Assembly (NCBI RefSeq): GCF_900100375.1
Contig: NZ_FNEZ01000001.1
Location: forward strand, 310,001-374,000
Direction of reading: 5' to 3'
Length of the DNA: 64,000 nt
Source: Flavobacterium noncentrifugens
GTDB taxonomy: Bacteria > Bacteroidota > Bacteroidia > Flavobacteriales > Flavobacteriaceae
The number at the start of each line of letters is the position of its first letter. The stretch's first letter is position 1. This document shows, one piece after another, positions 1-64,000 of the stretch. Below the pieces are notes generated by a model, which saw only the letters and a list, made by a program, of their open reading frames with translations, was not told the origin of the DNA and made no database searches. The position numbers and the translations under genes are program-made.

Positions 1-17
1 GTAATATAATGAAGTTT

Positions 18-248
18 TTATTTTTTCTTTTTGTTCATCCGATACACCGCATAACCGATGCCGCCGACTAAAACATACGGAATCAGCATCAGATAAACGA
101 TGCCGTCATTAACCGCTTCGCCTTTGGATTTATTGCCTTCGGTTTCGAGCGCCGCGCGGCACATCGCACATTGAGCATTTGCTTTTGGAGAAAATAAACA
201 GGGAGCCAAAATCACAAAACTTACCGCAATAAATTTAACAAGCAGCAT
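18..248 (-). CDS. Small exported CxxC membrane protein, unknown function
   Basis: Function not recognised. The 76-residue product has a hydrophobic signal-like N-terminus ending near ANAQ, a CAMC motif at residues 27-30, a short polar stretch, one membrane segment at about residues 50-69 and a lysine tail. It lies just after DUF420 and SCO1 on the same strand, so a role in oxidase or copper/heme maturation is an inference from context only. A longer start at 302 exists, but it lies inside the end of the DUF420 gene and reads through a heptamer repeat. The ATG at 248 puts the signal sequence at the N-terminus and is preferred. Confidence 0.7.
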   Translation of the reverse strand: MLLVKFIAVSFVILAPCLFSPKANAQCAMCRAALETEGNKSKGEAVNDGIVYLMLIPYVLVGGIGYAVYRMNKKKK

Positions 249-251
249 TCT

Positions 252-284
252 GACTTTCGACTTTTGACTTTCGACTTTCGACTT
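252..284. repeat. Heptamer tandem repeat (GACTTTC)
   Basis: About 4.7 copies of a 7-bp unit, GACTTTC or GACTTTT, with one base variant in the second copy. It touches the stop codon of the DUF420 gene and lies just upstream of the preferred start of the small CxxC protein. Confidence 0.85.
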
Positions 285-864
285 AAACATAATAAGGAGC
301 AATCATTAAATAAACCACAACTCCCGTAACAGCGACATACAACCAGATCGGAAACGTAATCCTTGCAATTTTCCTGTGCCTGTCAAACCGCTGTGCCAAT
401 GCCCGGACGTAAGTAACCAATACCAAAGGAACAATAATTATCGAAAGCACGATGTGTGTCAGTAAAATGAAAAGGTACAATCCGCGCGTCCAGCCTACGG
501 TTGCTTTTTCGTTCAAATCCAATAATCCGTCATGGTTCGCATCTCCGAAAACAGCCGAAACTGCGGTCATGTGATATGCAATGTACATGACGAGAAAAGA
601 AAGCGACAATGCAATAGCGGTTGTCATCAATTGTTGATGGCGTTTTTGGTTTCCGTTTTTGATTGAGATTACGCCGGCAATTAAAACAACAGCCGTAATT
701 CCGTTGATCGTGGCGTAAATCGGAGGCAAAAAATTTAATGGCGTTACCTCGATTCCGAAATCCTTAAGCTTGACGCTGAATAAAACCGCAACCGCAACCG
801 GAATAATGATCGAAATGGCAACGATCCATTTATTGTATTTATGTTCTGCAGATTGCTGTTCCAT
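283..864 (-). CDS. DUF420 membrane protein, CtaM-like oxidase maturation factor
   Basis: A 193-residue protein with about five membrane segments (roughly residues 13-33, 45-67, 82-103, 127-152 and 168-190) and conserved histidines in them (YHMT, LTHIVLS), as in the DUF420 family. Family members such as CtaM/YozB are needed for aa3-type oxidase function in Firmicutes. The start at 864 overlaps the SCO1 stop as TAATG, which indicates translational coupling; the reading frame stays open further upstream but lacks a credible start. Residues 108-119 form an EF-hand-like loop (DANHDGLLDLNE) between segments 3 and 4. The family call is firm; the role in this organism is inferred from neighbours. Confidence 0.85.
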   Translation of the reverse strand: MEQQSAEHKYNKWIVAISIIIPVAVAVLFSVKLKDFGIEVTPLNFLPPIYATINGITAVVLIAGVISIKNGNQKRHQQLMTTAIALSLSFLVMYIAYHMTAVSAVFGDANHDGLLDLNEKATVGWTRGLYLFILLTHIVLSIIIVPLVLVTYVRALAQRFDRHRKIARITFPIWLYVAVTGVVVYLMIAPYYV

Positions 865-1550
865 TATTCTTCGAGTAAAATTGCGATGTCCTGCTGAATG
901 GCCTTTACGCCTTCTTTTTCGATGCCGTCGTAATATAAAATCGGGTTTCCTGATGTATCTCTTCTGCAACGGATGTTTCCCTTTTTATCCACTAAAGCAA
1001 ATAAACCTGAATGCTCAAATCCGCCGTTTACTTTAGCATTTTCGCCTGCATATTGGTTGAAGCCTTTGTTGGCAATATCATAAATGTAGGCTTTGTCGCC
1101 AGTCAGAAAATGCCAGTTTGAAGATTTTACGCCCAATAAATCGGCGTGGGATTTTAAAACGGCTGGCGTGTCATTTTCCGGATTGATGGTAATCGATACC
1201 TGACCAAAATTCGGGTTTCCAAAGAATTTATTCTGGATGTCGATCATGTTCATGTTCATCTTCGGGCAGATGGATGGGCAGGTTGTGAAGAAAAATTCCA
1301 ATACATAAACCTTTCCGGCATAATCAGCGTTTGTGATCGTTTTGTTGTTCTGGTCGGTCAGCTGGAATTTCGGAGCGGGCTTTATCGTTAGCAATTTTGC
1401 GTCGGATTTTCCATTGTTTGAAATGTTGTCCAATCGATCGCCTTTGACGATGTCGTTTCCTTTCACGCGTTCGATGATCTTCGGAACGGCATAAATTCCG
1501 AAAATCAAAATGACCAGTGAAATTCCGATGTATGATTTATTTTTAAGCAT
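864..1550 (-). CDS. SCO1/SenC family copper chaperone
   Basis: A 228-residue thioredoxin-fold protein with an N-terminal membrane anchor (residues 7-24), the copper-binding CPSIC motif (Cys91, Cys95) and the distal ligand histidine in FEHSG (His180). These are the three copper ligands of the Sco family, which delivers or reduces copper for the CuA site of cytochrome c oxidase subunit II in the periplasm. It is followed by DUF420 with overlapping stop and start, and preceded 3 bp away by a Sco-like paralogue that lacks the ligands. The oxidase subunit II is encoded about 33 kb away in this window. Confidence 0.93.
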   Translation of the reverse strand: MLKNKSYIGISLVILIFGIYAVPKIIERVKGNDIVKGDRLDNISNNGKSDAKLLTIKPAPKFQLTDQNNKTITNADYAGKVYVLEFFFTTCPSICPKMNMNMIDIQNKFFGNPNFGQVSITINPENDTPAVLKSHADLLGVKSSNWHFLTGDKAYIYDIANKGFNQYAGENAKVNGGFEHSGLFALVDKKGNIRCRRDTSGNPILYYDGIEKEGVKAIQQDIAILLEE

Positions 1551-1553
1551 GTT

Positions 1554-2204
1554 TTAGTCTTTAAATTCCTGTTTGGTTGCGTTGTGGTTCTTTTTGAGTG
1601 CCGCGCGGTATTCGTATAATACGATCTTGAAATCGTCGAGCATTTGGTTGCTCAGATCTGCAGGATGAAACGTACTGTAAGCATCTTTGTAATCCTCTTT
1701 GCCATTTCTTCCGCGAAGGTTCCTTTCCTTATCGATAATCACGACGTTTTCGGTTCCGAGGTCTTTATTGAGGTTTTCCCTGAGTTTGAGTTTGGAATAA
1801 TAATTTGAAATTTCCTCGGGCTTGGCAAAGATGAAATGCCATTGGCTCATATCGGTCGTAGCTCCGAGGGCATCTACAATTTTCTGCGCGTCCTGTTCTT
1901 TTCCAACAGGACAAATCATGACAAATTGCAAATCGTTAAACGTATGGTATTGCTGGTAAATTTTCTCGTTAAGGTTGAAAAGGTTGCCGCGGTTTTTCAT
2001 CAGGTCGAATCCGCCAAAGCCTAAAATTGTAATTTTATCGTCAAGGGAAACTTTCTCGTTTTTAAGTGAATGCCAATCCCCGAAATCAGGTACTTTCTTG
2101 GTAACAATAGGCAAATGCGTGAATCCGTTGACTCCGGTTGCAAAAAAAAGATACGCGCCAATTGGAAGAATGAAAAGCACAAAAAGAACGATATTTTTTT
2201 TCAT
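1554..2204 (-). CDS. Sco-like thioredoxin-fold protein without copper ligands
   Basis: A 216-residue protein with an N-terminal membrane anchor. It parallels the neighbouring SCO1 in several places: an SQWHF segment like SNWHF, and an IDKERNLRGRNG strand like VDKKGNIRCRRD. The CxxxC motif is missing, and the only cysteine seen is in MICPVG. It is probably a diverged Sco paralogue working with SCO1 in oxidase assembly; that role is inference. The start at 2204 is chosen because an upstream ATG at 2231 falls inside the probable -7 element. Confidence 0.7.
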   Translation of the reverse strand: MKKNIVLFVLFILPIGAYLFFATGVNGFTHLPIVTKKVPDFGDWHSLKNEKVSLDDKITILGFGGFDLMKNRGNLFNLNEKIYQQYHTFNDLQFVMICPVGKEQDAQKIVDALGATTDMSQWHFIFAKPEEISNYYSKLKLRENLNKDLGTENVVIIDKERNLRGRNGKEDYKDAYSTFHPADLSNQMLDDFKIVLYEYRAALKKNHNATKQEFKD

Positions 2205-2228
2205 TGGAAGGAAAGCATTATTGCGGTA

Positions 2229-2236
2229 CAAAAATA
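2229..2236 (-). promoter_or_regulatory. Candidate -7 element TATTTTTG
   Basis: Matches the flavobacterial TAnnTTTG consensus, 24 bp before the chosen start of the Sco-like gene. No clear TTG -33 element is seen because the region upstream is the terminator stem of the preceding operon. Confidence 0.4.
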
Positions 2237-2266
2237 AAAAAAGACGGTGTAATACCGTCTTTTTTT
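2236..2266. terminator. Bidirectional rho-independent terminator
   Basis: Perfect 13-bp inverted repeat (arms 2236-2248 and 2254-2266, loop of 5) with A/T tracts at both ends. It follows the subunit IV gene and separates the heme/oxidase subunit genes from the Sco genes. Confidence 0.9.
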
Positions 2267-2282
2267 GTGAATTAATATGCTG

Positions 2283-2642
2283 TTAAAAATTCCATTTTAT
2301 CGTGGCATTTTTAAAAACCTCATAAATATAATCTGCTTCCACCAAAAGGATGAAGAGTAAATACAAAACCAGGAAAATAATCGGAGCAACAACCGTCCAG
2401 CGCAGGCTTGCTTTTTCGCCTTCCATGTGCATGAACGCCCAAACGATGTAATATGCTTTAACCAAAGTAAGAATAATGAAAAGCCAGTTCAGCAAATTCA
2501 TGCTCAGGAAATTGTTCATGTGAAGAACGTCCGGCTTCACAATACCCATCGCTACTTCAAAGGTCGTAATGACTGAAAGGATTGCGAAAACCTTCCAGAT
2601 TCTTCCAAGATTTGATACGTGTTCGTGCTTATCGTGTGACAT
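2283..2642 (-). CDS. Cytochrome c oxidase subunit IV family protein
   Basis: A 119-residue protein with three predicted membrane helices, a short His-containing N-terminus (MSHDKHEH) and the FMHMEGEK segment typical of bacterial caa3/bo3 subunit IV (CyoD/CtaF). It is the last gene of a leftward run: heme O synthase, two subunit III genes, then this gene, followed directly by a terminator. It is a structural subunit of the inner-membrane terminal oxidase, whose subunits I and II are encoded at 31.8-34.8 kb. Confidence 0.88.
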   Translation of the reverse strand: MSHDKHEHVSNLGRIWKVFAILSVITTFEVAMGIVKPDVLHMNNFLSMNLLNWLFIILTLVKAYYIVWAFMHMEGEKASLRWTVVAPIIFLVLYLLFILLVEADYIYEVFKNATIKWNF

Positions 2643-2660
2643 AATAATAATTTTTGAAAA

Positions 2661-3692
2661 TTAAACCAAGTAGAAGAATGTAAATACAAATACCCAAACC
2701 AGATCGACAAAGTGCCAGTACAAACCAACTTTCTCTACCATTTCGTAGCTTTTTCTTTTCTCGTACGTTCCTAAGATTACGTTGAAGAAAATGATGATGT
2801 TGATGATGACTCCTGAAAATACGTGGAAACCGTGGAAACCGGTAATAAAGAAGAAGAAATCAGCAAACAATTTGCTTCCGTATTCGTTTCTTGTCAGGTT
2901 TGCACCTTCTACAACCAAATGTGCATTTTCCAATCTCAACGCAGATTCTTCCCTTGTTAAAACCGTTTTATGTTTGTGGTGGCTTAAAGTGTGGTCTACT
3001 TTAGTATCTTTTTTCGCAGCAGCATCATCTTTATAAATAGTCTCTATACGAACACGAACATTTGGATGCGTTTTAAAACCTTCCTGCACTTCAGCAACTG
3101 AATAGGTTGGAAGCGAACTTTCTTCCATGAACCATTTTCCTTGGCTGCGTGTCAATTGTGTTCTTTCTTCCGGAAGTTTGGCAGCAAAATCTTCCAATTT
3201 TACTCTTTTTCCAGTCGTCGCATCAACGAATTGTAGCAAGCTTCCGCCTTTGGTTTCTACTGCGCCATATTCCCCTTTGATAAAGTTTTTCCATTCCCAG
3301 GCTTGTGAGCCTACGAAGATCAAACCTCCAATAATCGTTAAGAACATGTAGAAAGCGACTTTTGCTTTGTTCAAATGGTGTCCGGCATCAACCGCCAAAA
3401 CCATAGTTACAGAAGAGAAAATCAGGATGAAAGTCATTAATGCCACATAATACATTGGCGCTTCAACACCGTGCATAAATGGAAAGTGGGTAAATACTTC
3501 ATCCGGCAACGGCCAGGTTTCAATAAATTTGAATCTAGAAAATCCGTAAGCCGCAAGGAATCCTGAAAAGGTCAGTGCATCCGATACGATGAAAAACCAC
3601 ATCATCAGTTTTCCATAACTCGCCCCTAATGGCTCGTTTCCGCCGCCCCAGGTTTTTTCTCCAGTGTTTGCAGTTGTAACTGTCGCTCCCAT
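2661..3692 (-). CDS. ctaE: Cytochrome c oxidase subunit III, long form
   Basis: Heme-copper oxidase subunit III family: helices around residues 30-50, 80-100, 112-130, 277-305 and 325-343, and a FHGFHVFSG segment. At 343 residues it is far longer than the neighbouring 195-residue homologue. A hydrophilic insertion of about 130 residues (140-272), rich in charged residues and with a LSHHKHK patch, sits between two membrane helices. The insertion is in frame, so it is not an assembly break. Subunit III stabilises the oxidase core and its proton uptake in the inner membrane. Confidence 0.88.
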   Translation of the reverse strand: MGATVTTANTGEKTWGGGNEPLGASYGKLMMWFFIVSDALTFSGFLAAYGFSRFKFIETWPLPDEVFTHFPFMHGVEAPMYYVALMTFILIFSSVTMVLAVDAGHHLNKAKVAFYMFLTIIGGLIFVGSQAWEWKNFIKGEYGAVETKGGSLLQFVDATTGKRVKLEDFAAKLPEERTQLTRSQGKWFMEESSLPTYSVAEVQEGFKTHPNVRVRIETIYKDDAAAKKDTKVDHTLSHHKHKTVLTREESALRLENAHLVVEGANLTRNEYGSKLFADFFFFITGFHGFHVFSGVIINIIIFFNVILGTYEKRKSYEMVEKVGLYWHFVDLVWVFVFTFFYLV

Positions 3693-3734
3693 AAAAGTTA
3701 TTCGTTAAAAAGTTCCCAAATTTACGTTTTTTTC

Positions 3735-4322
3735 TTATTTAAAGAAATATAAAAATAAAAACAAATACACCCACAATACATCGAGAAAATGCCAATACAT
3801 GGCACCTAGCTCTATTCCAAGGGTTTGAGATGAATTGTATTTTTGTTTAAAATGATTATAAATTATAATTAAAAGCGAAATCAATCCTCCGGTAAGGTGC
3901 GCCAGGTGCGTAACCGTTACCACGTAAAGGAAAGTGGTCGTAATCGTGCTTTCGCTGCCGGTGAAATAATAGCCACTTTCGACGATCTGGCCAAAACCAA
4001 CAAATTGTAAAACCACAAATAAAATTCCCAACGCTAAAGTAGCCAAAAGAAATGAAGTAGTCGCGCTTCTGTTGTCTTTTTGTATCGATTTTTTTGCCAG
4101 ATGAAACGTAATGCTGCAGCAGATAATTACCAAAGTGCTTGCAAAAAATGCGCTCGGCATCTGAAAATCCTTCAACCAGTCGGCTCTTGATTTGCTCACG
4201 ACAAAGGCGCTCGTGAGTCCGGCAAACATCATCGTCATGCTCACCATCGCAAACAGCAGAATCAGTTTTGCCGATCTCGCGCTTCTGGCTTTATGTTCTT
4301 CCAAAGTCATTGTCATACTCAT
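3735..4322 (-). CDS. Cytochrome c oxidase subunit III, short form
   Basis: A 195-residue protein with five predicted membrane helices and the family features VTHLAHLTGG and MYWHFLDVLWVYLF. It lies 6 bp downstream of heme O synthase and 42 bp upstream of the long subunit III, so two homologous genes sit in tandem in one transcription unit. Both may enter one complex, or be used alternatively; the sequence does not decide. Several close ATG codons (MSMTMT) make the exact start uncertain by a few residues. Confidence 0.88.
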   Translation of the reverse strand: MSMTMTLEEHKARSARSAKLILLFAMVSMTMMFAGLTSAFVVSKSRADWLKDFQMPSAFFASTLVIICCSITFHLAKKSIQKDNRSATTSFLLATLALGILFVVLQFVGFGQIVESGYYFTGSESTITTTFLYVVTVTHLAHLTGGLISLLIIIYNHFKQKYNSSQTLGIELGAMYWHFLDVLWVYLFLFLYFFK

Positions 4323-4328
4323 GTTTTT

Positions 4329-5243
4329 TTATCTTAAAAATTTATCTATAATGTAAACGATCTGTAAGAGGCTGATATATGAAACACTAACCAACATCAA
4401 CGTACGTGCGGCTTTTGGCGTTCTCAATTTGTATAATTTAACCGCATATACCAACATCCAAAGCCCGAGCAAAAATACGATTCCGGCAGAAACTATCGAA
4501 ATGTGCAGTTTTCCCGTATAACCCAAAACAGGCAGCAAAGAAGCGATAATCAGCCAAATGGTATATAAAATCACCTGCAACGCGGTCGATTTGTCTTTTT
4601 TTCCCGAAGGCAGCATAAAAAACCCGGCCTTTTCATAATCGTCGTATAAAAACCAGCCAATCGCCCAAAAGTGTGGAAACTGCCAAAAAAACTGAATTAA
4701 AAACAATGTTCCGGCCTCAATGCCAAAATCGCCTGTCGCAGCAACCCAGCCCAGCATAAACGGAATCGCACCCGGAAAAGCGCCCACAAAAACCGACAAA
4801 GGCGTCAGCGTTTTCAGCGGCGTATACACACTCGTGTAAAGAAAAATGGAAATCGCGCCAAACATGGCTGTTTTCGGATTGATCAGATATAAAAGGATTA
4901 ATCCGATGATCGTGAGCAAACTCGCCACGAACAGCGCCATATTGGGTGACATTCTGCCCGAAGGCACAGGCCTGTTTTTCGTGCGGTCCATCAATTTGTC
5001 AAGGTCTTTTTCAATCACCTGATTGTAGGCATTTGATGCGCCAACCATGCAATAGCCGCCAACAGTCAGCATCAATAAAACCGTCCATGAGAAAGGGTGC
5101 GCTTCATCAAAACCGAGCAAATAACCCGCAATCGACGAAAACAAAACGCTTACCGCCAATCCGGCCTTGGTGATTTCTTTAAAATCGGTAAAAACGGATT
5201 TGATGGAAAATGGGTTTGCCGTTGCGTTCAATGCGGTTTTCAT
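4329..5243 (-). CDS. ctaB: Protoheme IX farnesyltransferase (heme O synthase)
   Basis: A UbiA-superfamily prenyltransferase of 304 residues with multiple membrane helices. The first Asp-rich motif is seen in NAYNQVIEKDLDKLMDRT and the YTPLKT segment follows later, both diagnostic of CyoE/CtaB. It converts heme B and farnesyl diphosphate to heme O, the precursor of heme A for the aa3 oxidase. It is the first gene of the subunit III/III/IV run. The 101 bp upstream hold a 13-bp direct repeat (CACAAAAAAGCAG, twice) but no clear promoter. Confidence 0.95.
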   Translation of the reverse strand: MKTALNATANPFSIKSVFTDFKEITKAGLAVSVLFSSIAGYLLGFDEAHPFSWTVLLMLTVGGYCMVGASNAYNQVIEKDLDKLMDRTKNRPVPSGRMSPNMALFVASLLTIIGLILLYLINPKTAMFGAISIFLYTSVYTPLKTLTPLSVFVGAFPGAIPFMLGWVAATGDFGIEAGTLFLIQFFWQFPHFWAIGWFLYDDYEKAGFFMLPSGKKDKSTALQVILYTIWLIIASLLPVLGYTGKLHISIVSAGIVFLLGLWMLVYAVKLYKLRTPKAARTLMLVSVSYISLLQIVYIIDKFLR

Positions 5244-5344
5244 TAGCGGTTCTAAAACTCGCGCAAAGATACTGGTAAAGTCAGTAAATCACAAAAAAGC
5301 AGTCACAAAAAAGCAGGCGATTTTAAAAAAGGTTACAGCAAATT

Positions 5345-5932
5345 TTATCGTGCGTCTTTGACTACAATTGTATTCGAAAATTTATCGTGAAATCCGCTCT
5401 TTGCAAACAAATACGAAAAATTATCAAAAGGAATCAACCTGCAAATGGTTCGAATGAAAATATCTTTCTTAGAGGGTTTTGTTCCATCGGTCATCAAAAC
5501 AGTTGTCCGGGTCATCATTTTTGCAAATGTTTTCTGGAAATGGTATTCCATAAAGCCATAATAAAAAAACGGCCAGCCAAACAAAAGCGTCCAGGAAACA
5601 ATTCCGTTGCCTAAGCCGCTAAAGCGAAAAAACGTGATCATATTAACGAAAAAGAAAAATACGAAAAAGAATATCACGGAATCAATCACACAATTCGCAA
5701 ATCTCGTTGCGCTACTGGCCCAAACCGCCTCTAAACTGTCTGACTCTGCTTTAGCTTTGGTGAATTTTTTAGCAACCGCTTCCATTTTTACGGTGTCGAT
5801 ATTCCGGAAAGAAATTTCTGCAATAGCTGCTTCCAGTGCTTCGGCTTGGTACTTATTTTTATCGACGGTGACGATTTCGATCAATTCCTCATTAGTCTTG
5901 TCTGCCATTACTTTTGTAAACTGGTTCTTCAT
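5345..5932 (-). CDS. RDD family membrane protein
   Basis: A 195-residue protein. The first 65 residues are soluble and helical, followed by an RDD-type domain: an ATRFANCVID segment, two membrane helices, then the MMTRTTVLMTDG and RTICRLIPFD segments that carry the family's conserved charged residues. RDD proteins have been linked to ion or solute transport, but the function here is unknown. It lies between remB and ctaB on the same strand. A second possible start at 5908 (MADKTNEEL) would remove eight residues. Confidence 0.8.
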   Translation of the reverse strand: MKNQFTKVMADKTNEELIEIVTVDKNKYQAEALEAAIAEISFRNIDTVKMEAVAKKFTKAKAESDSLEAVWASSATRFANCVIDSVIFFFVFFFFVNMITFFRFSGLGNGIVSWTLLFGWPFFYYGFMEYHFQKTFAKMMTRTTVLMTDGTKPSKKDIFIRTICRLIPFDNFSYLFAKSGFHDKFSNTIVVKDAR

Positions 5933-5962
5933 CGTTAGTACATATTTAGATTAGTTTAAATT

Positions 5963-8119
5963 CTAATAATCAAAATACCAGTTAAAAATATCCGATCTTA
6001 CCCCGAAAGAAAACCACGTCGTACTTTCCTTAAAAGTCGTCAAAGTATTCTGCGTTGGATCAAAATTCCTGTAGATCAGCCCGGCAAAAACTTTTAAGTT
6101 TGTCGAAGGATTTACAAGATAGCCCGCCTGAATATCGGCAATGAAAATTGTCGTTTTATTTCCCTGGCCGATTTTCACGCCTTTTTCGCGAGCACGCTGT
6201 TCGTCATAATCGCGGTAAATATTCCCGCCGTAATTCAGCGAATCGGTTGCGGTATTGAAATCAAGGCCGCGCGTTCCGAAAGTCACTTTGGCATCGGCAA
6301 AATAACGGCCTTGGTGGTAACGTGCAATCGCAATGACTTCACTGAAATTTCCGCCCCATTGGTGCCCGAGGCTTTGGTTCGTATGTCCGTAATTCGTCAA
6401 CGGATCGCTGTGCGAATACACATAAGGGCGCACGCGGTTGTATTCTGCCTGAAGCAATAAATGATCAATATTGAACGCATTGAAATATTTCAATCCAACC
6501 TGATAGCCCAATTTATTTTTCCAGCTTTTTTCGCCTCCAAAAATATCATCTGATGAAAATTCGTCAATTAAAAGTTGCCCATAAGCATTGAACTGGTTGG
6601 TGACTTTATATTTTCCAGTCAGCCCCAGAAGCGCGTTTCCTGCTTTTGAAGACGATGCAAACTCGACTGATCTGTAAAAAATAATCGGGTTCACAAAACT
6701 GAAATCGAAACCGCGGTTGTTTAAATTTGCCCAAACCACCGATTCAAAAAGCCCGATGTTCAGCCTTTTTGTTGCGTTCCAGCTCAAGTAGTGGTTTGCC
6801 ATGTATTTTGTCGCATAAACACCTCGTTCATCAGTGACATCGTCGCGCACATCTTTCAGGAACATATATGTGTTGGTATATTTAATCTTCCAAAAATTGG
6901 TATTGATCTTAAAATATGGATACGGACTCACGCCATCGGTCGTAAGCAGCGAACGGTAACCGTCGCCAATGAAATTCCTTCCGTAACCCAACTGCAAATC
7001 AAAGGTTTTGTTTGGCGTGTATGTAATGTTGGCTTCAGCCATCGGCATGTCAAAAGCATCGGTTTTGAACCTTTTTGCAATTCCAATTCCCGGAATTACC
7101 GCAGGATTTCCTCCTGCTGGCGCAATCGATTCTGAATAGCGGTTGTAGTAATCGGCAAAACGGCCCTGGCTTTCGTAGATCGTGGTCGTGAAATTGATCT
7201 GTTCGCCCAATCCACCTTGAATTTGCAATCCGCGAGTATTGATGTACGTGTTTTGTGATTTTTCGCCACTGGCTTTTCCAACTTGTAGATCAAGGATTGG
7301 GTTCATAGTAAACCAATAGCCTTCGCCCTGGATCTGTACAAGGTTTTCGTTCCATAATTTGCGTCCGAACCAGCTGGTTTTAGCTTTCATCAGATTTTCA
7401 TTCGCTTTGCGCAAATCGTAATATTTCGAAACTTCAGCGTAAGTATAAGGTTTCGAAGCCGTGTGGTTGTTGGCTCCAACCTGGTTCATCGCATCATCAA
7501 ACTGCGCGTACAAACTGTGTGAAAACGGAATGTTCAGGTGGCTGTCGAATTTTGGCTCGTTGAATTTGTGATAGACAATGCTATCATATTCCGCGAGTTC
7601 TTTGCTCCTGTCTTTAATTAATTTTTTCTTGTCTTCTTTCGCATAATTTTTTGCTTGTGCGGCTTTTAAAGTTTCGGCTTCCTGTGCTTTTTCCGCAACA
7701 AGATCGGCGGCACTTTTTAACGGGATTGCAATTTTAATCGTGTATTTCGAATAAGTAGGCGTGCCGTTGTAAGTGGGCGGCGCTATTTTAGGAAACTGAG
7801 CAAAAACCCTTTTCGCTTCTGCAATCAATTCCTGCTCGGAAGCATCTGCATACAAAGTTTTAAAATTCCCTTTATCATCGACCTCGAATAAAACAGAGAC
7901 ATTGCCTTTAAAACCATTTTGCTGCAGCTTTTCTGGCACTTTAAAAGTATTGAAAACCAAATCCTGCACATGGTTGTAGAAACAATCTGCAAGCGCATCG
8001 CCGTTCTGGCTTTCACAATCCGGGAATACCGGGAATTTCTCCAGCGCATTGTTGAAAACCTGTGCTTTGGCCGCAAATGACACAGCAATCAAGAACAAAA
8101 ATAAAAAGTGCTTTTTCAT
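5963..8119 (-). CDS. remB: RemB-like gliding motility outer-membrane protein
   Basis: A 718-residue protein with a signal peptide (cleavage near KAQ, residue 20). Residues 45-134 resemble a TonB C-terminal domain: GNVSVLFEVDDKGN, then EAKRVFAQFPK, then KYTIKIAIPL. From about residue 225 to the C-terminus, alternating aromatic strands suggest a large outer-membrane beta-barrel of the Wzi/capsule-assembly type. The gene order sprA, gcvH, vanZ, deoC, then this gene matches my memory of the F. johnsoniae locus containing RemB, a protein implicated in gliding. The name rests on that synteny and the overall shape, not on a search. Confidence 0.75.
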   Translation of the reverse strand: MKKHFLFLFLIAVSFAAKAQVFNNALEKFPVFPDCESQNGDALADCFYNHVQDLVFNTFKVPEKLQQNGFKGNVSVLFEVDDKGNFKTLYADASEQELIAEAKRVFAQFPKIAPPTYNGTPTYSKYTIKIAIPLKSAADLVAEKAQEAETLKAAQAKNYAKEDKKKLIKDRSKELAEYDSIVYHKFNEPKFDSHLNIPFSHSLYAQFDDAMNQVGANNHTASKPYTYAEVSKYYDLRKANENLMKAKTSWFGRKLWNENLVQIQGEGYWFTMNPILDLQVGKASGEKSQNTYINTRGLQIQGGLGEQINFTTTIYESQGRFADYYNRYSESIAPAGGNPAVIPGIGIAKRFKTDAFDMPMAEANITYTPNKTFDLQLGYGRNFIGDGYRSLLTTDGVSPYPYFKINTNFWKIKYTNTYMFLKDVRDDVTDERGVYATKYMANHYLSWNATKRLNIGLFESVVWANLNNRGFDFSFVNPIIFYRSVEFASSSKAGNALLGLTGKYKVTNQFNAYGQLLIDEFSSDDIFGGEKSWKNKLGYQVGLKYFNAFNIDHLLLQAEYNRVRPYVYSHSDPLTNYGHTNQSLGHQWGGNFSEVIAIARYHQGRYFADAKVTFGTRGLDFNTATDSLNYGGNIYRDYDEQRAREKGVKIGQGNKTTIFIADIQAGYLVNPSTNLKVFAGLIYRNFDPTQNTLTTFKESTTWFSFGVRSDIFNWYFDY

Positions 8120-8137
8120 ATATTTTTAACGAGTGAA

Positions 8138-8881
8138 TTAATATCCGCCAGAAGCAACAGCTCCGCTGGCAATCGCTTTCGCGGATGAAGTGCCGATTCG
8201 CCTGACGCCCAACCGGATCATTTCAGCGGCTTCTTCATACGTGCGCACGCCGCCAGCGGCTTTGATCGATAATGGCGATGCGTTTTCGAGCATCAGGACA
8301 ACCGTTTCAGGTGTGGCACCATTTGGAAGATTGTTTTTTGTTTTATAAAATCCGGTTGAAGATTTTACGAAAACATTGACATACGCTTCTTCTTTAAAAT
8401 TTGACATCACCATATTTTTGATCAGCGTGGAAAGCTGAACGATCTGCAAAGCATTTAAAGCCGCAACCTCGATGATCCATTTGACGATTTTATGGTGTTC
8501 GAGCCCAAGCTTTGTCCCGAGTAATATTTCTTCTTTGACTGTAGAAATATCTCCGTTGATGAACGCTTTATAATTGCATACAAAATCAAGATCGTCGGCA
8601 CCGTCGGCAATTGCCTTTTGTGCTTCTTCGAGTTTTTTATGAATTGACGAACTGCCTTCAGGAAAATCAATTACGGTACCGATGGTCAGTTTGGATTTTG
8701 CCGACCCGATCATTTCTTTGGCTACTGAAACAAATTCGGGCCTGATCATGATCAACTTAAAATGTTCGTCGATGGCTTCTTTGATAAACTTTTCGGCCAC
8801 AGCTGCATTTTCGCTTTCGCTGATTCCGGCCTGTTCTGCAGTTTTCAGATAAGTCGAATCTAAATATTGTTTGATATCCAT
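8138..8881 (-). CDS. deoC: Deoxyribose-phosphate aldolase
   Basis: A 247-residue class I aldolase that splits 2-deoxyribose-5-phosphate to glyceraldehyde-3-phosphate and acetaldehyde in nucleoside breakdown. The Schiff-base lysine is Lys173 in FVKSSTGF, and the second active-site lysine is in IKAAGGVRT. The DDLDFVCNY segment stands where the catalytic Asp lies. The start at 8881 (MDIKQYL) is preferred to one eight codons upstream, which would begin inside the terminator hairpin of the preceding gene. It sits between vanZ and remB on the same strand. Confidence 0.95.
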   Translation of the reverse strand: MDIKQYLDSTYLKTAEQAGISESENAAVAEKFIKEAIDEHFKLIMIRPEFVSVAKEMIGSAKSKLTIGTVIDFPEGSSSIHKKLEEAQKAIADGADDLDFVCNYKAFINGDISTVKEEILLGTKLGLEHHKIVKWIIEVAALNALQIVQLSTLIKNMVMSNFKEEAYVNVFVKSSTGFYKTKNNLPNGATPETVVLMLENASPLSIKAAGGVRTYEEAAEMIRLGVRRIGTSSAKAIASGAVASGGY

Positions 8882-8892
8882 GCGATAAAAAT

Positions 8893-8915
8893 AAAAAAAT
8901 CCCACCGAAGTGGGA
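8893..8915 (-). terminator. Rho-independent terminator after vanZ
   Basis: Stem TCCCAC/GTGGGA (8900-8915, loop CGAA) followed on the minus strand by seven U. It lies between the vanZ stop and the deoC start, only 11 bp before deoC, so it may act as a partial terminator or attenuator. Confidence 0.85.
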
Positions 8916-8930
8916 CATATTTGTACACTT

Positions 8931-9332
8931 TTAATTGTCAGCTTTCATTTTAACGACATGGGCGCTGTAATACAACAGCAAAACCGCCATTAATGCACCG
9001 GCGATATTTGCAAAAACATCGTAAATATCGGCCTGCCTGGTTTTGGTAAAAAGCCCTTGCATGATTTCAATTGCGATTCCGAAAACGACTGAACTTAAAA
9101 AAACCCTGGTCAGTATCTTCCTTGAATAGCCGCTTTTATCCAATGTCAAAAACCAAAGAATCGTAAATACAAAATGAAAACTTGCATGAACATATTTATC
9201 GGCGCTTGAAACGCCAACACTTGGCAGTTCCGTGAAACTGACCAGGCACATTACTAAAATAAATAATGTCCAGATAATGGCAAGCAGCCCGTAAATTTTC
9301 TTACGCGCCAATGAGTTTTTTATAATCTTCAC
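8931..9332 (-). CDS. VanZ-like membrane protein
   Basis: A 133-residue protein with four predicted membrane helices and the VanZ-family features [10 protein letters not shown] and [11 protein letters not shown]...[14 protein letters not shown]. The family is named after a teicoplanin-resistance protein, but most members in Bacteroidota have no known function. The first ATG overlaps the end of gcvH by 32 bp, which suggests coupled translation. Its place beside gcvH and sprA fits my memory of the arrangement in F. johnsoniae. Confidence 0.85.
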
Positions 9333-9681
9333 TTGAAAGTAATGTTTCGAAATCGGCGGTGTCGCTTACTTTCACTTTAACCATCCATCCTTTTCCATAA
9401 GGGTCAGAATTTACCGTTTCAGGATCGCTTTCGAGCGCATCGTTGAATTCGATAATTTCGCCAGCCAGTGGAAGAAACAAATCTGAAACTGTTTTTACGG
9501 CTTCAACTGTTCCGAAAACGGCGTCTTTTTCAAGGGTTTGGTCTAAGGATTCTACTTCTACATATACAATGTCACCCAGTTCTTTCTGAGCAAAATCGGT
9601 AATACCAATAGTCGCTACATCGCCTTCGAGCAGTACCCATTCGTGGTCTTTCGTATATTTTAAATTTGCAGGAATGTTCAT
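9301..9681 (-). CDS. gcvH: Glycine cleavage system H protein
   Basis: A 126-residue lipoyl carrier with the lipoylation lysine in VEAVKTVSD (Lys63) and the usual family length and ends. The lipoyl arm carries the aminomethyl group from P protein to T protein in glycine breakdown in the cytoplasm. The genes for P, T and L proteins are not in this window. It sits between sprA upstream and vanZ, which it overlaps by 32 bp. Confidence 0.96.
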
Positions 9682-9767
9682 TTGTTGTTGTTTTTTAGGT
9701 TGTTGTTTTTTGAATCAGACCCGGCAAAAGTAAAGTTTCGCAGGATGATTTTAAAATGTTTTTTGTT

Positions 9768-12700
9768 TTAATTTCCAAAGTTATACCTCAGCGTAAATCC
9801 GGCACGAATGTTCGTGATTGGGAATGATGTAGAAATCACCGCTTTCGAGAACGAATGATCGTAATAGAAAATCGCCGTCAGGTTTTTACTGAACGAATAA
9901 TCTGCCGTTAATTTCGCCGACCATAAATTTTGTCCGCCAGACAGCTGGTTGTTGTTGTAATCAAGGTAACGAACGATAGTTTCGCTGTTTCTGTAAGACA
10001 CATCGGCTTTGAGGTTGATGTCGCTTTTGATAACACCAGACGGATTGTCTGCCATTTTTGACGAAATGATGACGTCCTTGATACGGTATCCAAGTCCTAG
10101 TACATACTCTACACCTTTTACTTCTGTCAGCAAGTTGTTGTCAAAACTCATCGACATGGCGCGGTCTTTTTTCATTTCAGCAAGGAATTTGATCGAGTTT
10201 TTCAACTCAAAATCCACACGCATCAACGGATTAAACTGTTCTACCAAGTTAATATTCGAGATGATTGTTTTGTTGTATAAATTACCGCCAGCATCCACAT
10301 TAAGCTTGCGTTCACCCGAAATTGCATCATTCACATAACCGCCTTGTCCTTTGTCGTATTCAAAATTCGAACGGAAGGCATTGATCGTATACGACGCTTT
10401 ATAACTGTTTTGCAATGAAAAACGCTTGAATTTGTCTTTAAAGAATTTATAACGCATCAACCCGTTGTATTTTATCGTCCAGTTTGGAATCGGGATGTCG
10501 CGGAACGCTTTAAGCGAAATCCCCGAAGCATCGTCTCCTGCTTTTCCACTCACAGCACCGGTATAAGCTGCAAGGAAAGAAGGCAGCAACACCGCCTGGT
10601 TGTTTTTTCCAAAACCAATCGGGTAGCCCTGATTTGCAATGTAAATATCACGGTTCGCATATCTTGGATCGAGCGGATCGGTTGGAATCGGGTTTGCGGC
10701 ATCACCATATCTTGGTACGTTTCCGGCACCATAGAACGAATCAGCAAGGCGGTTTGCGATAATTATCCTGTTGTTTTTTAAATCCTCAAAAGCAGAAGAA
10801 TTGATTTCATCGCTGGTTTTAAATGCTGTTTTTAGCATCACCGTTGTGATCGAGAAGTTACCAAAACTGTAGGGCGACCTTGAATTGTATTGGCCCGTTT
10901 CAGGATCCACATCATACTGCTCTGAATAATTATCGACATACGTACGATCGGCATTTAAATCGATTTTAAAATCAGGAAACAAATCGACGCTTGCCGTCAT
11001 ATTCAGTGTTTTGCTCGTGATTTCAGTATAATTCTGGTTGAAATCCTGATAGGTCGTCAGCCAGCCTCTGCGTGCCGCTTCGTAACGCACATCATCCTGG
11101 GATCCAAAAATAAACCCTAATGTTGGTTTAGAACTTCCAAAGAAACCAAGGCCTTGAGTGAAACCTGGAAGTACGGTTCCGTCGTTCTGTGTATAATTTA
11201 CCTGGATGTTTTTCACACTGGTTAATATGCCAAGCAAACCGTTTACAAATATATTCCCGTTGTTTGTTGGCTCAACAGCCGTATTCGTGATTTTCTCACC
11301 AGGCTTAGGTGCCACAACAGGTTTTGCAGGCGCTTTTTTGGTTTTTTTGGTTAACCCGACGTATTTATAAAACGCATCCATGTTTAGGGTCGTATTCAGT
11401 TTATGCGAAGCCGCATTCTGGATCGTATTCCCTAAATCATATACTACGCCATCAATCGGGATTTGCGAAAGCGCCATCGAAGCCCTTTGCCAGCTGTAAT
11501 CCCCGGTGTAAGAATAAGTCGATTTGATGAAACTAAATACCGGAATTTTATTGATCGGCAAATCGTAATTCAATACAAATTGCTGCGTGTGCTGGTTCGG
11601 GTCACCGATGTTAAAGTAATCGTCCCAGATTCCGATCGTATTGTCGGGCTCATTATTTTCATTCAGATAATTCCGGATGATGTTGCTCGAAGTCGCCGTG
11701 TAATTGATCTTAAGCGCCTTGGTCAGATTGTAATTGAATCCGTATTGGTAGTTGAAAAGGAAATTTCTCCTGTACAAAGCATCTAACGGCACACCTTCAA
11801 CATCAACCTGACGGAAGGTTTGTTTGTTGTACTGCCTGATAATATTCGTACTGAATGAAATATTCGACGGCAGGTAATTGAAATTGAAATCACTCAGCAG
11901 CTTCCAGTAGTCGCTTTTCTTCATGAATTTGTATTTCTTCAACGGTTCCAACGGTTTTGGCTGAAAGGTAAACGCATAATCTACAGTTGTGTTGACCTGT
12001 TGGTCGCGAAAACTTTCAATTTCAAAATTATGGCGGTTCACTTCATTGTATGAATGTGAGAACGTAAGATTTTCCGGATCATAAATGTGTTGTTTCTGAT
12101 CTGGCGCCCTTTCTTTTCTTACTCCGATAAAGTTGATGCTTTGGCGTTTTGTATAATCGATCGCCCGGTCTTTGATGTTTTTTCTTTCAGCGGCATCTTC
12201 AGTAACATCAAGCAACTGATCGAGTTTGATATCCTGGTTGAACGGATCATATTCCGGCGTAATCGTCTCTTCCCCGATCGCATAATTAAACGGAAGCGTA
12301 ACACCCCATTTCTTAGGAGCCAGTTTGCCAAGGTTCAGGTTTGTAACGATGTTGTACTGCTGCAAATCTTCCCTGCTTCTTTCATTCGGGCCTTGCTCAA
12401 GTGTTCCAAAACCGACCGTACTCATTTTTCCGGTTGCAGAAATCGTCGCGAAATCGGCAATATTACCGTCGATATTCACCACTGCAGCCATACCGCCTTT
12501 GTTGTCCATGTCTGCAATTCGAAGCTCATTGAACCAGACTTCCCCTTTTACGGCACGCGGCGGCGGAACAACTCCGTCAGGATAAATGCCGTTGACCGTA
12601 TTGTTTTTCATACCGATCATCAGCGTACGCACAAGCCCGAAATTAGGATTACCCCTGATTCCGATCCTGAGTTTATTCGGCCTTGAATTGTCAAGTTCAT

Positions 12701-15700
12701 TTTCGCCCATGAAAAATATTTCCTGTGGTGCGAAATCGTGCTTTTGTGATAAGATTTTAAGTTGTGTCAGCAAGGCCAACGGCACATCGATATTATTGGC
12801 TTCAGGCCAAACGATTTCCGGGATGGATGCGCCTTCCGGAGTAACTTCAAGCGGAATTTCGATCTGGTAAAAGTTCTCTGTAAAGTCATTTCCAAAACGG
12901 ATGAAAGCTGCCATTTCGTTGTTTCTCAAACCGGTACCGCTTACCGTTTCTTCTGGAAGCGCTTCGGCATGGATGAACATTTTTAATTTTTTGAACTGGC
13001 GCATGTCGACGCTCACATTCTTGAAAACCGCTCTTGAATCTCCGCCTAACGGCCCTTCTTCGAGTCCGGTTCCCGCAATCCTGAGCGCAAGCGCCTGCTC
13101 ATTTTGCGGAATCACTGTATTGTTGTTGTACAATTGCTCACGCACCACGCCAGGAGGCGAAACGTATTTTACCGGAACCCTTTCACTGTTCTCTTCAATA
13201 TTTACGGTCTGTACATCAAAATCTGTCGTATCAAGATTGTTGTCGGCCGTAGTTTCATTCGGATCTAAAGTATTCGTATACCTTCTCCATTCGCCCCTTA
13301 CAAGATCCAATGCACCGAAGCGCACGGTGATTTCTTTGCTAAAACCGGTCATGAACATCCTCATAAAACGGATCGATGTAAAATCTGAAATCGCACCTAC
13401 TTTATCTTCAAACTGTGAAATCGGAATTTTAAACTGGATCCATCTTGCCGGAGTCGTTTCCCCGTCAGACGCACCCGGAGTCGAACCGATAGTCGGCAAC
13501 ACACTCGTAACATAAGGCGTTACGCCCACATCCATGCCCGGAGCCACTTCAATATGGTATTCATAATACGCGTTGAGCTCATCCATCGTATTGTCACGGT
13601 TGATGTCTTCCACATCAGGCAAAGTTGTGTTTCCCCTGTTGTTATCGGTCACATTTACAGGTGAATTTCCCTGCAATCCGTTGTAATTTTTATAACGTGC
13701 CAAAACACCGCCTGTCGTTTCTGCATTAATGAAATACTGGTAATTGTCGCCTGCCGGATCTGGAAGCCCTGCAAAAGCTGGATATTTCGCCGCTTCTTCT
13801 GCATCTGACAATCCGTCGAGACCAACATCCTGGATCTGCCTGTTGCCTTCGCTGGTATCAAATGCGTAAACCAAGGATTGCGACCAAGGGATTTTCCCCC
13901 AGATGGTTGGTGTAAATTGCGCCTGGTTGTCGCTTGTTTGCGGCAAGCCGTTTTCAAACATTTTCTTTCCGTCTTTCAGGATGTCTTCAGAAATCGAACC
14001 CAAGTTGAAATAGATTTTACCCGGATTGTTCATGTCGTCTGTAGTCACACCTCTTCCAATGTATGGATCAAGCATCCAGAACTGAATGTACTCTACATTG
14101 GATTGTTCAAAGTTTGTCGAATTCAGCGCCCTCATGATTCCACCGAAATTATCCGCAGGATTAGGCAAAATTCCCGTTGCAGCAGCTGCCGGATTGAAAT
14201 TGTATGGCCCTCTTTCTGTTGGATAATACGTTAAATCCAAAGTATTCACCACCTGAAGCTGTCCTGCTGCAATGGTTGTGTTCGGATAAAGCTCTTCGCT
14301 GTAAATCCTTCTGGTTTTGTTTAACGACAGATCATCGACCGAAATTCCGGATGGCCTTTGGGCATAAAATATCGGATCAATACTGTACCAACTCATTTTT
14401 GCCCTTTTGTATCCATAAGATAAATCGCCTGCATTTCCGCCAAAATCAGGATAAGCACTTGGACCAGCCGCGTTTTTTAATGGAGTCGAAGAAATGGTCC
14501 AGGCTGTTGGCGTCGTTAAATCGATGGTCGTTTGCGATCCTTCAAAATCATCTACATATAAGGTAGACTCGCCGTCAAACTGGTCTGTTTTTGGGGTATC
14601 TGGCTTTAGGAACGCCACTTCTCCCCTGAAAGAGAAATTGGAAGGCACATCGGTATCAATATTTGGAAGTTTGTTGACCATTCGGGTTAAGAAAGGCACT
14701 TCTGTAGAAAAATTGGTATTGAAACCATAAATCGAGTTGTTTACCGATTCCTGCCCGTAGCTCGATTTCTGTGTAAACGGCCTTTCGGTCATTTTTAAGA
14801 ACGTAGCTCCAATAAGGAAATTTTCAGAGAATTTATGTTCGATGTTAATCCCCATAAATCTCCTGGTTTGCTGCCCGAAAGTCGAGTTGTTTTCAACAGA
14901 AACTTCAATTGGTGTGTTTGAAGCCTGCAATGCCGGATCCAAAATCTGTACACGGCCAGCCTGATAATTCACGCTGTAATCAACACCTTCCACCAAAACG
15001 CGTCCGCCTGCCGTTACCACTACTGAACCTTTTGGAACGTTGAAAGCGCCAATCGGAATTCCGTCGCCGCCTGAAGATTTGAATTTACCCCTTAACTGGT
15101 ATTTGTTTTTCTCACTATCCTGCAAAGCCTGCGCCTGCGTTTTTCGGTACAAACTCTGGAAAACATATTTCCGCTGGTTTGCATTGTACAAGGCATCCGT
15201 ACCTGAATAATCTTCCAGCGGGCTCAGCCTTAATTTTTCGAAAATCACTTTTCCGAAAGGCTCTACATTCGTAAAGATCAAGCGTCCGTTTTGCGTATCG
15301 ACAGTCAGTCCCGGAAGGAAATCAAAGAAACCATCACCGCCGGTTTGCGGGTCATTGTTGTAGTTAAGTTTATCGACATTGAACACTTTTAGCAACGGTG
15401 TTTCCGATACCCTGTTTTCCAATCCAACATTATTTCCTGGAACCTGATCGGGAAATTGCGTTCCCGGAACCGGACTGATGTAATTCAGCGGAGACGGATC
15501 TGAATACAAAATATTAAACCTGAAATCTTCCTGTTCCAACTGATAAGCACCCGGAATCTGGTAGATATTCTTCATCATAATGTTCCAGATTGGTGCATCA
15601 ACATTGGTCAGGTTGCTTTTCAGCAATTTTAAAACAAGTGTTTGGGTTGTGATGCTTTCGGGCTGGCCGGTTTCAGGATTTGTTGCCCCTGCCTGGGTCG

Positions 15701-17213
15701 CATCTACACCGTCATTTCCAAATTCACCTACCTGATACACCTGGTCACCGATCGTATATTGGTACGCGACGGCTAAAATTTCATCATTGGCCAGTTTTTG
15801 CTGCAACGAAATGTAACCCAACTGCGGGTTAAACGTATATTCATTCGTATTTAATTTTCTGGCATTTTCCAATTTGGAATAATCCTGTCCTTCCTGGGCT
15901 GCTGTAATCGGATCAAATCCGCCCGAAGAAACGTTTGCAGTAGAAATTTCACGGATCTGCGGCTTCAAATAACCGGTTCCTGTTGTGATCCTCGCCGGGT
16001 CGTATTTGTTGTTTTTATTGTCAACCGGCGCGTCTGTTGGCGTCGTCAAAAAGAAGTTGTTCGCGATTGCCGCCGGGGTCAGGATAACGGTTTTATTGAT
16101 TGGCACATCTGATAACTGTGCTTCACCTAAATCCTGCAAGGCAATGATATTACGCAAATTGTTGTTGGTCGTACTAATGCGGTTCTGGCGGTTGGTGATC
16201 CAGACTTCCATCCTCGTGATCTGAACCCTGCTGTTGATGAACGGATAACGCGCCAGCGAGGTATCGTATTTGTCACGGAAATATTGCGACAGGAAAAAGT
16301 GGCGGTCGGCATCGTAATCAAGTGCAAACATGTCGAAATCCTGAATGGTCGCACCTCCTTCAGCCGTTACGGTTTTGGTTTGTGATTTTTGTTCGGAGAA
16401 AATTCCCGTTACCGTTGTTTTTCCAAACTGCAATTGCGCTTTGACCCCGAAAAGGCTTTGCGCCCCGCGGATCAAGGAACTGTTTAAGGGCAGGCTCACG
16501 TTTCCGACTTCAATTTTCTGGATGATGTCGTCTTCGGTTGGCGTATATTCTAATTTAATTAAATTCTGAAAAGCAAACGTCGATTCGGTGTCGTAATTTG
16601 CATTGACCGACAGTCTTGTTCCTACTTTTCCCTGAAGGCTCATGCTGATTCTTTGGTCAAAATCGAATGTCGTGCTGGTGCGGTTTCGTGGCGAAAATGC
16701 CGGATTGTCCTGCTTCGTATAGCGCATTCCGAGGTCAATTTCGACCGAACCCGTTGGTTTTACATCAATGGTATTGCTTCCGAAAATCGATTCAAAAAAC
16801 CCTGAATTCACATAATAACGCGGCAATAAATCTTTTTTGGCTTCTTCGGCTCCGGTTTTTTTGCCGTCGATCGCATCCGATTTCTTTTTGAAGTAATTGC
16901 GCATGGCCTCACGCTGAACGAGTTGGTCGTATTCTTTTGGTGTCAGGATAATCGGGTAATTGATATTGAATCCGTCCACGGAATTCGTATACACATAACG
17001 GTCGGTCACCGGATCATATGTATAAGCTTCAAGGATGCTTGGCGGATTGTTCATTTGCAGCGAGCCAACTGCGTATCCTGTTTTTACAGAATCAGGCACT
17101 TCCTCATCTGTTTCATTTACTTGTGCCTGAAGGCCGATGCTAAATAGCAAAAACAGTGATTGCACACTGATTTTCAAGATAGAACCGATTTTTTTTGAGT
17201 AAAATGTTTCCAA
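9768..17213 (-). CDS. sprA: Cell surface protein SprA, type IX secretion translocon
   Basis: A 2481-residue outer-membrane protein with an N-terminal signal sequence (cleavage near LQAQ, about residue 31) and long stretches of amphipathic strands to the C-terminal aromatic residue region (YNFGN end), as expected of the 36-strand SprA barrel. The length is close to the roughly 2400 residues of F. johnsoniae SprA. SprA is the pore that exports type IX substrates, including gliding adhesins, across the outer membrane. It lies 3 bp after ruvA and before gcvH on the same strand. The reading frame is intact for 7.4 kb. Confidence 0.95.
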   Translation of the reverse strand: METFYSKKIGSILKISVQSLFLLFSIGLQAQVNETDEEVPDSVKTGYAVGSLQMNNPPSILEAYTYDPVTDRYVYTNSVDGFNINYPIILTPKEYDQLVQREAMRNYFKKKSDAIDGKKTGAEEAKKDLLPRYYVNSGFFESIFGSNTIDVKPTGSVEIDLGMRYTKQDNPAFSPRNRTSTTFDFDQRISMSLQGKVGTRLSVNANYDTESTFAFQNLIKLEYTPTEDDIIQKIEVGNVSLPLNSSLIRGAQSLFGVKAQLQFGKTTVTGIFSEQKSQTKTVTAEGGATIQDFDMFALDYDADRHFFLSQYFRDKYDTSLARYPFINSRVQITRMEVWITNRQNRISTTNNNLRNIIALQDLGEAQLSDVPINKTVILTPAAIANNFFLTTPTDAPVDNKNNKYDPARITTGTGYLKPQIREISTANVSSGGFDPITAAQEGQDYSKLENARKLNTNEYTFNPQLGYISLQQKLANDEILAVAYQYTIGDQVYQVGEFGNDGVDATQAGATNPETGQPESITTQTLVLKLLKSNLTNVDAPIWNIMMKNIYQIPGAYQLEQEDFRFNILYSDPSPLNYISPVPGTQFPDQVPGNNVGLENRVSETPLLKVFNVDKLNYNNDPQTGGDGFFDFLPGLTVDTQNGRLIFTNVEPFGKVIFEKLRLSPLEDYSGTDALYNANQRKYVFQSLYRKTQAQALQDSEKNKYQLRGKFKSSGGDGIPIGAFNVPKGSVVVTAGGRVLVEGVDYSVNYQAGRVQILDPALQASNTPIEVSVENNSTFGQQTRRFMGINIEHKFSENFLIGATFLKMTERPFTQKSSYGQESVNNSIYGFNTNFSTEVPFLTRMVNKLPNIDTDVPSNFSFRGEVAFLKPDTPKTDQFDGESTLYVDDFEGSQTTIDLTTPTAWTISSTPLKNAAGPSAYPDFGGNAGDLSYGYKRAKMSWYSIDPIFYAQRPSGISVDDLSLNKTRRIYSEELYPNTTIAAGQLQVVNTLDLTYYPTERGPYNFNPAAAATGILPNPADNFGGIMRALNSTNFEQSNVEYIQFWMLDPYIGRGVTTDDMNNPGKIYFNLGSISEDILKDGKKMFENGLPQTSDNQAQFTPTIWGKIPWSQSLVYAFDTSEGNRQIQDVGLDGLSDAEEAAKYPAFAGLPDPAGDNYQYFINAETTGGVLARYKNYNGLQGNSPVNVTDNNRGNTTLPDVEDINRDNTMDELNAYYEYHIEVAPGMDVGVTPYVTSVLPTIGSTPGASDGETTPARWIQFKIPISQFEDKVGAISDFTSIRFMRMFMTGFSKEITVRFGALDLVRGEWRRYTNTLDPNETTADNNLDTTDFDVQTVNIEENSERVPVKYVSPPGVVREQLYNNNTVIPQNEQALALRIAGTGLEEGPLGGDSRAVFKNVSVDMRQFKKLKMFIHAEALPEETVSGTGLRNNEMAAFIRFGNDFTENFYQIEIPLEVTPEGASIPEIVWPEANNIDVPLALLTQLKILSQKHDFAPQEIFFMGENELDNSRPNKLRIGIRGNPNFGLVRTLMIGMKNNTVNGIYPDGVVPPPRAVKGEVWFNELRIADMDNKGGMAAVVNIDGNIADFATISATGKMSTVGFGTLEQGPNERSREDLQQYNIVTNLNLGKLAPKKWGVTLPFNYAIGEETITPEYDPFNQDIKLDQLLDVTEDAAERKNIKDRAIDYTKRQSINFIGVRKERAPDQKQHIYDPENLTFSHSYNEVNRHNFEIESFRDQQVNTTVDYAFTFQPKPLEPLKKYKFMKKSDYWKLLSDFNFNYLPSNISFSTNIIRQYNKQTFRQVDVEGVPLDALYRRNFLFNYQYGFNYNLTKALKINYTATSSNIIRNYLNENNEPDNTIGIWDDYFNIGDPNQHTQQFVLNYDLPINKIPVFSFIKSTYSYTGDYSWQRASMALSQIPIDGVVYDLGNTIQNAASHKLNTTLNMDAFYKYVGLTKKTKKAPAKPVVAPKPGEKITNTAVEPTNNGNIFVNGLLGILTSVKNIQVNYTQNDGTVLPGFTQGLGFFGSSKPTLGFIFGSQDDVRYEAARRGWLTTYQDFNQNYTEITSKTLNMTASVDLFPDFKIDLNADRTYVDNYSEQYDVDPETGQYNSRSPYSFGNFSITTVMLKTAFKTSDEINSSAFEDLKNNRIIIANRLADSFYGAGNVPRYGDAANPIPTDPLDPRYANRDIYIANQGYPIGFGKNNQAVLLPSFLAAYTGAVSGKAGDDASGISLKAFRDIPIPNWTIKYNGLMRYKFFKDKFKRFSLQNSYKASYTINAFRSNFEYDKGQGGYVNDAISGERKLNVDAGGNLYNKTIISNINLVEQFNPLMRVDFELKNSIKFLAEMKKDRAMSMSFDNNLLTEVKGVEYVLGLGYRIKDVIISSKMADNPSGVIKSDINLKADVSYRNSETIVRYLDYNNNQLSGGQNLWSAKLTADYSFSKNLTAIFYYDHSFSKAVISTSFPITNIRAGFTLRYNFGN

Positions 17214-17216
17214 CTA

Positions 17217-17798
17217 TTATAAATTTTTTAAAGCCTGTTTGATAATTGATTCTACAGTCGCATCGGGCGTTTCCCTGGCAATTTTTTCAACTGCCTTTTC
17301 TGCTAATTTTTTGTTAAAGCCCAGCACTTCCAAAGCAGATAACGCTTCATCTTTATTTGTATTGCTTTGTGACATTGAAACTTCGTCGAGATCGTACACT
17401 TTTAACACTTTATCCTTTAAATCGAGGATGGCGCGCTGTGCGGTTTTGGTTCCGATTCCTTTAATGGATTGTATGGTCGCAAGGTCGCCAACTGCGAGCG
17501 CCTGTATGATTTGTTTTGGGTCTAATGAAGACAGCATCGTACGCGCTATTCCGGCGCCAATTCCGGAAACAGATAGCAACATCTTGAATATTTCACGTTC
17601 CGATTTTTCGACAAAACCAAACAATGTATGCGCATCTTCTTTGATTTGCAAATACGTAAAAAGCCGGATGTTTTCACTTTGTGGAAGCAACGAATAAGTA
17701 TGCAATGAAATGTTAACATGATACCCTACGCCACCGCAGTCAATGACCACTTCTGTAGGTGTTTTTTCGATTAGTTTGCCCTGTAAATGTGCTATCAT
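17217..17798 (-). CDS. ruvA: Holliday junction branch migration protein RuvA
   Basis: A 193-residue protein with the N-terminal OB domain (MIAHLQGKLIEKTP), the paired helix-hairpin-helix region (LLSVSGIGAGIARTML, then IQSIKGIGTKTAQRAI) and the C-terminal RuvB-binding domain (EALSALEVLGFNKKLAEKAV). It binds the four-way junction and loads RuvB. It lies between maeB and sprA on the same strand, only 3 bp before sprA. The partner ruvB is 12 kb away, a split common in this phylum. Confidence 0.96.
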   Translation of the reverse strand: MIAHLQGKLIEKTPTEVVIDCGGVGYHVNISLHTYSLLPQSENIRLFTYLQIKEDAHTLFGFVEKSEREIFKMLLSVSGIGAGIARTMLSSLDPKQIIQALAVGDLATIQSIKGIGTKTAQRAILDLKDKVLKVYDLDEVSMSQSNTNKDEALSALEVLGFNKKLAEKAVEKIARETPDATVESIIKQALKNL

Positions 17799-17863
17799 TG
17801 CTTTGTTAAAGTAATCCCAAATATAGCAAAAAACTTTAATTGGGATGATTCTTACGGATTTGG

Positions 17864-20167
17864 TTAGAAATTAATGTCTAGATTTTTAAGGCGTTTGTGC
17901 TTTTCCTGGGCGTCAACGACTGCTACAGCTGCCATGTTCACCATTTCTTCAACGCTTGCCCCTAGCTGGAATATGTGTACGGGTTTTTCCATTCCAAGCA
18001 TAATTGGGCCAATAGAATCTGCGCTGTACAGCTCTTTGAGCAATTTATAAGTAATGTTTGCCGATTCGAGGTTTGGAAAAATCAGCGTGTTGACTTTCTT
18101 TCCTGCGAGTTTTGAAAACGGGAATTTTGCTTTCAGCATGTCGGCATTTAATGCAAAATCAGCCTGGATTTCACCATCGACTATTAAATCCGGGTAATAT
18201 TTGTGCAGATAAGCCACAGATTCCCGCACTTTCGTAGCATTCGGATCAGCCGAAGATCCAAAATTCGAAAACGAAACCATCGCAATCACCGGTTCCATCC
18301 CAAACATGCGAACCGTTTTCGCCGTCATCAGCGCAATTTTCGCAAGATCATCGGCAGTTGGGCTTGGATTGATCGCGGTATCCGATAAAAACATCGGGCC
18401 ACGGTTCGTCATCATCATATTCGTAGTCGCGATAATCGAAATGCCTGGCGCTTTTCCGATTAGCTGCATCATCGGCTTGACCACCGACGGATAACTTCTC
18501 GAATAGCCTGTCACCAAAGCATCTGCTTCGCCTTCATTGACCATCATCGCGGCAAAATAATTGCGTTCGCGCATCCATTTTTGGGAATCCAATAGTGAAA
18601 TGCCGCGTCGTTGTCTTGATTTCCAGAAAATCTCTGCATAACGCAGCCTTCTTTCGTCTTCTTCTTTTGTTTTCGGATCGTAAATCGGCACGTCAACATC
18701 AAAGCCTAATTCTTCTTTAAGCTCAAGAATGACTTCGCGATTTCCGAGTAAAATGGGCAAACCAATGCCTTCTTCCATGACGATTTGCGCGGCTTTTAGT
18801 ACATCCAAATGGTCTGCTTCAGCAAAAACTACGCGTTTCGGTTCGGTTTTGGCACGGTTTGTAAGCAAACGCACCATTTTATTGTCTGATCCTAATCTTT
18901 CGAGCAGGTCTTCTTCATATTTTTCCCAATCATGGATTGGATGCAACGCGACTCCAGATTCCATTGCTGCTTTTGCGACTGCAGGCGCAACCATGGTGAT
19001 CAAGCGTGGATCGAATGGTTTCGGAATGATGTATTCACGCCCAAAAATCAGTTTCGTTTCTCCGTAAGCGATATTGACCTGTTCCGGCACCGATTCCTTG
19101 GCTAAAGCTGCAAGCGCTTTTACCGCCGCCATCTTCATTTCCTCGTTGATTTTCGTCGCACGCACGTCAAGCGCACCGCGGAAAATGTACGGAAAACCGA
19201 GAACGTTGTTCACCTGGTTTGGATGATCGGAACGCCCGGTGGCCATGATAATATCTTTTCTCGTTGCAATTGCAAGGTCGTAATCAATTTCCGGGATTGG
19301 ATTCGCCATTGCAAAAACAATCGGATCGTGTGCCATGCCTAAAAGCATTTCAGATGTCATGATATTTCCAGCAGAAAGTCCGAGGAAAACATCGGCATTG
19401 ACCAGCGCTTCTCCTAAATTCAGGTTTCGGCTCACGTCTTTTGAATATCGTTTTTGCAGCTCCGACAAATCAGAACGGTCGTTTGAAAGTACGCCGTCTT
19501 TGTCGAACATGATAATATTTGCGGCTTTTACGCCCAATAAAATATACAAATTGGCACAGGCCAAAGCCGCAGATCCGGCACCTGAAACCACAATTTTAAC
19601 TTCATCAATCTTTTTGTCTGCCAATTCGAGCGCGTTCAGCAACGCTGCTGACGAAATGATCGCCGTTCCGTGCTGGTCGTCGTGCATGACCGGAATATTC
19701 AGTTCTTCGACCAAACGCCTTTCGATCTCAAAAGATTCGGGCGCTTTGATGTCTTCAAGGTTGATTCCGCCGAAAGTGGGTGCAATATTTTTTACGGTCT
19801 GGATGAATGCTTCGACATCTTTGGTTCCAATTTCAATGTCGAAAACGTCAATATCTGCAAAGATTTTAAACAACAAACCTTTGCCTTCCATGACTGGTTT
19901 TGAAGCTTCCGGGCCAATGTCACCAAGTCCTAAAACCGCTGTTCCGTTGGTAATTACAGCTACTAAATTTCCTTTGGCCGTATATTTATAAACGTTGTTG
20001 ACGTCTTTTGCGATTTCGAGGCAAGGCTCTGCAACTCCCGGAGAATACGCCAGTGACAAATCCCTTTGAGTGGCATATTTTTTTGTTGGCACCACCTGGA
20101 TTTTTCCCGGTTTTGGTTTGGCATGGTATAATAGCGCTTCTCTTCTTTTACTGTTTCTGTTGTCCAT
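17864..20167 (-). CDS. maeB: NADP-dependent malic enzyme with phosphotransacetylase-like domain
   Basis: A 767-residue two-domain protein. Residues 1 to about 410 are malic enzyme: the AYSPGVAEPC start, a catalytic region with DIKAPESFEIERRL, and the nucleotide-binding VVSGAGSAALACANL. Residues 430-760 resemble phosphate acetyltransferase, a domain that in MaeB acts in allosteric control by acetyl-CoA rather than catalysis. It makes pyruvate, CO2 and NADPH from malate. The length matches MaeB enzymes of about 760 residues. It lies upstream of ruvA on the same strand. Confidence 0.95.
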   Translation of the reverse strand: MDNRNSKRREALLYHAKPKPGKIQVVPTKKYATQRDLSLAYSPGVAEPCLEIAKDVNNVYKYTAKGNLVAVITNGTAVLGLGDIGPEASKPVMEGKGLLFKIFADIDVFDIEIGTKDVEAFIQTVKNIAPTFGGINLEDIKAPESFEIERRLVEELNIPVMHDDQHGTAIISSAALLNALELADKKIDEVKIVVSGAGSAALACANLYILLGVKAANIIMFDKDGVLSNDRSDLSELQKRYSKDVSRNLNLGEALVNADVFLGLSAGNIMTSEMLLGMAHDPIVFAMANPIPEIDYDLAIATRKDIIMATGRSDHPNQVNNVLGFPYIFRGALDVRATKINEEMKMAAVKALAALAKESVPEQVNIAYGETKLIFGREYIIPKPFDPRLITMVAPAVAKAAMESGVALHPIHDWEKYEEDLLERLGSDNKMVRLLTNRAKTEPKRVVFAEADHLDVLKAAQIVMEEGIGLPILLGNREVILELKEELGFDVDVPIYDPKTKEEDERRLRYAEIFWKSRQRRGISLLDSQKWMRERNYFAAMMVNEGEADALVTGYSRSYPSVVKPMMQLIGKAPGISIIATTNMMMTNRGPMFLSDTAINPSPTADDLAKIALMTAKTVRMFGMEPVIAMVSFSNFGSSADPNATKVRESVAYLHKYYPDLIVDGEIQADFALNADMLKAKFPFSKLAGKKVNTLIFPNLESANITYKLLKELYSADSIGPIMLGMEKPVHIFQLGASVEEMVNMAAVAVVDAQEKHKRLKNLDINF

Positions 20168-20191
20168 TGGAGCTTTTTTTATTCCGACTTA

Positions 20192-20199
20192 CAAAGGTA
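20192..20199 (-). promoter_or_regulatory. Candidate maeB -7 element TACCTTTG
   Basis: Exact match to TAnnTTTG, 24 bp upstream of the maeB start on the minus strand. No good TTG -33 element is seen at the usual distance. Confidence 0.5.
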
Positions 20200-20271
20200 A
20201 AAGTCTGGGTGTAATTAGGAAATTTTTAACGGTTAATCTTTGAAAGAAATCGCCATCCGATAGCTGTAAAA

Positions 20272-20305
20272 AAGAAAAACCGCAACTTTCGAAGCGGTTT
20301 TTCTT
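20272..20305 (-). terminator. Rho-independent terminator after trehalase
   Basis: Perfect 12-bp inverted repeat (20272-20283 and 20294-20305, loop of 10) just after the trehalase stop, with a U-rich end in the minus direction. It ends the trehalose operon. Confidence 0.9.
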
Positions 20306-20308
20306 AAA

Positions 20309-22174
20309 TTAATCAAATAATTCATCGGGATCTCTGAGTTCGTTGAGATAAGCAATGAAATTTTTATTGAGAATGCTCAGGCCAAATTGATACGATGCAT
20401 TCATCCAGCCAAAACCTTCGTCTGTAATGTAATCGAATTCGGTTCCTACGTTTCCGTATTCTGCGAAAATCTTGTGCGAATTGGTTTCGAGGTCAAATTT
20501 TTCGGGAATCGTTCCGTTGTATTCGACCGCGCTTTTCGTGATCAGCCACAGCCAGCGGTAGATCATTTCCTGTGCCACATCGTCAAAACCATAATTCAGC
20601 AAGCCTTTCCACAGCAAAATCTGGTGTGGCGACCAGCCAAATGGATAATCCCATTGTCGTACCGGCGCATTTTCATCGATATTTTGGATCGCATTTTTAG
20701 AACTTCCTGCGATTCCGCCTTTCATTTTAAATTTTGGGAGCGTTTCGGAAACAAGTTTCTCGGCCTGTTCGGTCGTGCACAATTTCGCCCAAAGCGGATA
20801 AAAAGTTGTTGCTGCTTCAAAATGATGCGCTTCTTTTTTGACGAAATTGTAATCGAAATAAATCGATTCGGATGCATTCCAGTTCAGTTCGTTGATCTTT
20901 TCCTTTCGGAATTGTGATTTCTTTTCCCAATATGCCGCAGAGTGAATGTGATTTTCATCCAATTGAAATGCGTTATCGAAATATTTTCCGATCAAAAAAG
21001 CAATGTCTGTTTCATATTTATAAAGCAAACTATTGACGGCAATCGTATTCAAATCGGCACAAATATCCACGAGACGGTTTGTTGTATCATGGCCGCTTTC
21101 GCGCATGCTGCGGTCGTGAATAAAATAGGCATCAAGTTCGGGATCGGTGATTTCGCGCTCTAAATATTTGGTTTCAAATTCGCGTAATGGAATATTATAT
21201 TTCAAAGCATATTGTTCGAGAATGTCATCAAAATGTCCGGGCTCAACCTCAAACGGCAATCCGATTCCTTCGGCTTTGTATCGGTTTAAACCTGAATCTG
21301 TGAGGCGTTTCCCGAGTTGCATCCAAACTGTTTCATATTCTTTGATCGCCGTTTTGAGATGGCGTGAAATCCAGTTTTTATCGGCATCTTTCTCGGCAAT
21401 GTCCATAATCAGCGACGTGTAAAGTGGCGGCTGTGTTCTGGTTAAATAATAACTGCGGTTTGCATTTAAGATTTTTCCGTAATGGTCGATCTGGTATTTG
21501 AAGTTTTCGGCAATGTCTTTGGCTTCGGATATTTTTCCGTCGGTAATCAATCCGAGTGCAATGAAATAACTGTCCCAGCCATACATTTCGTTGAATCTTC
21601 CGCCAGGAACCACAAAAGGAACGCCTTTGATTGTGCCATTTTCTTCTTTTAAAGCCAATGCCAGAATTCCGGGTTTTTTATTGATCGATAATGCAAATTC
21701 AGATGTGATTTCTACCGGAAGCTGAATTACTTTTAATTTTGGCGTGGTTGCTTCGAGTTTTTTGAAATAATCGTAAGCCAGATCGTCGGTTGCGGGCACA
21801 TATAAATATGCCACCGGATTGTCGATTTTGTCGTCTTCTATGATTTTTTTGATTCCGGCTTCGTCAATCGTACGCGTCAATCCGTCCCAATAATAATCTT
21901 TGATTTTTCTTGAAATTCGGGAAACCGGTAATTCGGTTATATTAGAAAGGTCAATTTCAGTAGTTTCCAAGTTGCTTTTTCTGGCCAAAGCCAATTCCTG
22001 TAATAAGTTTGAAAGCTGGTACGTTCCTTTGATGACAGCCACATTTCCTTCGGGATCTTCTAGCAAAAACCGTTTTGGACCTTTGTCGTCGATAGTGATT
22101 TTACGGTCGCCGTCAGTATCTTCCTGTGCGAGCAGCTTTTGGAGCGTGTTGTGGATATGCAGGTTAAATTTCAT
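20309..22174 (-). CDS. Alpha,alpha-trehalase, GH37, cytoplasmic neutral type
   Basis: A 621-residue enzyme hydrolysing trehalose to two glucose. Both trehalase signatures are present: PGGRFNEMYGWDSYF and QWDYPFGWSPH. There is no signal peptide, so it is cytoplasmic, matching an upstream carrier gene. Residues 19-30 (DTDGDRKITIDD), followed by GPKRF and GTYQLSNLLQELALA, resemble the calcium-binding N-terminal region of fungal neutral trehalases such as Nth1 rather than E. coli TreA/TreF. It overlaps the MFS gene by 11 bp and ends at a terminator. Confidence 0.93.
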   Translation of the reverse strand: MKFNLHIHNTLQKLLAQEDTDGDRKITIDDKGPKRFLLEDPEGNVAVIKGTYQLSNLLQELALARKSNLETTEIDLSNITELPVSRISRKIKDYYWDGLTRTIDEAGIKKIIEDDKIDNPVAYLYVPATDDLAYDYFKKLEATTPKLKVIQLPVEITSEFALSINKKPGILALALKEENGTIKGVPFVVPGGRFNEMYGWDSYFIALGLITDGKISEAKDIAENFKYQIDHYGKILNANRSYYLTRTQPPLYTSLIMDIAEKDADKNWISRHLKTAIKEYETVWMQLGKRLTDSGLNRYKAEGIGLPFEVEPGHFDDILEQYALKYNIPLREFETKYLEREITDPELDAYFIHDRSMRESGHDTTNRLVDICADLNTIAVNSLLYKYETDIAFLIGKYFDNAFQLDENHIHSAAYWEKKSQFRKEKINELNWNASESIYFDYNFVKKEAHHFEAATTFYPLWAKLCTTEQAEKLVSETLPKFKMKGGIAGSSKNAIQNIDENAPVRQWDYPFGWSPHQILLWKGLLNYGFDDVAQEMIYRWLWLITKSAVEYNGTIPEKFDLETNSHKIFAEYGNVGTEFDYITDEGFGWMNASYQFGLSILNKNFIAYLNELRDPDELFD

Positions 22175-23384
22175 TTTTCGCAGTTAATTTTTTCAATATA
22201 AAAAAGGCGATCAGCAGCAGCGACATCGGAATTAATGTAAAATAAAACGCATTTTCCGGGCCTTGGTTTTTAAAAAGCCAGCCGATTGTTCTTGAGCCTA
22301 AAGTGCCGCCGAGCGCTGAAAAGACAACGATCAATCCGGTCATTGGGCTGTGGAGCTTTTTGGGAAGCGCACTTAATACGACCGAATTCAGCAACGGATA
22401 AATCGGCGCAATGAACAAGCCTACGAGCGGAAACGCAAACCCAATAAGCGGAATATCGCGCAAAGAATGAATTTCTTTTACCTCCAAGCCGACTGTTTTT
22501 GGCAAAATAAAAATTACGATTAACATCGCACTCACGATGCAAAATGTGAGCACCCAGATCCAGTTGATTTTTTTGGTTACGATTCCGGCCAAAATTCGCC
22601 CTGCCGCCAATGAAATCGCGAGTATGCTGGCCATCATGATGCTGATGTTTTCGGGCAGGTGCAATACTTTTGTGTTGAATGTAGGCAGCCAGGACATGAT
22701 TCCCTGTTCGATCATCACAAATAAAAATGCACTGATGACGAAAATGACAATCAGCAATTTTGCGAGCAATTTAAACATCTGAAGAAAATCATCGACGACG
22801 TTTGCTCCGGGAATTTCTTCGGGCTTTTCGAATTTGGTAAACAGTAAAAATGCAAATGACAAAAGCGACAATGCGGCTAAAAGCCAATAAACATTCAGCC
22901 ACGAATTCGGGTCGTTGTCGTTGTTGAAAGCAGGAAACAGGAAATACGCCAGTGCAATCCCGATCATGAACACGCCTTCGATGCTGCTCATTAAAGCGTT
23001 GTGCTCTTTCTGGTTTTCGGTCACGTTTCCGATCATTGAATAGACCGAAACCTTAATCAGTGCAAACGAAACGCCGACGGTTGCAAAGAGGATTTTCGCT
23101 GTATCGAACGAATTTCCGAAATACATCGCAATGCACGCGACTGAAACCAGAGCCAATCCGGTAAGCATTGCTTTTTTGTATCCGATCCTGGGCAAAAACG
23201 ACGCAATGAAAAAAGATACGATCGCAATCGGCATGTCTTTAAACGCTTCGAGTATGCTGGCCTGGACTTCATCGACACCAAAATTTTTCTGGGCTTTCAG
23301 GATTACGATCCCGACGCTGTTCAGCAAAATCGCGAAGACGAAATAATTCAGGTAAAGGGAAATCTTGATTCCGAGGTTTTTCAT
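22164..23384 (-). CDS. Major facilitator superfamily transporter, probable trehalose carrier
   Basis: A 406-residue protein with about 12 predicted membrane helices and an RIGYKKAMLTG loop between helices 2 and 3 that fits the MFS motif-A position. The paired lobes and length are typical. Its stop overlaps the trehalase start, so the two are probably translated together. The substrate trehalose is inferred from the trehalase downstream and the outer-membrane receptor upstream; the sequence alone does not show it. Confidence 0.85.
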   Translation of the reverse strand: MKNLGIKISLYLNYFVFAILLNSVGIVILKAQKNFGVDEVQASILEAFKDMPIAIVSFFIASFLPRIGYKKAMLTGLALVSVACIAMYFGNSFDTAKILFATVGVSFALIKVSVYSMIGNVTENQKEHNALMSSIEGVFMIGIALAYFLFPAFNNDNDPNSWLNVYWLLAALSLLSFAFLLFTKFEKPEEIPGANVVDDFLQMFKLLAKLLIVIFVISAFLFVMIEQGIMSWLPTFNTKVLHLPENISIMMASILAISLAAGRILAGIVTKKINWIWVLTFCIVSAMLIVIFILPKTVGLEVKEIHSLRDIPLIGFAFPLVGLFIAPIYPLLNSVVLSALPKKLHSPMTGLIVVFSALGGTLGSRTIGWLFKNQGPENAFYFTLIPMSLLLIAFFILKKLTAKNEI

Positions 23385-23445
23385 GGATTTTGGGTGTGTT
23401 GCTAGCGAACGGCAATCTTAAATGTAATAAATTCAATTGGGTTTT

Positions 23446-23480
23446 AAAAATAAGGCTGCCAGAGCGAAGATGACAGCCTT
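23446..23480 (-). terminator. Terminator after the TonB-dependent receptor
   Basis: Imperfect stem AAGGCTGCCA/TGACAGCCTT (23452-23461 and 23471-23480, one mismatch) followed in the minus direction by a U-rich run. It lies between the receptor and the MFS gene, so it may reduce transport and trehalase expression relative to the receptor. Confidence 0.75.
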
Positions 23481-23525
23481 TTCAAAATTGCATAAAATAT
23501 TCAACTAACTCAACAAAAAATAACT

Positions 23526-26159
23526 TTAGAAACTAATGGCTACTGAAGCACGGATGGCGCGGCCTAAAATTGGCCTTGCCATAAATACATCGCTTGATGA
23601 TGATCCTGTTGATCTCGGATCGCCTTCTGTTAGACCAATTTCGTTGAAAAGGTTTGATCCGTCAACTGCAAAACGCAGGTTGTTGATTTTGTAGGTCAAA
23701 CCGGCCCCAACTTCCTTGAAAGCAGGCAAAACCTGTTTGTTGTCCTGATTCGTGAATTTTTTATCGAAGTACGAAAACTGTACGTAAGCTGCCAATCCTT
23801 TGTATATATCGACTTCCGGACGCAACTGGCAGAAGAATTTCGGGATGCGGCGTGCCTGGTTTCCGTTGTAATCAAACGATCCGTCAGTTGAAACATAATT
23901 ATCATATTTTGGATCCTGATAGGTCATGTTGACGTTCATTCTTGCTTTTCCAAGATTTACATTTCCTTCGAGTTCAACTCCGATGTTTTTGATATCCGCG
24001 AAAGCGCCTTCAGAAGTTCCGTCAGAAAGAATATCTGAAAAAGGAACATTTTCAAGATCCATGTGAAAGAAATTGGCATTGACTAAAAACATGGAATTTG
24101 CATATTTATAACCCAATTCCAATTGTCTGACATATACATTTTTCAATTTGCTCAAATCTTTGGCATTGTCGTAAAATGATTCTTCAATTGGCGACCTGAA
24201 ACCATTGCTGTATCTGGCGTATGCAGCGGTGTGATCTGTAAATTTATAATTGACTGCAAGTGTTGACGACAATTCTTCGGCATTGTATTTCCAGAAAGTA
24301 TAAGGCGCCCCAACGATGGTTGTTACCGCGTCATCAGCCGTATTGTTTGGCAATATACCGAGGTTTTGCGAGTTAAAATTGGCGTGGTCGCGGTAGCCGC
24401 TGTAACGGTTTACATCGTATCTCAATCCGGCATTTACTGTTAATTTATCGGTTGCTTTGATTTCTGCGTCAAGGTAAAAATCGTTCAGAACACCTTTGGT
24501 TTGCGCGTCTCTTTCAAGCCAGGTAATTCTTTCAACACCGTTGTAAGTGTGTTCTTGCCCGGTTACATTGTCGTGAACATTGAGCAATCTTGGGTTGTCG
24601 CTTACATTTACAAGGAAAGAATTCCAGTTCCAGTATTGGTTTGATTTCCAGTTTGAATAGTAATAACCGGCGGTTAATTTCACACGGTTTAAATCAAAAT
24701 TAAAAGACAGGTTGTTGGCGAAATTCTGCATTTTTTTATGGATGTACCAAAGATCGGCACGCATGATCAAAGCGTTTGGATCAACCGTTTGTCCATTGTC
24801 AACATAAGAATAACCCAAATCTGACGCTCCGCCCAATCCCTGAACATCTGTAGCGTAAGCATCTTGCGTCCATGGCCCGCCATTTGGAAAAATTGCATTG
24901 TAATTGAGGTCAATATTCGTACTTCTGAAAGCATTTTTAACCGTTACTTTTTCAGAAACTTTCTTTTTAAATTCTGCCCCAATCGCATCCACTACCGGAT
25001 GTACGCCGTCTTCGATATCGGTTTTGAAAAACCCGCCACCAAATTGTGGTACGTTCAGGTTTCTGTAAATTGAAGAAGTCAATGTTCCGTAATTCGGATC
25101 GAAACCATCGATGCCTTCGATTTTTCCGTTGTTGCTTTTGAGTGGAATTGGCAGATAAAACGTATTCCTGTCGTCTAATTTTTTGTAGAAAACCCGTAAA
25201 TAATCGCCGTCGTCAAATTTATACGTTAAGTTCATTTTTATCTGACCGCCTTTATTGGCCGTAAATCCGGTATCTCTTACGCCATCATCTACACGGTAAA
25301 ATCCACCAACGTTGAAAAATAATTTATCAGGAACCAATGCACCGCTTAAATTGACATCTGTACGAAACAAACCGTAATCACTCGTGGTGAATTTTACACG
25401 TCCCTGAAAGTCATTTTGTCCTGTTTTGGAAATAAAATTGATGATTCCGCCAGGAGCATTCGATGCGAAAATCGATGCCGATCCACCGCGAACAGCTTCC
25501 ATTTTCCCGATTGTTTCGTCAATCCTGTAAAAATTATCGACATTGGCAAACTGCAAAGCGCCATCTTCAAAAACCGGCAAACCGTCTTCCTGAATTTGTA
25601 CATATTCGTAAGCGCCCGCAGATGGGATTCCACGTGCAAAAAGGTTGTTCCCGATTTCCCCGCCCGAAGCTTCCACCACAAAACCCGGAATCGACTGCAA
25701 TAAAGCTGCAGAACTTATTGGGGCGCGGTCTTCAATCGATTTGGCGCTCATTGTAGTGATCGCAACACTCGATTCGAGTTTACTTCTTGGCGCAGACGAA
25801 CCGGTTACGACAATTTCATTTAATGCTTCAGATTCTACTGTGAGCATCAGGTCCTGAGTGAGATTCTGGCCTGAAGCTAATTCAATTTTTTGCTGAATGG
25901 TTTTAAAACCTACACTTGAAGATACAATTGTGTAACTTCCGGCATCAAGGTTTGAAAAAGTGTACACACCATTGGCATCCGTACTGGTATTTTTGGCGGA
26001 TTCTTTAATGGAAACGTTTGCACCCGGAACCGTATTTCCGGCATCGTCAAAAATTTTCCCCGAAATGGATCCTTTGTCCTGCGCGAACATCAATACAGGC
26101 ATGAAAACCAAAAAAAGCAGCAGCAATAAATTCCTGCCGTAAAAGTGAAGTTGTTTCAT
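23526..26159 (-). CDS. TonB-dependent outer-membrane receptor, probable trehalose uptake
   Basis: An 877-residue protein with a signal peptide (ends near FAQ), an N-terminal carboxypeptidase-like domain (GSISGKIFDDAGNTVPGANV), a plug domain (about residues 115-240, with VRGGSASIFASNAPGGIINF) and a 22-strand-type barrel ending in an aromatic residue (VAISF). No SusD-like partner gene is adjacent, unlike SusC/D pairs. It is divergent from a LacI-type regulator with operator palindromes between them. Uptake of trehalose or a related sugar is inferred from the locus. Confidence 0.88.
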   Translation of the reverse strand: MKQLHFYGRNLLLLLFLVFMPVLMFAQDKGSISGKIFDDAGNTVPGANVSIKESAKNTSTDANGVYTFSNLDAGSYTIVSSSVGFKTIQQKIELASGQNLTQDLMLTVESEALNEIVVTGSSAPRSKLESSVAITTMSAKSIEDRAPISSAALLQSIPGFVVEASGGEIGNNLFARGIPSAGAYEYVQIQEDGLPVFEDGALQFANVDNFYRIDETIGKMEAVRGGSASIFASNAPGGIINFISKTGQNDFQGRVKFTTSDYGLFRTDVNLSGALVPDKLFFNVGGFYRVDDGVRDTGFTANKGGQIKMNLTYKFDDGDYLRVFYKKLDDRNTFYLPIPLKSNNGKIEGIDGFDPNYGTLTSSIYRNLNVPQFGGGFFKTDIEDGVHPVVDAIGAEFKKKVSEKVTVKNAFRSTNIDLNYNAIFPNGGPWTQDAYATDVQGLGGASDLGYSYVDNGQTVDPNALIMRADLWYIHKKMQNFANNLSFNFDLNRVKLTAGYYYSNWKSNQYWNWNSFLVNVSDNPRLLNVHDNVTGQEHTYNGVERITWLERDAQTKGVLNDFYLDAEIKATDKLTVNAGLRYDVNRYSGYRDHANFNSQNLGILPNNTADDAVTTIVGAPYTFWKYNAEELSSTLAVNYKFTDHTAAYARYSNGFRSPIEESFYDNAKDLSKLKNVYVRQLELGYKYANSMFLVNANFFHMDLENVPFSDILSDGTSEGAFADIKNIGVELEGNVNLGKARMNVNMTYQDPKYDNYVSTDGSFDYNGNQARRIPKFFCQLRPEVDIYKGLAAYVQFSYFDKKFTNQDNKQVLPAFKEVGAGLTYKINNLRFAVDGSNLFNEIGLTEGDPRSTGSSSSDVFMARPILGRAIRASVAISF

Positions 26160-26241
26160 AATATTTTTGTTTGTTATTAATAATGAGTGATTATTATTGT
26201 AAACTTAACAAGATCTTAACGTCTAGACGAGAATTTCGCAC

Positions 26242-26277
26242 CGAAAACGTTTTCGAAACCACCGAAAACGTTTTCGG
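26242..26277. promoter_or_regulatory. Twin LacI-type operator palindromes
   Basis: Two perfect palindromes, CGAAAACGTTTTCG (26242-26255) and CCGAAAACGTTTTCGG (26262-26277), share the core GAAAACGTTTTC. Their centres are 21 bp apart, two helical turns. They lie between the divergent receptor and regulator genes. The central CG with flanking A/T arms is typical of LacI/PurR-family sites. Confidence 0.85.
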
Positions 26278-26324
26278 AAAAATAAAATTTCTTAAAACCA
26301 TCTAAATTTTATTACATTTATTTC

Positions 26325-27368
26325 ATGAACGACACCAAACTCATAGACATTGCCGCCGCATTAGGCATTTCGGTTACGACAGTTTCAAAAGCGCTCAAAG
26401 GCTATTCAGATATCAGTAAAACCACGCGTTCCAGGGTTTTGGAAATGGCCGATACAATGAATTATCGTCCGAACGCCAACGCGGTAAACCTACGGACGAA
26501 TGAAACCAAAACCATTGGCGTGATCATTCCTGCAACGGTACACCATTTTTTTTCGAGTGTGTTGAACGGGATTCTCGAAGAAGCCGAAAATCGTGGTTAT
26601 CTCGTGATCATTTTGCAGTCGAATGAAAAATACGAGTTGGAGAAAAAACAGATTGCACTGCTTTTGCAGAAAAGGGTCGACGGCATTTTGATTTCATTAT
26701 CGAATGAAACCGATGATTTTTCGCACATCAATGCAGCGATCAAAAACAATACGCCGGTTGTTTTATTTGACAAGATCGCCAAAATGGTCGATTGCTCGAA
26801 AGTCGTGATCAACGACCGGAAAGCGGCTTACGATGCGGTGACTTACCTGATCGAAAAAGGCTATAAAAAGATTGCGCACTTTCGTGGATCGTATGTTCCA
26901 CAGAATTCGATCGACCGTTTTCTCGGATATAAAAAAGCGCTTGAAGACCGCGGAATTGCTTATGATCCGAGCCTGGTGTACATGTGTGACCACAATAGTG
27001 ATTTTGAAGACGGTTATGTGTGTGCGAAAAAACTCGTTGAAGACCACAAAGATGTGGATGCCGTTTTTGCGATCACCGATCTGGTCGCGATTGGAATCAT
27101 TAAATATTTGAATGAGATCAATATCAAAATTCCAGACCAAATTGCAGTTTTCGGGTTTAGCAACTGGTTTATGTCGACCGTAATTTCCCCGAAACTGACA
27201 ACAATCGACCAGCCGGGTTATGAAATCGGGCATCGTGCCGCTTCTATTTTGATTGATGAAATCGCACAGATCAAAGAGCATCTTCCGGTAACGCACCAGA
27301 TTGTGGAATTGCCAACACACATTATCGAACGCGAATCGACTTTAAAAACTGTTGAAGTTCCGGCTTAA
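26325..27368 (+). CDS. LacI family transcriptional regulator of the trehalose locus
   Basis: A 347-residue regulator. The helix-turn-helix occupies residues 4-25 ([21 protein letters not shown]), with the hinge after residue 45 and a periplasmic-binding-like sugar domain from about residue 60. It is the only plus-strand gene in the locus and is divergent from the receptor, with two operator palindromes in between. A near-match -7 element (TACATTTA, 26313-26320) lies so close to the ATG that the message may be almost leaderless. Its stop overlaps the queG stop by 3 bp in convergent orientation. Confidence 0.92.
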
Positions 27369-28291
27369 GGTTTCAGGAAATCAATATTTCGTTGCAGTCC
27401 GCTGAGCTTCGTGCGCTTGACAGCTGAATTTTTGAACACGGCCTGAAACGTTTCTGCCGTGATTTCTTCCCAGTCTTTTTTAGACATGGACAGCAGTTCG
27501 GGATTCGGATTAAACAACGGTTCGCTGTGCGGTTTTGAAAAACGGTTCCATGGGCAAACATCCTGGCAAATATCGCAGCCGAAAGCCCACTCATCAAACT
27601 TTCCTTTCATTTCTGTTGGGATATTTTCCTTGAGTTCGATTGTAAAATAGGATATGCATTTGCTTCCGTCAACGACATAAGGCGCAACGATGGCTTCCGT
27701 TGGACAGGCATCGATACAGGCTGTACAGCTGCCACAATGATCGGTTACGGCGTAGTCATATTCTAGTTCAAGATCAACGATAAGTTCTGCAATAAAGTAA
27801 AAGGAACCGGTGGATTTCGTAAGTAAATTGCTGTTTTTCCCGATCCAGCCGAGCCCGCTTTTTGCAGCCCAGGCTTTGTCTAAAACCGGCGCTGAATCGA
27901 CAAAAGCACGTCCGGAAACTTCCCCGATTTCATTTTGGATCGAGAATAATAATTCTTTTAGTTTTTCCTTGATTACGAAATGATAATCCTGTCCGTAAGC
28001 ATATTTTGAGATTTTGTATGAATCGGGATTTTGTGTTTCCGAAGGATAATAATTCAGCAGTAATGAAATGACGCTTTTAGAATCTTCGACTAATAATGTT
28101 GGGTCAAGGCGTTTGTCGAAATGGTTTTCCATGTAGGCCATTTGCCCGTGGCTGTTCTTTTTGAGCCAGGCTTCGAGTCGCGGCGCGTCAGCTTCGAGAA
28201 ATCCGGCTTTGGAAATGCCGCAGGACAGAAAGCCGAGGCGTTGGGCTTCGGATTTGATGAATTGTGTGTATTTCTGCTTGTTCTCGATCAT
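27365..28291 (-). CDS. queG: Epoxyqueuosine reductase
   Basis: A 308-residue cobalamin- and iron-sulfur-dependent enzyme that performs the last step of queuosine synthesis on tRNA. Two 4Fe-4S motifs are seen: [12 protein letters not shown] and [11 protein letters not shown]. The N-terminal cobalamin-binding part starts with [13 protein letters not shown]. The frame is open for 66 more codons upstream, but those come from a dispersed repeat and have no family similarity, so 28291 is chosen. It overlaps the LacI-family gene stop convergently. Confidence 0.94.
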
Positions 28292-28337
28292 GCTGCCGCA
28301 AAGATACAATTTGGTTCTCATTTCGATGCACTTGTCA

Positions 28338-28439
28338 GCGTTAGGGATGGAAGCGGCATCCTTTTGCGGCGGCGCGCAGCAGAGCCGCAAAAGATACAGC
28401 GGACAGCCCGGCCAACGGCAACGCCCAAAATAAAAACAA
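28338..28439 (-). repeat. Dispersed structured repeat, copy A
   Basis: Read on the minus strand, it begins GGGCGTTGCC, contains GGCTGTCCGCTGTATC and ends GGATGCCGCTTCCATCC...AACGC. The same order occurs on the plus strand at 58742-58822. The middle holds a 10-bp stem (arms 28361-28370 and 28384-28393) with a 13-nt loop. It lies between the P450 stop and the queG start. Confidence 0.85.
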
Positions 28440-28457
28440 TGCTTTTTGCCTTGGGAA

Positions 28458-29804
28458 TTATCGTTTGGAAAAGACAACTTCAGCGCCAACAGGTTTTAAA
28501 GTAATCAGCGGGTTGACCTGAATGTCTGGATTTTGGGTGCTGATCGTGTATTTTTTTACAAGATGCGAAAGCGCCAGACTCATTTCATACATCGCGAAAC
28601 CGGCTCCGATGCACATTCTTGGCCCTGCTCCAAACGGGTAAAAATATTGAAGCGACTGTTTTTTTTGATCGCCTAAAAAGCGTTCGGGGATAAAGGCATT
28701 TGGATTTTCCCAGTATTTCGGGTTTCGGTGCAATTCATAAAAGGACACGCCAATCAAGGTTCCTTTTTTGATGTTGTGGCCCAGCAGTTCATCGTCGGCG
28801 ATATTTTCCCTATCGGTGATCCAGGCCGGTGGATACAGCCTCATGGATTCATTGATGACGGCATTTGTGTAAGGCATTTTCTGGAGCTGTTCGATTGGAT
28901 CATTCGTTTCAGATTCGGTTGCGACCAATTCTGTATGGATTTTTTGTTGCACTTCGGGATGGTTTCCTAAAAGGTGCAACGTAAAAGTTAGCGCATTTGC
29001 TGTGGTTTCATGCCCTGCAATGAATAGGATTTTGATCTCGTCGATGAGTTGCTGCATGGACATAGATTCACCGGTATCTTCATACCGGGTTTCGAGCAAC
29101 ATGTCGAGCAGGTCATTTTGTTTGGTATTCGATTGGATGCGCTGCTCGACGATTTCCAGGATGATCGCGTCGCTTTCCAATGCCATTTTTTGATGTTTTT
29201 TGACTTGTCCGCTCCATTTAAACCACAGTGCTTTATAAGGCACGCGGATTTCCTTGATCAGGAATTCCTGGACTTCGCTGATGACTTGTTTTAGCCGGTT
29301 CATTTTTTCTTCGGTAGCCGAAAGGTGAAATAACGATTTTGCGACTACATTGAATGCCAGTCGGTTCATGACCGGAAATAAAGCAATCGTTTGGTCTTCC
29401 GGAAGGTTTTTTAATTCGGCAACAATCGTTTGCTGCATATTCTGAACGAGCTGGTTCATTTGCTGTTTGTGGAAAGCAGGCTGGATCAGTCGGCGTTGCC
29501 TGAGCCAAAAATCACCATTGACGGTCAGCAAGCCGTGGCCCAAATATTTAGAGATGAACTTGGTTTGCAGTTCCGACTTCTGGTAATTTTTTTGATGTTT
29601 TTGAAGCAAGTGTTGTGCAACTTCATTGTCCCTCGAAAGAATGACGTGTTTTGTTTTGCCTATCTTCAGTGAAAACGTATCTCCAAATGCGTCAAAATAT
29701 TTTCTATGGAATGGGATCGGATTTTTGCGGATGCTTTCTGCGTTTAACAAAAAACGAACTATCGAAAGTTGTTTTGGATAATTGTAGTCCGTTTTTTGTG
29801 GCAT
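28458..29804 (-). CDS. Cytochrome P450
   Basis: A 448-residue P450 with the I-helix oxygen-activation motif AGHETTAN, the K-helix ESMRLYPP (ExxR) and the heme-cysteine loop [14 protein letters not shown] near residue 395. There is no N-terminal membrane anchor, so it is soluble. Its sequence type suggests a CYP4-like fatty-acid hydroxylase, but the substrate cannot be told from sequence. No ferredoxin or ferredoxin reductase gene is adjacent, so electron partners must come from elsewhere. It lies 10 bp downstream of ruvB on the same strand. Confidence 0.93.
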
Positions 29805-29814
29805 AATTGCTTGT

Positions 29815-30837
29815 TTAAAAAAGTCCGCCCTGGATGTTGGTTTTGATTTTGCCTAAATGTTTGTATGCTTTTTCAGTCACTTCACGGCCACGAGGTGTTC
29901 TCATGATAAAGCCTTCCTGGATTAAAAATGGTTCATAAACTTCTTCGATGGTTTCGCTGCTTTCGGATACAGCTGTGGCCAATGTAGATAAGCCGACTGG
30001 GCCGCCTTTGAATTTGTCGATGATGACGGTGAGGATTTTGTTGTCCATTTCGTCGAGTCCGTGCGCATCAACGTTTAATGCTTTGAGCGAATATTTGGCG
30101 ATTTCGATGTCGATTTTTCCGTTGCCTTTGATTTGGGCGAAATCGCGAACGCGGCGCAATAAGGCATTTGCGATACGCGGTGTGCCACGGCTTCTTCCGG
30201 CAATTTCGATTGCGGCTTCCATCGTAATGGGCATTTTGATGATTGCGGAACTTCGTTGGACGATGGTTGTTAGCAGTTCAGTATTGTAATATTGCAATCT
30301 CGATGAAATTCCGAAACGCGCGCGCATAGGGGCGGTTAATAATCCTGAACGTGTTGTGGCACCGACTAATGTAAACGGGTTTAAATTGATCTGGACGGTT
30401 CTTGCATTTGGCCCTGATTCGATCATAATGTCGATCTTGAAATCTTCCATCGCCGAGTATAAATATTCTTCCACGATCGGGCTTAAACGGTGAATTTCAT
30501 CAATGAAAAGCACGTCGCGTTCTTCGAGGTTTGTGAGCAATCCGGCAAGATCTCCGGGTTTGTCCAATACCGGCCCGGAGGTGATTTTGATCCCAACACC
30601 GAGCTCGTTCGCCAGAATGTTTGCAAGCGTTGTTTTTCCTAATCCCGGCGGCCCGTGAAAAAGCGCATGATCGAGTGCTTCATTACGCATATTGGCTGCT
30701 TCTACGAACACTTTGAGGTTTTCGAGAATTTGGTCCTGGCCGGCGAAATCATCAAAAGACAGCGGCCTGAGTTTTTTCTCGAGGTCGAGTTCTTCTGAAT
30801 TGTAGTGGTTGTTCGTTGGATCTAAATTTTCATTCAT
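29815..30837 (-). CDS. ruvB: Holliday junction helicase RuvB
   Basis: A 340-residue AAA+ motor with Walker A GPPGLGKT (residues 62-69), Walker B LFIDEIHR, sensor and arginine-finger regions ([18 protein letters not shown]) and a C-terminal winged-helix domain ([17 protein letters not shown]). It drives branch migration with RuvA, encoded at 17.2 kb. Length and domain order are normal. It is followed by the P450 gene and preceded by acetyltransferase-like genes on the same strand. Confidence 0.97.
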
Positions 30838-30874
30838 GGGGCAAAGATAGCCAAATTGATGGTTTGGGTGTGAA

Positions 30875-31180
30875 TTACATTTGGTAGCCTTCGGATAAAA
30901 GCGAATGCCATTCGGCGTGGTTGTCGATATAATGCGCGACGAAAGAACACAATGGCATGACGGTTAAATTTTGCGTTTTGATGTGTTGTAATGTTTGACG
31001 AACGAGTTCTGAAGCGATGCCGTGGCCTTCAAATTCGGAAGGCACTTCTGTATGTGTCAGGTAAATTTTCATTCCTTCAATGGCATATTCGATTAGTGCA
31101 GTTTTTCCGTTGATGTCGAATTCGAATTGATTTTCGGCTTCGTTGATTTCGAGTTTACAATCTTTGATGTTGATTTCCAT
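30875..31180 (-). CDS. GNAT-like N-acetyltransferase, YjdJ type, copy 2
   Basis: A 101-residue minimal GNAT-fold protein with an acetyl-CoA-binding segment [15 protein letters not shown] and the C-terminal [16 protein letters not shown] typical of the YjdJ/YidJ-like small acetyltransferases. It is a tandem paralogue of the next gene upstream; the shared pattern is easy to see (LTHTEVP, PLC.FVA.Y, EW.SLL). Its start overlaps the stop of that gene as TAATG. Substrate unknown. Confidence 0.85.
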
Positions 31181-31476
31181 TAGCCGATGTTATAACCTTT
31201 TGCAAGGAGTGATTTCCATTCGGGATGGCGTTTGAGATAAGCGGCGACGAACGGGCACAAGGGTGCTAAAGTATAATTGTGGTCTTTGATGTAATGGAGC
31301 GTTTTTTCTACAATGTTCTTTCCAACGCCTTTGCCTTCGAGTGATTTAGGCACTTCCGTATGCGTAAGGAACATAATATTTTCATTATTTAAAATATATT
31401 CGACAAAAGCAATGTGGCCATCGACGTGCAGTTCAAATCTCTTTTTGTCTTCGTTAAGGATGAGTTCGTTTTCCAT
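31180..31476 (-). CDS. GNAT-like N-acetyltransferase, YjdJ type, copy 1
   Basis: A 98-residue small GNAT-fold protein with LEGKGVGKNIVEKTL as the cofactor loop and APLCPFVAAYLKRHPEW near the end. The start at 31476 (MENELIL) is chosen because it follows the stop of the yjdI-like gene by one base (TAAaATG); an in-frame ATG at 31494 would overlap that gene. The yjdI-yjdJ pairing is also found in E. coli, which supports both assignments. Confidence 0.87.
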   Translation of the reverse strand: MENELILNEDKKRFELHVDGHIAFVEYILNNENIMFLTHTEVPKSLEGKGVGKNIVEKTLHYIKDHNYTLAPLCPFVAAYLKRHPEWKSLLAKGYNIG

Positions 31477-31477
31477 T

Positions 31478-31702
31478 TTATTGTTTTTGAGCATTTATAT
31501 AAGTTGTAAGTGCGCCTGATGGGCATTTAAAAACCTGATCGATGATGTTTTGTGTGGATGCGGCTTCAGGCTTGATCCACGGTTTATCTTTGGGCTGGAA
31601 TACTTTGGGCAATCCTCGGGCACAGTTAGCTGCGTGAATGCACAATTGCGGTTTCCATACGATGGTGACTTCGCCATTGGTATATTCTTTTATGGTTTCA
31701 AT
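31478..31702 (-). CDS. YjdI-like (4Fe-4S) mono-cluster protein with non-standard start
   Basis: About 74 residues in a frame with no ATG, GTG, TTG or CTG before the conserved region. The frame opens after a stop at 31715-31717 and reads ATT-GAA-ACC at 31702, giving xETIKEYTNGEVTIVWKP, then CIHAANC, LPKVFQPKDKPWI and FKCPSGALT. These match small 4Fe-4S proteins of the YjdI type, with three of the expected cysteines visible. It sits directly before a YjdJ-like gene. Either ATT is used as start, or the start codon has mutated or been misread. A different frame in the same place is open but has no family similarity. Confidence 0.7.
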   Translation of the reverse strand: METIKEYTNGEVTIVWKPQLCIHAANCARGLPKVFQPKDKPWIKPEAASTQNIIDQVFKCPSGALTTYINAQKQ

Positions 31703-31754
31703 GATTGAATATTTTTAAGGATGACTTTATAAAAGTATGCATTTATCATCCAAT

Positions 31755-31782
31755 AAAAAAGCCCTCCGAAGTGGAAGGCTTT
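31755..31782 (-). terminator. Terminator of the act-cta operon
   Basis: A 10-bp stem with one mismatch (31758-31767 and 31773-31782) just after the subunit I stop, with six U in the minus direction. Confidence 0.88.
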
Positions 31783-31795
31783 ATATATTTGAAAT

Positions 31796-33610
31796 TTAGT
31801 GGTGCAATTGTTCTTCACCTTCTTTCATCGGGATGTGCTGAGGAACGAAATCTTCGTCATGTCCCGGTTTGCTGTAATCGTACGGCCATCTGTGTACTTC
31901 CGGGATTTCTCCAGGCCAGTTTCCGTGGATGTGTTCGATTGGTGCAGTCCATTCCAAAGTATTGGATTTCCATGGATTTTGAACGGTGCGTTTTCCGTAG
32001 AAAATACTGCTGAAGAAGTTATAAAGGAATACCAATTGGAACGCACCACCAATTAAGGCGAAAGTCGTAATCAGTACGTTTACATTCTGCAAATCGTCGA
32101 ATAATGGGAAGTTGGTGTTTGTGTAGTAACGTCTTGGCAAACCGGCCAATCCGATAAAGTGCATCGGGAAGAAAACACCATAAGCACAAACTGCCGTTAC
32201 CCAGAAGTGTACGTATCCTAAGTTTTTGTTTAACATTCTTCCGAACATTTTCGGGAACCAGTGGTAGATTCCGGCAAACATTCCGTAAAGGGCAGAAATA
32301 CCCATTACGAGGTGAAAGTGTGCCACTACAAAATACGTATCGTGAACGTTAATATCAAGTGTACTGTCTCCAAGAATAATCCCTGTTAAACCACCTGTGA
32401 TGAATGTTGATACCAATCCGATAGAAAATAACATCGCAGGATTTAACTGCAGGTTTCCTTTCCATAAAGTTGTGATGTAGTTGAACGCTTTTACTGCCGA
32501 TGGGATCGCAATCAATAAAGTCGTGAATGTAAATACCGATCCAAGGAATGGATTCATTCCCGAAAGGAACATGTGGTGGCCCCAAACAATCGTAGATAGG
32601 AATGCAATCGCCAGGATCGACATGATCATCGCACGGTATCCGAAGATTGGCTTGCGGGAGTTTGTTGCGATTACTTCAGATGTGATTCCCAAAGCAGGCA
32701 ACAATACAATGTAAACCTCTGGGTGTCCTAAGAACCAGAACAAGTGTTCGAACAATACCGGTGAACCACCTTGGTAATGCAATACTTCTCCGGCGATGTA
32801 AATATCAGAAAGGAAGAATGACGTTCCGAAACTTCTGTCCATGATCAGCAACAAAGCTGCTGATAACAAAACCGGGAACGAAACGATACCGATAATGGCT
32901 GTCACGAAAAATGCCCAGATGGTAAGTGGCAATCTCGTCATAGACATTCCTTTTGTTCTCAAGTTGATGACCGTTACAACGTAATTCAAAGATCCCATTA
33001 AAGAAGATGCAATGAAAATCGCCATAGAAACCAACCACAAGGTCATACCAGTTCCTGAACCTCCAATGGCTTGCGGCAAGGCGCTCAATGGCGGATAAAT
33101 CGTCCAGCCTGCAGATGCCGGGCCAGCTTCAACGAATAATGAAGAAACCATGATTACACTTGAAAGAAAAAACAACCAATATGAAATCATATTCATGAAT
33201 CCTGAAGCCATATCGCGCGCTCCAATCTGAAGCGGAATCAATAAATTACTGAACGTTCCGCTCAAACCTGCTGTCAGTACGAAGAAAACCATGATGGTTC
33301 CGTGAATCGTTACCAAAGCGAGGTAAATATCATTGGTCATCACACCGTTTGGTGCAAATTTATCTCCCAATAAGAAATTAAAAATCTTAAAAGATTCTTC
33401 AGGCCATGCCAACTGCATTCTGAAAAGCATCGACATTCCGACACCGATAACGCCCATGATAATACCTGTGATCAAGTATTGCTTGGCAATCATCTTGTGA
33501 TCGATACTGAATATATATTTAGTTATAAAAGTATCTTTATGATGGTGTTCGTGGTCGTGATCGTGTGAATGGTCGTGATCGTGTCCGTGATCGTGAGCTA
33601 CTGCTGACAT
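31796..33610 (-). CDS. ctaD: Cytochrome c oxidase subunit I, aa3 type
   Basis: A 604-residue heme-copper oxidase core with 12 or more membrane helices. Heme and CuB histidine regions are seen in HGTIMVFF, WFLGHPEVYIVLLP, WGHHMFLSG and VAHFHLVMG. The N-terminus has an unusual run of His and Asp (residues 7-23) that is not part of the catalytic core. It is the last gene of the actABCDEF-ctaC-ctaD operon and is followed by a terminator. It reduces oxygen to water and pumps protons in the inner membrane, probably in a supercomplex with complex III encoded upstream. Confidence 0.96.
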   Translation of the reverse strand: MSAVAHDHGHDHDHSHDHDHEHHHKDTFITKYIFSIDHKMIAKQYLITGIIMGVIGVGMSMLFRMQLAWPEESFKIFNFLLGDKFAPNGVMTNDIYLALVTIHGTIMVFFVLTAGLSGTFSNLLIPLQIGARDMASGFMNMISYWLFFLSSVIMVSSLFVEAGPASAGWTIYPPLSALPQAIGGSGTGMTLWLVSMAIFIASSLMGSLNYVVTVINLRTKGMSMTRLPLTIWAFFVTAIIGIVSFPVLLSAALLLIMDRSFGTSFFLSDIYIAGEVLHYQGGSPVLFEHLFWFLGHPEVYIVLLPALGITSEVIATNSRKPIFGYRAMIMSILAIAFLSTIVWGHHMFLSGMNPFLGSVFTFTTLLIAIPSAVKAFNYITTLWKGNLQLNPAMLFSIGLVSTFITGGLTGIILGDSTLDINVHDTYFVVAHFHLVMGISALYGMFAGIYHWFPKMFGRMLNKNLGYVHFWVTAVCAYGVFFPMHFIGLAGLPRRYYTNTNFPLFDDLQNVNVLITTFALIGGAFQLVFLYNFFSSIFYGKRTVQNPWKSNTLEWTAPIEHIHGNWPGEIPEVHRWPYDYSKPGHDEDFVPQHIPMKEGEEQLHH

Positions 33611-33637
33611 ATTGTTTACTTTAAATTTTCTTAATTT

Positions 33638-34846
33638 TTATTTTACCGCTACTGCTTTTGTTGGTGCAGGTTTTGCTGCCGCCGGAGCTGAAACTTTTGC
33701 AGTTTTTGCCGTATCCATCGGTTTTGCAGCAGTATCTTTAGAAGCTGGCGCGCCTTCAGCCGGAGCCGGAGCTGCATTTGCCGTTTTGACTTCTTCGATC
33801 AATGTTGGTTTTTCAGCCAGCCATTTTTTGAAATCTTCCGGAGTATCAACTACAATTTTCATTTGCATGTTGTAATGCGAAGCACCACAGATCTTGTTAC
33901 AAAGCAATAAATAATCAAAGGTGTAAGGGTCTAATGCGGTTTCACCTTTTGCAACCAATTCGGCACTTTTTTTAGCACGAAGCTCGTTTATTTTCGCCAC
34001 TTTTTCCTGCATGAAATCCATTTCGCGCATTTCGGCAGTGGTATAAATCGGTTCGAAAGCAAATTGGGTCACCATTCCCGGGACACAGTTCATCTGGGCG
34101 CGAAAGTGCGGCATGTAAGCAGAGTGCAATACATCTTGAGAACGCATTTTGAAAAGGATTTTTCTTCCTTTCGGTAAGTGCAGTTCAGAAACTACTTTAT
34201 CATCCTGAGCGTTCGGATCGGCTAAATCAACACCTAAAGTGTTAACACCTTCAATGTATCTTACATTGGCTTTTCCTAAAACATCGTCTTCACCAGAATA
34301 TCTTGCAGTCCATTTGAATTGTTGTGCGTACAATTCGACCACCATCACATCTTCTTCTTTTTCATTGACAAACATGATGTTAGTCCAGGCATACAATCCG
34401 TAAAGGATCAAACCGGCCAAAACAACTGCAGGGATTACGCTCCATACAAACTCCAATTTATCATTATCTGCAAAATACAATGCTTTCTGGTCTTTTTTAC
34501 CTCTGTATTTGAATGCAAAATAGTGCAACAAAACCTGTGTAATGGCCTGAACGGTGAAGATCAGCACCCAGGTAATATTCATCAAATTGTCCACTTGCGC
34601 ACCGTGAGCCGAAGCCGGTGTTCCAAGAATCAAATGGCTCCATTTAAACAAACCGAAGATGGTGAATACATAAATGAAGGTCAAAAAGCCAAACATCAAA
34701 TATCCCTGAACATAATTATCATTATCATTAGCCACTTGTGAATTATCCGCATTGGCGCCCACCTGAGTCAGATCAAAAATCTTCGTCAATTGCCACAATG
34801 CAACGGATAATAAAACTAAAACTATAATTACCAACAAACTTGTCAT
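33638..34846 (-). CDS. ctaC: Cytochrome c oxidase subunit II
   Basis: A 402-residue CuA subunit. The CuA ligands lie in CNKICGASHYNM (CxxxCxxxHxxM) near residue 320, with the earlier conserved AQMNCVPGM segment. An extra N-terminal membrane helix (residues 2-20) precedes the usual two-helix hairpin (about 90-155). The last 45 residues are a low-complexity Ala/Pro/Lys tail without a CxxCH motif, so this is not a caa3 fusion. The electron donor must then be a separate cytochrome or the complex III cytochrome domains. It lies between actF and ctaD. Confidence 0.94.
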   Translation of the reverse strand: MTSLLVIIVLVLLSVALWQLTKIFDLTQVGANADNSQVANDNDNYVQGYLMFGFLTFIYVFTIFGLFKWSHLILGTPASAHGAQVDNLMNITWVLIFTVQAITQVLLHYFAFKYRGKKDQKALYFADNDKLEFVWSVIPAVVLAGLILYGLYAWTNIMFVNEKEEDVMVVELYAQQFKWTARYSGEDDVLGKANVRYIEGVNTLGVDLADPNAQDDKVVSELHLPKGRKILFKMRSQDVLHSAYMPHFRAQMNCVPGMVTQFAFEPIYTTAEMREMDFMQEKVAKINELRAKKSAELVAKGETALDPYTFDYLLLCNKICGASHYNMQMKIVVDTPEDFKKWLAEKPTLIEEVKTANAAPAPAEGAPASKDTAAKPMDTAKTAKVSAPAAAKPAPTKAVAVK

Positions 34847-34864
34847 CTGTTTTTACTTTAAATA

Positions 34865-36361
34865 TTAATAATGAAAATGTTTACTTTCTTCGATGAAAGG
34901 ATTTCTTTTTGGCAACAACGGCACTTTGGTCAATGCTGTGAATACGACTAAGATAAACAATCCAAGGAAAAACAATACAGAACTGATTTCAGAAATTCCG
35001 ATGAACCATTGGTCGCCTACAGATGACGGCATGATCATGTTGAAGAAATCAATATAGTGTCCGAATAAAATTACCGTTCCGGCCATTACCAATACCCAGG
35101 TGATTCTTTTGAAATCGGTATTGACAAGGATTAAGATCGGGAACACGAAGTTCATGACAACAGCTCCGAAGAACGGAAGGTTGTAGTGTTCGATTCGAGT
35201 AATGAAATAGGTTACTTCTTCAGGAATGTTTGCATACCAGATCAACATGAATTGCGAGAACCATAAGTATGTCCAGAAGACGCTGAAACCGAACATGAAT
35301 TTCGCTAAATCGTGAATGTGGCTTGTATTGACGTGCTCTAAATATCCTTTTGATTTCAAATATAAAGTTACCAGACAGATTGTAGTCACTGCGCTTACGA
35401 AGAAGCTCATGAATACGTACCATCCGAACAACGTACTGAACCAGTGTGGGTCGATTGACATGATCCAGTCCCATGACATAATTGACTCGGTTACGATAAA
35501 GAATACTAAAAATACCGCTGATAATTTGAAGTTCTTTTTGTAATACAGATCGTCATTTGCTTCGTCTTGTGCCAAACAGTTTTTTCTTGAATAATAACGG
35601 TATAAGTTCCATCCGATAAGGAAAACCGCAGCACGGATGATCCAGAATGGGAAATTCAAATAGCCTGATTTATTTCTGATCAATTCGTCTTCAGCAACGA
35701 CTTTCGGATCCAACCAAATGAACAAATGGTTAAAGTGAAGTCCGCAAAGAATTAAGAAGATAAAAAAGATTACCGAACCCACAGGCAAATAAGCTGTAAT
35801 TCCTTGCATCACGCGGAACAATACTGGTGACCAACCTGCCTGAGCCACCTGTTGGATGGCATAAAAAGCCAATACGCCAAGTGAAATAAACATGAAGAAA
35901 ATACAAGCTACGTATAAAGCAGCCCATGGTTTGTTTTGCAACTGGTGCAATACATGCTCCAAGTGTGCCTGATGTTCTGCGTGCTCATCATGAACTTCCG
36001 CTTTGTGCGCTTTGTGAGCAACTGCCGGCGCTTCGTGGCTTTCTGCAGCTGGTGCAACCGCAACTGAAAGCGTATCAACATGCATGGTATCCAGGTCTTT
36101 TTCTTTTGCGTTTACAGCAACTGCAGCTGGTGTCGCTTCGTGCGTAGCTTTAGCTGGTGCCGCTTCGGCTTCGTGCGCAGGCGCTGCTTCATGTCCTTCT
36201 GCCGCAGCTGCATGGTGTTCCCCGTGTGCGCTGGCTGCAAGGATTTTTTCAACTTCCTGAATATCTTTTGGTGCAGTTAAAAAACCATATCCGATCCCAA
36301 GGATACCGACGATCATCAGGATAAAGGAGAATGTTTTTAATTTACTTGAAAATGTGTACAT
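34865..36361 (-). CDS. actF: Alternative complex III subunit ActF
   Basis: A 498-residue membrane protein with about ten helices, homologous in layout to ActC/NrfD-type quinone-binding subunits. Between helix 1 and the rest (residues 45-140) is a long Ala/His/Glu-rich low-complexity segment (HGEHHAAAAEGHE and similar), which is unusual. It takes part in the membrane domain that oxidises menaquinol. It lies 31 bp after actE and before ctaC in the same operon. Confidence 0.88.
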   Translation of the reverse strand: MYTFSSKLKTFSFILMIVGILGIGYGFLTAPKDIQEVEKILAASAHGEHHAAAAEGHEAAPAHEAEAAPAKATHEATPAAVAVNAKEKDLDTMHVDTLSVAVAPAAESHEAPAVAHKAHKAEVHDEHAEHQAHLEHVLHQLQNKPWAALYVACIFFMFISLGVLAFYAIQQVAQAGWSPVLFRVMQGITAYLPVGSVIFFIFLILCGLHFNHLFIWLDPKVVAEDELIRNKSGYLNFPFWIIRAAVFLIGWNLYRYYSRKNCLAQDEANDDLYYKKNFKLSAVFLVFFIVTESIMSWDWIMSIDPHWFSTLFGWYVFMSFFVSAVTTICLVTLYLKSKGYLEHVNTSHIHDLAKFMFGFSVFWTYLWFSQFMLIWYANIPEEVTYFITRIEHYNLPFFGAVVMNFVFPILILVNTDFKRITWVLVMAGTVILFGHYIDFFNMIMPSSVGDQWFIGISEISSVLFFLGLFILVVFTALTKVPLLPKRNPFIEESKHFHY

Positions 36362-36392
36362 AGCTAATTACGATCAGTTTGTTCTACAATTG

Positions 36393-36938
36393 TTATTCTC
36401 CTTTGAGTTTAATGACATAAGCCGCAACCAACCAACGTTCGTGCGAACTCAATTGATTCGCGTGAGAACCCATGGCGTTTAATCCGTAAGTCTCCACGTG
36501 AAAAACACTTCCTTCAGTAATTACCCTGTCTTTATAACTTGGAACGCCAAGGAATTTTTCTTGTTTTACGAGTTTTCCTTTTCCGTCACCGGCAGTTCCG
36601 TGGCAAATCGCACAGTAAATTTCGAAAAGCCCTTTTGCTTTTTCCATATCTGCATCGGATAAAGTTCCGATTGGTGATTTGGAATTGGCTTTAGCGGCAT
36701 CATAACCTGCTGTCGTATTTGGATAATCATAAACTTCGAAACCTCTGTTTATAGATCCAGGTGCAGGAAGTTGTCCTTCTTTACCGTTTTTGAAAGCATT
36801 TGATTCAGAATAAGTTTCATAACTCACCGCTTCATACATATTTGGCATGTACTGGTAGTTCGGCTTCTTGTCGTTGTGACACGAAGAACCCAACACCGTA
36901 ATGGCTGCTAAAAGTGCTATTTTATATACCCTTTTCAT
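36393..36938 (-). CDS. actE: Alternative complex III mono-heme cytochrome ActE
   Basis: A 181-residue lipoprotein: lipobox VLGSSC with Cys20, then a single c-type heme motif CAICH in YCAICHGTAGDGKGKL and a downstream methionine region (LNAMGSHANQLS). It is the mono-heme subunit that receives electrons in complex III, anchored in the membrane and facing the periplasm. The start at 36938 is preferred because an upstream ATG at 36959 overlaps the actD stop and would put seven residues before the lipoprotein signal. Confidence 0.92.
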   Translation of the reverse strand: MKRVYKIALLAAITVLGSSCHNDKKPNYQYMPNMYEAVSYETYSESNAFKNGKEGQLPAPGSINRGFEVYDYPNTTAGYDAAKANSKSPIGTLSDADMEKAKGLFEIYCAICHGTAGDGKGKLVKQEKFLGVPSYKDRVITEGSVFHVETYGLNAMGSHANQLSSHERWLVAAYVIKLKGE

Positions 36939-36945
36939 ATCTGTG

Positions 36946-37473
36946 TTAATGCTTTTCAATTACTTTAACTTCCACTGCTCCGGTGTTTTGGAAAAACGAC
37001 ACCATGTCTTCTTCATTTCCGCTTACGGCCACTTCCATCAGGAAATGATCGTCAGTGGTTCTCACATCCGGATTTTCTGCTTGTTTGAACGGCCACAATT
37101 TACTTCTCATGTAAAAAGTAACGACCATTAAGTGGGCAGCAAAAAATACCGTCATTTCAAACATGACCGGTACGAAAGCCGGCATATTCTGGATGTAGCT
37201 GAAACTTGGCTTTCCGCCGATATCCTGCGGCCAGTCTTGAATCATGATATAATCCATCATCGTAGTGGCAACTGTCAATCCGAGACAGCCATAGATGAAC
37301 GCACAAATCGCTAATCTCGTTGGAGCAATACCCATCGCTTTGTCCAATCCGTGAACCGGGAAAGGCGTGAATACTTCTTCAATATGATGGTGCGCAATAC
37401 GCGTTTTTCTAACGGCATCCATCAAGACATCATCGTCATTATAAATGGCGTGTATTACTTTATTAGTGCTCAT
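36946..37473 (-). CDS. actD: Alternative complex III subunit ActD (DUF3341)
   Basis: A 175-residue protein of the DUF3341 family: a soluble N-terminal part (ending VFTPFPVHGLDKAMG), then two membrane helices (about residues 56-78 and 100-120) and a soluble end. ActD is a small structural subunit of alternative complex III. It overlaps the actC stop by 11 bp, indicating tight coupling. Homology is clear from its position and motif; its detailed role is not known. Confidence 0.9.
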   Translation of the reverse strand: MSTNKVIHAIYNDDDVLMDAVRKTRIAHHHIEEVFTPFPVHGLDKAMGIAPTRLAICAFIYGCLGLTVATTMMDYIMIQDWPQDIGGKPSFSYIQNMPAFVPVMFEMTVFFAAHLMVVTFYMRSKLWPFKQAENPDVRTTDDHFLMEVAVSGNEEDMVSFFQNTGAVEVKVIEKH

Positions 37474-38869
37474 GATGTGAATGTTTATTTTCTTCTCTTA
37501 ATTTTTTATAGTTGTCTCCGGATGATTTCAGGATTGTTTTTACCTCTGCCTGAGCAATCACAGGGAATGTACGTGCATACAACAGGAATAATACAAAGAA
37601 GAAACCGATTGTTCCGATAAAGATTCCGATATCAACGAAAGTTGGCGAAAACATCGTCCATGAAGACGGCAGGTAATCACGGTGCAATGAGGTCACGATG
37701 ATCACGAAACGCTCAAACCACATCCCGATGTTTACCACAATCGAAATAATGAAAGAGAACATGATGCTCGTTCTTAATTTTTTGAACCACATGAATTGCG
37801 GAGAGAATACGTTGCAAGTCATCATCGACCAGTATGCCCACCAGTACGGTCCGGTTGCCCTGTTTAAGAACGCATACTGCTCATACTCTACTCCTGAATA
37901 CCAGGCCACGAACAACTCTGTAATATAAGCAACCCCAACGATCGAACCTGTAATCATGATTACAATATTCATCAATTCGATATGTTGGATGGTAATGTAA
38001 GCTTCCAGATTTGACACTTTTCTCATAATGATCAAAAGTGTGTTTACCATTGCGAATCCTGAGAATACCGCACCTGCAACGAAATAAGGCGGGAAGATGG
38101 TCGTATGCCATCCCGGGATTACCGAGGTAGCAAAGTCAAAGGATACAATCGTGTGTACAGAAAGTACAAGTGGCGTTGCCAATCCGGCAAGTACCAGGGA
38201 AACTTCTTCGAAACGCTGCCAGTCTTTGGCACGTCCGCTCCATCCGAAGCTTAAAATTGAATACACTCTTTTTGTAAAAGGCGTTACCGCTCTGTCTCTC
38301 AACATTGCGAAATCAGGAAGCAAACCAGTCCACCAAAATACCAATGAAACTGAAAGATACGTCGAGATCGCGAATACGTCCCAAAGAAGCGGTGAGTTGA
38401 AGTTGACCCAAAGCGAACCGAATTGGTTCGGGATTGGCAAAACCCAATACGCCAACCATGGACGACCCATGTGGATGATCGGGAACAAACCTGCCTGGAT
38501 CACTGAGAAAATCGTCATCGCTTCCGCAGATCTATTGATCGCCATTCTCCATCGTTGACGGAACAATAACAATACGGCTGAAATCAATGTTCCGGCGTGA
38601 CCGATACCTACCCACCAAACGAAGTTGGTAATATCCCAGGCCCAGCCTACCGTTTTATTTAATCCCCAAGTTCCGATACCTGTAGATACGGTGTAAATAA
38701 TGCAACCTAATCCCCAAAGGAATGCGATTAATGCGATTGAAAATACAGTCCACCATTGTTTGTTGGCTCTGCCTTCAACAGGCGCAGCGACATCTACTGT
38801 TACATCGTGATAAGTTTTATCACCAATAACTAAAGGTTTTCTAATGGGTGCTTCGTAGTGAGACGACAT
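37463..38869 (-). CDS. actC: Alternative complex III quinol-oxidising subunit ActC
   Basis: A 468-residue NrfD/PsrC-family membrane protein with about ten helices. It begins with a soluble stretch (about 50 residues) and contains the conserved GWAWDITNFVWWVGIGHAG segment. Members of the family bind quinol near the periplasmic side and pass electrons to the iron-sulfur subunit ActB. It follows actB by 35 bp and overlaps actD. Confidence 0.93.
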   Translation of the reverse strand: MSSHYEAPIRKPLVIGDKTYHDVTVDVAAPVEGRANKQWWTVFSIALIAFLWGLGCIIYTVSTGIGTWGLNKTVGWAWDITNFVWWVGIGHAGTLISAVLLLFRQRWRMAINRSAEAMTIFSVIQAGLFPIIHMGRPWLAYWVLPIPNQFGSLWVNFNSPLLWDVFAISTYLSVSLVFWWTGLLPDFAMLRDRAVTPFTKRVYSILSFGWSGRAKDWQRFEEVSLVLAGLATPLVLSVHTIVSFDFATSVIPGWHTTIFPPYFVAGAVFSGFAMVNTLLIIMRKVSNLEAYITIQHIELMNIVIMITGSIVGVAYITELFVAWYSGVEYEQYAFLNRATGPYWWAYWSMMTCNVFSPQFMWFKKLRTSIMFSFIISIVVNIGMWFERFVIIVTSLHRDYLPSSWTMFSPTFVDIGIFIGTIGFFFVLFLLYARTFPVIAQAEVKTILKSSGDNYKKLREENKHSHHEH

Positions 38870-38904
38870 AATCCTTTATCTTGTTTATTAATTTTATTTT
38901 TATA

Positions 38905-41900
38905 CTAGGTATTTCTGACTTTTACGTGATAGATAACGTTTGGTTTTGTTCCGACATGCTCCAACAAGTGGTACATTCTGTCGTCTTCGAGCAATTCAGC
39001 GACTTTGCTTTCTTTGTCGTTCACATCTCCAAAAATCATAGCGCCCGATGAACAAGCAGCCGAACAAGCCGTCTGGAATTCACCGTCTTTGATCACCCTG
39101 CCTTCGCGTTTCGCAGTCAAAATAGTCAACTGTGTCATTTGGATACACATCGAACATTTTTCCATTACCCCACGGGAACGAACGTTTACGTCTGGATTCA
39201 AGACCATACGGCCTAAATCATCATTCATGTGGTAATCGAATTCGCTGTTTTTGTTGTACAAGAACCAGTTGAAACGGCGTACTTTATACGGACAGTTGTT
39301 GGCACAGTATCTGGTTCCGACGCAACGGTTGTAAGCCATTTGGTTTTGCCCCTGGCGTCCGTGCGAAGTTGCCGCAACAGGACAAACCGTTTCACAAGGT
39401 GCGTGGTTACAGTGCTGGCACATTACCGGCTGAAAGGCAACCTGTGGATTGTCTGAAGCGTGCTCCATTTGTCCAAATCCGCCAAGCGAACCTTTATCTC
39501 CAAACAAACCGTTGAAGTTTTCTTTTTTCTCGTTGTCTTTTGCAAAAGTTTCTTCAGAAGAATAGTAACGGTCAATACGCAACCAGTGCATATCACGGCT
39601 TCTTCTGACTTCAGATTTACCTACGACAGGAACGTTGTTTTCAGCGTGGCAAGCGATCACACAAGCACCACAACCGGTACAAGCATTCAGGTCGATTGAC
39701 AAGTTGAAATGGTGTCCTACCGAACGGTCGAAAGATTCCCACAAATCCACTTTAGTCGCTTCTACCTCTGCGTGGTCTAAAGAAACCATTGGCTGAGGGT
39801 TCCACACTTTAGCGTCTTTGGTATTGAAAATCTCCAAAGTCGTTTCTTTGATGATATCGCCACGGCCCATTAACGTTTTCTGACCCTGAACACAAGCAAA
39901 CTCATGTTCTCCGCCAGCTTTCGTAATCGAAACGGTCTGTACATCATTAAAACCTTTATACAATGCGTAAGCGTTCACACCTACTTTCATTTCTTCTTTA
40001 AGCGCTGCTTTGCGTCCATATCCGAAAGACAAACCAACGGTTCCTTTCGCTTGTCCAGGCTGAACGATTACCGGAACATTGTCTAGTTTTACGCCATCAA
40101 CCACAAGGTTTGCGTAGCTTCCGTTCAATCCGCCATTGGCAACGATTTCATTGGTCATGCCTAATTTGTCGGCATCAAATTTTGAAACGGTTACATAATT
40201 GTCCCAAGACACACGTGTAATCGGATCCGGGAATTCCTGCAACCATGGGTTGTTTGCCTGCTGGCCATCGCCAAGACCGACTTTGGTATACAATACCAAT
40301 TCCAAACCTGTTGATTTTGATCCTGCCAAAGCATTTGCAGCGGCTGAATAATCTGCACTTCCGCCCGCAGCTGGAGCCGAAGCACCTGCATATAAACCAT
40401 CGTGCAATACTTTATTCCAAGACAAGCCGCCAGTGTATGACGCTGAATTGGCTTTTAAATAATCATAATAAGTTCCGGCATCACCATTCCAAGACATCAA
40501 ACCTTCCTGAAATTGTTTGGTGTTGAATAATGGACGGATCGTAGGTTGCGTCAATGCGTATGCACCTTTGGTCAGACTTAAGTCATTCCAAGACTCTAAG
40601 TAATGAGGCACAGCAGCAGCAACCGTTACCACCGAAGCGGTTTCGTCTTCTTTCAAAGAGAACGCTACTGAAGTTTTTACATTTTTCAATGCCGATTTGA
40701 ATGCTTCGCCATTTGGTAAAGTATACACCGGATTCACACCGCTCATGATCAAAGTGCCTACTTTTCCTGCCTGAACATCAGCGATCAGTTGGGCAACCTG
40801 CTGGTTAGACCCTTTTCTGATTTGTCTTGTCCCTGCAGTCGAGAAAGCCTCGCTTTGTAAAGCCTGATTGATGGCCAAAACCAGCAATTGTGCATTTTTA
40901 TCTTGAATCCCTGAAACCAAAACCCCTTTAGAACCGGCCGCTTTCAATTGCTGCGCCGCTTTTGTAACATCAGCATCAAATGCTTTGTCAAGGTTTGAGG
41001 AAACTGCGGCACCTGTAATGATACCGTATATTTTTACCAATGCCTGTTTCTGATTGAAAACGGTCATTGCAACACGTTTATCAGCAGCAGCACCGGATAA
41101 AGTCATATTGGATTCGAACTGGAAGTGGCGTGACATTTTTCCGTTTCTTGGAATTCTGCCCTGAGCATAACCTGTATCGTAGCTTCCGCCCTGCCAATCT
41201 CCCAAGAAATCTGCACCAACAGAAACAATTAAAGAAGCTTTTCCGAAATCATAATCTACCAATGCGCGTTCTCCGTAAACTGCTTCGAAAGCATCCAAAG
41301 CTTCAGAGGATGAAACTGCATCGTAAACGACGTGTTTTGAACCCGGGTTTTTAGCGATGAATTCGGCGATTAGTTTTTCAGTAGATGGACTCGCAAGTGT
41401 GTTTGTTAAAAGTACGATTTGCTTTCCTGACGCTTTTGCGTCGGCGATTCCGGCTTTGATTTTAGCATCAACATCTGACCAGCTTGCAGGTTTTCCGGCA
41501 ATTTTCGGTTCTTTCAAACGCATGCTGTCGTACATTGACAAAACAGACGCATGAACCCTTGCATTGGCAGCAAACTTAGCACCAGCAATCGTGTTGTTTT
41601 CTATTTTAATCGGTCGGCCTTCGCGGGTTTTTACTAAAATATTAGCAAAATCGAATCCGTCAAAAACAGAAGTGGCATAGAAATCAGCAACTCCAGGAAT
41701 GATTTGCTCCGGCTGGACGACATAAGGTATCGACTTGTGCACAGGACCTTCGCAGGCAGCAAGCGTCGCCGCAGCCGTACTAAATCCAACGTACTTTAAA
41801 AAATCACGTCTTGTAGTTGAAGAGTTTGAAAGGGAATCTTTATTTCCTAAAAATTCATCTGTCGGGATTTCTTCAACAAATTCGTTATTTCTAAGCGCCT

Positions 41901-41964
41901 CAACAATAGAACTATTTTCGTTTAGTTCTTCAACACTTTTCCAGTATTTTTTGTTTGATGACAT
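38905..41964 (-). CDS. actB: Alternative complex III iron-sulfur subunit ActB
   Basis: A 1019-residue fusion. It has an unusual internal Tat-type signal near residue 52 (TTRRDFLKYVGFSTAAAT) with a cysteine soon after (AACEGP), as in the Tat-variant family. The middle is a molybdopterin-oxidoreductase-like domain that in ActB carries no cofactor. The C-terminal third has four ferredoxin-type cysteine clusters (CTGCGACVIACH, CQHCNHAPCETVCP, CVGTRYCANNCP, CSMC...CSAACSSGA). These give a wire from ActC quinol sites to the hemes of ActA. It is second in the operon, after actA. Confidence 0.95.
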   Translation of the reverse strand: MSSNKKYWKSVEELNENSSIVEALRNNEFVEEIPTDEFLGNKDSLSNSSTTRRDFLKYVGFSTAAATLAACEGPVHKSIPYVVQPEQIIPGVADFYATSVFDGFDFANILVKTREGRPIKIENNTIAGAKFAANARVHASVLSMYDSMRLKEPKIAGKPASWSDVDAKIKAGIADAKASGKQIVLLTNTLASPSTEKLIAEFIAKNPGSKHVVYDAVSSSEALDAFEAVYGERALVDYDFGKASLIVSVGADFLGDWQGGSYDTGYAQGRIPRNGKMSRHFQFESNMTLSGAAADKRVAMTVFNQKQALVKIYGIITGAAVSSNLDKAFDADVTKAAQQLKAAGSKGVLVSGIQDKNAQLLVLAINQALQSEAFSTAGTRQIRKGSNQQVAQLIADVQAGKVGTLIMSGVNPVYTLPNGEAFKSALKNVKTSVAFSLKEDETASVVTVAAAVPHYLESWNDLSLTKGAYALTQPTIRPLFNTKQFQEGLMSWNGDAGTYYDYLKANSASYTGGLSWNKVLHDGLYAGASAPAAGGSADYSAAANALAGSKSTGLELVLYTKVGLGDGQQANNPWLQEFPDPITRVSWDNYVTVSKFDADKLGMTNEIVANGGLNGSYANLVVDGVKLDNVPVIVQPGQAKGTVGLSFGYGRKAALKEEMKVGVNAYALYKGFNDVQTVSITKAGGEHEFACVQGQKTLMGRGDIIKETTLEIFNTKDAKVWNPQPMVSLDHAEVEATKVDLWESFDRSVGHHFNLSIDLNACTGCGACVIACHAENNVPVVGKSEVRRSRDMHWLRIDRYYSSEETFAKDNEKKENFNGLFGDKGSLGGFGQMEHASDNPQVAFQPVMCQHCNHAPCETVCPVAATSHGRQGQNQMAYNRCVGTRYCANNCPYKVRRFNWFLYNKNSEFDYHMNDDLGRMVLNPDVNVRSRGVMEKCSMCIQMTQLTILTAKREGRVIKDGEFQTACSAACSSGAMIFGDVNDKESKVAELLEDDRMYHLLEHVGTKPNVIYHVKVRNT

Positions 41965-42058
41965 CGTATATAAATATTAAGCTTCTTAATTATTTTTTGT
42001 TAATCGCATTCGGTTAATCGTTGATTCGGCTATTCAGCCAAATCGGCAATCAAACAAA

Positions 42059-43399
42059 TTAGTAGTGGCATTTACCGCATTCCAAGCCTCCCATTTGCGC
42101 TGCAGTCAATTTGTCTACACCGTATTTTTTAGAGAGTTCTGCGTGGATTTTTGCGTAGTATTCATTGCCTTCCATTTTCACGTCGGTTTTTCTGTGACAG
42201 TCAATACACCAGCCCATAGTTAATGGAAAGAATTGTTTCATCACTTCGAATTCCTGAACCGGACCGTGGCAAGTCTGGCATTCTACACCGGCAACAGAAA
42301 CGTGTTGCGAGTGGTTGAAGTAAACGAAATCTGGCAGGTTGTGGATGCGCACCCATTTTACAGGCTGTGTTTTTCCAGTGTACTTCTGAGTGGCTTTATC
42401 CCAGCCAACAGCGGTGTATAATTTTGCGATTTCCCCGTCGTAGAATGCTTTTGAATGGTCTGGCGTTGCAGTCGTATCAGAAACTTCAGAAATATTTTTG
42501 TGGCAGTTCATACAAACATTTAAAGAAGGAATCCCTGCATTTTTAGAAACACGCGCCGCAGAGTGGCAATATTTACAGTTGATTCCGTTGCTTCCCGCGT
42601 GGATTCTGTGTGAGTAATGAATAGGCTGGATCGGTTCGTAGTTTTGGTCTACACCAATTTGCATCAGGTAACCGTAAACGAAATATCCGCTGGCAAGCAA
42701 CAAGAAAATTGACGTTACCAACACCAAAAATTGATTTTGGGCAAATGCTTTCCAGATCGGCGTTCTTTTTTCTTTTGGCGCAACTTCGATTCCGTTGGCT
42801 TTTGCTACTTTGGTCAACACGCTGTTTACCATGAACAACATCACCACCAATAATAACATGACAACTGCCAACGCACCAAGAACGACATTGTTCGAAATTT
42901 CACTTCCCTCAGAAGCAGCAGTAACTGTTCCCGGAGGCGCAGCACCAACAGCAGGTTCCGCTTTAGGCGTAGAAGTGTAAGCGATAATGTTATCAATATC
43001 ACCTTCCGACAATTGCGGGAACGCAGTCATTACCGACTTGTTGTTTTCTGCGAATAATTTTACCGCAGTCGCATCTCCTGATTTGATCACTTCAGAACTG
43101 TTGTGAACCCATTTGTAGATCCATGCCATTTCATGCTTTTCTTTTACACCACGCAAAGCCGGCCCTGTTGATTTGGCATCAAGTTTATGACAGGCAGCAC
43201 AATTGGTATTGAAAAGCTCTTTTCCTTTTACAGGATCACCCGCCCCTGCAGCTGGAGCTGCGGTTGCTGCCGCCGGAGCAGCTGGTGTTGCTGCAGGAGC
43301 AGCGGTTTGCGCATTTGAAGTGAAGGAGAAAGTCAGCATTACAGCCAGACTCAAAAGTAAAATCCTTGAAATCGAATTATGGTTACCCACTTTTTTCAT
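42059..43399 (-). CDS. actA: Alternative complex III multiheme cytochrome ActA, with extra N-terminal heme domain
   Basis: A 446-residue c-type cytochrome with a signal peptide (residues 1-30), an Ala/Pro linker, a class I-like mono-heme domain (CAACH, residues 67-71), two membrane segments (about 170-195 and 225-250) and five more CxxCH motifs in the C-terminal half (CKYCH, CMNCH, CQTCH, CIDCH, CGKCH). The last five match the classic pentaheme ActA. The N-terminal sixth heme domain looks like an added cytochrome c. It is the first gene of the operon. Confidence 0.92.
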   Translation of the reverse strand: MKKVGNHNSISRILLLSLAVMLTFSFTSNAQTAAPAATPAAPAAATAAPAAGAGDPVKGKELFNTNCAACHKLDAKSTGPALRGVKEKHEMAWIYKWVHNSSEVIKSGDATAVKLFAENNKSVMTAFPQLSEGDIDNIIAYTSTPKAEPAVGAAPPGTVTAASEGSEISNNVVLGALAVVMLLLVVMLFMVNSVLTKVAKANGIEVAPKEKRTPIWKAFAQNQFLVLVTSIFLLLASGYFVYGYLMQIGVDQNYEPIQPIHYSHRIHAGSNGINCKYCHSAARVSKNAGIPSLNVCMNCHKNISEVSDTTATPDHSKAFYDGEIAKLYTAVGWDKATQKYTGKTQPVKWVRIHNLPDFVYFNHSQHVSVAGVECQTCHGPVQEFEVMKQFFPLTMGWCIDCHRKTDVKMEGNEYYAKIHAELSKKYGVDKLTAAQMGGLECGKCHY

Positions 43400-43484
43400 A
43401 TTATAAATGATTATCGACTAAAATTTGCATGGTTTTCCTGATCAAATTGCAACAGAAAAAGGCACACTGTTTTTAAAACTTGCA

Positions 43485-43492
43485 CAAAAATA
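43485..43492 (-). promoter_or_regulatory. Candidate act operon -7 element TATTTTTG
   Basis: Exact TAnnTTTG match, 86 bp before actA on the minus strand. An imperfect inverted repeat (ACTATTCTTAA...TTAAAATAGT, 43503-43527) sits where the upstream element would be and may be a regulator site. No clear TTG -33 is present. Confidence 0.4.
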
Positions 43493-43590
43493 CGACTTAT
43501 GAACTATTCTTAAAACCTTAAAATAGTCTTAAATATCAATTTATATTAATTCTAAATAATATTTTTGATTTCGTATATTTTATTAAATAC

Positions 43591-43598
43591 TACATTTG
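43591..43598 (+). promoter_or_regulatory. Promoter of the SPOR protein gene, TACATTTG
   Basis: Exact TAnnTTTG match with a TTTG about 23 bp upstream (43564-43567) as -33 element. It places the transcript start just before the ATG at 43617 and rules out an upstream TTG start. Confidence 0.6.
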
Positions 43599-43616
43599 TA
43601 TAAAAATCACCGCCTT

Positions 43617-44006
43617 ATGAAAATTATCGAATCGAAAAGCCTGTTATTTGGAACAATTCTGTACTGTATTATAACAGCAAACGCTCATGCACAGGGCGGC
43701 ACTACAACCGTTACGCAAGACCAAAAATTTGAACAGTTGCTTGCCGAAAAAAGAAAAATCAACTCGTCAATTACAATAAACGACCGCTATAAAATACAGA
43801 TTTTCAATGGGGATAGCGAAACTTCAAAAAAGACGCTAACCGATTTTAGAAGGGACTATAAAAGCCTTGATGGGACGATTGTTTTCAGTACGCCAACATA
43901 CAAGGTCTGGGTTGGAAATTTCAAGTCGAGAATCGAAGCAGAACGCAACCTTTCGGAATTGAAAAAAAAGTATCCGAATGCGCTGTTGATTAAGCCAAAC
44001 AAGTAG
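43617..44006 (+). CDS. Secreted SPOR-domain protein
   Basis: A 129-residue protein with a signal peptide (cleavage near AHAQ) and a C-terminal SPOR-type domain: YKIQIFNGDSETSKK, then TYKVWVGNFKSRIEAERNLSELKKKYP. SPOR domains bind peptidoglycan lacking stem peptides at division sites. It stands alone between the act operon and infB, on the opposite strand to both. The start at 43617 is fixed by the promoter, since an upstream TTG frame begins inside the -7 element. Confidence 0.85.
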   Translation: MKIIESKSLLFGTILYCIITANAHAQGGTTTVTQDQKFEQLLAEKRKINSSITINDRYKIQIFNGDSETSKKTLTDFRRDYKSLDGTIVFSTPTYKVWVGNFKSRIEAERNLSELKKKYPNALLIKPNK

Positions 44007-44010
44007 GAAG

Positions 44011-44042
44011 TTGCACAATTGCACAATTGCACAATTGCACAG
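44011..44042. repeat. Octamer tandem repeat TTGCACAA, four copies
   Basis: Three perfect TTGCACAA units and a fourth ending in G, directly after the stop of the SPOR gene and before the terminator. Confidence 0.85.
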
Positions 44043-44071
44043 CAAAATTAAAAAATCATACATTCACAAAC

Positions 44072-44103
44072 AAAAAAGCGCCCAGTAAATGGACGCTTTT
44101 TTT
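44072..44103. terminator. Bidirectional terminator between SPOR gene and infB
   Basis: Stem AAAAAAGCGCCCA/TGGACGCTTTTTT with one mismatch and A/T tracts on both sides. It serves the convergent SPOR gene and the rimP-nusA-infB operon. Confidence 0.85.
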
Positions 44104-44151
44104 ATATACTATGCTGAAAAAATCAGATACTTAGTTCTTTGCACTCAGCTG

Positions 44152-47010
44152 CTATTTCAGTTTTTTCTTCACAGCAACTTCCTGGAATGCTTCAATGACA
44201 TCTCTTTCTTCAATGTCGTTGTAGCCTTTGATCTGGATACCGCAATCATACCCTTTGGAAACTTCTTTCACATCGTCTTTGAAACGTTTCAATGCAGTCA
44301 ATTCGCCTGTGTGAACGACAACGCCTTCGCGGATGATACGGATTCTTGAATTCCTGAAGATTTTTCCGTCTGTAACCATACAACCTGCGATGGTTCCGAT
44401 TTTCGATATTTTGAACAATTCCCTGATTTCGGCAGTTCCAGTTACTTCTTCTTTCATTTCTGGCGACAACATGCCTTCCATCGCATCTTTCAAATCATCG
44501 ATCGCATCATAGATGATCGAGTAGTTTCTGATGTCAATTTCTTCTTTGTCTGCCAATTGCCTGGCGTTTCCAGCAGGACGAACATTAAATCCGATGATGA
44601 TCGCGTCAGATGCTGATGCCAACATGACATCGGTTTCTGTAATTGCTCCAACTCCTTTGTGGATGATATTGATCTGGATTTCTTCGGTCGATAATTTCGA
44701 GAACGAATCAGACAACGCTTCTACAGAACCATCCACGTCACCTTTAAGGATGATGTTGAGTTCTTTAAACTGTCCGAGTGCGATACGACGACCAATTTCG
44801 GCAAGTGTAATGTGACGTTGGGTACGAACTGATTGCTCGCGCATCAATTGGGTACGTTTGGCAGCAATGGCTTTAGCTTCTCTTTCGTCTTCAAACACGT
44901 TAAATTTGTCACCCGCTGTCGCTGCGCCATCAAGACCCAAAACAGACACCGGCGTTGACGGACCAGCCTCAAGGACTACGTTACCACGCTCATCGTGCAT
45001 TGCTTTGATCTTGCCATGGTGTTTTCCGGCAAGCATATAATCCCCTATTTTTAATGTTCCGTTTTGGACTAAAATCGTAGAAACGTATCCTTTACCTTTA
45101 TCTAAAAATGCTTCGACAACCGTTCCTGAAGCCGCTTTGTTTGGATTGGCTTTTAATTCAAGAATTTCTGCTTCAAGCAATACTTTTTCAAGCAATTCCT
45201 TAACACCTGTTCCTACTTTGGCAGAAATATCGTGCGACTGGATTTTTCCACCCCAGTCTTCGACCAATAAATTCATTCCGGCCAAACGTTCCTTGATTTT
45301 CTCAGGGTTCGCATTCGGCTTATCGACTTTATTGATTGCAAAAATGATCGGCACATTCGCAGCTTGTGCGTGGCTGATCGCCTCTTTTGTTTGTGGCATG
45401 ATGTCATCATCGGCAGCTACCACGATAATTGCGATATCGGTAACCTGCGCACCACGTGCACGCATCGCGGTAAACGCTTCGTGACCTGGCGTATCGAGGA
45501 ATGCGATTTTTTGACCGTTATCCAATGTTACCCCGTAAGCACCAATGTGCTGCGTGATTCCACCTGATTCTCCGGCGATTACATTTTCCTTACGGATGTA
45601 ATCCAAAAGCGATGTTTTACCGTGATCGACGTGGCCCATTACGGTTACGATCGGCGCTCTTGTTACTAAATCTTCTGCTTTATCTTCTTCAACCTGGATG
45701 TTGTCTTCAAGATCGGTGGTGATGAATTCTACATCATATCCAAACTCATCGGCAACAATCGTTAAGGTTTCTGCATCCAAACGCTGGTTCATGGTAACCA
45801 TGATTCCAAGCGACATACAGGTTCCGATGACTTTCGTAATCGGCACATCCATCATGATCGCAATTTCACCAACGGTAACAAACTCGGTTACTTTGATGGT
45901 TTTACTGCCTTCTTCCAATGATCTTTGCTCGTCATCAGATTTCTGGCGGTGCGTATCCCTTTTATCTCTTCTGTATTTCGCAGCTTTTGATTTTCCGCCT
46001 TTACCCTGAAGTTTTTCAAGGGTTTCACGGATTTGGTTTTTCACTTCTTCTTCCGTTGGCTCTACTTTAGCAACGATCGGCCTGTTTCCTTTTACGAAAC
46101 CAGGACGCGCGCTTCTGTTTGCAGCATTTCCACCGGCATTTGGCGTGATTTTATTCGGATTGTGCGCTCCCGGAACGCCCGGCGGCCTTGTGGTTTCGCC
46201 CGGTTTCGAAGGAATTCTTTTCCGTTTGTTTTTATTCGCATTATTATTTGCACCCGCAGCAGGATTTGTTCCCGGTTTGTTAGGTGTAATTTTCGGCTCT
46301 TCTTTTTTCTTTTTCGGTTTGTTGAATTGCGACAAATCAATCGTTTGTCCGGTTAAGGTGGCACCGGATAATTTTTGATATTGTGTCGTGATCGCTTCTT
46401 CAACAGGAGCCGATGCATCTGGCGCTTTTACTTCAGGCGCTTTTACCTGAGGTGCTGCTTCAACCGCTTTAGCTGCGCTCGATTCGGCTACGCCTCGGGT
46501 TGGCGCTTCTGTTTTTTCTGCAACCGGAGCTTCGGTTTTTGGCGCTTCAGCAGCTACTGGTGCAGTCGCTGGTTCCGCTTTTGCAACTGGTGCAGCCGGA
46601 GCTTCCGCTGGTTTTGGTGTTGGCGCAGCAGCCGGTTTTTGTGGATTCAAATCAATCGTACCCACCTGTTTCGGGCCTGTAACCACCGCTTTCGCTTTGA
46701 TTACTTCCTGTTGCTGGCGTTGGCGTTCTTCGTCCTGTTTGCGTTTGTCCTCGATCTCTTTTTCCCTTTCGATACGCAAAGCTTCTTTTTCTTTTCTCTT
46801 CTCTTCGCTGACTTCTTTCGAAGCCTCTTTATTGCCCTTATCGCCCGCAAATTGATTTTGCAGGATATTAAATTCCGCATCGGAAATCTTGGCGTTCGGA
46901 TTTGCATCAATAGCAATTCCCTTATCTTTAAGATAATCGACAGCCCTTTCCAAAGAAATATTTAATTCCCTTAAAACCTTGTTTATTCTTATTACTCTCT
47001 CTTCAGACAT
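44152..47010 (-). CDS. infB: Translation initiation factor IF-2
   Basis: A 952-residue GTPase. It has an N-terminal IF2_N domain (residues 1-55), a long Ala/Pro/Lys-rich linker (about 60-330), the G1 motif GHVDHGKT near residue 460, DTPGHE and NKVD switch motifs, then domains II-IV ending KKKLK. It brings initiator tRNA to the ribosome. It is the third gene of the rimP-nusA-infB operon. The extended linker is typical of the phylum. Confidence 0.97.
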
Positions 47011-47070
47011 AAAATCTTTTTATTATTACCTTTTTTTGTTGTGTTGTGTATGTAGTTGTAGTTAAGACTT

Positions 47071-48315
47071 TTAGCTATTAAATTCTTCTTTTAATATTTT
47101 CATGACATCGAGGATCGTTTCTTCTTCAAGATCAGTTCTTCTTACGAGGTCATCGACATCTTGTTTCAGGATGCTTCTTGCGGTATCGAGTCCGATTTTA
47201 GCGAATTCTTCAATTACCCAGGCTTCGATCTCATCTGAAAACTCTGTCAATTCAACGTCATCTTCTTCTTCAGCAATGTTTCCTTCACGAATGACATCCA
47301 ATTCGTAACCCGTTAATAAACCAGCGAGTTTGATGTTGTGCCCGCCGCGTCCGATCGCTTTCGAAACTTCTTCCAGTTTCAGGAAAACTTCTGCTCTTTT
47401 AGTTTCTTCATTAATTTTGATGGAAGATACTTTTGCAGGGCTCAATGCTCTCGTAATATACAACTGGATGTTGCTGGTGTAATTGATCACGTCGATGTTT
47501 TCGTTTCCGAGTTCACGAACGATTCCATGGATACGCGATCCTTTCATTCCGACGCAGGCACCAACAGGATCGATTCTGTCATCGTAAGAATCTACGGCCA
47601 CTTTCGCTTTTTCACCTGGAATCCTTACTACGTTTTTGACCATGATCAAACCGTCAAAAACTTCCGGAATTTCCTGTTCGAATAATTTTTCGAGGAATTT
47701 CTCAGAGGTACGAGACATGATGATTTGCGGTTTGTTTCCTTTCAATTCCACGCTTTCGATGATGCCGCGAACGTTGTCACCTTTGCGGAAAAAATCCGAT
47801 GGAATTTGTTTTTCTTTCGGAAGCACAATCTCGTTTCCTTCATCATCGACTAAAATAACCACTCTTGGACGCACGTGGTGTACTTCTGCCGTATAAATAT
47901 CGCCGATCAGATCCTTAAATTGCTTGTAAAGATTCGTATTGTCATGTTCGTGGATTTTCGAGATCAAATTCTGGCGCAAAGCCAAAATCGCTCTTCTTCC
48001 AAGATCGATTAATTTTACTTCTTCAGAAACTTCTTCGCCAATTTCAAAATCGGGTTCGATTTTTCTGGCTTCGGTCAACGTAATTTCCTCATTTTCCAGA
48101 TCCAGATCGTCATCGGCAACGATCACGCGTCTTCTCCAGATTTCCATATCGCCTTTATCGGGGTTGATGATGATGTCAAAATTGTCATCCGACCCAAATT
48201 TTTTCTTCAGTGCATTTCTGAACACATCTTCCAATATCGCCATAAGCGTTACACGATCAATTAACTTGTCGTCTTTGAATTCTGAAAATGAATCGATTAA
48301 TGCTAAATTTTCCAT
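47071..48315 (-). CDS. nusA: Transcription termination/antitermination factor NusA
   Basis: A 414-residue protein with the N-terminal RNA polymerase-binding domain (residues 1-125), an S1 domain (about 130-200) and KH domains containing DPVGACVGMKGSRIHGIVREL and AIGRGGHNIKLAG. It lacks the E. coli C-terminal acidic repeats, as is usual outside gammaproteobacteria. It modulates pausing and termination. It lies between rimP and infB. Confidence 0.97.
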   Translation of the reverse strand: MENLALIDSFSEFKDDKLIDRVTLMAILEDVFRNALKKKFGSDDNFDIIINPDKGDMEIWRRRVIVADDDLDLENEEITLTEARKIEPDFEIGEEVSEEVKLIDLGRRAILALRQNLISKIHEHDNTNLYKQFKDLIGDIYTAEVHHVRPRVVILVDDEGNEIVLPKEKQIPSDFFRKGDNVRGIIESVELKGNKPQIIMSRTSEKFLEKLFEQEIPEVFDGLIMVKNVVRIPGEKAKVAVDSYDDRIDPVGACVGMKGSRIHGIVRELGNENIDVINYTSNIQLYITRALSPAKVSSIKINEETKRAEVFLKLEEVSKAIGRGGHNIKLAGLLTGYELDVIREGNIAEEEDDVELTEFSDEIEAWVIEEFAKIGLDTARSILKQDVDDLVRRTDLEEETILDVMKILKEEFNS

Positions 48316-48329
48316 GCCAACTCTTTAAA

Positions 48330-48791
48330 TTAAAATGTTATTGTAACAATTGCTTCTTTGATTTCTGAAAAAGGGATTTCCTGTGTCTTCTGAACGGTTT
48401 CTTTTCCTTTACCAACTTTTTTTGGTTCTCTTGCTTCCCACGACAGCGTGATGAATTCATCGGTTACGGCTGTCAGCTCGGCTTCAATGGTGTCGTTTGC
48501 GGTTTTTACTTTTAAATTCCGACCGATGTTTTTACGGTACTGGCGGATGTTTTGCAACGGCGCCAATCCGCCTGATGCGACTTCAAGTGAAAAATCCTGT
48601 TCTTCACGGTCTAAATTGTGCTCGATCGCCCTGCTGATGTCAATGCAGTCTTGCAAAGTCACGCCCAGATCGCCATCTAAAGTTACAATAATTTTGAAAC
48701 CGTCGGTAATCGTGAGATCGATCAAAAAAACATTTGGTTTTTCTGCCAATCCCGCATCAAGTAAGTCCTGAACTTTTTCTCTAAATGTCAT
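48330..48791 (-). CDS. rimP: Ribosome maturation factor RimP
   Basis: A 153-residue protein needed for 30S subunit assembly, with an N-terminal alpha/beta domain ([19 protein letters not shown]) and a C-terminal SH3-like domain. It is the first gene of the conserved rimP-nusA-infB operon. A strong promoter and a leader hairpin precede it. It is divergent from the universal stress protein gene. Confidence 0.95.
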
Positions 48792-48799
48792 ATGCTTAT

Positions 48800-48824
48800 A
48801 AAAAGAGGGGACGCCTGTCCCCTC
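48800..48824 (-). promoter_or_regulatory. Leader hairpin before rimP, possible attenuator
   Basis: Perfect 8-bp GC-rich stem (GAGGGGAC/GTCCCCTC, 48805-48824, loop of 4) followed on the minus strand by five U and then the rimP start 8 bases later. It lies inside the probable 5' leader, so it looks like an intrinsic terminator used for attenuation. Confidence 0.55.
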
Positions 48825-48852
48825 ATTATTCAGTTTTTAATAAATAACGGTG

Positions 48853-48880
48853 CAAATATAATGATTTTTTTATAAATCAA
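48853..48880 (-). promoter_or_regulatory. rimP operon promoter
   Basis: -7 element TATATTTG (48853-48860) with a TTG -33 element at 48878-48880, spacing 17 bp. The predicted start gives a leader of about 55 nt that contains the hairpin. A second TACATTTG lies further upstream (48890-48897). Confidence 0.6.
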
Positions 48881-48969
48881 AAAATCAGGCAAATGTAAAA
48901 TTATTTCTTATCTTTATTGTATCAACAATATTGAAGTTTTTTACACAATTTCTTACAAACATTTACACC

Positions 48970-49794
48970 ATGAAAAGAATTTTAGTCCCAACCGATTTTT
49001 CCCCACACGCAGAATACGCCCTTAAAGTCGCTGCACAGATCGCAAAGGAAAACAACAGCGAAATTATTTTACTGCACATGCTGGAATTGCCCCATCAGGG
49101 AAGTGACGCACTTGGAGCCGGAAGCGACATTCCTGAAATCATGTTCTTTAAAAACAAAGCCATCAGCAATCTTGAAGATTTGATGGACGTTGATTACCTC
49201 GAAGGCATTCCCGTTTCAGAAATCGTTCAGTTTGAAAAAGCTTTTGAAGGCATTCTGGCGGTGAGTAAGAAAAACGACATCGACTTTATCGTTATGGGTT
49301 CGCATGGCGCAAGTGGTTTCCAGGAAATGTTCATTGGTTCGAATACTGAAAAAGTCGTTCGCTTTTCAGATGTTCCCGTACTTGTGATTAAAAACGAAAC
49401 TGAAGTGTTTAAAGCGTCGAATTTCGTATTTGCTTCTGATTTTTCAAACGAGATCAAAAAACCTTTTAAACAACTGACCGAATTTGCCCGCGCTTTCAAC
49501 GCGCAATTGCATCTGGTCATGATCAATACACCGAATACTTTTAAACCAACACACCTTGCCGAGAAAATCATGAGCGATTTTATCCGCGAATTCGATTATC
49601 CAAACCACTCGCTTCATATTTATAATGATGTGAACGTTGAAAAAGGCGTACTCAATTTTTCAAACAGCGTCAATGCCGATCTGATCGGATTGTGCACGCA
49701 CGGAAGAACTGGTTTTGCCCATTTTTTCAACGGAAGCATCAGCGAAGATCTTGTAAATCACGCAGTAAGGCCTGTAATCACTTTCAAAATATAA
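48970..49794 (+). CDS. Universal stress protein, double UspA domain
   Basis: A 274-residue cytoplasmic protein of two tandem Usp domains. The first starts MKRILVPTDFSPHAEYAL and has the ATP-binding loop GSHGASGFQEMFIGSNTEK. The second has CTHGRTGFAHFFNGSIS. The start at 48970 is the family start; a longer frame upstream has no similarity. It is divergent from rimP and followed by a terminator shared with tRNA-Gln. Confidence 0.92.
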   Translation: MKRILVPTDFSPHAEYALKVAAQIAKENNSEIILLHMLELPHQGSDALGAGSDIPEIMFFKNKAISNLEDLMDVDYLEGIPVSEIVQFEKAFEGILAVSKKNDIDFIVMGSHGASGFQEMFIGSNTEKVVRFSDVPVLVIKNETEVFKASNFVFASDFSNEIKKPFKQLTEFARAFNAQLHLVMINTPNTFKPTHLAEKIMSDFIREFDYPNHSLHIYNDVNVEKGVLNFSNSVNADLIGLCTHGRTGFAHFFNGSISEDLVNHAVRPVITFKI

Positions 49795-49813
49795 TTCTAG
49801 AATCCATCCAAAT

Positions 49814-49846
49814 AAAAAAACTCCTCAGTTTCCTGAGGAGTTTTTT
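49814..49846. terminator. Bidirectional terminator between usp and tRNA-Gln
   Basis: Perfect 8-bp stem CTCCTCAG/CTGAGGAG (49821-49828 and 49833-49840) with A and T runs on both sides, serving the convergent stress-protein gene and tRNA-Gln. Confidence 0.9.
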
Positions 49847-49847
49847 G

Positions 49848-49918
49848 TTGGCCCACAAGGACTCGAACCTTGAACGACTGCACCAAAAACAGTAGTGTTA
49901 CCATTACACCATGGGCCA
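49848..49918 (-). tRNA. tRNA-Gln (anticodon TTG)
   Basis: Cloverleaf on the minus strand: acceptor TGGCCCA pairs with TGGGCCA, D arm GTGT/ACAC, anticodon arm ACTGT/GCAGT with loop TTTTGGT (anticodon TTG), T arm CAAGG/CCTTG with TTCGAGT, discriminator A. CCA is not encoded. Confidence 0.95.
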
Positions 49919-49941
49919 ATTCCATTGCTGTTAAGCGAGGG

Positions 49942-49949
49942 CAAATTTA
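49942..49949 (-). promoter_or_regulatory. Candidate tRNA-Gln promoter -7 element TAAATTTG
   Basis: Exact TAnnTTTG match, 23 bp before the tRNA 5' end. The 200 bp to its right, up to the start of the DUF2723 gene, are AT-rich and hold nothing else I can identify apart from a weak TTTCTTTG near 50120. Confidence 0.55.
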
Positions 49950-50150
49950 ATACAAATTTTATTTTTCACAAACATTTCCTGCTTTTTTATAAAAAAATTT
50001 TTGGTGTAACATTTTTAAAATTTTTAAAGTCTTTAAAATCTGCTATTAGGAAAGGAATACTGGGATCTTAAGTTTTAGAAATTTTTGTTAATATCCGTTT
50101 CTTTGGGCAAAAAATAGTTTCTTTGTATCGCAAAATATTATGACACTCGT

Positions 50151-53100
50151 ATGACGACATTTAATTTCAGTAAATGGAATACAATTACAGGCTGGTTTGC
50201 CTTCGCGATCGCCTTACTAACTTATACTTTAACCGTAGAACCAACAATGAGTTTCTGGGATTGCGGCGAATACATCGCAACTGCAGCCAAGCTTGAAGTA
50301 GGCCATCCGCCTGGAGCGCCATTATTCCAGATGATCGGGGCGTTCTTCGCTATGTTTGCGACGGATAAAACACATGTAGCTTTGATGGTCAACATGATGT
50401 CGGTGTTTTCAAGCGCCTTTACTATTTTGTTCCTATTCTGGTCTTCTACGATAATCCTGAAAAAAATAATTGCACGGGTTTCAGAACTCAACACCAGCAA
50501 TTCAATCGTCATTTTAGGAGGTTCATTTGTAGGCGCTTTGGCTTACACTTTTTCTGATAGTTTCTGGTTCAATGCCGTCGAGGCCGAAGTATATGCGATG
50601 GCGACTTTACTCATTGCGCTGTTATTCTGGCTCGGATTGCGTTGGGAACAAGACATGAATACACCACGCGGCAACAAATGGCTTTTAATTATTTCACTGG
50701 TCGTCGGGCTTTCTTTCGGAGTTCACTTTATGGCGTTGCTTACGATCCCGGCAATCGGATTGTTGTATTATTTTAAAAATTACCAAACCGTTACGATTAA
50801 GAATTTCATTATTGCGAATGTAGCATCTGTATCGGTTTTCCTTGTTATTTACAAATGGCTGCTTCCATGGACTATGGGATTCTTCGGAAAAACTGAGATC
50901 TTCATGGTCAACAACCTCGGAATGCCATTCAATTCCGGAACGATTTTCGTTGCTTTGGTGTTAATCGCATTGTTTTATTTTGGGATCAAATACACCCATC
51001 AAAAAGGAAAAGTTTTCTATAACACGATCATTTTATGCACCTTATTTATATTAATTGGATTTTCTACCTGGATGATGCTGCCCATTCGCGCCAATGCCAA
51101 TACGGTCATCAATGAAAACAAACCATCAGATGCCGCAGAGGTTTTAGCCTATTACAACCGAGAACAATACGGTGTGAATCCCTTGTTTTACGGCCCGCAA
51201 TTTTCGGATATGTTCGTTGGCGTGGATGAAGAAAATCCTTATTCTGATAAAGCGCCGAATTACGAGCGTGATTACAAAACCAACAAATATGTAATTACCA
51301 ACAATTATAAAAACGCCGAACAAAACAGCAGCGATTCCCAAAAAGCATTTCTGCCAAGAATGTGGAGCACCGATCATGCTGAAAATTACATGAATTTTAC
51401 GCATCCGCTGAAATTTAAGATTAAACCCGAATATTCTGAAGAAAAAGAACTCGTTGATATTATTGCTGAATTCAGGAAAGCATACGCTTCACACGACATT
51501 GACAACGCCGGTTATGTGACGTTCCTGAAAAGTTATGGCGATTATCTAAATATTGAAAAGCCTACCACTTTTGACAATTTAGGCTTTATGGTCGAATACC
51601 AATTTGGCTATATGTACTGGAGGTATTTAATGTGGAATTTCACCGGAAGGCAAAACGACATTCAGGGAAAATATGACAACCTCGACGGAAACTGGCTTAG
51701 CGGCATCAATTTTATCGATGAAATGCATTTGGGTTCGCAGGAAAATCTTCCTTACGATGTCTTGCACAACAAAGGACGAAATATGTATTTTTTCCTGCCA
51801 TTCATTCTCGGGATCATCGGATTGCTTTACCACGCAAACAAAGACCTTAAAAGTTTTTATGTGCTTTTGGCGTTGTTTTTATTTACAGGACTGGCATTAA
51901 AAATTTACCTGAATGAGCGTCCGTTTGAGCCAAGAGAACGCGATTATGCCTTGGTAGGATCATTCTACGTTTTCGCGATCTGGATCGGATTTGGAGTGTA
52001 CGCGATCTACGATAAATTTAAAAATTACCTGCAACCAAAATTGGCCGGCCCGATTGTCATTGCAGCCGCTTTGCTCGCAGCACCGGTTTTAATGGCTTCT
52101 CAAAATTGGGACGACCATGACCGTTCGAACAGATATACATCAATCGCAATGGCAAAGGCTTACCTGAATTCATGTGAGCCCAATGCGATATTATTTACGA
52201 TCGGAGACAACGATACGTTCCCGCTTTGGTATGCGCAGGAAATCGAACATTACAGAACCGATGTGAAAATCGTTTGTACAAGTTTGTTGATGACCGATTG
52301 GTATATTGATCAGATGAAAGCCAAATCGTATGAAGCCGACGGCGTTCCGATTACTTTTACACACGACCAATATGTAGGTGACAAACTCGATTATGCGGTT
52401 CACAGCCCGAAAACCGAAAACCGTTGGGACATCAAAAACCTATTGGAATTCATCGGAAGCGACAATCCGCAAACGCTGATCGAAATGGGCAACGGCCAGA
52501 AAATCCATTTTTATCCGACGAATAAAATCCGAATTACTATCGACAAAGAAACCATTATCAAAAATAAAGTGGTCAGCCCGCAATATTATGATTCGATCGT
52601 TCCGTACATCGACGTCGACATCAAAGGACAGGCAATCTATAAAAACCGCCTCATGATGCTGGACATCGTGAAAAACAACAACTGGAAACGCCCGATGTAT
52701 TTTACCGGCGGAAGTTTTGGCGATGACGATTACATCTGGATGAAAGATTACCTTCAGCTTGAAGGCATGGTTTACAAACTTATCCCGGTTAAGACTGCAA
52801 TTCCAAAAGACGGCAGCCCGCTCGACATGGGACAGATCGATTCTGAAAAAATGTACAACATCGTCATGAAATGGGATTGGGGCAATAGCAACAGCCCGAA
52901 AATCTACCACGATCCTGAAACGCGCAAAAACAGCATTTCTTACCGTACAAACCTTGCACGATTGATGGAGCAACTGATCAATGAAGGCAAAAAAGACAAA
53001 GCTAAAAAGATCATCGATCTGGCGATGGACAAAATGCCGCTGAAATATTTCGGCTATTATTCACTGCTCGATCCGTTTGCCGGAGGTTATTATGAAATCG

Positions 53101-53354
53101 GCGAAAAAGAAAAGGCGCGCCATTTGCTTGATGAGTTAATGACGAAATACAAGCAAAATCTTGATTATTACAAAGAATTGCGCCCTTCTGAGCAAAGCGA
53201 TATCATCATTGACATCATAACCGACATCGAGCGTTACAGAGGCTTGCTGCATGTCATGAAAGACCGCGGCGATATTGAATATTACAACAAAAACAAATCA
53301 ACATTCAATTCCTACAACAAAATGTTCGAGCGTTTTGGAAGAGACAATGAATAA
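50151..53354 (+). CDS. DUF2723 membrane glycosyltransferase-like protein
   Basis: A 1067-residue protein with about 12 N-terminal membrane helices (residues 15-310 and 545-660) and soluble parts between and after them. The DUF2723 signature is plain: TVEPTMSFWDCGEYIA with the acidic pair, then HPPGAPLFQM. The family belongs to the GT-C type of lipid-linked sugar transferases related to protein O-mannosyltransferases, and is common in Bacteroidota. The C-terminal soluble part has TPR-like helices (RHLLDELMTKYKQNLDYYKE). The acceptor is unknown. It has its own terminator. Confidence 0.88.
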   Translation: MTTFNFSKWNTITGWFAFAIALLTYTLTVEPTMSFWDCGEYIATAAKLEVGHPPGAPLFQMIGAFFAMFATDKTHVALMVNMMSVFSSAFTILFLFWSSTIILKKIIARVSELNTSNSIVILGGSFVGALAYTFSDSFWFNAVEAEVYAMATLLIALLFWLGLRWEQDMNTPRGNKWLLIISLVVGLSFGVHFMALLTIPAIGLLYYFKNYQTVTIKNFIIANVASVSVFLVIYKWLLPWTMGFFGKTEIFMVNNLGMPFNSGTIFVALVLIALFYFGIKYTHQKGKVFYNTIILCTLFILIGFSTWMMLPIRANANTVINENKPSDAAEVLAYYNREQYGVNPLFYGPQFSDMFVGVDEENPYSDKAPNYERDYKTNKYVITNNYKNAEQNSSDSQKAFLPRMWSTDHAENYMNFTHPLKFKIKPEYSEEKELVDIIAEFRKAYASHDIDNAGYVTFLKSYGDYLNIEKPTTFDNLGFMVEYQFGYMYWRYLMWNFTGRQNDIQGKYDNLDGNWLSGINFIDEMHLGSQENLPYDVLHNKGRNMYFFLPFILGIIGLLYHANKDLKSFYVLLALFLFTGLALKIYLNERPFEPRERDYALVGSFYVFAIWIGFGVYAIYDKFKNYLQPKLAGPIVIAAALLAAPVLMASQNWDDHDRSNRYTSIAMAKAYLNSCEPNAILFTIGDNDTFPLWYAQEIEHYRTDVKIVCTSLLMTDWYIDQMKAKSYEADGVPITFTHDQYVGDKLDYAVHSPKTENRWDIKNLLEFIGSDNPQTLIEMGNGQKIHFYPTNKIRITIDKETIIKNKVVSPQYYDSIVPYIDVDIKGQAIYKNRLMMLDIVKNNNWKRPMYFTGGSFGDDDYIWMKDYLQLEGMVYKLIPVKTAIPKDGSPLDMGQIDSEKMYNIVMKWDWGNSNSPKIYHDPETRKNSISYRTNLARLMEQLINEGKKDKAKKIIDLAMDKMPLKYFGYYSLLDPFAGGYYEIGEKEKARHLLDELMTKYKQNLDYYKELRPSEQSDIIIDIITDIERYRGLLHVMKDRGDIEYYNKNKSTFNSYNKMFERFGRDNE

Positions 53355-53373
53355 GATTTGAATTTTAAATATC

Positions 53374-53411
53374 AAATGTGCCAATTTGGAAACTGATTGG
53401 CACATTTTTTT
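53374..53411 (+). terminator. Terminator after the DUF2723 gene
   Basis: Perfect 12-bp inverted repeat AAATGTGCCAAT/ATTGGCACATTT with a T run. Confidence 0.9.
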
Positions 53412-53429
53412 AATTCATTTTCTTGCACC

Positions 53430-53468
53430 CATTAAGGCATTAAGTTTCATTTTCTTAATGCCTTAATG
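53430..53468. repeat. 15-bp inverted repeat with internal direct repeat
   Basis: Arms CATTAAGGCATTAAG (53430-53444) and its perfect complement (53454-53468) with a 9-nt loop. Each arm contains CATTAAG twice. It lies between the DUF2723 terminator and the deacetylase gene and lacks a T run, so it is not an ordinary terminator. Confidence 0.75.
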
Positions 53469-53512
53469 GTTTAAAATAAAATTTAGTTTTTAGAATCCTT
53501 ATTTGTCTGCCA

Positions 53513-54145
53513 ATGAAACTCTGGATCAAAACCCACAAAATCATCAAATGGCTGTTTCCAAAATACGTTTGGGAAATTCCAAATGCCGAGAACAAAGTCT
53601 ACCTGACTTTTGATGACGGCCCGATTCCCGAAGTCACCGAATTCGTTTTATCCGAACTTAAAAAATATAATGCAAAAGCCACTTTTTTCTGCATCGGCGA
53701 TAACATCAGGAAAAATCCGGGCGTTTTTAAAAAAGTCATTGCGTCGGGAAACGCCATCGGAAACCACACTTTCAACCATTTAAAAGGCTGGGAAACCGAA
53801 ACGGAAAAGTATATTGAAAATGTAAAATTATGCGAAGTGCAAATGGAGCAGCATCAAATCAAAACAAATTTAGTACGTCCGCCTTATGGAAAGATCAAAA
53901 GATCGCAGGCGAAAATCCTGACGAAATCTGGTTACAGAATCATCATGTGGGACATTGTCAGCGCCGATTTTGATTCACATGTCACCCAGGAAGAATGTCT
54001 GCAAAACATATTGAAAAATGTAGCATCGGGAAGCATCATCGTTTTTCACGACAGCATCAAAGCATTTCCAAACATGCGGTATGCATTGCCTGAAACGTTG
54101 AAATTTCTTTCCGAAAAAGGATTTAAGTGTGAAGTCTTGGCCTAG
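53513..54145 (+). CDS. Polysaccharide deacetylase (NodB family)
   Basis: A 210-residue protein with the NodB fold motifs TFDDGP (about residues 31-36, catalytic Asp and metal Asp), NHTFNH with the two metal histidines, RPPYG, and a late GSIIVFHDS. It would remove acetyl groups from cell-wall or capsule amino sugars. There is no convincing signal peptide; the N-terminus may anchor it weakly. It converges with the thioredoxin-like gene, sharing a CTAG that carries both stop codons. Confidence 0.92.
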   Translation: MKLWIKTHKIIKWLFPKYVWEIPNAENKVYLTFDDGPIPEVTEFVLSELKKYNAKATFFCIGDNIRKNPGVFKKVIASGNAIGNHTFNHLKGWETETEKYIENVKLCEVQMEQHQIKTNLVRPPYGKIKRSQAKILTKSGYRIIMWDIVSADFDSHVTQEECLQNILKNVASGSIIVFHDSIKAFPNMRYALPETLKFLSEKGFKCEVLA

Positions 54146-54438
54146 ATTTGTTCCTGCACGAGCCCAATGATCGTATTGGCATCGAGTTCCCCGGATTGCC
54201 TCCAGATCATTTGTCCGCCTTTATAGATCATCAGCGTTGGCAAACCTTTGATGCGAAGTGCATCGGCCAGTTCCTGATTCTTATCAACATCGATTTTGAT
54301 CACTTTTGCCTTGTCGCCCAAAGCGGCAGCGACGTCGCGAATGACCGGATGCATCGATACTGAAGATTCGTTCCACTCTGTGTAAAAGTCAATTAACACC
54401 GGAACCTGCGCATTTATAAGTTCTCCAAATTTTGACAT
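54142..54438 (-). CDS. Thioredoxin-fold protein lacking the redox cysteines
   Basis: A 98-residue cytoplasmic protein with the thioredoxin order VLIDFYTEW, then KVIKIDVDKN, then the cis-proline GLPTLMIYKGG. Where thioredoxins have WCGPC, this protein reads WNESSVSMHP, and no cysteine occurs anywhere in the sequence. It therefore cannot do disulfide exchange and probably acts as a binding or scaffold protein. It follows the metallophosphoesterase gene on the same strand. Confidence 0.85.
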   Translation of the reverse strand: MSKFGELINAQVPVLIDFYTEWNESSVSMHPVIRDVAAALGDKAKVIKIDVDKNQELADALRIKGLPTLMIYKGGQMIWRQSGELDANTIIGLVQEQI

Positions 54439-54510
54439 AAAACCAAAATATTTATTTTCTAAACCTCGCGATTAGAGATATTACGATACAAAAGTAACAT
54501 TTTTAACGAA

Positions 54511-55743
54511 TTATGCTAATTTTTGCCCTTTTTTTAGTTCGAGAACCGTGATTTCAGGCATGATCCCAACGCGTCCCGGATAAGCATGATAACCAAAACC
54601 GCGGTTCACATAGACATATCTTCCAAATTCTTCATATAAGCCAGCCCACTGTTTATAGACGTATTGCGCCAAGCTCCATTTGAAATAGCCCGGAATTTCA
54701 ATCCCGAACTGCATGCCGTGTGTATGTCCGGCCAGCGTTAAATGGTAATTCGTCGGGTGGTTTTTGACTTCATATTCCCAATGGCTTGGATCATGGCTCA
54801 TTAAAATCTTGAAATCTTCTTTTTTGAGGTTTTGCGAAGCTTTGTGCAAATCGCCCGCCTGCTTAAAATTTTTGCCCCAGTTTTCTACGCCAACAAGTGC
54901 AATCCTGCCGTTTCCTTTTTCGATAAATGCATGTTCGTTCAGCATCAGTTTAAAATCAATTTGCCTGTGCAGATCTTTAATTGCCGCAAAATTATCGTCT
55001 TTCGCTTTCGCAGATTTCCAGTCGATGTATTCACCGTAATCGTGGTTTCCTAGAACGGAATATTTGCCGAAATCGTGTTTCCTGATGCGGTTGAACGTTT
55101 CGAGCCACGGATGCATTTCAGTCGCATGCGTATTCACGATATCGCCGGTAAACAAAATCATATCCGAATCCTGTTCATTGATCAAATCGATCGCATAGTT
55201 GATCTTTTCGGGATTGTCGAAACTTCCGCTGTGCACATCTGAAATCTGGGTGATCTTAAATCCGTCGAAAGCATCAGGAAGATCGGGAAAGTAAACGGTT
55301 TGTTTTAAAACCTTGAAATTATAACGTCCGATGGCAATTCCGTAAATCAAAGACAAAAACGGAATAGCTGCCAATCCAAATCCGACCTGGCTAACGAATT
55401 TTCTCCGCGTCGGAAAAACGCTCGTATCAATATCTGCATTAATAAAATAATTGATCCCGCCACGAAATAACCTGTAAATATCTTCGCCAAACATGATCAG
55501 CATCAATACAATTTTCGGAACATATACCAATAACAGCAAACCCATCGTAAATAAAGTCTGTTTTGTTTGCCCAACCGACCGATCGAATTGCGTGAAAGAA
55601 TAAACAATGAAAACAAGCAGCAACAAGCTGATAACCTGATAAGAAAGCAGCGCCCAACGAAGTTTGGTTAGGGTGCGAAACGCCTGAAAAGCATAGAACT
55701 CGATGAACAACAACACTGCGATAAGCAAAAGCCAACGAACCAT
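54511..55743 (-). CDS. Membrane-anchored metallophosphoesterase
   Basis: A 410-residue protein with three or four N-terminal membrane helices (residues 3-20, 30-50, 65-85, 118-138) and a calcineurin-type phosphoesterase domain. Metal-binding motifs are ISDVHSG (Asp169, His171), FTGDIVN, LGNHDYGEY and the late HTHGMQFG. This layout matches the YaeI/YkuE family that hydrolyses lipid-linked pyrophosphates or similar. The product name is general; the substrate is unknown. Confidence 0.9.
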   Translation of the reverse strand: MVRWLLLIAVLLFIEFYAFQAFRTLTKLRWALLSYQVISLLLLVFIVYSFTQFDRSVGQTKQTLFTMGLLLLVYVPKIVLMLIMFGEDIYRLFRGGINYFINADIDTSVFPTRRKFVSQVGFGLAAIPFLSLIYGIAIGRYNFKVLKQTVYFPDLPDAFDGFKITQISDVHSGSFDNPEKINYAIDLINEQDSDMILFTGDIVNTHATEMHPWLETFNRIRKHDFGKYSVLGNHDYGEYIDWKSAKAKDDNFAAIKDLHRQIDFKLMLNEHAFIEKGNGRIALVGVENWGKNFKQAGDLHKASQNLKKEDFKILMSHDPSHWEYEVKNHPTNYHLTLAGHTHGMQFGIEIPGYFKWSLAQYVYKQWAGLYEEFGRYVYVNRGFGYHAYPGRVGIMPEITVLELKKGQKLA

Positions 55744-55828
55744 TTTTGAGATATTTTTGACAAATTAACAAAGAATCCAATTGCGGGGCGCATTCATTCT
55801 GTAAATTTTAACGATTGCCCTAAAAACT

Positions 55829-55859
55829 AAAAGCCGGCAAATGACATTGCCGGCTTTTT
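55829..55859 (-). terminator. Terminator after the small secreted protein pair
   Basis: Perfect 12-bp inverted repeat AAAAGCCGGCAA/TTGCCGGCTTTT with a 6-nt loop and a U-rich end in the minus direction (T run on the plus side too). Confidence 0.88.
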
Positions 55860-55929
55860 CGTTAACCAAAACTATTAAACTATGATTACAAAAAACCTCT
55901 TACCATTCTTTGCAACCGGGAAATACTAA

Positions 55930-56142
55930 TTATTTTTTAGTTTTTGCAGCTTCCGCTTTTACTTCAGCTTTAGCCATTTTTGCGTCTGCCTTAGCTTCAG
56001 TTTTTGCAGCTTTAGCGTCGGCTTTCATTTCAGTTTTATGCTTTTTAGCATGTTTTTCAACTTTAGCTGCTGGCGCATCCTGAGCAAACGCCATAGTTGT
56101 TGTTAATCCTAAAACCGCTGCGATCATCATTAAATTTTTCAT
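55930..56142 (-). CDS. Small secreted Lys/Ala-rich protein 1
   Basis: Not a recognised family. A 70-residue protein: signal peptide MKNLMMIAAVLGLTTTMAFA, then a mature part of about 49 residues made almost only of Ala, Lys, Glu, Asp, Met and Thr in AKxxAKAEAKAD-type repeats, predicted to be a cationic helix. It is a tandem paralogue of the next gene upstream, 26 bp away, and ends at a terminator. Its composition recalls the E. coli acid-shock protein Asr. Regulation by the neighbouring two-component system is inferred from the shared promoter box. Confidence 0.8.
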   Translation of the reverse strand: MKNLMMIAAVLGLTTTMAFAQDAPAAKVEKHAKKHKTEMKADAKAAKTEAKADAKMAKAEVKAEAAKTKK

Positions 56143-56168
56143 GATATTGATTTTTTATTTGTTATAAA

Positions 56169-56384
56169 TTATTTTGTTTTTGTTTTTGTTTCCACTTTAG
56201 TGGTTGTTTTTTTAGCGGTTTCTGTTTTTGCAGGCGCTGCTTTGGTTTCGGTTTTCGTTTCCGTTTTTACCACTTCCGTTTTGTGTTTTTTGTTGCTTTT
56301 TACAGTTTTTGCAGGCGCTTCCTGAGCGTAAGTCATAGTTGTAGCCAATCCTAAAACCGCAACTAACATCATTAATTTTTTCAT
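56169..56384 (-). CDS. Small secreted Lys/Thr-rich protein 2
   Basis: A 71-residue paralogue of the neighbouring small protein: nearly the same signal peptide (MKKLMMLVAVLGLATTMTYA), then a Lys/Thr/Glu-rich mature part with KTETKTE and KVETKTKTK runs. It is the first gene of the pair, with an exact TAnnTTTG element 32 bp before the start and three ATGAAG-type direct repeats upstream of that. No database family is recognised. It probably acts in the periplasm or outside the cell under stress; this is inference. Confidence 0.8.
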   Translation of the reverse strand: MKKLMMLVAVLGLATTMTYAQEAPAKTVKSNKKHKTEVVKTETKTETKAAPAKTETAKKTTTKVETKTKTK

Positions 56385-56415
56385 GGTTATAATTCTTTAT
56401 TGATTAATTATAGAC

Positions 56416-56461
56416 CAAAGGTATTCCTGTAAAATGAAGATTAAATGAAGATTTTGTGAAG
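56416..56461 (-). promoter_or_regulatory. Regulated promoter of the small-protein pair
   Basis: Read on the minus strand: CTTCAC-N5-CTTCAT-N5-CTTCAT (56434-56461, 11-bp period), a 10-bp gap, then TACCTTTG (56416-56423). On the plus strand the boxes read ATGAAG, ATGAAG, GTGAAG. Six-base direct repeats spaced by five are typical of OmpR-family (PmrA/QseB-like) binding sites, and the position just upstream of the -7 element suits an activator. Confidence 0.75.
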
Positions 56462-56477
56462 CACTGAATTTTAACTT

Positions 56478-57806
56478 TTATTTAAGTTCAGATGGAAACA
56501 GCAATTTAAAAGTGGTTCCGGTTTCTGCTTTTGATGTTACCAAGATAATAATGTTGTGAAAGTTTGCTATCGTATGTACGATCGCCAATCCCAATCCTTG
56601 TCCGTCCTGATCCGTACTGATCCTGCTAAACCTTTCGAAGATGTGCAGCAGTTGATTTTCATTCATCCCGATTCCCGAATCTGAAATTTCAATGAAATAA
56701 TTCCGATCTTCAATCCCGTCTAAAATCGCAATGCTTCCGCCGATGTGGTTGTATTTTATCGCATTCACAATTAGATTGTACAATAAGATGTGAATGAGTG
56801 TTTGATTGGCCGTAAACTCAAAATCGGTACTTGCCTTATTAAATAAAGTAATATTTTTTTCTTCAAACCGGTCTTCTAAATCGATTATCAAATCCCGGAT
56901 CACATCGGCAACAGCCACTTTTTCATTTGCTGCATACTGATTGTTCTCGATTTTTGAGATCAGCAGCAAATTGTTGATGATTTTCTTCAGCATGTCAAGC
57001 GTGCGAAGGGAAGCTGCAATTTTATCAACGGCGTTGTCATCCAAAGATTCGTTCTGAAGCAGGTTTTCCAACCGGTTTTTAAGCAGCGAAATCGGCGTCA
57101 TTAATTCATGCGACACGTTTGCGATAAATTGCTTTTCGTTTTTGAATACTTCGCCAATGCGTTTCATCATCTGATTTAAAACGGTATCGAGCTCTTCAAA
57201 ATCTGCGGTATGCGAAGCCACCGGCGTATAATCGAAGGAATCCGGATCGTTTGCATTGCGGATTTTCGTATTGATGATCTTATAAAACGGCTTCAGCAAA
57301 TATTCAATGTAAAACGTATCGACAATGAAGGTCAGGATAATCACAACGCCAAAAAGAATGATGATGAAAGCTTTGATAATAAACGTCAGGTCCTTGATTT
57401 CATTGAGGCTGCTGCCAATTTCAAGCAGGTATTTCGAATCTTCATACACAAATGCATATTGCAAAATCCGGTATTCATTGGTTTCATCCTCTATGATCCG
57501 CGGCTCATTCACAAAAGCCGTTTTCTTCATCACCTGATTTTCGGGAAGCCGCGACAACTGCAAAAAAGAATTGTGCAGCATCGAATAACTCGCATACGTA
57601 TCGCTCGAATCGTTCCCTACAATATAATCGTTGATTTCTTCCTTATCAAGATGCTGGATGAACTTTTGCTTCTTTTCGAGCAGGCTTTTATTGATGTGTT
57701 TGTAGACGACATTCTGGATCAGCATCGGAAGCACAAACCACAAGACGACGATGATCAGCAATCTGGTCAGTGCGTTGAATATGGAAAGCTGGTGCTTGAT
57801 TTTCAT
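56478..57806 (-). CDS. Sensor histidine kinase
   Basis: A 442-residue membrane kinase with two membrane helices (about residues 12-32 and 140-165) flanking a periplasmic sensor of about 110 residues, a HAMP-like linker, the H box ANVSHELMTPI with His233, then N, G1 (DSGIGM) and G2 (GQGLGLAIV) ATP-binding boxes. The start at 57806 follows the regulator stop by one base; a longer frame from 57848 would overlap that gene. Together with the OmpR-type regulator it forms a two-component system. Confidence 0.93.
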   Translation of the reverse strand: MKIKHQLSIFNALTRLLIIVVLWFVLPMLIQNVVYKHINKSLLEKKQKFIQHLDKEEINDYIVGNDSSDTYASYSMLHNSFLQLSRLPENQVMKKTAFVNEPRIIEDETNEYRILQYAFVYEDSKYLLEIGSSLNEIKDLTFIIKAFIIILFGVVIILTFIVDTFYIEYLLKPFYKIINTKIRNANDPDSFDYTPVASHTADFEELDTVLNQMMKRIGEVFKNEKQFIANVSHELMTPISLLKNRLENLLQNESLDDNAVDKIAASLRTLDMLKKIINNLLLISKIENNQYAANEKVAVADVIRDLIIDLEDRFEEKNITLFNKASTDFEFTANQTLIHILLYNLIVNAIKYNHIGGSIAILDGIEDRNYFIEISDSGIGMNENQLLHIFERFSRISTDQDGQGLGLAIVHTIANFHNIIILVTSKAETGTTFKLLFPSELK

Positions 57807-57807
57807 C

Positions 57808-58482
57808 TTACAGGTTGATTCTGTAGCCAACGTTTCTAACGGTTTCAAACCATTCTAAAGTCGCAAATTTATCTAGTTTTTTGCGAAGGTTTCTCACGTG
57901 TACATCGATAAAATTCGAATCGGAATTGATTTCGAGTATGTCACCCCAAATGTGTTCGGTCAATTGCAAACGTGTAATCACACGGTTTTTGTTCAGAGCC
58001 AGATACCTAAAAATATCAAATTCTTTCTTCGTCAGCGCAATCGGATTTTCATTAAAGCTCACTTTATAATCCTGCAATTGCAGCTTAAATCCGTGAATAT
58101 CGAGTACATTCGCAGCAAATCCGTGCATCCTGCGGATGATCGCCTGCAAACGTGCGCCAAGTTCCGTCAGCGCAAAAGGTTTGGTCAGATAATCATCGGC
58201 GCCAAGCTGCAAACCGTTAATGCGGTCGTCGAGTTCGCCACGCGCCGTAATAATTACCACCGCAATATCCGATTGTTTTTTCCGGATGCCTTTCAAAACG
58301 TCAAATCCGCTGCCATCAGGCAAACCCAGGTCGAGCAGCATCGCATCAAAACTGTTTACCGAAAGCTCCTCAAGCGCAGTTTCGCAATCCTTTGCCCATT
58401 TGCACAAATAGCCGTTCTTAGAAAGGTAATCGACGATTTCTTGGGCCAATTCCGGATGGTCTTCAACAATCAGAATATTCAT
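57808..58482 (-). CDS. OmpR-family response regulator
   Basis: A 224-residue regulator of QseB/PmrA shape. The receiver domain has acidic residues near the start (VEDHP), the phosphorylation site Asp51 in LLDLGLPDG, Thr79 and Lys101 (TKPF). The winged-helix domain (about 128-224) contains the recognition region IDVHVRNLRKKLDK. It is upstream of the kinase gene and coupled to it. The direct repeats at 56.4 and 58.7 kb are its likely targets. Confidence 0.94.
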   Translation of the reverse strand: MNILIVEDHPELAQEIVDYLSKNGYLCKWAKDCETALEELSVNSFDAMLLDLGLPDGSGFDVLKGIRKKQSDIAVVIITARGELDDRINGLQLGADDYLTKPFALTELGARLQAIIRRMHGFAANVLDIHGFKLQLQDYKVSFNENPIALTKKEFDIFRYLALNKNRVITRLQLTEHIWGDILEINSDSNFIDVHVRNLRKKLDKFATLEWFETVRNVGYRINL

Positions 58483-58549
58483 AAAGGTTCGATAAGTGTG
58501 ACAAAGAAAATAAATTTTTCTGAACGCGCTTCGTAAATGTTAGTTAAAC

Positions 58550-58575
58550 AAAAAAACCGGCGGTTAGGCCGGCTT
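58550..58575 (-). terminator. Terminator upstream of the response regulator gene
   Basis: An 8-bp stem (58554-58561 and 58568-58575, one G-U pair) with a 6-nt loop and seven U in the minus direction. It lies in front of the regulator gene, not after any known gene, so it ends a separate short transcript. Confidence 0.8.
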
Positions 58576-58674
58576 TCCAGTAATTAACGCTTTTGTTTTG
58601 GCTGCTTCCAAGATAATTGGTCATTCATTCAATGCAGTCAAAGCAACAGCATTTATTATTTTGTCAGGTTATTT
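58550..58674 (-). ncRNA. Predicted short transcript upstream of the response regulator
   Basis: Inferred from a complete promoter (TACATTTG at 58681-58688 with two ATGAAG direct repeats 10 bp upstream) and a terminator at 58550-58575, giving about 125 nt on the minus strand. It contains a 14-codon frame at 58584-58628 (MNDQLSWKQPKQKR) ending just before the terminator stem. It may be a small RNA, a leader peptide with attenuation of the regulator gene, or a small protein. No homologue is known to me. Confidence 0.5.
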
Positions 58675-58680
58675 CTAAGC

Positions 58681-58715
58681 CAAATGTAGGATTGTAAAAT
58701 GAAGTTCAAATGAAG
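58681..58715 (-). promoter_or_regulatory. Second regulated promoter, facing the response regulator gene
   Basis: TACATTTG -7 element (58681-58688) and, 10 bp upstream, two boxes that read CTTCAT-N5-CTTCAT on the minus strand (58699-58715). Motif, 11-bp period and 10-bp distance are the same as at the small-protein promoter 2.2 kb away. Confidence 0.7.
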
Positions 58716-58741
58716 AAATGAAATTTTCAGAAATAAAATTT

Positions 58742-58822
58742 GGGCGTTGCCTTCGGCCAGGCTGTCCGCTGTATCTTGGCTCCATTGCATTTCGCCAAGG
58801 ATGCCGCTTCCATCCTTAACGC
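58742..58822 (+). repeat. Dispersed structured repeat, copy B
   Basis: Same order of segments as copy A near 28.4 kb: GGGCGTTGCC, GGCTGTCCGCTGTATC, then GGATGCCGCTTCCATCC and TTAACGC. The central stem is 6 bp here (58775-58780 and 58794-58799) with a 13-nt loop. The polA promoter lies downstream of it. Confidence 0.85.
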
Positions 58823-58878
58823 GGATGAAACTTCAAATCAAAATCAATCCAAAATGCAATTTTCGACTACAATTTTTG

Positions 58879-58910
58879 TTTGGCTTTGCCCCTCAAACTT
58901 TGTACATTTG
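58879..58910 (+). promoter_or_regulatory. polA promoter
   Basis: TTTG (58879-58882), 20-bp spacer, TACATTTG (58903-58910): a full match to the flavobacterial promoter. It sets the leader at about 24 nt and supports the polA start at 58941. Confidence 0.75.
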
Positions 58911-58940
58911 GAGCTTATAATTTTTCAACTCCAACCGTTT

Positions 58941-61775
58941 ATGTCAGCTCAAAAACGCCTTTTCCTGCTCGATGCCTACGCCTTGATTTTTCGTGGATAT
59001 TATGCTTTTATCAAAAACCCAAGAATCAATTCCAAAGGCATGGACACGTCGGCCATCATGGGTTTCATGAACTCGTTGCTCGATGTCATCAAACGCGAAA
59101 AACCCGATCATTTAGCTGTTGCTTTTGACAAGGGCGGAAGTCATGTTCGTACCGAATTGTTTACCGATTACAAAGGAAACCGAAGCGCCACGCCCGAAGC
59201 AATCATGATCGCACTGCCTTACATCCACGATATTTTACGCGCGATGCACATCCCAATCATCGAATTTGAAGGCTGTGAAGCCGACGATTTGATCGGAACC
59301 ATCGCAAAGCAGGCCGAAAAACAGAATTACCAGGTTTTTATGGTCACACCCGATAAGGATTTTGCACAACTGGTTTCAGAGAATATTTTCATGTACAAAC
59401 CCGCAAGAATGGGCAACGGCATCGAAATCTGGGGCGTTCCCGAAGTTTTGGAGCGGTTCGAAATTGAGCGCCCGGAGCAGGTCATCGATTTCCTAGGCAT
59501 GATGGGCGACGCGGTAGATAACATTCCGGGATTGCCCGGCGTGGGCGAAGTGACCGCAAAAAAGCTGTTGAAGGAATTCGGATCGATGGAAAATTTATTG
59601 GACAACACCCATTTGCTCAAAGGCAAAATGAAGGAAAATATCGAAGCCAATAAAGAACTCGGATTGCTGTCTAAAAAACTTGCTACGATCATTTGCGACT
59701 GCGACGTGACGTTCAATGAAGACGATTATGAACTCACCAAACCCGACGCTGAAAAAGTCGAATTGCTGTTTCAGGAACTCGAATTCAGGCGAATGGCCGA
59801 ACAGTTCAACAGTTTGTTTTATACCGAAAATAAAAGTTATGCCAATGTCGAAAGCCAGGGCCTTGCTCCTACTAAAACGATTGTCAAAAACCAGGACCAG
59901 TTTGATCTTTTTGGCGACCATTCAGGCGATACGGCAGAACACATTTCATCCGGACATTATAAAACTTTAGCCAATACCGACCATTTTTACCAAACCATTG
60001 AAGGGGATTTTGCAATCAAAATGCTGCTGCGCAATTTACTCAATCAAACATCCGTAAGTTTTGATACTGAAACCACTTCGATCGACCCGCTTTACGCCGA
60101 ACTTGTTGGTTTGTCATTTTCATGGGAAAGCGGTAAAGGATTTTACATTCCGGTTCCTGAAAACCGTGATGAAGCGCAAGCCATCGTAGACAAATTCCGA
60201 CCTTTTTTCGACGCGGAACACATTGAAAAAATCGGGCAGAATTTAAAATACGACCTGAAAGTGTTGTTCAATTACGGCATTTCGGTCAAAGGAAAAATGT
60301 TCGACACGATGCTTGCACATTACCTCATCAATCCGGACATGCGCCACAACATGGATGTTTTGTCTGAAACTTATTTAAAATATTCTCCAAAACCGATCGA
60401 AGACCTCATCGGAAAAAAAGGTAAAGGGCAAAAAACGATGCGCGATATTGCGATTGAAGAAGTCAAGGAATATGCTGCTGAAGATGCCGATGTAACGTTC
60501 CAGCTCAAAGAGCATTTCGCCCCGATCTTAGACAAAACCGACACCCGGAAATTATTCGACGAGATCGAAATTCCGCTGATGCCCGTTTTAGCAGATATGG
60601 AAACCGAAGGCGTTCGGCTTGATGTTGATTTCCTGAAATCGCTTTCGGGCGAACTCGAAAACGACATCAAATCGCTTGAACATAAAATCTACGAAGCGGC
60701 TGGCGAAACGTTCAACATTGCTTCGCCAAAGCAACTCGGCGAGATCTTATTCGACAAATTAAAGATCGGCGGTGCCAAGCAAAAGAAAACCAAAACAGGG
60801 CAATATGCGACCGGTGAGGAAATTTTGTCGTATCTGGCGCTTTCGAGTCCGTTTGTGCAGGAAATCCTCGACTGGAGGCAATTGGTGAAATTAAAAAACA
60901 CTTACGTGGATGCATTGCCGTTGCAGGTTTGCGGAAAAACCGGCCGCGTCCACACCGATTATATGCAGGCCGTTGCAGCAACCGGAAGATTGAGTTCGAA
61001 CAACCCGAATTTGCAGAATATCCCGATTCGCACCGAACGCGGACGCCAGATCAGGAAAGCATTCATCCCAAGAGATGAAAACCACACTTTATTATCTGCC
61101 GATTATTCGCAAATTGAATTAAGAATTATTGCAGCTTTGAGTGGTGAGGAAAACATGATCAATTCGTTTAAAAACGGAGAAGACATTCACAAATCTACCG
61201 CGGCAAAAGTGTTTAATGTGGCTTTGGAAGAAGTGACGCGCGAACAAAGAAGCCATGCAAAAACGGTTAATTTCGGAATTATTTACGGGGTTTCGGCTTT
61301 CGGACTCAGCAACCAAACATCTTTGACGAGAAGTGAAAGTGCCGATCTGATCAACGCATATTACCAATCGTATCCAAGGCTCAAAGCCTATATCCAGGAA
61401 CAAATTGAAATTGCGCGCGAAAACGGATTCGTACAAACGATTTCTGGAAGAAGGCGGTATCTAAAAGACATCAATTCGCAAAACGTCATGGTTCGCGGCG
61501 GTGCCGAACGAAATGCAGTAAACGCGCCCATTCAGGGAAGTGCAGCCGACATTATTAAAATCGCGATGATCAACATCCATAAAAAACTGACTTCACAAAA
61601 CTGGAAAAGCAAGATGTTGCTGCAGGTTCATGATGAGCTTGTATTTGATGTGCACAATGACGAACTCGAGAAAATCCAGCCGATGATCAAATTCGAAATG
61701 GAAAATGCATTCAAACTTGAAGTACCGCTTGAAGTCGATATGGGCATTGGAAAAGACTGGCTCGAAGCGCATTAA
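58941..61775 (+). CDS. polA: DNA polymerase I
   Basis: A 944-residue enzyme with three domains: 5'-3' exonuclease (MSAQKRLFLLDAYALIFRGY onward, about residues 1-290), 3'-5' exonuclease (about 350-545) with intact acidic residues (FDTETT, NLKYDLKVL, YAAEDADVTF), and the polymerase domain with ADYSQIELRI, the O-helix AKTVNFGIIYGVSAFG and the catalytic HDELVF. Proofreading therefore looks active. The frame runs 67 codons further upstream through a repeat, but the promoter and family start fix 58941. Confidence 0.97.
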   Translation: MSAQKRLFLLDAYALIFRGYYAFIKNPRINSKGMDTSAIMGFMNSLLDVIKREKPDHLAVAFDKGGSHVRTELFTDYKGNRSATPEAIMIALPYIHDILRAMHIPIIEFEGCEADDLIGTIAKQAEKQNYQVFMVTPDKDFAQLVSENIFMYKPARMGNGIEIWGVPEVLERFEIERPEQVIDFLGMMGDAVDNIPGLPGVGEVTAKKLLKEFGSMENLLDNTHLLKGKMKENIEANKELGLLSKKLATIICDCDVTFNEDDYELTKPDAEKVELLFQELEFRRMAEQFNSLFYTENKSYANVESQGLAPTKTIVKNQDQFDLFGDHSGDTAEHISSGHYKTLANTDHFYQTIEGDFAIKMLLRNLLNQTSVSFDTETTSIDPLYAELVGLSFSWESGKGFYIPVPENRDEAQAIVDKFRPFFDAEHIEKIGQNLKYDLKVLFNYGISVKGKMFDTMLAHYLINPDMRHNMDVLSETYLKYSPKPIEDLIGKKGKGQKTMRDIAIEEVKEYAAEDADVTFQLKEHFAPILDKTDTRKLFDEIEIPLMPVLADMETEGVRLDVDFLKSLSGELENDIKSLEHKIYEAAGETFNIASPKQLGEILFDKLKIGGAKQKKTKTGQYATGEEILSYLALSSPFVQEILDWRQLVKLKNTYVDALPLQVCGKTGRVHTDYMQAVAATGRLSSNNPNLQNIPIRTERGRQIRKAFIPRDENHTLLSADYSQIELRIIAALSGEENMINSFKNGEDIHKSTAAKVFNVALEEVTREQRSHAKTVNFGIIYGVSAFGLSNQTSLTRSESADLINAYYQSYPRLKAYIQEQIEIARENGFVQTISGRRRYLKDINSQNVMVRGGAERNAVNAPIQGSAADIIKIAMINIHKKLTSQNWKSKMLLQVHDELVFDVHNDELEKIQPMIKFEMENAFKLEVPLEVDMGIGKDWLEAH

Positions 61776-61801
61776 TTATTATTATTTCTGCCTAGTAATT
61801 T

Positions 61802-61859
61802 AGTCATTTCGCTTTTTTGTCATTTCGACCTTTGTCATTTCGACGAAGGAGAAGTCACG
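61802..61859 (+). repeat. GTCATTTCG repeats with a GAAGGAGAA tail
   Basis: Three copies of GTCATTTCG, the last running on into ACGAAGGAGAAGTCACGG. The tail overlaps the last codon and stop of the VOC gene. I recognise this as a very common intergenic sequence type in Flavobacteriaceae. Confidence 0.7.
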
Positions 61860-62244
61860 GTAAATTTAGCTGCCACGAAACCCCGAATTGATCTTCTGTC
61901 CAGCCAAATTTTTGGCTAAAACCGTAATTGCCCAAAGCCATCATAATTTTTCCTTTTTCTGAAAGTGCCTCGAATAATTTGTCAAGTTCTGCTTCAGAAT
62001 CACAATCTACAAACAGTGACATCGACGGTGTAAATGTAAAATTGTGCTTCGCAATGCTGTCGATACACATGAAAGGTTTTCCGTTAAGCGTAAATTTTGC
62101 CTGCATAATCGTTCCGGCTTTTCCAGGCCCATTTTCATCATAATAAACCACATTGTCAATTTGGGAAGATTTGAAAATACCAGTATAAAACTGCATTGCT
62201 TTTTCAGCAGTTCCTTCAAACATTAAAAAAGTTGTAATTGTCAT
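61855..62244 (-). CDS. VOC family protein (PhnB-like)
   Basis: A 129-residue vicinal-oxygen-chelate protein with the family start TITTFLMFEGTAEKAMQFY and the later FGWTEDQFGVSWQL. Such proteins share a fold with glyoxalases and PhnB; the substrate is unknown. The start at 62244 is set by a TAAATTTG -7 element at 62262-62269; a longer frame has no similarity. Its stop lies in an intergenic repeat, so its last residues may have been shaped by that insertion. Confidence 0.87.
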   Translation of the reverse strand: MTITTFLMFEGTAEKAMQFYTGIFKSSQIDNVVYYDENGPGKAGTIMQAKFTLNGKPFMCIDSIAKHNFTFTPSMSLFVDCDSEAELDKLFEALSEKGKIMMALGNYGFSQKFGWTEDQFGVSWQLNLP

Positions 62245-62261
62245 TTTTGAAAAGTATAATC

Positions 62262-62269
62262 CAAATTTA
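62262..62269 (-). promoter_or_regulatory. VOC gene -7 element TAAATTTG
   Basis: Exact TAnnTTTG match, 17 bp upstream of the VOC start on the minus strand. Confidence 0.55.
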
Positions 62270-62309
62270 ATGATTTTCATCTTATAATAAATGGTATCGC
62301 ATATTTTCA

Positions 62310-62317
62310 TAAATTTG
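62310..62317 (+). promoter_or_regulatory. DUF1579 gene -7 element TAAATTTG
   Basis: Exact TAnnTTTG match, 30 bp before the lipoprotein start on the plus strand. Confidence 0.55.
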
Positions 62318-62347
62318 GCTAACAAACTAAAAATCAACAATTAAATT

Positions 62348-63007
62348 ATGAAAAAAATAATGATTTCAATGGCTGCGCTGTTGCTGATGACAGTCGCCTG
62401 CAAAAAAAATGAAGAAAAAGCCGCTTATGCCAATGCCGGTTCAACCGACACCACAACAGTAAAATCTGAAGCTGCAGAAGCTGTTGTTCCGATGGATTCT
62501 GCTGCGATGGAAAAAGCCTGGATCGCTTATGCAACTCCCGGAGAAGCACACAAAATGCTTGCTATGGATAACGGAAACTGGGATGAAGATCTTACCATGT
62601 GGATGAAACCCAACGACCCAAAACCGATGAAAACCAAAATGACCGCATCCAGCAAAATGGTGCTTGGCGGACGTTATCAGGAAATGGTTCACAAAGGAAC
62701 CATGATGGGCCAGTCTTTCGAAGGGCACGGAACAGTGGCTTACAACAACGCTTCAAAGAAAATAGAATCGACCTGGATCGACAACATGGGAACCGGAATG
62801 ATGTATATGTCTGGCGCTTACGACGGAACGGCAAAAACGATGGAATTAAAAGGTGAAATGGTCGATCCGATGACCGGAAAAAACAAGCCTTGCCGTGAAA
62901 CTTTTACCGTCATTGACGACAACACCAGAAAAATAGAAATGTTTGACGTAACCCCTGACGGAAAAGAATACAAATCGATGGAAATCGTGATGACGCGAAA
63001 AAAATAA
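62348..63007 (+). CDS. DUF1579 lipoprotein
   Basis: A 219-residue lipoprotein with the lipobox MTVAC (Cys18) and a DUF1579 domain from about residue 55, with GGRYQEMVHKGTMMGQSFEGHG and DGTAKTMELKGEMVDP. The function of the family is unknown. It is divergent from the VOC gene and converges with the DUF5916 gene at a shared terminator. Confidence 0.88.
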   Translation: MKKIMISMAALLLMTVACKKNEEKAAYANAGSTDTTTVKSEAAEAVVPMDSAAMEKAWIAYATPGEAHKMLAMDNGNWDEDLTMWMKPNDPKPMKTKMTASSKMVLGGRYQEMVHKGTMMGQSFEGHGTVAYNNASKKIESTWIDNMGTGMMYMSGAYDGTAKTMELKGEMVDPMTGKNKPCRETFTVIDDNTRKIEMFDVTPDGKEYKSMEIVMTRKK

Positions 63008-63018
63008 TTTTTTTCAAG

Positions 63019-63050
63019 AAAATCCGCAGCTTCAACTGCGGATTTTTTTT
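63019..63050. terminator. Terminator shared by DUF1579 and DUF5916 genes
   Basis: Perfect 11-bp stem AAAATCCGCAG/CTGCGGATTTT with a 6-nt loop and T run. It overlaps the DUF5916 stop codon. Confidence 0.9.
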
Positions 63051-64000
63051 ATAATACAAACCTGTAAGTGGCTTTGATCAGGAAAATATTTTCAGGTTTC
63101 TGATCTAAAATCTGCGAATCGAGTCCTCGGAATAAATTGGCCTGCGGATTTGCCGAGCCATCGATGCCCTGCGACCAGACTAAAAATATTTCCGAACCCG
63201 GAATATATTCCCATCTTAAAACCAGGTTTGATCGGTATTGCACGAAAGAAAAATCAGGGTTTTGGATGTTGTAATCTGCCGATCCATACGCATTTTCATC
63301 AACATTATAAACATCAGCCGCCGCATTGAAAGCAATCTGGTTGGGATTGAAAACATTGATTCTGTCTTTATAGGACTTAGCTGTAGGGTTTACAATTTTA
63401 TTGAATGCATTGTAGCGTCCACGTGAAATAAACGGTTGTCCGTAATATTGAATCGTAAGGTTCGGATTGATGTTATAATCCAGCCGAACCGACATGCTCA
63501 ACGTGCGCTGGTCGAGATTTGCCGTAATGTACCTCGGATCATTTCCGAATCTGGTTTGCGTAACATATTGCGTTTTGCTTCCGTTTCTGACGTAGTTAGG
63601 GCTTAATGAAAATGTAAATGCATTGATGGGCTGATACGTAATTCCGGCATCAACCTCAGTGTAAAATCCTGATTTTTCCCTTTCCTGCGACACATACATT
63701 CCGGCATAATACCTGAATTTCTTGCGCGAATCGGAATTGAAATTCGCATACCCGAAAACATCTTCAGAAAACCGGTATCTTGGCCCGCCCTGCAGCATCG
63801 AATTGGTGAAACGCCTGGATTTATACTGCAATTGAAAGTTCGTGTTCCAGTTATTCTTGTAATTCCAATTGCTCGTCATCGTGTACTGCATCCGATTGAA
63901 ATTGCCATCAAAATCATGAAAAGACAACTGCTCCAATCTTGTAAAAATTTTCCGGAATACTTTGAAAGGTTTTAGTGTTTGATAAGTCACCACGCCGTAT
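63049..64000 (-). CDS. DUF5916 outer-membrane protein, C-terminal part
   Basis: The last 317 residues of a protein that runs past the right edge of the window; the frame is open to position 64000, and the in-frame GTG at 63993 is not a credible start. Features are beta-strand-rich repeats of aromatic residues and a C-terminal strand ending FVL, as in the barrel region of DUF5916 proteins with an N-terminal carbohydrate-binding-like domain. The role is unknown. It converges with the DUF1579 gene. Confidence 0.8.
   Translation of the reverse strand, partial: YGVVTYQTLKPFKVFRKIFTRLEQLSFHDFDGNFNRMQYTMTSNWNYKNNWNTNFQLQYKSRRFTNSMLQGGPRYRFSEDVFGYANFNSDSRKKFRYYAGMYVSQEREKSGFYTEVDAGITYQPINAFTFSLSPNYVRNGSKTQYVTQTRFGNDPRYITANLDQRTLSMSVRLDYNINPNLTIQYYGQPFISRGRYNAFNKIVNPTAKSYKDRINVFNPNQIAFNAAADVYNVDENAYGSADYNIQNPDFSFVQYRSNLVLRWEYIPGSEIFLVWSQGIDGSANPQANLFRGLDSQILDQKPENIFLIKATYRFVL

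Follow-up and report, generated by a model that had tools for sequence, protein, structure and literature searches.

A tandem CTTCAT box at a fixed distance from the -7 element, predicted to serve a compact OmpR-type regulon of small cationic proteins in Flavobacterium

The window, that is, the whole 64,000-nucleotide stretch of the Flavobacterium noncentrifugens genome that was analyzed, contains a genuine promoter box of two CTTCAT half-sites, which very probably is the landing site of the neighboring sensor-controlled regulator that would activate genes for small cationic secreted proteins. The system appears to be a compact OmpR-type regulon, confined, within the samples searched, to one genus. 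Judging from sequence comparison, we consider it highly likely that the regulon is narrow and PmrA/PhoB-like: once phosphorylated, the regulator would occupy the DNA from about -39 to -23 and switch on genes whose products are cationic envelope proteins.

The box and the genes around it

On the minus strand, positions 56461 to 56416 read CTTCAC-N5-CTTCAT-N5-CTTCAT-N10-TACCTTTG, and the first small gene begins with its ATG 31 nt further on. Seen on the plus strand, the repeats are ATGAAG (56434-56439), ATGAAG (56445-56450) and GTGAAG (56456-56461), with a period of 11. The minus-strand -7 element, TACCTTTG (56423-56416), is separated from the nearest repeat by exactly 10 bp and points toward the small gene at 56384-56169 (-). 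A first-pass annotation of the same DNA had described repeats with an 11-bp period, 10 bp from a perfect -7 element facing a pair of small-protein genes; the coordinates, the spacing and the orientation all proved correct. For Bacteroidetes sigma-A, the -7 consensus given in PMC6847099 is TAnnTTTG, refined to TAHHTTTG, and the T of the -7 element is placed at -12. By the rule in that source, transcription is predicted to start at ∼56411, and, with the same numbering, half-site 1 (CTTCAT, 56445-56450, minus strand) would occupy -39 to -34 and half-site 2 (CTTCAT, 56434-56439, minus strand) -28 to -23, around the -33 region, whose element is described as weak in Bacteroidetes promoters (PMC6847099). 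A GTTAA element with a conserved position lies upstream of the box (56471-56475, minus strand).

Within the window, RTGAAG-N5-RTGAAG has three matches, compared with a mean of 0.04 and a maximum of 2 in 100 dinucleotide shuffles. The third match is part of another complete copy, which lies at 58715-58681 (-) on the upstream side of the OmpR-type regulator and in which the box and TACATTTG are likewise separated by 10 bp; the box is indeed present in front of the small proteins, as had been claimed, and this second perfect copy had been overlooked. TAHHTTTG by itself is not evidence, with 57 occurrences in the window versus 45 expected. The full pattern, CTTCAT-N5-CTTCAT-N10-TAnnTTTG, has exactly two perfect matches in the 4.03-Mb genome, both at this locus, and the reversed pattern combined with TAnnTTTG has none. 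One further site in the genome has a single mismatch to the box; looser matches are background, since with up to three mismatches the box is found 12 times and the reversed pattern 10 times.

The proposed binder of the box is an OmpR/PhoB-family response regulator of 224 aa (57808-58482, minus strand). Its receiver domain (PF00072, 96.8 bits) and its winged-helix domain (Trans_reg_C, PF00486, 78.3 bits) both score above gathering, which bears out the earlier claim that an OmpR-type regulator is encoded next door. The adjacent sensor histidine kinase of 442 aa (56478-57806, minus strand) has two membrane helices flanking a periplasmic part of ∼106 aa, the limits of which were set by eye. Within these by-eye limits, the periplasmic part is acidic, with a net charge of -3 to -10 in 25 kinases (alignments covered 25 of 36). 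Its predicted fold resembles WalK/Cache sensors weakly (best VIA-align Z of 7.4, for 5is1, a level that the tool calls common), and a Foldseek search returned no match at an E value of 0.001.

Downstream of the box, two small Lys-rich proteins are encoded, one of 71 aa (56169-56384, minus strand) with a signal-peptide-like start and one of 70 aa (55930-56142, minus strand), the second without its own box and probably in the same operon. A terminator-like hairpin follows the small genes (55829-55858, minus strand); the stretch has two such sites, versus 3.5 expected. Neither of the two proteins matched a Pfam or NCBIfam family above the cutoff. A third Lys-rich relative in this genome, of 95 aa, lies away from the locus (L304 on contig C10, 944-1231, minus strand), with no box upstream.

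Conservation of the box and co-occurrence with the regulator

An orthologue of the regulator was found in 35 of 121 genomes of the genus (72 to 100% identity, E values of at most 6.6e-108; no further genus genome passes the limit of 1e-60). The comparison covered 36 loci, those of the 35 genomes and F. tagetis GN10 (L017), with locus L129 being cut by a contig end. Absence of the box in front of orthologous small-protein genes, named in the first-pass annotation as evidence against its reading, was checked for, and the box was found in all 36 loci, 2.0 to 2.2 kb past the start of the regulator gene and before a gene whose small, Lys-rich product has a signal-peptide-like N terminus. The linker from half-site to -7 element is 10 bp in all 66 matches of a scan that tolerated 8 to 12. 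Across the 36 downstream promoters, both CTTCAT half-sites (the same in 36/36) and the six core positions of the -7 element are 100% identical, in promoters picked by a pattern that itself fixed TTCA, TTCA, TA and TT.G; this selection lost none of the downstream loci and 5 of 36 upstream. CTTCA is unvarying in 61 aligned sites. Elsewhere in the downstream promoters, identity is 75% in the spacer, 57% in the linker and 36% in the far flank, and the stretches adjoining the box reach 47% upstream and 63% downstream; for comparison, the regulator gene shows 53% identity at third codon positions.

These values bear on the idea that the repeats reflect chance or shared ancestry without function, persisting because the loci are recent copies. 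All the loci are orthologous and come from one genus, and some of the bases compared were dictated by the search pattern; yet the pattern stands in 36/36 downstream loci against such divergence of the far flank and of the third codon positions, and the same block fronts unrelated genes, those for small proteins and PepSY-like ones. We regard the probability of this idea as negligible.

Conservation of this kind holds for two repeats of the three. The slot of the third, CTTCAC (56456-56461, minus strand), has 36% identity, the level of the flank, and at least five of the six bases of CTTCAT occur there in 1/36 downstream promoters, that of the window alone, and in 0/31 upstream promoters. Of the three-repeat box originally described, the two CTTCAT repeats are thus retained, and the third was rejected as a component because its slot is unconserved outside this genome. 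The GTTAA element, 25 bp upstream of half-site 1, recurs in 31/36 downstream and 16/31 upstream promoters. The -7 element reads TAHH in 33/36 downstream and 30/31 upstream promoters, as is typical of Bacteroidetes sigma-A, and TTTG occurs within or beside the spacer in 15/36 and 18/31, respectively (33/67), being missing from the first promoter of the window. A profile (R1) comprising the 61 distinct sites among 67 recovers these by construction; among the matches listed, sites at the locus score at least 26 bits, except for the upstream variant of L142 (19.2), a site at an MprF-type gene scores 29.0, other sites score at most 22.5, and the best site in a regulator-less genome scores 21.6 bits.

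A search of the genome and related genomes for the box near TAnnTTTG, which the first-pass annotation had proposed, showed that the exact box tracks the regulator: it is present in 35 of the 121 genomes, the same 35 that have the regulator, and in none of the 86 others. The reversed-pattern control had no match in any of the 121. The small proteins follow the same distribution. With a filter of 50 aa, 14% Lys and 10% Ala, which missed the downstream ORF of L142, 76 ORFs of 59 to 81 aa were collected, in which a signal-peptide-like segment gives way to Lys-rich repeats that also contain Ala, Glu, Pro or Thr and the net charge past residue 20 is +5 to +12; 28 of the 76 are included in the alignment (A2). 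At an E value of 1e-5, the family occurs in the same 35 genomes, with three extra matches within ORFs of 702 to 707 aa. In a family sample of 397 genomes (E value of 1e-70), the regulator was found in two genomes only, both of the same genus. On a PolA tree built by a quick method from 93 of the 121 genomes, with 58 of the 86 regulator-less ones represented, the presence of the regulator is patchy, needing 13 changes, at least 6 of them forced by starred branches. The polA gene itself lies inside the region around the regulator in 33/35 regulator genomes, which is also the arrangement in the window; the exceptions are G111 and G120.

Co-occurrence does not by itself imply binding, because the box, the regulator and the small genes are physically linked. 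Linked elements are gained or lost jointly, and the box could belong to an unlinked regulator or a specialized sigma factor, the two-component system being nearby through linkage. Such an explanation would accommodate the conserved upstream GTTAA, which suggests that further factors may act on these promoters, as well as the weak box retained at a PepSY-like gene in one regulator-less genome. It is nonetheless very improbable, given that the exact box occurs nowhere in the 86 regulator-less genomes, that regulator presence changes at least six times on the tree, and that PmrA, from the same regulator family, is described as binding hexamer-N5-hexamer direct repeats (PMC10927774).

The upstream box and candidate targets elsewhere

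A second box (58681-58715, minus strand, in the window) lies upstream of the regulator in 30/36 loci; in L147 and L142, it is present with an altered -7 element, and in four loci none was found with the patterns used. In 26/30 loci, the interval from the upstream box to the regulator contains small Lys-rich ORFs, either one (15 loci) or two (11 loci). In 2/30 loci (L129 and L131), the box precedes a PepSY-like gene (PF11396, both under the gathering score), and in another 2/30, the window and L135, there is no ORF of 50 aa. A terminator-like hairpin with a T run stands before the regulator in 29/30 loci, separating the upstream box from the regulator gene, which makes autoregulation doubtful. 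The case for autoregulation as the chief purpose of this box is therefore weakened, the box mostly serving other small genes and being followed by the hairpin. Given the small Lys-rich ORFs behind the upstream box in most loci, the second box of the window, with no small gene after it, has the look of a promoter whose small-protein gene has been lost, or else of a leader of the regulator operon. Overall, the tandem-box interpretation of the first-pass annotation is supported with two amendments, namely, that the box has two repeats only and that the upstream box mostly serves other small genes.

From the second promoter of the window, a short transcript of ∼131 nt is predicted (58546-58676, minus strand), which ends with a GC hairpin and a T run, folds better than 200/200 shuffles (z, -3.29) and includes a 26-aa ORF. 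It was rejected as a conserved small RNA, with no full-length match in any of the other 120 genus genomes. Immediately upstream of the second box (58751-58830, minus strand), Rfam gives a match to Flavo-1 (RF01705) slightly below threshold (40.2 bits versus 42), in addition to three weaker matches.

Away from the locus, 14 weak profile sites were inspected, 3 of which (L222, L224 and L229) pointed to a PepSY-like gene far from it. Homologues of this gene are present in 26/35 regulator genomes (E value of 1e-4), and the window's own genome has no match at the same limit. The best upstream site scores at least 5.9 in 15/26 genomes and exceeds every one of 200 shuffles of the respective upstream sequence. 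Thirteen of these 15 sites end 34 to 43 nt before the gene; the other two end 94 nt (L262) and 145 nt (L260, a partial match) before it. Two of the 15 (L261 and L262) are at the locus and served as training sites of the profile, so that the independent count is 13/24, and these 13 genes with weak boxes are on other contigs or megabases from the locus. In 11/26 genomes with the gene, the best upstream site scores below zero. The search of regulator-less genomes covered 76 of the 86 (the 10 left out were mostly less complete or contaminated) and yielded nine PepSY-like homologues. Two of them are close orthologues, one with a degenerate box (8.0) and the other scoring -14.1; the seven distant ones all score below zero. 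On the PolA tree, the presence of the PepSY-like gene takes three changes and is a clade trait, and its co-occurrence with the regulator was accordingly discarded as evidence, being a clade effect.

The sole exact box outside the locus was found in genome G094 (L191, 1990-2024, minus strand), 32 nt before an MprF-type gene. MprF was rejected as a core target, the box being present in one of the seven genomes that have the gene. A polysaccharide deacetylase gene (PF01522) is divergent to the boxed MprF-type gene. Two weak sites, L223 (G102, 22.5 bits) and L227 (G079, 20.5 bits), lie 141 to 158 nt before an orthologous glycosyl hydrolase 18 gene. In the genome of the window, the one-mismatch box (L007 on contig C16, 1501-1535) is in promoter orientation, 27 nt ahead of the start codon (ATG) of a 98-aa ORF that corresponds to a glycogen-binding domain (CBM48/AMPK1_CBM); this site is not among the profile matches listed and was treated as chance. 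The remaining weak profile sites inspected, two of them in regulator-less genomes, are intragenic or lack a convincing promoter.

Proposed mechanism and relation to known systems

We propose that the neighboring histidine kinase senses an envelope signal and phosphorylates the regulator (57808-58482). The regulator would then form a head-to-tail dimer on the pair of CTTCAT half-sites, spanning about -39 to -23 and covering the -33 region, where conservation is poor, and would bring the Bacteroidetes sigma-A polymerase to TAnnTTTG, turning on the operon of small, strongly cationic, low-complexity proteins that are predicted to be exported. In relatives, additional proteins of the same kind would be produced, and some would also secrete a PepSY-like protein with possible feedback on the kinase. 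The likely role would be an envelope-stress or charge-buffering response, in the manner of RstA-Asr or PmrA.

The arrangement has the layout of an OmpR/PhoB tandem box, that is, two direct half-sites, an ∼11-bp period and a fixed distance from the promoter; binding itself is predicted. In PMC10927774, the PmrA box consists of directly repeated YTTAAK hexamers 5 bp apart, and PMC4660055 places half-site 1 over the -35 element for both PmrA and PhoB. The likeness to the OmpR/PmrA tandem box noted at first pass holds in this respect, with one 10-bp linker throughout. PmrA/BasR of Salmonella, Klebsiella and Acinetobacter shares with the present system the hexamer-N5-hexamer arrangement, an OmpR/PhoB-family regulator and half-site 1 at the -35 region. 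It differs in the half-site (YTTAAK versus CTTCAT here), in the promoter, which is of the Bacteroidetes type here, and in the targets, which are lipid A enzymes there and small cationic proteins here; furthermore, the regulator falls below the cutoff of the PmrA (BasR) equivalog model NF007928 (178.4 bits versus 330).

The same regulator could instead act as a repressor, with the coverage of -39 to -23 blocking polymerase until a signal relieves repression. Such a role would suit a box that extends over the core promoter on the upstream side of the -7 element, a -7 core that is perfect in 36/36 downstream promoters, so that the promoter could be strong unaided, and the TTTG within or beside the spacer in 33/67 sites, which could act as a -33 element. 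We consider repression unlikely, however: a single linker length of 10 bp in 66/66 matches is what a sigma-touching activator would need, whereas repressors tolerate varied positions, and the geometry is like that reported for PhoB and PmrA, with half-site 1 on the -35 element (PMC4660055). The invariant spacing thus favors activation through sigma contact, as proposed above.

Other known switches resemble parts of the system. The kinase has its best score against the PorY subfamily model (NF052314), at 261.3 bits, which recalls PorX/PorY of Porphyromonas and Flavobacterium; this score is, however, under the cutoff of 350, and in the present system the kinase is paired with a DNA-binding regulator of the OmpR type whose gene is adjacent. 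The Asr protein is small, exported and Lys/Ala-rich, and the RstA box differs from the box described here. RstA, an OmpR-family regulator, binds and activates the acid shock gene asr in E. coli, according to PMC11135836; an OmpR-family regulator at the gene of an acid-shock protein provides an analogy, not membership. Similarly, in DbfQRS of Vibrio cholerae, as outlined in PMC12714742, the secreted PepSY protein DbfQ binds the sensor kinase and the two-component system responds to membrane damage. The tie between a secreted PepSY protein and a two-component system is again an analogy, not membership, and the PepSY-like gene here, unlike in DbfQRS, is at the locus in 2/36 loci (G065 and G111) and otherwise elsewhere in the genome. 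No paper on the box or the regulon was found among the best-ranked open-access PMC matches. The type of switch is familiar, and this particular one seems undescribed.

More tentatively, the components may make up a self-contained charge-homeostasis circuit of flavobacteria, in which the acidic periplasmic sensor would respond to cationic attack or acidity, and the regulator would fill the periplasm or surface with disordered polycations, which would cover anionic envelope sites and might silence the sensor. In the same joint reading, which we put forward as a possibility, the circuit would be helped in some species by feedback from the PepSY-like protein and, in a single genome, by MprF.

A single observation has thus led to the prediction of a regulon whose binding site is sharply defined, whose promoter geometry is fixed and whose targets are few. 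To our knowledge, little is known of how activators act on Bacteroidetes promoters. With its invariant distance to TAnnTTTG, the box offers a clean model for promoter activation in Bacteroidetes, and, if the charge-homeostasis circuit holds true, it would provide a sharply defined activator box for a Bacteroidetes sigma-A promoter.
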